From contig DAOWAH010000003.1 of the NCBI GenBank assembly GCA_030634675.1, forward strand, positions 1-28,119: 28,119 nt of DNA, given 5' to 3'. Origin of the DNA: Fidelibacterota bacterium (GTDB lineage: Bacteria; Marinisomatota; Marinisomatia; Marinisomatales; TCS56). Positions 1 to 28,119 of the stretch are shown here, in pieces. The notes beneath the pieces are model-generated. The model had not been told where the DNA came from, did no database searches, and was given only the letters and a program-made list of their open reading frames with translations. A program made the translations under genes and the position numbers. Every line of letters begins with the position of its first letter. Positions within the stretch are counted from its first letter, which is position 1.

Positions 1-281
1 AATTGATTGCGGAAAATAAAATAGACCCGCTTAAAATCTAAATCAATATTGTATTTTAATCATGAGTCGGCCGCAATTGTGTGATTAATTTGGTTTGTTA
101 CATTCTGAATGCTGGTCGCCCGTTTTTCGAAAACGAAGATTTTTCCTCGGAGTAAGCTAATTGTGTAGAGCTACATTCACCAGAATTGCAGAATTGATCA
201 TGAGTCAGGCACCAAGTGCGTAATTAGACTACTAAATCAGATGCCAAATTAGTAAATTCAGTAACGTTTGAACTCGGTGGG

Positions 282-311
282 ATGACGCCTGGCTCAAATT
301 ATATTTATAAT
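282..311 (+). promoter_or_regulatory. Sigma70-like promoter of the citrate synthase gene
   Basis: The -10 box is a perfect TATAAT at 306-311. Eighteen bases upstream is ATGACG (282-287), a 4/6 match to TTGACA. Transcription would start near 318, giving a leader of about 44 nt with the ribosome binding site AAGGAG at 351-356, five bases before the ATG at 362. The downstream genes are on the same strand with short gaps, so this promoter probably serves all three TCA genes. Confidence 0.6.
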
Positions 312-322
312 CGGACAGGCGT
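285..322. promoter_or_regulatory. Inverted repeat framing the TCA promoter
   Basis: ACGCCTG at 285-291 is repeated in inverted orientation as CAGGCGT at 316-322. The left arm overlaps the putative -35 box and the right arm covers the expected transcription start. This geometry suits an operator bound by a dimeric regulator, but a chance 7-bp repeat or an mRNA-independent DNA palindrome cannot be excluded. Confidence 0.4.
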
Positions 323-361
323 TAAGACATCAAATTAATATACTAATACTAAGGAGTTATC

Positions 362-2065
362 ATGCCTACTTTTAAAGAGAAGCTTGGTCGTCTAGTGGAT
401 CCGATGAAAACTCGAATCGATCACCTTATTAAAAATTATGGTGATGTTAAAGTTTCAGACGTCACTATCAGCCAGATTTATGGTGGAACACGTGGTGTGA
501 AAAGTCTGATTTGTGAGACTTCCATGCTGGACCCTGATGAGGGAATTCGTTACCGTGGTCATAGTCTGCCTGAGCTAATCGAATTGTTGCCGAAAGTGAA
601 GGGCGGAAAGCAACCACTTCCCGAGGGTCTTTTTTATTTATTGATTACCGGTAATCTCCCCAAAGACAGCGATGTTGATGATATTCGAAATGAGTTTAAA
701 CAACGCAGTGCGGTTCCCAACTATGTTTTTGAAACATTAGATAGTCTACCTAAGGATATATCTCCCATGACCCAGTTGTCGGTGGGTATTCTTTCTTTGC
801 AAGGTACATCAGAATTTTCGAAGCAATTTCGCCTGGGCCGAGCCCGGCAGGACTTGTGGGAACCAGCACTTGAAGATAGTTTGAGCATTCTAGCTAAACT
901 TCCGACAATTGCCGCTTACATCTACCGCAGGACTTATAAAGATGGCAATCGCATTGAAGCTGATCCCAACCTTGATTGGGCCGCTAACCTGGCTCACATG
1001 ATGGGAATTGATGATAATGAAGTCTATGAAGTACTGCGCCTGTTCCTGTTCCTGCATGCTGATCATGAGGGAGGAAATGTAACCGCTCATACCGTCCAAT
1101 TGGTCGGGTCAACCCTATCTGATCCATTTTACGCTTTTTCAGCAGGGATGAATGGATTGGCGGGCCCGTTACATGGTATGGCTAATCAGCAGGTATTAAA
1201 CTGGATTTCTAAAATGCGCGAACATTTTGGTGGTGGTATTCCGGATAAAAAACAAATTGAAGAATATATCTGGAAAACATTAAATGCGGGCCGGTTAATT
1301 CCTGGCTTTGGTCATGCGGTTTTGCGTAAGACCGATCCGCGCTATACAGCATTACGTGAATTTGCCTTAGAAAATTTTCCGGAGGATGAACTGTTCCAGA
1401 TTGTGTCATCCCTGTATGAAGTTGTTCCGGATATTTTACGTATTCATGGTAAAGCTAAAAATCCCTGGCCCAATGTTGATGCCCATTCCGGGAGTGTATT
1501 GTATCATTATAATATTCGCGAATTCGATTTTTATACAGTATTGTTTGGCGTATCACGCGCTTTGGGTGTATTAAGTTGGTATGTCTGGGCTCGTTTGTTT
1601 GGAGCTACTCTTGAAAGGCCTAAATCGATCACAACGGAATATTTGGAAGGATTAGTTCTTAAATGGGATGATAGTATGAGCGTTGGCATTTTTGAGATTG
1701 ACAATGATCATAAAGCCATGATAGAACAACTGAAAAGTCTGATTGATGCCTACCATACAGGTAAGGCAGACCACTATATTATTGATTTATTTGGTTTCTT
1801 AGGACGGTATGTTGATAAGCATCTGACCCTGGAAGAGCATTATATGAAGAAATATAACTATCCCAATCTGGCGGAACACCGCCGACAGCATGAAGAATTC
1901 AAGGAATCATGCAAGCTGCTGAAAGAGGAATTTGAGACAAAAGGCGGCACAACGCGATTGGTTATTTTAATAAAACAGATGTTAGTTGATCACTTTACCG
2001 AGCATGTCAGGACTGTAGACAAGGAGATGGCCGAATATTTCAAAACAGTCAGTCAAGTTAGTTAA
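362..2065 (+). CDS. Citrate synthase with C-terminal bacteriohemerythrin domain
   Basis: Condenses acetyl-CoA with oxaloacetate to citrate, the entry step of the TCA cycle, in the cytoplasm. Residues 1 to about 430 are a full-length citrate synthase of the mitochondrial-like type. The three catalytic residues are visible as H271 (GPLHG), H318 (GFGHAV) and D373 (NVDAHSG), and the block GHAVLRKTDPRY is intact. Residues about 434-560 form a second complete domain of the bacteriohemerythrin family, beginning with LKWDDSMSVG. All seven di-iron ligands are present: H450, H487, E491, H506, H510, H548 and D553. The spacings H+4 to E, H+4 to H and H+5 to D match animal hemerythrins. The reading frame is continuous across the junction, with no stop and no second start with a good ribosome binding site, so this is a true fusion. 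Ordinary citrate synthases of this type are roughly 430-440 residues. AAGGAG at 351-356 supports the start. What the tail does (oxygen or NO sensing, oxygen delivery, iron storage) is inference. Confidence 0.95.
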   Translation: MPTFKEKLGRLVDPMKTRIDHLIKNYGDVKVSDVTISQIYGGTRGVKSLICETSMLDPDEGIRYRGHSLPELIELLPKVKGGKQPLPEGLFYLLITGNLPKDSDVDDIRNEFKQRSAVPNYVFETLDSLPKDISPMTQLSVGILSLQGTSEFSKQFRLGRARQDLWEPALEDSLSILAKLPTIAAYIYRRTYKDGNRIEADPNLDWAANLAHMMGIDDNEVYEVLRLFLFLHADHEGGNVTAHTVQLVGSTLSDPFYAFSAGMNGLAGPLHGMANQQVLNWISKMREHFGGGIPDKKQIEEYIWKTLNAGRLIPGFGHAVLRKTDPRYTALREFALENFPEDELFQIVSSLYEVVPDILRIHGKAKNPWPNVDAHSGSVLYHYNIREFDFYTVLFGVSRALGVLSWYVWARLFGATLERPKSITTEYLEGLVLKWDDSMSVGIFEIDNDHKAMIEQLKSLIDAYHTGKADHYIIDLFGFLGRYVDKHLTLEEHYMKKYNYPNLAEHRRQHEEFKESCKLLKEEFETKGGTTRLVILIKQMLVDHFTEHVRTVDKEMAEYFKTVSQVS

Positions 2066-2142
2066 TTACAATTCGACTAGCTAAAAGAATAATTCGCAAA
2101 TAATTTATTCCAGGTGCCTTTTAGTTTTCGATTAGGAGTTAT

Positions 2143-4389
2143 ATGAATCGCAAGTTTTACAATAATCTAAAAATGGCGCAAGATAAGGTTCATGAAATCC
2201 TTGCCTGTCCGCTTACCTTGAGTGAAAAAATTCTGTATGCTCATTTGTTTACTACCACTACCCGTGCGCTTGCACGCGGTACGGAGTATGCTGAACTGCG
2301 CCCGGATCGGGTTGCCATGCAAGACGCCACGGCCCAAATGGCTTTGCTGCAGTTCATGATGGCGGGACGCCGGCGCGTTACCGTTCCATCATCTGTTCAT
2401 TGTGATCACCTGATTCGGGCTAAAGACGGCGCCGATCTGGATTTGCAGGCGGCGCTCAATCAAAATAATGAAGTGTATCAATTTCTGGAAAGTGTTTCGC
2501 GGAAATACGGCTTGGATTTCTGGAAACCAGGCGCCGGGATCATCCATCAGGTAGTACTGGAAAATTACGCTTTCCCTGGTGGATTGATTATCGGTACTGA
2601 CTCCCATACGGTCAATGGAGGCGGTTTGGGAATGCTCGCCATTGGTGTCGGGGGCGCCGATGCCGTAGATGTGATGGTTGGCATGCCCTGGGAATTACTG
2701 TGGCCGCACGTACTGGGGGTGAAACTCACCGGTAAATTATCGGGCTGGACAGCCCCCAAAGATGTGATTCTAAAACTGGCCGGGTTGGTCTCTGCTAAAG
2801 GTGGAACCGGGTATATTGTTGAATATTTCGGTGAGGGTGCCCAATCAATATCTGCTACCGGTAAAGCCACAATCTGTAATATGGGGGCCGAGATTGGTGC
2901 AACTACATCCATATTTCCCTATGATCAGCGAATGCAGGCTTACCTGGAAGCTACTGGTCGTAATGATATCGTTGCACTAACCGCAGATATGCCGGAATAT
3001 CTGACCGCTGATCCGCAAGTATTGGCTGCTCCTGAGGAATTTTATGATAAGGTAATTGAAATTAATCTCGATACACTTGAACCGTATTTAAATGGACCGT
3101 TTACACCGGATCGGGCCTGGCCGATTTCGGAAATTAAAACGGCTGTTGAAAAAGAGACTTTCCCCGATAGGATCAGCGCCGGACTCATCGGTAGTTGTAC
3201 CAATTCCAGTTACGAAGATATAGAACGCTGTGTGAGCGTGATTAAGCAAGCTCTGAGTCACGGTTTGAAAGCCCAAACTGAATTTTATATCACTCCCGGA
3301 TCGGAACAGATCCGTGCCACAATGGGAAAATACGGTCACACGGATATCCTGACCGAATTTGGTGGTAGGGTGTTAGCCAATGCCTGCGGACCCTGTATCG
3401 GTATGTGGAACCGGGTCGATGCTGATAAAGAAGAGCGAAATACGATCGTTACTTCGTATAACCGCAATTTTGCTCGCCGGAATGATGGTAATCCCAACAC
3501 ACTGGCCTTTGTTAGCAGTCCTGAAACGGTGACGGCTCTGGCAATCGCTGGTCGCCTTTCCTTTAATCCAGCCCAGGATACAATACTTAATAACAAAGGT
3601 GAAGAAGTTAAACTGCTGCCGCCCAGCGGACCGGAACTGCCCGTCAATGGTTTTGCTTCCAGTGAGAGTGGATTAGTTAAACCGCCGATTGACGGAAGTG
3701 CTATCGATATAAACATTGCCAGCGATAGCCAACGTCTGCAAACGCTGACACCTTTTTCACCATGGAATGGTAATGATCTGACCGATCTCATAGTTCTAAT
3801 GAAAGTGCGGGGTAAATGCACCACCGATCACATTTCCATGGCCGGACCCTGGTTGCGTTTCAGAGGACATCTGGACAACATTTCTGACAACTTATTTTTG
3901 GGAGCAGTCAATAGTGAAACCGGCGATCCGGGCCAGACTCGCAATCAGATAACCGGTGAATATACTGATATTTCCCAAGTGGCTCGGGATTATCGGAAGC
4001 GTGGGATGGACTGGGTAGTTATCGGTGAAGAAAATTATGGTGAAGGTTCCAGCCGCGAACATGCCGCAATGGAACCACGTCATCTTGGTGCACGGGCAAT
4101 TATTGTGAAAAGTTTTGCCCGTATTCATGAAACCAATTTAAAGAAACAAGGTCTGCTGGCTCTGACATTTACCGATCCTGCCGATTATGATAAAATTGAA
4201 CCGAATGACCGCATAAGCATTATTGGTTTGACCGACTTTACTCCGGGCAGCCGATTATCCCTGAAAATAATTCACGATAATGGTTCCAGCAACAATTGTT
4301 CATTAAATCACACCTATAATAAACGGCAGATTGATTGGTTCAAGGCTGGTAGCGCCTTGAATTTTATTGCTCAGCAGTTGAATACTTAA
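2143..4389 (+). CDS. Aconitate hydratase (aconitase)
   Basis: Isomerises citrate to isocitrate through cis-aconitate, using a [4Fe-4S] cluster. The 748-residue length and sequence match the mitochondrial aconitase type. Cluster ligands are C352 (GSCTNS), C415 and C418 (CGPCIG). The C-terminal swivel domain has the [15 protein letters not shown] block (about 628-642) with the catalytic serine. The early block [13 protein letters not shown] (about 151-163) is also intact. The gene lies 77 bp after the citrate synthase and has its own TAGGAG ribosome binding site ending six bases before the ATG. The gap between the two holds a 7-bp inverted repeat (2081-2087 and 2118-2124) of unknown meaning. 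Probably co-transcribed with its neighbours. Confidence 0.96.
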
Positions 4390-4421
4390 TAAAATTTATT
4401 TCTTAATGATCGAGGAGAATC

Positions 4422-5672
4422 ATGCCACAATTTGATAAAATAAAAATTCCAGCCGATGGAAAGCGAATTACTTGGAAAGACAATGCATTGGAAATACCGG
4501 ATTATCCCATAATTCCGGTAATTGAAGGGGATGGTATCGGTCCCGATATTATGTGTGCCGCCCGAAGGGTGCTGGATGCAGCGGTGAATAAAATATATAG
4601 TGGGCGAAAAAAAATCGCATGGATGGATATATATGCTGGTGACAGTGCGGCGGCAAGGTATGCCGGAAATGTTTTACCGGACGAAACAGTGGCAGCAATT
4701 CAATATTATCACGTGAGTTTGAAAGGTCCCCTGACCACGCCCGTGGGTGGTGGTTTTCGCAGCCTGAATGTTTCCTTACGTCAGATGATGGATCTGTATG
4801 CTTGTGTGCGTCCGGTGAACTACTTCGCTGGCGTCCCCAGTCCGGTCCGGGCACCTCAGAAAATGGATGTGGTTATCTTCCGTGAAAATACCGAGGACGT
4901 CTATGCTGGTATTGAGTGGGCCGAAGGTTCGCCGGAAGCAGTAAAAGTTATCCAGTTTCTTAAAGATACTTTCGGGACCGCTATTCGTATCGATTCTGGT
5001 ATTGGGATTAAACCAATTAGTATTACCGGAACCAAACGACTGGTGCGGATGGCGATCCAGTATGCTATCAAACATGAGCGCCCTTCTGTTACTATAGTGC
5101 ATAAAGGTAACATCATGAAATTCACGGAAGGTGCTTTCCGGGATTGGGGCTATGAAGTTGCACGGGAAGAATTCGCCGATCAGACAATCACCGAAGATGA
5201 ACTGTGGTCAAAACATGACGGGCAAGTGCCCGCCGGAAAAATCGTGATCAAGGATCGGATCGCCGATTCCATGTTGCAGCAAATTCTGACTCGCACTGAT
5301 GAATACGATGTAATTGCCACCCCCAACCTAAATGGCGATTATCTTTCCGATGCCTGCGCTGCCCAAGTCGGTGGATTGGGTCTGGCACCAGGTGCGAATA
5401 TTGGTAATAAAGTAGCTCTGTTTGAAGCCACCCACGGCACCGCCCCTAAATATGCCAATCAGGATAAGGTGAACCCCAGTTCGGTTTTGCTTTCGGGCGT
5501 GATGATGCTTGAGCATCTGGGCTGGCAAGAAGCGTCTGACGCGGTGGTGGCGGCAGTGAGCAAAACCATCCGGCAGAAAAAAGTGACCTACGATCTGGCC
5601 CGGTTGATGGGAGATACTGACCCGATCAAAACATCCGAGTATGCTACTGCAATCATAGCTAATATTGCTTGA
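4422..5672 (+). CDS. icd: Isocitrate dehydrogenase, NADP-dependent
   Basis: Oxidatively decarboxylates isocitrate to 2-oxoglutarate. The 416 residues align along their length with the homodimeric E. coli-type enzyme. Substrate residues are S114, N116, R120, R130 and R154, catalytic Y161 and K228, and metal-binding D306/D310. The cofactor site reads K343-Y344 with Y390 and R394, the combination known to select NADP; NAD-dependent relatives carry other residues there. S114 corresponds to the serine phosphorylated by AceK in E. coli, but no aceK gene is in this window. The start follows GAGGAG, four bases before the ATG, 32 bp after the aconitase stop. This completes an ordered citrate-to-2-oxoglutarate block. 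The downstream gene is convergent, so the transcript probably ends after this gene, although I see no clear terminator. Confidence 0.96.
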
Positions 5673-5788
5673 TCAAAGACCCTAAAATAGTTTAACTATA
5701 TTTCAAGTAGACGGAAGCATCATCCTGACGTGGTAGGATCAGGTTGTTAGCGTATTTGAAGCGGCAGATAATAAATTTTGATTCTGAA

Positions 5789-6424
5789 TTAAGCTGTAAT
5801 CCGCCAGGAAAATGAATCGGTCAAATTACTGTAGATTTCAATTTCATCACCAATATTGAGGGATCCGACTCCGGCCGGTGTACCGGTGTAGATCAAATCG
5901 CCGATTTCGAATTTCCAGACAGTACTGATAGCCAACAGTATTTCCGGAATACTAAACAGCATATTGCTGGTGTTACCAACTTGTCGCTCTTGTCCGTTTA
6001 CCCGGCAGCCAAATGAAATTGTTTCCAGGTCAACCTGATCATTGTAAGGTAATAAATCACCGATAGGGGCACTGTTTTCAAATGCTTTGGCCTTTTCCCA
6101 GGGCAGACCTTTTTGTTTTAAACCGGATTGTACATCGCGCAGGGTCAGGTCAAGGCCAACAGTGATAGCGGCAATGAAGCTCGGCGCTTCTTCCAGAGAC
6201 AGGATAGAACCACTTTTCCCGATTTGCACTACGATTTCTACTTCATGGTGCAGATCTTGCCCATGTTTTGGATAATGGATTGGTGAATCCGGTTGTACCA
6301 GGCAAGAAACTGGTTTCATAAAAATTACCGGTTCGGCGGGACGCTGATTGGAAAGTTCGTTAATATGATCCAAATAATTTCGGCCGATACAGAAGATACG
6401 CGTCGACTGGACGGTTGGTGTCAT
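5789..6424 (-). CDS. FAH-family hydrolase, FAHD1-like (acylpyruvase / oxaloacetate decarboxylase)
   Basis: A 211-residue member of the fumarylacetoacetate hydrolase superfamily, the short type close to FAHD1 and bacterial YcgM. Metal ligands are E61, E63 (HHEVEIVV) and D92 (GLDLTLRD). H20 and E23 in GRNYLDHINE correspond to the catalytic His-Glu pair of FAHD1. The blocks GLPWEKAKAFENSAP and GTPAGVG are typical. FAHD1 hydrolyses acylpyruvates and decarboxylates oxaloacetate; some relatives act on ring-cleavage products or tautomerise oxaloacetate, so the exact substrate is uncertain. The gene follows the CruF-like gene by 10 bp and is the last of a probable minus-strand operon. Its position beside the citrate synthase block makes oxaloacetate an attractive substrate, but that is inference. 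Confidence 0.88.
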   Translation of the reverse strand: MTPTVQSTRIFCIGRNYLDHINELSNQRPAEPVIFMKPVSCLVQPDSPIHYPKHGQDLHHEVEIVVQIGKSGSILSLEEAPSFIAAITVGLDLTLRDVQSGLKQKGLPWEKAKAFENSAPIGDLLPYNDQVDLETISFGCRVNGQERQVGNTSNMLFSIPEILLAISTVWKFEIGDLIYTGTPAGVGSLNIGDEIEIYSNLTDSFSWRITA

Positions 6425-6434
6425 AAATTAGCCC

Positions 6435-7214
6435 CTACACTATTTTCATTAGGCTGATCGTCAAAGATACAATCGCTGTAATTATGGCGATGGTTCCCGG
6501 AATTTTCAATTGTCGTTCGAAACAAACCCTCCCGGCAGCAGCAGCTAATAAGGCAAACCCAAAGGTTGGTGCAAATACGAACCACCGGGATAGGTCATTC
6601 ATCTGTAGTTCCGGTCGTAATGCATAAGTAAAGCTCAGGATAATGATCAGCGTTGTGACGAACCACCCTCTGAAATTTGAGAAGGGCACGCCATAGAACC
6701 GACCTGGTTTTTCCCAGGACCACCGTCCTTCGTGAACAGCAATCGGGTCCAAAATAACATCCAGCAAGGTCACTAAAGCAGGTGTCAATAACAATACTGG
6801 AATCCCGATTTCAAAATTGCCGGTATTAAAATCGGCAGTAAAACAAATGGCTGTCCACATCCCGGTATATACTAATCCGCACCAGGCCAGGGGGTAGCAG
6901 AGGGGTACACCAAGAATGGATGGCAAGGGACAGGCCAGGTCGGTGTATTTGAATTTTCCGGTCAACCAGCCGGTGTTGGTCCCAATGATCTCAAGGGTAG
7001 CGCTAAGAATCACACTGATTGCAATGAAACTGATCATGTTAATAAATCCCATTGTCAGTATACCATGTATCAGAAAAAACCCAGTAAACAATATTACTTG
7101 GATCATCCTGAATCGTTCGGCATGCGCATAGCTGTTACGTTTTTCGATCATTCGATAGGCAAACAGAACTGATATTATCAGGAGGAAATAAGCAGTCAGG
7201 AGCAGGTTAATCAT
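6435..7214 (-). CDS. cruF: CruF-family carotenoid hydratase (DUF422), integral membrane
   Basis: A 259-residue membrane protein with about six to seven hydrophobic segments. Diagnostic blocks of the DUF422/CruF family are visible: LEIIGTNTGWLTGKFKY (74-90) and DPIAV..GRWSW...GRFYGVPFSNFRGW (156-184). Characterised CruF enzymes hydrate the 1,2 double bond at the psi end of acyclic or monocyclic carotenoids. The gene begins 50 bp after the geranylgeranyl-reductase-family gene and ends 10 bp before the FAHD1-like gene. No other carotenoid gene (phytoene synthase, desaturase, glycosyltransferase) is in the window, so the substrate is not fixed. The family assignment is firm; the precise reaction is inferred. 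Confidence 0.85.
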   Translation of the reverse strand: MINLLLTAYFLLIISVLFAYRMIEKRNSYAHAERFRMIQVILFTGFFLIHGILTMGFINMISFIAISVILSATLEIIGTNTGWLTGKFKYTDLACPLPSILGVPLCYPLAWCGLVYTGMWTAICFTADFNTGNFEIGIPVLLLTPALVTLLDVILDPIAVHEGRWSWEKPGRFYGVPFSNFRGWFVTTLIIILSFTYALRPELQMNDLSRWFVFAPTFGFALLAAAAGRVCFERQLKIPGTIAIITAIVSLTISLMKIV

Positions 7215-7264
7215 TTGACGAAAGGAATCCTAAATTTATCGGTAACACAAGTACTGCCTGCCGT

Positions 7265-8422
7265 TCACATTTTGAAATTAGATGAGATTGAACTAAATAA
7301 TTTTTCCATTATTGTTTTATTATTTTGAACTTTACGAAACACCCATTCCAATCGCGCTGGTGATGATGATAAGACACGTCTCAAAAAAAGAGATCGTCTA
7401 ATGACCCTGTAGATTTCGGACTTACAGCGTTTTTCATATTCCTGAAGAGAGGCTAATGTACAATCATTTGTTGTTAAAGCATCGTGGATTACTTCTCCTG
7501 CAATTATACCGGAATGAAGGGCATTGCGTATTCCTTCCCCGCTGAGCGGGTCCATTAGGGTGGCCGCATCCCCGACCAACACGGCGCCATTGAATGCAAC
7601 CGGTTTTAATTTTATTTCCGCCAGATGGTAGAACCAGGCTTTTGCATTTACGACCTGATGGTCCTGAGCTAATCGCTCTCTGATGTGCTCATGTTGCAGG
7701 AACTTATCCAGCAGATCCTGTAAACTTGAATCGAGCGATTGATAAGCAGATATGTAGAGACCCAGCCCAATATTGGCTGTTGTTGGACCGGTAGGGAAAA
7801 TCCAACCGTAACTGGGAAAGATTTCCTTTAGAAAATAATACTCTGCACACCCTGTAACTGTCTCTAATCCTGATATGTAACCCCGAATTCCGATTAATTT
7901 ACTATTAGTATTTGTCTGATTTTGGTGCAGAGAACGGGAGACTATTGAATTTGACCCGTCAGCGCCCACGACGACTCGTGCCGTAATATCCTGACCGGAT
8001 TGCAGTAGAATTCCGTTAATCTTGCTATTATGTTTGCTAACACCACTAACCCGGTCGGTTAAAAACTTGGCTCCTGAACTCAGGGCCTGTTGTTGCAGCA
8101 GGTAATCGAATTCTCGCCGAGGAGCAATATAAAAACCGGTCCGACTGCCCTTTGGTGTAAAACTGAAATCCAGCGCCATATTGTTAGGTGAAACAACACG
8201 CATAGCATTAATCTGATTGAAACCGGCTATCCTGATTTTTTCATCTAACCCAAGTTGGTTTAAAAGTTGGACTGAACCGGGTGGAATGCCATCACCGCAT
8301 ACTTTATCACGGGGAAATTTATGTTGATCGATTAATAAAACATCATGCCCCCGATTTGCCAGAATGATGGCAGTTGCCGAACCGGCAGGACCGGCACCAA
8401 CTATTATTACGTCGTGTTGCAT
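7265..8422 (-). CDS. Geranylgeranyl reductase family FAD-dependent oxidoreductase
   Basis: A 385-residue flavoprotein of the geranylgeranyl reductase family, which saturates double bonds of polyprenyl chains. The N-terminal Rossmann motif GAGPAG lies at 9-14. KVCGDG (41-45, with C42), the SYGWIFP block (204-210) and the second FAD motif GDAATLMDPLSGEGI (284-298) are all typical. Start: the ATG at 8422 puts the FAD motif at the usual distance, but no clear ribosome binding site precedes it; TATAAT lies immediately before the ATG. Its neighbour is a CruF-type carotenoid enzyme, so the substrate may be a carotenoid precursor, a quinone side chain or a lipid chain. Many members annotated this way have unknown substrates. 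Confidence 0.85.
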   Translation of the reverse strand: MQHDVIIVGAGPAGSATAIILANRGHDVLLIDQHKFPRDKVCGDGIPPGSVQLLNQLGLDEKIRIAGFNQINAMRVVSPNNMALDFSFTPKGSRTGFYIAPRREFDYLLQQQALSSGAKFLTDRVSGVSKHNSKINGILLQSGQDITARVVVGADGSNSIVSRSLHQNQTNTNSKLIGIRGYISGLETVTGCAEYYFLKEIFPSYGWIFPTGPTTANIGLGLYISAYQSLDSSLQDLLDKFLQHEHIRERLAQDHQVVNAKAWFYHLAEIKLKPVAFNGAVLVGDAATLMDPLSGEGIRNALHSGIIAGEVIHDALTTNDCTLASLQEYEKRCKSEIYRVIRRSLFLRRVLSSSPARLEWVFRKVQNNKTIMEKLFSSISSNFKM

Positions 8423-8527
8423 TATATAATATTAGAAAGGCTTGAAATATTTAACACAGGATTTTCTAACTGGTCAGATCAGTAAAAATAAAAGCGGAGC
8501 CTGAATTTGCAAACCCCGTTAAAATCG

Positions 8528-8815
8528 TCAGCAGCCGTAATCGGTGCCGATCCGGAATCCGCGACCCCAGGCGGGATCATCAATGAAATCAATTTTTACA
8601 GTTTTTGCGAATATTGCGAGATAAGAATCGTAAACTATTTTGATTCCGTTTACTTCGATCGAATCATCATTGTCTTGTTGCTCATCCAGAGCAAGATCCA
8701 AACGGGGACCACCTCAGCCAAACCCTGGACTGAATAAACGTAATGTCTTCCCACTGTTCTGTGACTGATTGAAGATTGATACTAATTGTTTGTGTGCTTT
8801 ATCAGTTATAGTCAT
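8528..8815 (-). CDS. HesB/IscA-like selenoprotein (in-frame TGA = Sec34)
   Basis: Reading 8815 down to 8528 gives a 95-residue protein if the TGA at 8716-8714 is read as selenocysteine. It starts MTITDKAHKQLVSIF, continues LRLFSPGFG-U-GGPRLDLALDE around U34, then has an acidic stretch, VNGIKIVYDSYL, and IDFIDDPAWGRGFRIG, and ends in TDYGC before a normal TGA. This is the fold pattern of HesB/IscA-type iron-sulfur proteins, with Sec in place of the first conserved cysteine and one cysteine at the very C-terminus. HesB-like proteins are a known bacterial selenoprotein family. Homology continues on both sides of the TGA in one frame, which argues against a frameshift. A SECIS-like hairpin follows directly. 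No clear Shine-Dalgarno sequence precedes the ATG; an in-frame TAG lies upstream, so no long extension is possible. The alternative is a pseudogene with a nonsense mutation. Confidence 0.85.
8678..8694 (-). promoter_or_regulatory. Bacterial SECIS-like hairpin
   Basis: On the minus strand the mRNA forms a perfect 6-bp stem, UUGCUC pairing with GAGCAA, closed by the five-base loop UGGAU. The loop begins 25 nt after the in-frame UGA. Known bacterial SECIS elements sit at this distance inside the coding region and carry guanines in a small apical loop. Below the stem, GUUU upstream and AGAC downstream could add four more pairs across an internal loop. It would recruit SelB loaded with selenocysteinyl-tRNA. 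Confidence 0.75.
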
Positions 8816-8895
8816 GTTTTTTACAATGATTTCACGGAACTACAATGTTTGGATAATAAGAAAACCTAAAGGTTACAATAAAATAAAAAGCGCTG

Positions 8896-8907
8896 TTTCC
8901 GCGGAAA
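8896..8907. repeat. 12-bp perfect palindrome TTTCCGCGGAAA
   Basis: A perfect 12-bp palindrome lies in the 185-bp gap between the HU gene and the selenoprotein gene, 81 bp upstream of the selenoprotein ATG on that strand. It could be an operator for a dimeric repressor. No T-run follows it, so it is not an obvious terminator. Confidence 0.4.
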
Positions 8908-8945
8908 TATTAATCTGCCGAAACAAACGTTACAATATTACCGAT

Positions 8946-8969
8946 AAGAAAAATGATTCCTATGGGAAT
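8946..8969 (-). terminator. Possible terminator of the HU gene
   Basis: On the minus strand, ATTCC-CATA-GGAAT (5-bp stem) is followed by a T-rich run (CATTTTTCTT), 32 bases beyond the HU stop codon. The stem is short and AT-rich, so this is tentative. Confidence 0.35.
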
Positions 8970-9000
8970 AGAACCAGTACTAAAATATTTGTGACTATTA

Positions 9001-9312
9001 TTATTCGGTTGGTCTGCGCAGAACTTCGCGAATTATTTTACCAGCTTTAAAATGAGTCTTTCGGTGAGCCGGTACATAAACAATTTCGTTAGTACGAGGA
9101 TTACGGGCTTTTGGTTTAGCTTTTGTGGGTTTTGCCTCAAGTACGCCAAAATTCCGAATCTCAATACGAACACGTTCATGTTCTTCGATTAACATTTCGG
9201 CCATTACCCGAAAGGTTTTGTCAACAAAACTTTTAGTCTGGAGATCCGGGGCATTAACTTCTTTAGCAACCCGGTGGATAATATCTTTTTTAGTGTAGGT
9301 TACGGTCTTCAT
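9001..9312 (-). CDS. HU/IHF-family DNA-binding protein
   Basis: A small nucleoid protein that bends DNA as a dimer. The 103-residue product has the family signature: IRNFGVLEAKPTKAKPKARNPRT at about 52-74 with the intercalating-arm R70-N71-P72, then VPAHRKTHFKAGK. HU proteins are usually about 90 residues, so this one has a slightly longer N-terminus (MKTVTYTKKDI) and a short basic tail. I chose the ATG at 9312 because AAGGAG lies seven bases upstream; an upstream ATG at 9354 would add 14 residues with no family similarity. The variation in the usual GFG (here NFG) is mild. It is transcribed toward the selenoprotein gene, with a possible terminator between them, and diverges from the threonine aldolase gene. 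Confidence 0.92.
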   Translation of the reverse strand: MKTVTYTKKDIIHRVAKEVNAPDLQTKSFVDKTFRVMAEMLIEEHERVRIEIRNFGVLEAKPTKAKPKARNPRTNEIVYVPAHRKTHFKAGKIIREVLRRPTE

Positions 9313-9517
9313 TTTCCGACTCCTTAACAATTTAATTAAAATCAGTTTACACATAAAGTAGCTTTAGAACAAGTTAAAATATTAAAAAATTGTCAATATT
9401 ATTGATGATTGCACCGATTTTGCCCCAGATTGAGGAAACGTTTTGGCAACATCAATTGTTTTTAATACAAATTCAACCCTGTAATTTTTGTCAATTTCAA
9501 TTAGAAGGGTAGATAGA

Positions 9518-10537
9518 ATGATTGATTTACGCAGTGATACGGTTACAAGGCCTTCGAAAGGCATGTTAGCCGCAATGACGGCAGCTAAGGTCGGAGATGA
9601 TGTATTCCAGGAAGACCCTACCGTCAATGAACTGGAACGCAAAGTGGCTGCAATGTTTAACAAAGATAAAGCCCTATTCTGCCCGTCCGGTACAATGACC
9701 AATCAGATCGCAATAAAAGGTCATACACACCCAGGTGATGAGGTCCTATGTGATCGTCTCAGTCATGTATATCATTATGAAGGTGGTGGTATTGCCCGGA
9801 ATTCCGGAGCCTCGGTCCGCTTGTTATCCGGAGACCGGGGGCGCTTTAACGCAGAAGATCTGCTTACGAATATTAACCCTGACGATGTTCATCACCCGGT
9901 CTCGAAAATGGTGGTTATTGAAAATACCTGTAATAAAGGCGGTGGTAGTTACTGGGATATTCAAACTATTCGTGATATTCACAAAGTCTGTGTTAAAAAT
10001 GATTTAAAACTGCATTTGGATGGTGCTCGTCTGTTTAACGCATTAACAGAAACAGGTGAATCCGCGGAAGATTTTGGTGAAATTTTTGATACGATTTCAA
10101 TCTGTCTTTCCAAAGGACTGGGTGCCCCGGTGGGATCGGTTTTGTTGGGAGACAACGAACTTATCAAACAAGCTCGCCGGATACGCAAAGTATGGGGCGG
10201 GGGAATGCGGCAGGCCGGCTATTTGGCCGCTGCCGGTATCTATGCACTTGATCAAAATATTGTCCGGCTGAAAGATGATCACCGCCGTGCGCAGATTCTT
10301 GGTGAAACAATTGAAACAATGCCCTATGTTAAAGAAATAATACCGGTAGATACTAATATTGTAATTTTTATCCTCAAGAATGATGTAAACAGTGAAAATT
10401 TTATTCGAACACTGACTAAAGCGGGAATTCTTGTAATCAGTATGGGACATCAAATAATACGGATGGTAACCCACCTTGATTTCAATGACGAAATGTTGTC
10501 AACGGTACTGAGAGAGTTGCGTCAACTCGATATATAA
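9518..10537 (+). CDS. ltaE: Low-specificity L-threonine aldolase
   Basis: A PLP-dependent enzyme cleaving L-threonine or allo-threonine to glycine and acetaldehyde. The 339-residue product opens with the classic MIDLRSDTVTRPSKGM. PLP contacts include the CPSGTMTNQIA block (55-65), D168 in HLDGARLFNA and the Schiff-base lysine K199 in CLSKGLGAPVGS. The ATG at 9518 is preceded by AGAAGGG and matches the usual N-terminus; a TTG at 9488 would add ten residues lacking family similarity. It stands alone between the divergent HU gene and a convergent TPR gene, with palindromes after its stop. Confidence 0.94.
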   Translation: MIDLRSDTVTRPSKGMLAAMTAAKVGDDVFQEDPTVNELERKVAAMFNKDKALFCPSGTMTNQIAIKGHTHPGDEVLCDRLSHVYHYEGGGIARNSGASVRLLSGDRGRFNAEDLLTNINPDDVHHPVSKMVVIENTCNKGGGSYWDIQTIRDIHKVCVKNDLKLHLDGARLFNALTETGESAEDFGEIFDTISICLSKGLGAPVGSVLLGDNELIKQARRIRKVWGGGMRQAGYLAAAGIYALDQNIVRLKDDHRRAQILGETIETMPYVKEIIPVDTNIVIFILKNDVNSENFIRTLTKAGILVISMGHQIIRMVTHLDFNDEMLSTVLRELRQLDI

Positions 10538-10810
10538 TCGAATTAACAATCAGTGCATTGGAAGAGTAGTATCAGACATTCCGGATTTATCCCGACAAGA
10601 AGAATACCAATGTCACATTCACTTCCCCGATACACTCCACTACGTTCCGCTATCGGGGCAGGCTGTTCAGTACATGCTTTGGGTGTGGATGAATTCCAAA
10701 ATTCATCACAAGATCGGGATGTCGTCCCACAGGGCGTAAATTTAAAGTACCCCCGGTTTACCTGTGGGGCTCCATAACACCGGTAGTATGGTTTTAATTA
10801 TCTGAAAGGA
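10538..10810. repeat. Palindrome-rich convergent intergenic region
   Basis: Three separate perfect inverted repeats lie between the convergent threonine aldolase and TPR genes. CCCCGATA (10625-10632) pairs with TATCGGGG (10651-10658). GATGAATT (10688-10695) pairs with AATTCATC (10700-10707) over a 4-base loop. CCCACAGG (10726-10733) pairs with CCTGTGGG (10761-10768), with four more inner pairs (10737-10740 with 10757-10760). They may end transcription from both sides, or be a REP/MITE-like repeat. An apparent 74-codon reading frame at 10553-10777 runs through these hairpins and has no recognisable protein features. Confidence 0.6.
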
Positions 10811-13390
10811 TTAACCAATTTCGCGGTTGATACGCTGCAGTCGATCTAAAACATCGCGGCGATCTAATAGATTGATATCAGCATCTTTCCAGATATTGCC
10901 CAGCTTCTGGTAGTTTTGCCGGGCTTGGGATAAATTACCCATGGCTTCATAGATTAAACCTCGTGCGTAAAATGAGCGTGGGTACACAAAAGATCTAGAC
11001 TGACGACTCAGGTTCGGTTTTTGCATATCTTCAGTGGTTGCCAGAGCCTGTTCGTAATCGCCTAAGCGTAGATAACTAATCGCTTTCTGGTAGAGAAAAT
11101 AATCCCGTATTTCAGATGATTCAGTTATTAGATTATATTCCTGTAACGCCAGTTGGAATTCATCAGCCAAGTATTGCTTTTGAAATAACATTGCATGATA
11201 AAACATGTCATAGCTTGATTTCCGCATCTTGTCACCGTCCGGATACATTGCTTCCACCAAAAGTATGATCTGGTTAAGACTTTCATTATTCTCTTGAAAT
11301 GTGCAAATCAAACTTCTTATTAAATAGATGTTTAGTAATAGATCTGTAACAGGTTCAAGACTTACCGCCGAATCCAATATTTGTAGGGCTTGATCAAAAT
11401 CTGAAATAAAAGATAGGGTAAGGACCTTCCCTAATAGTGCTTGAACCACCTGGTTTGGCCCCAAGTCTCGAGTTTCACTTATTTCCTCATCCAATAATTG
11501 TAGAGTCTGACTTATTTTCCCTTGTTCACTATACAATCCGGTAAGCATCTGTCGACCGTATTGTTGCCAGTGGTCACTCAGATCGGGATTCCGTAATACC
11601 TGATATTTTTCCTCGGCGGTACTGTATAGTCCCATCAATTGATAAGTATAACCGATTTCTACAATAAATGAATATTCATCAGGCTCTAACAACAGTCCAC
11701 TTTCAAAAGCCTGGAGTGCAGCTCCGTGATCGCCGATACTACTATGTAACCGACCCATTAACAAATATGGATTCGATTTCTGTGGATAAAATGAAACCAA
11801 TTCTCTAGCAAAATTAAGTCCATCGTTATAGTCTAAATATTTATAGCAGAGATTGGACAAATTTTTATAGGCCTGCTTAAAATCAGCATAAATTTCAATG
11901 GCATTAACATAAAGTTCGGCAGCTTTAAAATGATCTCCGCTACCATCAGTCATCATAGCCATGTAAAACGGTCCCCAGTGGCTATCGGGGAATAATGATA
12001 CATACTGAACGGCTTTCATTTTACCTTCTTCAAATTGCTTTCTACTGGCATAGATGTCGAAGATATGTCGATAAGCCAATTTATAATTTGGATCCAGATA
12101 AAGGACTCTTTCAAAAGCTTCTCCGGCGCCGTCCAGGTCACTTGGACCATGGAAGAGAGCCTCACCCAATCCATACCAACCATCTTTTTCATCGGGAATA
12201 AAATTTACTAATTGCGAGAATAATTCTTGTGCTTCGGCGAAATTTTGTTTTATTAGCGCCCTGGTGCCCTCGGCCAGTAGTTTTTCTTTGGTAGTTTTAT
12301 AGAATTGGTGGGATAAAAACTTATCCAGCGTGGCCAGAGCCTGTTCGGAAGTCGCCTCCATCATTTCTGACTGAGCCCACCACTGCGCCATTGCCAGGTT
12401 ATAGTATACACTGGAGAAACTGGAGTCAATAGCAATAGCTTCGTCAAAATGTTCGATGGCCGGTTTGAACTTCTGTTCATTAAACAAGTCCATGCCTTCC
12501 AAATAATGCTGGAAAGCTGTCATTGAGCGGGAAGTTTTTTCAATTACCGGAATTTCAATATCTTGAATATCCTGATTGGTCAAATTGAGATCTGCGCGCA
12601 CCTTGTTTGTCAGCTCGTCTACCATGGCGTACACATCAGTACCCTCGACGCGTTGTGATTTTATTACCGTTCCCCGATCAACTTCGATCAATCGTGACGT
12701 TAAGATGGTTTTGGCACCAGTTTGAATTATATTACCGGTCAACATAATTGCTGCCCCAGCCATCCGAGCAACTTCAAGGGCAACTGAAGGATTAATGGAG
12801 CGGCTATCGGACTGGCCCAGTTGGTTTTGCAGGTCGTATAATCGCTGACTGCTGTATACTTTGAATGATTTTAATTCTGCTAAATCGGTTATGATTAATT
12901 CCTGAAGGATCTGTCCCAGACGGTCTTTATCATCTATATCACGAAGATTCTCAAAGTTCAATACAGCCAAAGAATTTGATTCGATATTTGTTTGCAGACC
13001 GAATAGTCCCATTTGCGGCAGAACTAACCAGCTTATTATTATTACGACACCGATCCCTGCTGAGATCAGCCCTATATTACGATATTTTGAGCGGATTGGG
13101 ATAGCCTGAGATGGAAATGGTATCGACACCGCTTGTAATTCTGATTCGGAAGTGCCGAGTCGGTCACGTTTAATCCCCGTGGGGGTGATATCAAAAGCCC
13201 AGGATAAAAGGATAGCAATTGGAAAACCGATAATCAGAAGTACAATTACCAGTGTTAGCGCCCATTGAGGAAGTAACAACGCGGGAAAGGTAACTTCACC
13301 GATCTGCATGATGATCCATGAGACTAATGCATACACGCCGGCCACACGAAAAACCTTGCGTCGTCTAAGTTCTTGGATCAAATGTCGCAT
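10811..13390 (-). CDS. Membrane-anchored TPR protein with TolB/FlgO-like domain
   Basis: An 859-residue protein. The N-terminus (MRHLIQELRRRKVFRVAGVY) leads into hydrophobic segments at about 13-33 and 42-66, followed by the conserved FDITPTGIKRD, and a third segment at about 105-127. This head is shared by many TPR and adenylate-cyclase-like proteins of aquatic bacteria. Residues about 138-270 (SLAVLNFENL...) resemble the FlgO/TolB-like region usually found in such proteins. From about 285 to the end there are repeated TPR-like helices, for example around FDEAIAIDSSFSSVYYNLA and FERVLYLDPNYKLAYRH. There is no cyclase or kinase domain. It is probably a scaffold or envelope-associated protein, and I cannot name a partner. 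The ATG is preceded by AGGG, a weak ribosome binding site. It diverges from the pirin gene. Confidence 0.8.
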   Translation of the reverse strand: MRHLIQELRRRKVFRVAGVYALVSWIIMQIGEVTFPALLLPQWALTLVIVLLIIGFPIAILLSWAFDITPTGIKRDRLGTSESELQAVSIPFPSQAIPIRSKYRNIGLISAGIGVVIIISWLVLPQMGLFGLQTNIESNSLAVLNFENLRDIDDKDRLGQILQELIITDLAELKSFKVYSSQRLYDLQNQLGQSDSRSINPSVALEVARMAGAAIMLTGNIIQTGAKTILTSRLIEVDRGTVIKSQRVEGTDVYAMVDELTNKVRADLNLTNQDIQDIEIPVIEKTSRSMTAFQHYLEGMDLFNEQKFKPAIEHFDEAIAIDSSFSSVYYNLAMAQWWAQSEMMEATSEQALATLDKFLSHQFYKTTKEKLLAEGTRALIKQNFAEAQELFSQLVNFIPDEKDGWYGLGEALFHGPSDLDGAGEAFERVLYLDPNYKLAYRHIFDIYASRKQFEEGKMKAVQYVSLFPDSHWGPFYMAMMTDGSGDHFKAAELYVNAIEIYADFKQAYKNLSNLCYKYLDYNDGLNFARELVSFYPQKSNPYLLMGRLHSSIGDHGAALQAFESGLLLEPDEYSFIVEIGYTYQLMGLYSTAEEKYQVLRNPDLSDHWQQYGRQMLTGLYSEQGKISQTLQLLDEEISETRDLGPNQVVQALLGKVLTLSFISDFDQALQILDSAVSLEPVTDLLLNIYLIRSLICTFQENNESLNQIILLVEAMYPDGDKMRKSSYDMFYHAMLFQKQYLADEFQLALQEYNLITESSEIRDYFLYQKAISYLRLGDYEQALATTEDMQKPNLSRQSRSFVYPRSFYARGLIYEAMGNLSQARQNYQKLGNIWKDADINLLDRRDVLDRLQRINREIG

Positions 13391-13603
13391 ACATACCCTG
13401 GGTAAATAATTCTCACGATAACCGGAACAATTTACAATAAAGCGGCGGATTAACCCACTTTTATCCCGATGTTTTTTAGCACATTTTATTCCATTTTTCG
13501 CTAACTAACCAATCTAATATTAATCAGGAACTTAATGAAGGTTATCAGGTTACTTGATTATCTGATTTTGTTAATAATTAACACCCGAGTTATTGAGATA
13601 AAT

Positions 13604-14311
13604 ATGATAAGAGTAGTTCCGTTTGAATCTTTAGGACACCAGAACCATGGCTGGTTGGATGCCCGACATCACTTTAGTTTTGCCCATTATTTTGATTCCA
13701 ATCGTATGGGTTACCCGCCTCTCCGGATCTGGAATGATGATACCATTAAGGCCGGAACCGGCTTCCCGATGCACCCTCACCGAGACATGGAAATCATCAC
13801 TTACGTCCGTAAGGGGGCAATTTCTCATGAAGATAATTTAGGGAATAAAGGACGGACAGTTGAAGGGAATGTTCAAGTTATGTCGGCCGGGAGTGGAATA
13901 ATGCACAGTGAATATAATCTTGAGGAAGTCGATACGACCCTGTTTCAAATCTGGATTGAAACGGCAGAACCGGGCATTAAACCGCGCTGGGAGACGAAAC
14001 CCTTCCCTCAACAACCAGTAACAGAATTACAATTATTAGTCTCAGGCCGGGATGAACATCGGACCAGAAATGTTCTACGTATTTATCAGGATGCGGCTCT
14101 GTGGGTTGCTAAATCAGTCTCAGGCACAACATTAAAACATGAATTTGGTCATGACAGGCACGCCTATCTGGTAGTATCAGCCGGTACCGTCACCATTAAT
14201 GGAATAAAAGCGGGGCTCCGTGATGGTGTATCGATTACTAATGAACAACCATTGGAGATTGTGTTTCAAACCGATGGCGAGGCTGTGTTGGTTGATCTGC
14301 CTCAAATATAG
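13604..14311 (+). CDS. Pirin family protein (YhhW-like cupin)
   Basis: A bicupin metalloprotein of the pirin family; bacterial members such as YhhW show quercetin 2,3-dioxygenase activity, but the physiological role is usually unknown. From the ATG at 13604 the protein is 235 residues. It contains NHGWLDARHHFSFAHYFD near the N-terminus and the metal ligands H57, H59 (MHPHRDMEI), H101 and E103 (MHSEYN). I chose this start because it fits the family's length. An in-frame ATG at 13535 has a better ribosome binding site (AGGA) and would add a hydrophobic 23-residue segment, so the true start is open. The stop lies 8 bp from the convergent PorU stop. Confidence 0.88.
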   Translation: MIRVVPFESLGHQNHGWLDARHHFSFAHYFDSNRMGYPPLRIWNDDTIKAGTGFPMHPHRDMEIITYVRKGAISHEDNLGNKGRTVEGNVQVMSAGSGIMHSEYNLEEVDTTLFQIWIETAEPGIKPRWETKPFPQQPVTELQLLVSGRDEHRTRNVLRIYQDAALWVAKSVSGTTLKHEFGHDRHAYLVVSAGTVTINGIKAGLRDGVSITNEQPLEIVFQTDGEAVLVDLPQI

Positions 14312-14319
14312 AAAATTTG

Positions 14320-17300
14320 TCATCGGGCTTTTGCTATTATACCTCGTCGCTCAATCACAGTTTTACCTTTCTTAATCTTGATTTGATAAAAATATACGCC
14401 ATTGGCAACAAATTCGCCGTTTTTATCGCGGCCATCCCAGATGATTTCATGATAAGCGCCGACCCGGGGGTCTAGATCAGTCAGGGTGGAACCCTTTGTC
14501 AGATGGCGAATACGGCGGCCGGCAACGGTATAAATATTGAGACTGAATTCATCTACGGTTTCGGTTAGTTCATACGCGAAACGGGTCTGATCAGTAAAGG
14601 GATTTGGGAAATTACCATAGTCAATTAGCTTAAGTTTTTCACTGACGATAAATTTCAATTTTAACGTATCAGATTTGTTGCCGGAAGCGTCCTGTAAGAT
14701 CATTGCCATACTGGTATCAATGCTGGTAAGGGTTGGTGTGAATTGAATGCCAATCTGATTGGTCTGCCCGGACATTACAGATATTTTGGGATTAGCTAGT
14801 TTTTGATCATTGATCCAGACTTGAAAAGTTGATGGACGGTGATCGATCCCATTGTTGTCTTGACCGATCAAAGATATTACCGGGCGTGAATTAAGGTAAC
14901 TGTTATGCAGGAAGCGCTGTCCGTTAATGGTTGCTTCCAACTGTGGTGGTTTAGTATCAGTCGATGTTAAAAAAGCCCAACGTCCGGGTGCAGTGGAATG
15001 AAAGGTCACAGATGAATCGATAAAAGAAGAATTAATAACCGGCAACCAGATTTCACGATCTGGAAAATACTGGTAGAGTGCAACCGTGTCAGGCAGCGTA
15101 TTATTAAGCCTCCAGGTAGCGGTAATGGGTATTGTTGATGGGGCCAGTAACTCAATGCCCAATCGCGTTGTATCGACCAGAACCGGTTTAAGAGCGGGTT
15201 GGTATGGTAGATCGATAGAATTGCAGTCTTGAAACCGGATAGGGAAAGGTATGGCTGTTAATCCGGGAGAAATTTCTAACTCGATACCCGCAAAGTATAC
15301 CAAGGAATGGGTTTGTAGATCAGTAGTGGTTCCCAGTTGCGGTGTGACCCAAAAGGCATTTGTTACCAGAAATCCAGTGGTTGTATCGATGGTTGTACCG
15401 CTAAAATCAGAGCTGACTGAGGCACGATATTCGTTAATACCTGATGTTAAAGCACAGGGCACTACCGCATGCAATTTACCACGGCCGGCAAAAGCGATTG
15501 TGTCCGCTCCTATTGGCTCCCAATCATCTGACATAAATCGTTCGAAAAGGATAATTGCGTTTCCGCTTCCGCTGCTGCTGTTATTGACAGTGCAAGTTAA
15601 TTGAATGTTGTTATCAACCAGTATGCTAATATTGTTTACCGTGAATTCTGGTAAGCGGCGGATAATAATTTGTCTTTCCGGGCTTAAAGATACTTGCCCG
15701 GTATTGTCAACAACCCGGCTTTGTAACGTGAGTTGAGATCCGGCGTTTTGCGGAGCGATAAGCGTATTCAATTGATACAGATTGTTGCCAAATGGAACCA
15801 TATTCGCAAAGTAGCTACCATTGACCAATAATTGGACAGAATCGATTCCTTGACGATCAATTGCTTGAATAATAACCTGGATACTATCCAAGTAACTGGG
15901 GTCGGTTGGAATGATTTCATTAAAGGTAATATTTGTACCGGAAATTGATATTGGGGAGTAACTGCGAAAGCAACTTCCGTTTGATTTCCAGGAACAGATA
16001 AGATTATAATTATCTGGGATCAAAGATGTGGATAGCGGATAATTATATTGTGATCCTGAAGTGGGTTGCAGTAATTGCGGATAACGGGTAGTGGGAATAC
16101 GATTGCTGTCGAAAAGCTGGACCCGTAATGAATCAATGCTGATTTGTGATAATGTAATCTTGATGGTTTCACCTGGTTCGGGATCCAGGGGTGTAAGCTG
16201 AATTAAAGTCTTTATTGGCAACGGCAGTATCATTGCTGGATCGCCTGATAAGTTGAACTGAAATACCTGGCTGCGGGCGATATCAGGATAACTGGTATTC
16301 GTGGCAAAATATTGTATCTTGGCCTGATTTATAATCTCGCCAATCGATAATTCCGGTGTGGAGAACAAGCGCTGGTGAATTGGTTGCAATAATAAATAAT
16401 CATTGATTATCCAACCAACACCGGCACTGCCGAACCAACCAACAACACCACCCTGATCATAACCCATTAATCGGCGCCCCAAGGCATTGGGGTTGGTTAC
16501 ATCACCGGTAAAGCAGGTCATGCTGGTAACGAATGGTGTTTTACCGGGATTCGACAGGTTGTCCACGTCTCCTAATGTAAACAGCGAACGGTCGCCCCAG
16601 ACAGCACCACCACCATGGCCCAGGAAATTGATATAGACCATTCCATCTGCGAAATGATTCACGAGTGTGTCAGTGGAACCATAAAATGGACCGCCTTCCG
16701 AGTATTTATCAATATTGAGGCGTGCGGGGAATATACCCTCGGTAATGATGTTCCGGATCAAGGATTCCGATTGTATTTTAAAGGCTTCTTCATAACCGGC
16801 GATCATCAGAACCTGGTTCTGCCATGTTTGTTGCTCGGAAGTTTGCATATTAAGTGTTTTCTGAACCATTAGCTCCAGCTCAATTGTATTTCTGGCCGGC
16901 AGGCGTCCGATGGCAAATTCCGGAATTAAATCTTCTCCATCGACCAGCGTATACCAGAAATCCGATGACGCAGCCCCCCATCCCTTAGTCTGCATTTTCA
17001 TTGAAGGGATATAGGCGTCCGGATTGGAGTAGCCTCCAGTCCAACCGAACCAGCCACCCTGCATGGCGATCAGTACTTCCACCGGTACCGGGTTCCAGTG
17101 GTAATATACATCAGCAAGAAAATCCCTGATGGCATATGGTGATAGAACGCCGCCGCTGTATTGTCTGTATATATCGTCAACATTTACGCCAACGCCATTA
17201 TGCAGGTTGATTAGAGGTTCCAGGACGGTGCTGAAAGAATCGGGCATTAATACCAGATAATTCGCCCCCCCCTGACTCAAAGGCATTAATACCGGCGCTA

Positions 17301-19002
17301 CCACCTGCAAGGAATTAACATGAAGCAGGCTGTCTTCAATCAGGCAGTGATACTTGGTTGTATTAGAAGTCAAATAATCCTGAAAAATAACCTTGTAGTG
17401 GTTGGTACCGGAATCATGAATCACAACAAAATCCTGGATTCGCGAGACTCCCTCCTTGAATACCAGGATAAAATTATTTGAAAAGTTGGAGACCTCAAAT
17501 TGGGTTGTAATCGGAAGGTCGCTGTCACTAGTAAACACTATTTGATCTTCATGAGCCTGATATAAGCGATCATAGGTTATTTCTATCCAGTTCAAATAAA
17601 CCTGATCATAGCGGTTAGTCGGATCATTGCCCTCCAGCGTAATCAGTAATTCATTGGCGCCGTTGTTCAAAAAATCATTTTGCAGTACCTGGTTTGGATC
17701 TTCAGTAACCTGAAAGGATTCCTGTCCGGACCAATTGCCATCGGCGACTTTATAGCCATTGATGAAGGTTTGTAAAGAATGGTTGCCATCAGTTATTCCC
17801 TGGAATTCCAGATTAACCTGAAATTCAACTGTATTTGTGTTGCGGGGCTGGTATAATTCAATTTCAAAGCGCTCTGATGTACCGCCGTTAATAGGCGGTT
17901 CCATAAAAAAATGATCAAAAGCATCCCACTGTTCATGGGTCTGCATACTTCCCAAACGGGCGAAGTAATCATCCTGCTCATAATGTTCGGTATAGGTGTA
18001 ACTCAATGGAATTAAAACCTGGTTTTCAGGAAGATCAGGATAAGCACTTTCAGAAACGTAACGAATGCCATGCTCGGTTCCCCAAGTCAGCCAATATACA
18101 TTCTGACTGGTATAGAAATTATTGCGATAGGGGGCATTTTCGCTGGCAACATTTTTTTCACCAAAAAATATTATTTTATCATCCGAATTAAAAACACCGT
18201 CAGATTCACCCTCCATATAGATTAATATCTCCAGAGCTTGGTTCCACAATCTGAAACTGCGTGGATCAACTCCGGATATAGCTAGCCCACTGTCGGCCAA
18301 AGTTGAATATGTCAATTGATACCAGCCTGTTTTATTAAGAGTGATTTTAGCAATATTGGCTGAATACTGGTAATCCGGAATGACTGTCTGTCGGTTCAGT
18401 GGCATTGGAGTTCGCTGGATAGGTATGTCCGATAATTTGCTTTGTGACAATAATCGAGGGCTTAAGGATGATGGCTTGCTCCAGGATAGTTTAATCGTGA
18501 TATGGCGATGCCAGACCAGATTTCCTGAAATAATCCGGGCCGGATAAATCTTGAGCGAACTGCTTTCATGACCACGGATTTTCCCTACCGGTATTAATTG
18601 CACTAAGTGATCAGGGTAATCAGAACCATCCCACGGGATAGAGTTAACGCTGTAATTGATTCCTTTTGCACGTTCTGCCGGAGCGCGTGTTGGAGTATAG
18701 CCAGGTATTATGGTTGGTTGGTCTGCAAAGACTTCCATTAGAGCCGTTCCGGGAAGGCCAAGCACTACTTCTGTGCGATAGGGAATTTGTGGGTAACCGG
18801 CAGATTGTTCTAGTGGGAGACCGGGTTTAGTAATAATGATAGAATCATTTTCCACAAATATGCTATCGATTTCAAATTCCAGTATTAGCATTCCCGGCTG
18901 ATTGACTTTTATCATTAATGGGGATGATCCCCAAGCAATTGTAATGAGCATAAGACCGAAGATGATCCACCGAATTGTTTTAGATATAAAAATAATGTAC
19001 AT
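14320..19002 (-). CDS. porU: PorU-like C25 (gingipain-family) peptidase, T9SS sortase candidate
   Basis: A 1560-residue exported protein. A hydrophobic N-terminus (about 5-25) serves as a signal peptide. An N-terminal region with GYPQIPYRTEVVLGLPG (69-85) resembles the gingipain/PorU pro-region. The C25 caspase-like domain spans about 575-925, with catalytic H796 (NFLGHGGG) and C830 (SMTCFTGDV) and the motif AIGRLPARN (697-705). Beta-sandwich-like stretches follow, and the last 97 residues (1464-1560) are a FlgD-like/T9SS type A C-terminal domain starting NFPNPF and ending GVYFYQIKIKKGKTVIERRG. PorU removes C-terminal signals from T9SS cargo and attaches the cargo to the cell surface. The protein is longer than the P. 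gingivalis enzyme (about 1160), so a secreted gingipain-like protease remains possible. No other T9SS gene is in the window. No clear ribosome binding site precedes the ATG; M18 is an alternative start. Confidence 0.82.
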   Translation of the reverse strand: MYIIFISKTIRWIIFGLMLITIAWGSSPLMIKVNQPGMLILEFEIDSIFVENDSIIITKPGLPLEQSAGYPQIPYRTEVVLGLPGTALMEVFADQPTIIPGYTPTRAPAERAKGINYSVNSIPWDGSDYPDHLVQLIPVGKIRGHESSSLKIYPARIISGNLVWHRHITIKLSWSKPSSLSPRLLSQSKLSDIPIQRTPMPLNRQTVIPDYQYSANIAKITLNKTGWYQLTYSTLADSGLAISGVDPRSFRLWNQALEILIYMEGESDGVFNSDDKIIFFGEKNVASENAPYRNNFYTSQNVYWLTWGTEHGIRYVSESAYPDLPENQVLIPLSYTYTEHYEQDDYFARLGSMQTHEQWDAFDHFFMEPPINGGTSERFEIELYQPRNTNTVEFQVNLEFQGITDGNHSLQTFINGYKVADGNWSGQESFQVTEDPNQVLQNDFLNNGANELLITLEGNDPTNRYDQVYLNWIEITYDRLYQAHEDQIVFTSDSDLPITTQFEVSNFSNNFILVFKEGVSRIQDFVVIHDSGTNHYKVIFQDYLTSNTTKYHCLIEDSLLHVNSLQVVAPVLMPLSQGGANYLVLMPDSFSTVLEPLINLHNGVGVNVDDIYRQYSGGVLSPYAIRDFLADVYYHWNPVPVEVLIAMQGGWFGWTGGYSNPDAYIPSMKMQTKGWGAASSDFWYTLVDGEDLIPEFAIGRLPARNTIELELMVQKTLNMQTSEQQTWQNQVLMIAGYEEAFKIQSESLIRNIITEGIFPARLNIDKYSEGGPFYGSTDTLVNHFADGMVYINFLGHGGGAVWGDRSLFTLGDVDNLSNPGKTPFVTSMTCFTGDVTNPNALGRRLMGYDQGGVVGWFGSAGVGWIINDYLLLQPIHQRLFSTPELSIGEIINQAKIQYFATNTSYPDIARSQVFQFNLSGDPAMILPLPIKTLIQLTPLDPEPGETIKITLSQISIDSLRVQLFDSNRIPTTRYPQLLQPTSGSQYNYPLSTSLIPDNYNLICSWKSNGSCFRSYSPISISGTNITFNEIIPTDPSYLDSIQVIIQAIDRQGIDSVQLLVNGSYFANMVPFGNNLYQLNTLIAPQNAGSQLTLQSRVVDNTGQVSLSPERQIIIRRLPEFTVNNISILVDNNIQLTCTVNNSSSGSGNAIILFERFMSDDWEPIGADTIAFAGRGKLHAVVPCALTSGINEYRASVSSDFSGTTIDTTTGFLVTNAFWVTPQLGTTTDLQTHSLVYFAGIELEISPGLTAIPFPIRFQDCNSIDLPYQPALKPVLVDTTRLGIELLAPSTIPITATWRLNNTLPDTVALYQYFPDREIWLPVINSSFIDSSVTFHSTAPGRWAFLTSTDTKPPQLEATINGQRFLHNSYLNSRPVISLIGQDNNGIDHRPSTFQVWINDQKLANPKISVMSGQTNQIGIQFTPTLTSIDTSMAMILQDASGNKSDTLKLKFIVSEKLKLIDYGNFPNPFTDQTRFAYELTETVDEFSLNIYTVAGRRIRHLTKGSTLTDLDPRVGAYHEIIWDGRDKNGEFVANGVYFYQIKIKKGKTVIERRGIIAKAR

Positions 19003-19020
19003 GCAGAAATTTATTAAGTT

Positions 19021-19051
19021 ATTATGGAGCTGAGTAAGTTTAAAATGTCAG
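19021..19051 (-). promoter_or_regulatory. Possible promoter of the PorU-like gene
   Basis: On the minus strand CTGACA (19051-19046) and CATAAT (19026-19021) are each one base from the sigma70 consensus, but the 19-base spacing is long. The start site would lie only about ten bases before the ATG, in keeping with the missing ribosome binding site. Confidence 0.3.
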
Positions 19052-19090
19052 TATTCATAATTGGGTAGAGTAAAATAGAGCACTATTTTT

Positions 19091-20104
19091 TTAATTATTC
19101 AAAAATTTGTGTACAGCTTTAACAAAACGCTCCATTTCACAGCCCGGTGCCAGGTGGCCGCAGTCATTGTCAAAAACCAGGGTTTGGGCACCTAACAATT
19201 CTGCAAATTCCAATGCCGGCCCAGGACTTAGCAGATGATCCTGCTGGGATACAAGAATGAAGGTTTCTGCTTTAACCTTTTGTGCCGTGATTGTGCGATC
19301 TCCATTAAGAATTTTTGTAATATCGTGAGCCATCATGGCACGCAGTTGGGCTGCCCAATCATAAATCCGGAAATTTTTCGCGAATCTCCTGGTATAATCT
19401 TGCCGGAAAACGGTTACTTCCGCGGGCAATGTTTTGCGGTTTCGATATTCCGGTGTGTAGGCATTCATTATTTGAATTAAGGCTACTTGTTCGGTAATTG
19501 TTGCCAGAGGAACCATGTTTTCCAAACCGGATTCAATGGCCAGCAATTCTGCTTCCCAAACCAGACGCCCATAACCGGTTTGCCAGGGAGCGCCTACATA
19601 AGAAACGGCTTTATCCATAAAATCAGGGTAACTGACAATCCATTGGAATGTTTGCATCCCACCCATGGAACCGCCGATTATAGCATGAAGATGATCAATT
19701 TCCAGGATTTCCGTTAAAGTCCGATATTGAGAATTAACCATATCACGAATATTGAATTTAGGAAAGTTAATATTTGGTTGCTGTTTGCTATTTGAGGGGG
19801 AGGAGGATACACCATTCCCTAACGCATCAATGGTAATAATATAAAAACGAGTACTATCAACCAGTTTATCCGGCCCGACCAGATTGCCCAGATGTTCACT
19901 GATTCCGCCAAACCAGGTGGGGAAGAGAACAGCATTTGATTTATTTCCGTTTAATGTGCCGAAAGTACGATAACCGATTCGGCAATCTTGGATTATGGCA
20001 CCGCTCTCCAACTTAAAAGTACCCAATTCAGCCCATTGCTGATCTGATGCTGTTATCGGTCCAATCAGTACAATAAATAGTAGAAGGGTCATACGTCTTA
20101 TCAT
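19091..20104 (-). CDS. Exported MetX-like alpha/beta hydrolase
   Basis: A 337-residue alpha/beta-hydrolase of the homoserine O-acetyltransferase (MetX) family. The catalytic triad is visible as S146 (GGSMGGMQ), D289 (SQQDHLLSP) and H317 (CGHLAPGCE). The N-terminus (MIRRMTLLLFIVLIGPITAS) looks like a signal peptide, so the protein is probably periplasmic, which is inconsistent with cytoplasmic methionine synthesis. It is more likely a hydrolase or acyltransferase of unknown substrate. GGA seven bases before the ATG is the probable ribosome binding site. The PorU-like gene follows 88 bp later on the same strand. Confidence 0.85.
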   Translation of the reverse strand: MIRRMTLLLFIVLIGPITASDQQWAELGTFKLESGAIIQDCRIGYRTFGTLNGNKSNAVLFPTWFGGISEHLGNLVGPDKLVDSTRFYIITIDALGNGVSSSPSNSKQQPNINFPKFNIRDMVNSQYRTLTEILEIDHLHAIIGGSMGGMQTFQWIVSYPDFMDKAVSYVGAPWQTGYGRLVWEAELLAIESGLENMVPLATITEQVALIQIMNAYTPEYRNRKTLPAEVTVFRQDYTRRFAKNFRIYDWAAQLRAMMAHDITKILNGDRTITAQKVKAETFILVSQQDHLLSPGPALEFAELLGAQTLVFDNDCGHLAPGCEMERFVKAVHKFLNN

Positions 20105-20190
20105 TTTGATTCCATTTGTTGTATTGGTTTGAAATTAGAGCTATACAGCCATATGAAGTAGCACCAATGCGTATATAAATAAAAATAAAC

Positions 20191-20220
20191 TTGACAGGAA
20201 ATTTGATTTAGCTGTATTAT
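20191..20220 (+). promoter_or_regulatory. Promoter of the ABC transporter operon
   Basis: A perfect -35 box TTGACA (20191-20196) and a -10 box TATTAT (20215-20220) are 18 bases apart. Transcription would start near 20227, inside the operator described next. Confidence 0.75.
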
Positions 20221-20222
20221 CT

Positions 20223-20248
20223 TAGTGCACTAATGTAATAGTACACTA
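20223..20248. promoter_or_regulatory. YtrA-type GntR operator
   Basis: TAGTGCACT (20223-20231) and AGTACACTA (20240-20248) form an inverted repeat with eight of nine positions matching, over an 8-bp spacer. The cores AGTGCA and TACACT, 12 bp apart, resemble the AGTGTA/TACACT half-sites bound by YtrA-subfamily GntR repressors. It covers the predicted transcription start, where a bound repressor would block the promoter. The operon's third gene encodes exactly this kind of regulator, so autorepression is the simplest reading. Confidence 0.7.
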
Positions 20249-20262
20249 ATATTGAGGTACAA

Positions 20263-21117
20263 ATGATTAAGATCAACCAAATGTTCTTTGAATACTCCAA
20301 AGGGCAAAACTTGTTTGAAAAACTCAGTTTGGAATTAGCACCGGGCAACGTATATGGGCTGTTAGGCAAAAACGGGGCCGGTAAAACAACGCTTTTAAAA
20401 TTAATTGCCGGCCTGCTTTTTCCAATATCCGGTGAATGCAAAGTATTGGGATTCAGGCCTGGAGAACGTTCACCTTTATTATTAAGGGAACTGTTCTTTA
20501 TCCCTGAGGAGTTTTACCTGCCGCCGGTAAAAATTGAGGAATACATCAAGTTATATGCTCCTTTCTATCCTCGGTTTGATAGTACATTATTTAATACTTA
20601 TCGCCATGATTTTCAATTACCAGCCCAGGCTCGTTTATCCGGTTTATCATATGGCCAGAAGAAAAAATTCCTGATAGCTTTTGGATTGGCTACCGATAGC
20701 CGGTTACTCATCCTGGATGAACCGACTAACGGTTTGGATATTCCAACCAAAAGCCAATTTAGAAAAATACTGGCTGGCTCGATGAATGATGAGCGCACTT
20801 TTATTATTTCCACACATCAGGTGCGGGATATGGAAAATCTAATCGATCCGATTATCATTCTAGATGAAGGCGAAATTATCTTTAATGCTAGCCTGGATGA
20901 AGTTACCGATCATCTGTCAGTTACCCTGCAACCGGATGAGCCGAAATCCGATACTGTCCTTTATTATGAAAAAGTTTTGGGGGGCTATGCGGTTATGAAC
21001 CAAAATACTGACGGGATCGACACTAAAATTGATCTTGAGATTCTGTTCAATTCGGTAATTAATAAGCGCACGGAGATTAATACAATTTTTCAAAAGGAGG
21101 TGCAACATGCAGGTTAA
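20263..21117 (+). CDS. ABC transporter ATP-binding protein (YtrB-like)
   Basis: Cytoplasmic ATPase of an ABC exporter-type complex, 284 residues. Walker A is GKNGAGKTT (35-43), the signature is LSYGQ (128-132), Walker B is LLILDE (148-153) with E153 as catalytic base, and the switch histidine is H185 (STHQ). The C-terminal 80 residues are extra to the nucleotide-binding fold and may contact the permease. The ribosome binding site GAGGT lies five bases before the ATG. The next gene overlaps this one by 11 bp. The order ATPase-permease-GntR resembles YtrA-type operons linked to envelope stress. The transported substrate cannot be told from sequence. Confidence 0.93.
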   Translation: MIKINQMFFEYSKGQNLFEKLSLELAPGNVYGLLGKNGAGKTTLLKLIAGLLFPISGECKVLGFRPGERSPLLLRELFFIPEEFYLPPVKIEEYIKLYAPFYPRFDSTLFNTYRHDFQLPAQARLSGLSYGQKKKFLIAFGLATDSRLLILDEPTNGLDIPTKSQFRKILAGSMNDERTFIISTHQVRDMENLIDPIIILDEGEIIFNASLDEVTDHLSVTLQPDEPKSDTVLYYEKVLGGYAVMNQNTDGIDTKIDLEILFNSVINKRTEINTIFQKEVQHAG

Positions 21118-21886
21118 TTCCCGCTTTGATCTCAAGCGTTTCTGGCTTCTGATAAAAAATGATTTACTGACCAATTACCGTACGATCCTGATTACCGCCG
21201 GAGCAGCCATCGGTATCTTGTTGTTCATAAACATGGTCGCGATGTTGACCAACGGCGAAGCGGTTGTCCCACTTGCATTTTATCTACTTATGCTGTTTAT
21301 CGGCGGATTTATCGTTACCAGTCAATCGTTCAATGATTTGCATCATTCTCAGCGGAGCTATGTTTATCTTACTTTGCCGGCTTCCAATTTGGAAAAGTTC
21401 CTTAGCAAACTGGTTCTGACCACAATCGGATATGTGGCCGGTACTCTGATATTATATTTCCTATTTTCGGTGCTGATGTCAGTATTGAATGCATTATTGT
21501 TTGGTTATGGTTACCCGCTGTTTAATCCATTTGATCGTGTTGTATGGATCTGCATCGGTATATATATTATAACCCAATCGATTTTTCTTTTGGGAGCTGT
21601 ATACTACAAGAAACAGGCGTTTATCAAGACTAATCTATTTCTCTTCCTGTTACAACTGGCCGTAAGTATCTTTATTGTTTTCCTGGTAAAAATAGTCTTT
21701 TGGAATTACATCCAAGGTTGGAGTTTCTCTCCGGAAGATATTATTTTACCATCATCTGCTATGGAAGATCAGTTGGAAAATTTCTTTATGGGATTTGCCA
21801 GGCTGATGAAACTCACTTTTTATTGGCTGTTCGCTCCATTTTTATGGCTGATTACTTATTTCCGGTTGAAAGAAACGGAGGCCTAG
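21107..21886 (+). CDS. ABC transporter permease
   Basis: A 259-residue integral membrane protein with about six hydrophobic segments (roughly 25-45, 57-72, 100-125, 145-165, 175-195 and 230-250). It overlaps the ATPase gene by 11 bp and has a near-perfect ribosome binding site AAGGAGGTG inside the end of that gene, so the two are translationally coupled. It has no extracellular solute-binding domain, as in ABC-2-type exporters. I recognise no substrate-specific motif; the assignment rests on topology and position. Confidence 0.82.
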   Translation: MQVNSRFDLKRFWLLIKNDLLTNYRTILITAGAAIGILLFINMVAMLTNGEAVVPLAFYLLMLFIGGFIVTSQSFNDLHHSQRSYVYLTLPASNLEKFLSKLVLTTIGYVAGTLILYFLFSVLMSVLNALLFGYGYPLFNPFDRVVWICIGIYIITQSIFLLGAVYYKKQAFIKTNLFLFLLQLAVSIFIVFLVKIVFWNYIQGWSFSPEDIILPSSAMEDQLENFFMGFARLMKLTFYWLFAPFLWLITYFRLKETEA

Positions 21887-21887
21887 A

Positions 21888-22256
21888 ATGGAATTTCGGA
21901 CAGACCAAGCCATTTATCTGCAGATTTCCGATTATATCTGTGAGATGATATTGACCGGTAAATGGGAAAGCGGGGCGAAAATTCCTTCGATCCGCGAACT
22001 GGCTGTTGATATTGAAGTGAATCCCAATACGGTTCTGCGGACATATGCTTATCTGCAGCAAAAGGAGATCATTTTTAATCGCCGTGGGATTGGATATTTT
22101 GTGGCTGATGGCGCATCCAAAAGTACCCGCCGCTTGAAGCAGGATGATTTTATTTCCAATGATCTGCCCAGATTGTTTAAAACAATGGACGTACTAACAA
22201 TCTCGATCGAGGAACTGGAAAAATTATATCGACAGTATCAGTCGCAGCAAAAATGA
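21888..22256 (+). CDS. GntR-family transcriptional regulator, YtrA subfamily
   Basis: A 122-residue regulator. Residues about 8-72 are a GntR winged helix: PIYLQI-like start (AIYLQISDYI), GAKIPSIRELA, then VNPNTVLRTYAYLQQKEII and RRGIGYFVADG. Only about 45 residues follow, forming helices for dimerisation, without the large effector domain of other GntR families; this short form defines the YtrA subfamily. It starts one base after the permease stop, with GGAGG upstream. It probably represses its own operon through the inverted repeat at 20223-20248. The inducing signal is unknown; relatives respond to cell-wall-active agents. Confidence 0.92.
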   Translation: MEFRTDQAIYLQISDYICEMILTGKWESGAKIPSIRELAVDIEVNPNTVLRTYAYLQQKEIIFNRRGIGYFVADGASKSTRRLKQDDFISNDLPRLFKTMDVLTISIEELEKLYRQYQSQQK

Positions 22257-22264
22257 GGACCGTT

Positions 22265-22975
22265 ATGAAAAAATCTAAAAAATTAATACTTATCGCCTTA
22301 TCGATTCCGTTTATCATTGTATTGATAATTGTGCTGTATTTACGGATAGTATTGGATTCCGGCCTAACGAAGTCGGCAATGGAATATGGTCAATACGGCG
22401 ATGAGATTGTAATTGAAGATCTGCCGTTGACGGATTTCACCAGTCTGAAATTCCGAGGCGCCTGGCATATTGCAATCGAACAAGGCTCGGAGTACAAGGT
22501 CAGAATTGAGGGTCCCGAATATTTAGTGAAGCGGATCCGGACTAACCAGACCGGTCAGGATTTATACCTCCGTGAAAGCCGCTTGCATCGTTCAGGCCGG
22601 TCAAAATTGGAAGCCGAAATAACCTTGCCGCTATTAGAGAAATTGGCAGCTACAGGTAATTCCAGGGTTTACATCTCTGATTTTGATTGTGAAAATCTCA
22701 TTTTGGATTTCAAGGGATCAGGTCGGGTGATTGGCGAAAATAATGTGATTGAGAATCTGGAATTGGAATGTGATGGATCAGTCGATGTGGATTTCAGCGG
22801 TAGCAAAATAACTAATGCCGATGTAGATCTGGTGGGTAGTTCTAAAACCGAGTTCACGATGATTGGCGGTGAGTTGACTGGTAGTGTCACAGGGTCTGCT
22901 TCAGTCGTTTATTTCGGGGAAATTGCAACTCAGAGTATTCGTACATACGGAGGCTCTTCGGTACGAAAAAAATAA
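22265..22975 (+). CDS. DUF2807 (head GIN domain) envelope protein
   Basis: A 236-residue protein with a basic N-terminus and one hydrophobic segment (about 6-27), so it is exported or membrane-anchored. From about 55 to the end it has the DUF2807 pattern: FTSLKFRGAWHIAIEQGSEY, then repeating short strands such as LDFKGSGRV, LECDGSVDVDFSG and VDLVGSSKTEF, ending TYGGSSVRKK; this predicts a right-handed beta-helix. The family is often found beside ABC transporters and small regulators in FCB bacteria; its role is unknown. I prefer the ATG at 22265, six bases after GAGGA; the ATG at 22253 overlaps the GntR stop but lacks a ribosome binding site. Last gene of the operon. Confidence 0.85.
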   Translation: MKKSKKLILIALSIPFIIVLIIVLYLRIVLDSGLTKSAMEYGQYGDEIVIEDLPLTDFTSLKFRGAWHIAIEQGSEYKVRIEGPEYLVKRIRTNQTGQDLYLRESRLHRSGRSKLEAEITLPLLEKLAATGNSRVYISDFDCENLILDFKGSGRVIGENNVIENLELECDGSVDVDFSGSKITNADVDLVGSSKTEFTMIGGELTGSVTGSASVVYFGEIATQSIRTYGGSSVRKK

Positions 22976-22984
22976 CTGTCAACT

Positions 22985-23004
22985 GTTTCAAAAATAACTG
23001 AAAC
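22985..23004 (+). terminator. Weak hairpin after the ABC operon
   Basis: GTTTCA (22985-22990) pairs with TGAAAC (22999-23004) across an 8-base loop, ten bases after the DUF2807 stop. No T-run follows, so it may be only an mRNA-end stabilising hairpin. Confidence 0.3.
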
Positions 23005-23098
23005 CGGTTCCATTTATAAAGATAGTTACTTTATTGCTTGGTTTGAATTCTGTAGATTGTATCGGAGTTTTAGATTAATTGATTAGAGGATAATACCC

Positions 23099-23401
23099 TT
23101 GGTTAGAGTTAATCAATATGGAATACTGTCCATTGTGAATGTGGTGTTTGCTGTAAACCTTGCTGCTCAGACATTGCTTTCGTCCTATTATGGTCAATTG
23201 TCTTTTGATTAGGCTGGAACCATGAATGGCAGCTTCAACGCCGTCGCAACGGAATTACCAGATACGCAGGTTCCGCCCACCAGCTTTGCCGGTAACTATT
23301 TTCTGACCTGGATGGCCAGGGGTATTTCATCGGGTGTATATTTGGTACAATTAAATTCATCTGTTTCATCCACGACACAAAAAGTGGTGTTCTTGAAATA
23401 A
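23099..23401 (+). pseudogene. Remnant of a T9SS cargo gene (C-terminal sorting domain)
   Basis: The 427-bp gap before the nicotinate phosphoribosyltransferase holds the tail of a secreted-protein gene. In one frame, 23222-23401 encodes 59 residues ending SSGVYLVQL....TTQKVVFLK and a stop, the closing pattern of T9SS type A sorting domains. GNYFLTW about ten residues before it is also typical. Upstream in the same frame a TTG at 23099, behind AGAGGA, opens a short hydrophobic reading frame that ends at an in-frame TAG (23210-23212). A normal cargo would be hundreds of residues longer. The simplest view is an internally deleted, broken gene. A functional short peptide from the ATG at 23222 is less likely. 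Confidence 0.5.
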
Positions 23402-23402
23402 A

Positions 23403-24635
23403 ATGACCCCTACCGCCCAATTCTGGAAACCCCTGCCACCGGAGACCTTCGATATCCCGGTCCATGAGATTCGCCGTGGTTACCGCTCCGATGTCTATTT
23501 CTGGCGCTCCAAGGTTGTTTTAGAAAAGGCCGGGATGCAGGATGAGGTCCTGATGCAGGTCTTTCAAAAAAATGATGCTGTTATTTGCGGTATCGATGAA
23601 GCCCTGGCAGTTATCAAATTATGCTCCGGTTATTACCGTAATTCGGAACGAGTTTATTTCGTTTTTGATAATTATATAAAATTAAAGCAACAGATTCGTG
23701 CCACCTACCACAAAGACCGCGATACTTGGCGGCAAGCCCGCCAGCGGAGACTGGAGTTGGAACAGGAGTTGGACGATCTGTGGGTGAATACCAGCTCGGA
23801 GCTGCAAGTGAGTTGTTTGCGTGATGGTGACCCGGCAGCACCATATGATACTGTAATGACAATTGCAGGACCGCTATACCAGTTTGCCCATCTGGAGACC
23901 ATCTATCTGGGTGTGCTGGCCAGGCGAACATTGATTGCCACTAATGTAAATCGGGTTGTACAGGCGGCAAACGGCAAGCCGGTCCTGTTTTTCCCGGCCC
24001 GCTTCGATCATTGGACTGTGCAGGGCGGTGATGGTTATGCCGCCCGAATTGGTGGAGCCGCCCTGGTTTCCACCGATGCCCAAGGTGCCTGGTGGGGTGC
24101 CACTGGTGCCGGAACTACACCCCATGCTTTGATTGCCGCCTGTGGCGGTGATACAGTGAAAGCTGCGCAACTCTTCAATGAAAATTATCCGGAGGCTAAC
24201 CTGATTGCCCTGGTGGATTTCCATAATGACAGTGTGAAAACAGCCTTGGAAGTTGCTCGTGAATTAGGTGAAAAACTGTGGGGGGTTCGCCTTGATACAT
24301 CTGATCGACTGGTGGATCAATCCGTGGATAGGACAATGGAGCGTTATCCGCCTACCGGCGTGAATCCGCAATTAGTGCAAAAAGTGCGACAAGCATTGGA
24401 TAATGAGGGATTTGAGCATGTTAAAATTATTGTCTCCGGTGGATTCAACCAGGATAGGATAGCTTCTTTTGAAAAGGATCAAGTTCCGGTGGATGCCTAT
24501 GGGGTAGGTTCATCATTGCTCGGTGGACAATTTCATTTTACTGCCGATGTCGTTCAATTGAACAGCCAGCCTATGGCTAAAGTGGGTCGGCAATTCAATC
24601 CTAATCCACGATTGATAAAACTAAACTGGAGTTGA
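23403..24635 (+). CDS. pncB: Nicotinate phosphoribosyltransferase
   Basis: Joins nicotinate to PRPP to give nicotinate mononucleotide in the NAD salvage pathway. The 410-residue product follows the bacterial NAPRTase form: MQVFQKNDAVICGIDEA near 51-67, FFPARFDHW (196-204), GGDGYAARIGGAALVSTDAQ (208-227), GTTPHALIAACGGD with H241, GVRLDTSDRLVD (294-305) and VSGGFNQDRI (344-353) followed by DAYGVGSSLLGG. Residues about 78-135 form a charged, helical stretch that looks variable within the family. The start lies one base after the remnant gene's stop and has no strong ribosome binding site. carA follows after 7 bp, so the three downstream genes are probably co-transcribed. Confidence 0.93.
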   Translation: MTPTAQFWKPLPPETFDIPVHEIRRGYRSDVYFWRSKVVLEKAGMQDEVLMQVFQKNDAVICGIDEALAVIKLCSGYYRNSERVYFVFDNYIKLKQQIRATYHKDRDTWRQARQRRLELEQELDDLWVNTSSELQVSCLRDGDPAAPYDTVMTIAGPLYQFAHLETIYLGVLARRTLIATNVNRVVQAANGKPVLFFPARFDHWTVQGGDGYAARIGGAALVSTDAQGAWWGATGAGTTPHALIAACGGDTVKAAQLFNENYPEANLIALVDFHNDSVKTALEVARELGEKLWGVRLDTSDRLVDQSVDRTMERYPPTGVNPQLVQKVRQALDNEGFEHVKIIVSGGFNQDRIASFEKDQVPVDAYGVGSSLLGGQFHFTADVVQLNSQPMAKVGRQFNPNPRLIKLNWS

Positions 24636-24642
24636 CCCAACT

Positions 24643-25755
24643 GTGAATCGTAATTCTCCGGCTCTGTTAGTCCTGGAAGATGGCCGAAGTTTTACAGGAC
24701 TAACTTTTGGAGCAGAGGGGGAAACTACCGGTGAAGTTTGTTTTAATACAGGATTCTGCGGTTACCAGGAAATATTAACTGATCCCTCTTATCATCGTCA
24801 AATAGTCACCCTCACTTCCCCCCATATTGGTAATTACGGAATCAATTTGGAAGATGTTGAATCAGACCGTATTCAAGTAGCTGGTCTGATTATTCGCGAG
24901 GAAACAATCGTACCATCCAACTGGAGGGCCCAATGCGGAATAGGCGATTATTTGCGTGAACAGAATGTAGTTGGCATCCAGGGAATTGATACCCGCGCCC
25001 TGACCCGCCATATTCGCGCTCGAGGAGCGATGAATGGTATTATCTCGACCATCGATTCGGATCCGGTTGCACTGAAAAAAAAGCTGAAATTAATTCCTGC
25101 TATGACCGGACAGGATCTGGCTCAAGCCGTTACCTGCCACGCAGCATATCATTGGACTGAAACGGCTGTTAAACCGAAGCAGCGATTCAGGGTTGTTGCC
25201 CTGGATTTCGGCATTAAAAGAAATATTTTACGGTTGCTGGCGAAACGGGGCTGTGAAATTGAGATCGTTCCGGCTCAAACAACAGCCCGGGATATACTGG
25301 CCCGAAATCCTGCTGGAGTGCTCTTATCCAATGGACCCGGTGATCCTGCAGCGGTCGATTATGCTGTGCAAACAGTTGGTAGATTATTAGGCAAGGTACC
25401 GTTATTTGGCATCTGTCTCGGGCACCAGATTTTAGTACTGGCTTTGGGTGGTAAAACTTATAAACTGAAATTTGGTCACCGGGGCAGCAACCATCCGGTA
25501 AAAGATCTGCGTACCGGACGAGTGGAAATTACCAGCCAGAATCACGGCTTTGCTGTTGCCAGAGATTCACTGCCGGAGACAGTCGAAATCACCCATTTGA
25601 ATTTGAATGACGGGACAATGGAAGGAATCGTCGTCCGGGATATTCCGGCTTTTTCGGTCCAATACCATCCCGAGGCAGGACCGGGACCCCATGATTCCCG
25701 CTACCTGTTTGACCGGTTTATCAATTTAATGCAACAATTTCGGAACGGGAAATAA
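24643..25755 (+). CDS. carA: Carbamoyl-phosphate synthase small subunit
   Basis: The glutaminase subunit that releases ammonia from glutamine and channels it to CarB for pyrimidine and arginine synthesis. The 370-residue length is normal. The N-terminal domain has the characteristic [17 protein letters not shown] (34-50) and [10 protein letters not shown]. The C-terminal class I glutaminase domain has nucleophile C258 (GICLGHQ) with H342 and E344 ([12 protein letters not shown]). The start codon is GTG, with GGAG about 11 bases upstream. carB begins 4 bp after the stop. Confidence 0.96.
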
Positions 25756-25759
25756 TCTT

Positions 25760-28119
25760 ATGCCGAAACGTACTGATCTGGAAACGATTCTAATAATTGG
25801 TGCCGGACCGATTGTGATCGGTCAAGGTTGCGAATTCGATTATTCAGGTACCCAGGCCGTACGGGCATTGAAAGAGGAAGGCTACCGCGTAATTCTGATA
25901 AACTCCAACCCAGCCACAATAATGACTGATCCGGATTTGGCTGACCGGACCTATATTGAACCGGTCAATCTGGAGTATTGCGAAGCCATCATTGTTAAAG
26001 AACGACCGGACGCAATCCTGCCAACTATGGGTGGACAAGTAGCTCTCAACTTGGCCCAGGAACTTGATCGTAGTGCTGTGTTGGAGCGTTACGGAGTAGA
26101 ATTGATCGGCGCCAATAGCACTGCCATTGATCGCGGTGAAGATCGTGAGCAATTTAAGCAAATTATGGCTGAAGCCGACATACCCGTGGCTCATGGGGGG
26201 TTGATTAAATCAACACTTGAGGCCGAGCAACTGCTGGAACAAATCAATTTTCCGGTCATTCTGCGGCCTTCATTTACCCTTGGAGGCTCCGGGGGTGGCA
26301 TTGCCTATAACCACGAAGAATATGGTGAACTGGTTAGAATAGCCATTGATGCCAGCCCAGTAGGCGAGGTCCTGATCGAAGAATCTCTGTTGGGCTGGAA
26401 AGAATATGAACTGGAAGTGATCCGCGATAAAGCTGATAATGCTATCGTGGTTTGTTCAATCGAAAACATTGATCCCATGGGCGTTCATACCGGTGACTCG
26501 GTAACGGTGGCTCCGGCGATGACTCTTTCAGATCGTGAATATCAGCAGATGCGCGATTGGGCTCTGACTTGCCTGCGGGTTGTGGGTGTGGAAACCGGTG
26601 GCTCCAATGTGCAATTTGCGGTTCACCCGAAAACCGGCCGGATGGTAATAGTGGAAATGAATCCCCGGGTTAGCCGTAGTTCGGCTTTGGCATCCAAAGC
26701 CACTGGATTTCCCATTGCAAAAATTGCTGCTAAGCTGGCAATCGGCTATACCCTGGATGAATTACCAAACGATATCACCGGGGAGACGCTGGCCGCATTC
26801 GAACCAGCTATCGATTATGTTGTTACTAAAATACCTCGTTTCGATTTTGAAAAATTCCCCTCATCCTCTGGCGTATTGGGGGTGCAGATGCAATCCATTG
26901 GTGAGGTTATGGCGATTGGCCGGACATTCCGGGAATCCCTGCAAAAGGCACTGCGATCATTGGAAGTCGGGTTAGATGGATTTGAGCCAAAACCACCGGC
27001 TGGGGGTGATCCGGAGGCCAGTCGTGCCCGCGATCTGGATTTGAATAAACTACGTTTTCCCACCGCTTTCCGCCTATTGAAAATCTGGCAGGCTTTTAAG
27101 GCTGGAAAAACAATCGACAGTATTTATGCTCAGACCCGGATCGATCCCTGGTTTTTACAACAGATGAAGCAATTAGCTGATGTTCAACCGGTAGAATATA
27201 ATGTGCAAAACATTCGGTATCTGAAGCGCGAAGGATTTTCTGATCGGCAACTGGCGCGCCAATATAAAAAGACTGAGTTGGAAATCCGTCAATACCGTAA
27301 AGAGCAAGGCATATTACCTGTTTATAAAGCGGTGGATACCTGTGCCGCCGAATTCGAAGCTCGAACACCTTACTGTTACGCAACTTACGAAGAAGAAAAT
27401 GAAATTCAACCTTTGCCCAGTAAAAAGGTTATCATTCTGGGCGGAGGTCCCAATCGAATTGGCCAAGGTATTGAATTCGATTATTGTTGCGTGCAGGCGG
27501 TCTTTGGTTTGCAGGAATTGGGTTTTAAAACCATAATGATCAACTGTAACCCGGAAACCGTATCTACCGATTTTGACTTGGCGGATCGACTGTATTTTGA
27601 GCCCATAACTTTAGAAGATGTCCTCAATATCGTTGATTTTGAGCAACCGGATGGTGTTCTGATTCAGTTTGGCGGTCAGACGCCTCTGAAAATAGCACAA
27701 GCCCTGACCACAGCAGGGGTACCGATTCTGGGGACGTCAGCCGCTAATATTGATTGGGCCGAGGATCGTGAAAAATTTGGCCAGTTGCTGGACAGATTAA
27801 AGATCAACCGGCCCGATTACGGTACCGGTCGCAGTCTGGATGAAGTGGTGGGTGCGGCCGAGCGGATTGGCTATCCAGTGCTGGTACGCCCTAGTTATGT
27901 TCTAGGTGGTAGAGCAATGGAAATAGTGTATACCGCCGACCAACTCATCGATTATATCGCTCGCTCTGCTGATGTGACAGCTGGGCACCCGATCCTGGTT
28001 GATGAATTTTTAGAAGATGCTTTTGAATTTGATGTGGATGCCCTCTGTGATGGAAAGGAGGTTTATATCGGTGGAATTTTACAGCATATTGAAGAAGCTG
28101 GTATCCATTCCGGTGATTC
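25760..28119 (+). CDS. carB: Carbamoyl-phosphate synthase large subunit (partial, 3' end off window)
   Basis: The synthetase subunit that makes carbamoyl phosphate from bicarbonate, ammonia and two ATP. The window contains the first 786 residues of a protein that is about 1070 in E. coli; the frame is open to the last base. It begins [18 protein letters not shown]. The first ATP-grasp half includes [11 protein letters not shown] and [13 protein letters not shown]. The oligomerisation region follows at about 400-540 ([13 protein letters not shown] near 531-545). The second half begins with [17 protein letters not shown] and ends at [11 protein letters not shown] in the second ATP-grasp domain. 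The carA-carB order and 4-bp gap are typical of an operon. Confidence 0.96.

Follow-up and report, generated by a model that had tools for sequence, protein, structure and literature searches.

The hesB-like locus

The window, by which we mean the whole stretch of 28,119 nucleotides analyzed here, carries on its minus strand a short gene of the HesB/IscA type whose reading frame contains one internal TGA. An earlier note on this DNA had placed the gene at 8528..8815, which is correct, and had left its strand unstated. The gene and its surroundings comprise the following features (G numbers denote genomes of relatives).

7265..8422, minus strand: geranylgeranyl-reductase-family FAD protein, the next gene downstream; a neighbor also in G113, G114, and G001
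8495..8518, minus strand: intrinsic-terminator-like hairpin with a T tail, past the gene; hairpins follow some TAA-ended homologs too
8528..8530, minus strand: terminal TGA right after the C-terminal Cys95, almost certainly a real stop; homologs have mixed stops and unrelated downstream sequence
8528..8815, minus strand: hesB-like gene, very probably for a selenoprotein; ATG at 8815-8813, 95 codons (one of them UGA) before the stop; IscA-type fold in the model
8678..8694, minus strand: SECIS-like hairpin, stem 8694-8689/8683-8678, loop UGGAU at 8688-8684; the loop begins 25 nt past the UGA
8714..8716, minus strand: in-frame TGA at codon 34, most likely read as selenocysteine (GFG-U-GGP); TGA in the 12 best homologs, Cys in the Cys homologs
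9001..9354, minus strand: HU-type DNA-binding protein, the next gene upstream; shared as a neighbor with G113, and with G114 at a distance of about 1.3 kb

The start of the hesB-like gene is well bounded by a TAG in the same frame, nine codons before the ATG. Read from 8815 to 8528 with the first TGA as selenocysteine (Sec, U), the minus strand gives MTITDKAHKQLVSIFNQSQNSGKTLRLFSPGFG-U-GGPRLDLALDEQQDNDDSIEVNGIKIVYDSYLAIFAKTVKIDFIDDPAWGRGFRIGTDYGC, followed by TGA. As had been proposed from the sequence, the predicted Sec would occupy the first conserved Cys of the family, in the motif U34-G-G-P, and homologs of the Cys type have Cys at this place.

The closest relative found in the species-genome collection is L001, a Candidatus Neomarinimicrobiota MAG (genome G001). 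It shares with the window the order of the genes for citrate synthase, aconitase, and isocitrate dehydrogenase, whose products are 93.8, 89.4, and 95.5% identical between the two, and from this agreement we infer that the window derives from the phylum Candidatus Neomarinimicrobiota. The citrate synthase encoded at 362-2065 (PF00285, 320.9 bits) continues at its C terminus into a hemerythrin (HHE) domain (PF01814, 38.9 bits), and the 567-aa counterpart of this fusion in L001 is 93.8% identical.

The genes around hesB were also considered as a possible source of clues. In G113 the order is FAH, carotenoid-type protein, geranylgeranyl reductase, HesB, HU, and aldolase, and parts of this order recur in G114 and G001. 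The neighborhood is not kept in G031 or in the other eight loci compared. No functional operon is claimed, since the gene order extends over no more than part of the clade to which the window belongs.

A TGA shared by relatives in the phylum

The window protein was searched against 245 genomes of Candidatus Neomarinimicrobiota, of which 121 gave a match. The 12 best matches (E at or below 2.5e-12) all carry internal stops, and in every one of them a TGA is aligned to codon 34. In 11 this TGA is the only stop within the match, and these otherwise open copies stand at 36-62% identity. Stops are absent from all of the listed matches that rank below the best 12. The lower-ranking matches that were read (18 of 18) are ErpA/SufA-like paralogs with GGCSG and TCGCG, and no Cys version of the window protein was found among the phylum matches read. 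A TGA shared in this way by the 12 best homologs is beyond chance, and we consider the comparison decisive for the predicted Sec reading.

The twelfth copy, in the nearest relative G001, has two TGA, one TAG, and one TAA and lacks a start codon at the expected place; judged by these lesions, it is a decayed copy. It lies (L001:1-1988) between two geranylgeranyl-reductase-type genes. The upstream one, which is cut by the contig end, is 67.9% identical to the geranylgeranyl reductase of the window, and the downstream one is 48.6% identical. The presence of two such genes of unequal closeness on either side suggests a local duplication, which may have broken hesB in G001. Despite its decayed hesB, this genome encodes SelA, SelB, SelD, and tRNA-Sec.

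The earlier note had named further disabling mutations in close strains as a sign against its reading. Such mutations are present in G001 and in none of the other relatives, and the sign from G001 is countered by G113 and, partly, G114, where the gene order of the window is kept around a copy with a single UGA.

The state of the G001 gene nevertheless raises the question of whether the window gene is itself a pseudogene, in which a nonsense mutation changed a Cys codon to TGA while the syntenic G001 copy, with its several stops and missing start, decayed in another way. Were there no Sec decoding, the frame would indeed end at residue 33. We regard this explanation as very unlikely, because the same TGA persists in 11 otherwise open copies, because the hairpin beyond it covaries and Sec machinery is encoded in the genomes concerned (both described below), and because dN stays below dS past the UGA in the closest pairs of homologs. 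In these pairs, dN is well below dS on either side of the UGA: the two values are 0.044 and 0.494 before it and 0.052 and 0.748 past it for G131/G129, and 0.091 and 1.009 before it and 0.155 and 0.948 past it for G125/G129. When the window is compared with G031, G113, and G114, dS approaches or exceeds saturation, and dN amounts to 0.36-0.49 before the UGA and 0.25-0.30 past it.

A SECIS-like hairpin within the coding region

The 6-bp stem with a UGGAU loop that had been reported from the sequence is present as described: the stem TTGCTC/GAGCAA encloses the loop TGGAT and begins 19 nt past the first TGA. According to the legend to Fig. 2 of PMC13188914, the model for bacterial SECIS elements calls for a loop of 3-9 nt and a stem of 4-16 bp; the model described there also has a G as first or second base of the loop, a distance of 16-37 nt from the UGA to the loop (PMC13188914), and an energy at or below -7.5 kcal/mol (PMC13188914). 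With a loop of 5 nt, a stem of 6 bp, G as its second loop base, and a spacing of 25 nt, the window hairpin lies within the limits for shape and distance. Its energy is borderline against the -7.5 limit, at -7.5 kcal/mol with flanking bases and -6.8 without.

The stability of the hairpin is unremarkable (MFE z-score of 0.33 against shuffles). Moreover, of the window's other TGA triplets, 1129 in number, 40 are followed by a hairpin that fits the SECIS model and is at least as stable, and fold energy alone was for this reason rejected as evidence for a SECIS. By itself the hairpin is not above chance and is weak evidence. There were no Rfam matches on the window.

Comparison among relatives is more informative. 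The stem was examined across the window and the 11 single-TGA homologs, which were aligned with G001 left out as decayed. Of the 72 stem cells, 94.4% are paired, compared with 84.1% in shuffled alignments (0/500 as high), and the covariation score of 0.389 likewise exceeds all shuffles (mean 0.178, 0/500 as high), although related sequences can exceed such shuffles, so that 0/500 is not a formal probability. When the pairing partner is slid, the score reaches at most 0.111. One stem pair is U-A in five sequences, G-C in five, C-G in one, and G-U in one; the adjacent pair is G-C in six, A-U in two, and G-U in three, and is broken in one. The two arms of the hairpin fall in different codons. RNAalifold recovers the inner five stem pairs unaided, and the outermost pair is broken in three homologs (G125, G131, and G129). 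Two simpler counts, the number of stem pairs with two-sided change (2; 352/500 shuffles as high) and the number of further stem pair types (7; 71/500 as high), are not above shuffles. Taken over the alignment, the data argue strongly that the stem covaries. The earlier description of the hairpin as SECIS-like thus stands on the bacterial SECIS limits, with the energy borderline, together with covariation, and is weak on the hairpin alone.

The terminal TGA

A second TGA follows the codon for Cys95, and it too is followed by a hairpin. It is conceivable that both UGAs encode Sec, in which case the protein would end Gly-Cys-Sec-Arg-Phe and the hairpin at 8518-8495 would be a second SECIS. With -7.7 kcal/mol and 17 nt, that hairpin fits the SECIS model in energy and spacing, the proteins of G183 and G219 end Cys-Cys-TAA, and database protein P0006, which lies near G183 in the tree described below, has W, and hence a probable TGA, at the place of the second Cys. 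Against such a second Sec stands the choice of final stop among the 11 single-TGA homologs: it is TGA in G113, G114, and G032, TAA in G031, G183, G002, G125, G131, G129, and G219, and TAG in G208. The distances from the second TGA to the next TAA or TAG also differ (2, 17, 430, and 20 codons in the window, G113, G114, and G032), as do the sequences read through, and the sequences past the final stop are unrelated among homologs. Hairpins, several of them followed by T runs, come after TGA-ended and some TAA-ended copies alike, which marks them as terminators rather than SECIS elements. We therefore consider a second Sec to be extremely unlikely.

From the mixed stop codons and the hairpins after TAA-ended copies, the second TGA is almost certainly a real stop with a terminator behind it. 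That the terminal TGA serves as a stop had already been claimed, and the claim is upheld by TAA or TAG in eight of the 11 homologs and by the unrelated sequence downstream.

Cys, Trp, and truncated relatives in databases

A search of the database with the single protein returned two fragments only; a profile search found 111 proteins. Alignment of Cys and Sec homologs, which had been suggested as a check, places Cys at the UGA position in 61 of these 111 relatives. Trp stands there in a further 27 and Val in one; of the remainder, 10 are without the motif and 12 are short pieces. Relatives with G-C-GGP include P0009, P0016, P0017, P0028, P0071, and P0075.

The Trp entries deserve attention because they would be expected if UGA had been wholesale reassigned in these organisms, for example to Trp, or if it were subject to unprogrammed readthrough. 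However, P0004 matches the UGA protein of G125 at every position but the UGA, where it has W, and P0005 differs from the G129 protein by its W and one other residue. The W entries are best explained as gene calls made with code 4, and, given the identity of P0004, the W relatives are not counted as evidence for a sense codon. Reassignment is also contradicted by the Cys found at the site in most relatives, by the tRNA-Sec, SelA, and SelB present in related genomes, and by the ordinary use of TGA, which is the last codon of six of the 19 listed window genes, the hesB-like gene included. This last point agrees with the earlier observation that TGA is a normal stop elsewhere in the window and at the end of this gene. 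The chance that reassignment or unprogrammed readthrough accounts for the locus seems to us vanishingly small.

Among the short pieces, P0048 and P0053 begin a few codons past the UGA and bear the NCBI name hypothetical protein, Candidatus Marinimicrobia. Because such pieces begin just past the UGA, it can be seen that annotation splits the gene, as had been predicted for standard gene callers. Genes of this kind are thus lost from databases either as fragments starting past the UGA, two of them filed as hypothetical proteins, or as Trp versions. Another fragment, P0003, is 88% identical to the window protein after the UGA and ends in Phe, not Cys.

A tree was built from 65 rows (12 Sec rows, 47 of the 111 database proteins, and six of the 18 paralogs) on a short alignment with the Sec column masked. 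In it, the window groups with G031, G113, and G114 (100/95), and next with G208 and G219 (98/92). G125, G129, G131, G183, G002, and G032 form a second, separate Sec group, inside which the Cys proteins P0009 and P0028 fall. The six paralog rows from the phylum form a separate clade.

Selenocysteine machinery

The complete Sec system predicted in the earlier note was looked for in relatives. Each of the 12 genomes with a UGA-containing hesB encodes SelA over the cut-off and SelB (314.4 bits in G002), and 11 encode SelD; no selD match was found in G131. A tRNA-Sec match over the Rfam cut-off is present in 10 of the 12, and ARAGORN confirmed a tRNA-Sec with a TCA anticodon in nine. No tRNA-Sec was found in G032, G125, or G219, where the match in G032 is a tRNA-Ser and the best matches in G125 and G219 are tRNA-Leu. 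The tRNA-Ser in question (G032:C79:3082-3167, L075) scores 48.1 bits with the Rfam tRNA-Sec model, over the gathering cut-off of 47, which means that the cut-off alone overcounts tRNA-Sec. Missing contigs likely explain why tRNA-Sec or selD is absent from some relatives. From the machinery in these relatives, we infer that the window's own organism decodes Sec.

Across the phylum, SelB is over its curated cut-off in 166 of 245 genomes, and tRNA-Sec is over the Rfam cut-off, which also lets in tRNA-Ser, in 153 of 245. The presence of SelB is modestly linked to UGA-containing hesB (12/12 versus 154/233 other genomes, Fisher p 0.008), and that of tRNA-Sec over the cut-off is not significantly so (10/12 versus 143/233, p 0.11). 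A survey of more than 5200 organisms counts three genomes of the SAR406 cluster as having an orphan SelD (PMC5029168). The 166 genomes with selB over the cut-off present a contrast to that picture.

The selD genes have features of their own. All nine TGA-containing selD loci that were read have a Sec motif, GSGUACK in eight and GAGUACK in G183. In G208 and G219, the only listed selD match over the cut-off has no internal TGA. Matches to selD in open frames of about 740 aa without TGA occur in G001, G113, G208, and G219, and these frames are probably fusions of selD with another enzyme; a TGA-containing selD is present in G001 and G113 as well. By eye, the Sec-containing selD (L091, L092, L093) of G031 and G129 adjoins IscR-type, DUF59-type, ErpA-like, and SufB genes, and that of G125 adjoins part of the same set.

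The predicted protein and its possible role

An AlphaFold2 model of the window protein has an IscA-type fold with a mean pLDDT of 89, the last residues being low. The solved relatives found by profile are HI1723, AQ_1857, and IscA, and those found by fold are IscA, HI1723, DsrR, SufA, and AQ_1857. The match to the HesB/IscA domain PF01521, at 26.3 bits, falls exactly at the cut-off of 26.3. In the window protein and all 11 single-TGA homologs, the predicted Sec is accompanied by no thiol residues other than one or two Cys among the three C-terminal positions. All 12 proteins end in Cys, and the classical C-terminal CGC is absent from all 12.

Taken together, the shared UGA, the covarying stem, dN below dS past the UGA, the Cys homologs, the predicted fold, and the Sec machinery of relatives bear out the earlier proposal of a selenoprotein, and the gene most likely, with little doubt on our part, encodes a HesB/IscA-fold selenoprotein in which UGA codon 34 is read as Sec. 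In this event, SelB would bind the UGGAU-loop hairpin that begins 19 nt past the UGA and would bring Sec-tRNA-Sec to codon 34, Sec would replace the first conserved Cys of the family, and translation would end at the second UGA after Cys95. The selenol of Sec34 and the thiol of the C-terminal Cys would then be the only such side chains of the folded protein. These two residues most likely act together, and could do so either by binding an Fe-S cluster or metal across a dimer or by forming a selenol/thiol redox pair.

A more tentative idea, and one that we think is rather unlikely to be right, is that this branch has no role whatever as an Fe-S carrier, having shed the CGC to become a two-centre selenol/thiol protein for redox chemistry or for selenium or soft-metal handling. 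We know of no IscA-fold protein to which a function of this kind has been assigned.

Comparison with known HesB/IscA proteins

The A-type Fe-S carriers IscA, SufA, and ErpA have three cysteines, of which the last two lie in a C-terminal CGC. The window protein shares their fold: Foldseek comparison with chains of 1r94, 1x0g, 2d2a, and 2apn (HI1723, which we take to be an ErpA) gave E values of 4.7e-6 to 3.0e-4 (0.001 or better) and TM scores to the query of 0.65-0.79. It differs from them in that the CGC is missing and the predicted Sec replaces the first Cys, and because of the missing CGC we do not claim membership among the A-type carriers. By contrast, the IscA-type paralogs of the phylum keep GGCSG and TCGCG (18 of 18 read), and six branch elsewhere in the tree.

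The HesB-like selenoproteins are an established family, defined by TIGR01911 and the motif UxGP in Table 1 of PMC13188914. Table 1 of PMC1794560 lists 11 members, and Table 3 of PMC5029168 lists 90 selenoproteins in 86 organisms. Among the open-access papers searched, none on the Neomarinimicrobiota branch was found, and PMC12013277 and PMC2398784 gave no passage on HesB and this phylum. One member, MMJJ_08070 of Methanococcus maripaludis, was found by mutagenesis and 75Se labeling (PMC11097638), and nitrogen fixation was unimpaired in its disruption mutant, according to an unpublished observation quoted in that paper (PMC11097638). By description, both it and the window protein would be HesB-like selenoproteins; MMJJ_08070 is archaeal.

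All 12 Sec members match both TIGR01911 (HesB_rel_seleno) and NF038090 (IscA_HesB_Se) at E 0.001 or better. The window protein lies below the curated cut-offs (62.4 versus 85 for NF038090 and 36.6 versus 66.35 for TIGR01911), and none of the 12 Sec members reaches the cut-off of NF038090 (best, 68.7). Because of these scores, the branch is filed beside NF038090 and TIGR01911, not inside them. The Cys members P0064 and P0075 do pass NF038090 (145.3 and 102), and they have Cys-rich tails that are absent in this branch. In common with the family, the window protein would have the IscA/HesB fold, Sec at the first Cys, and UxGP, with a SECIS-like hairpin inside the coding region. On sequence grounds, it is a divergent branch of the established HesB-like selenoprotein family, a protein whose kind is not new, and this branch can now be placed in an uncultured phylum.
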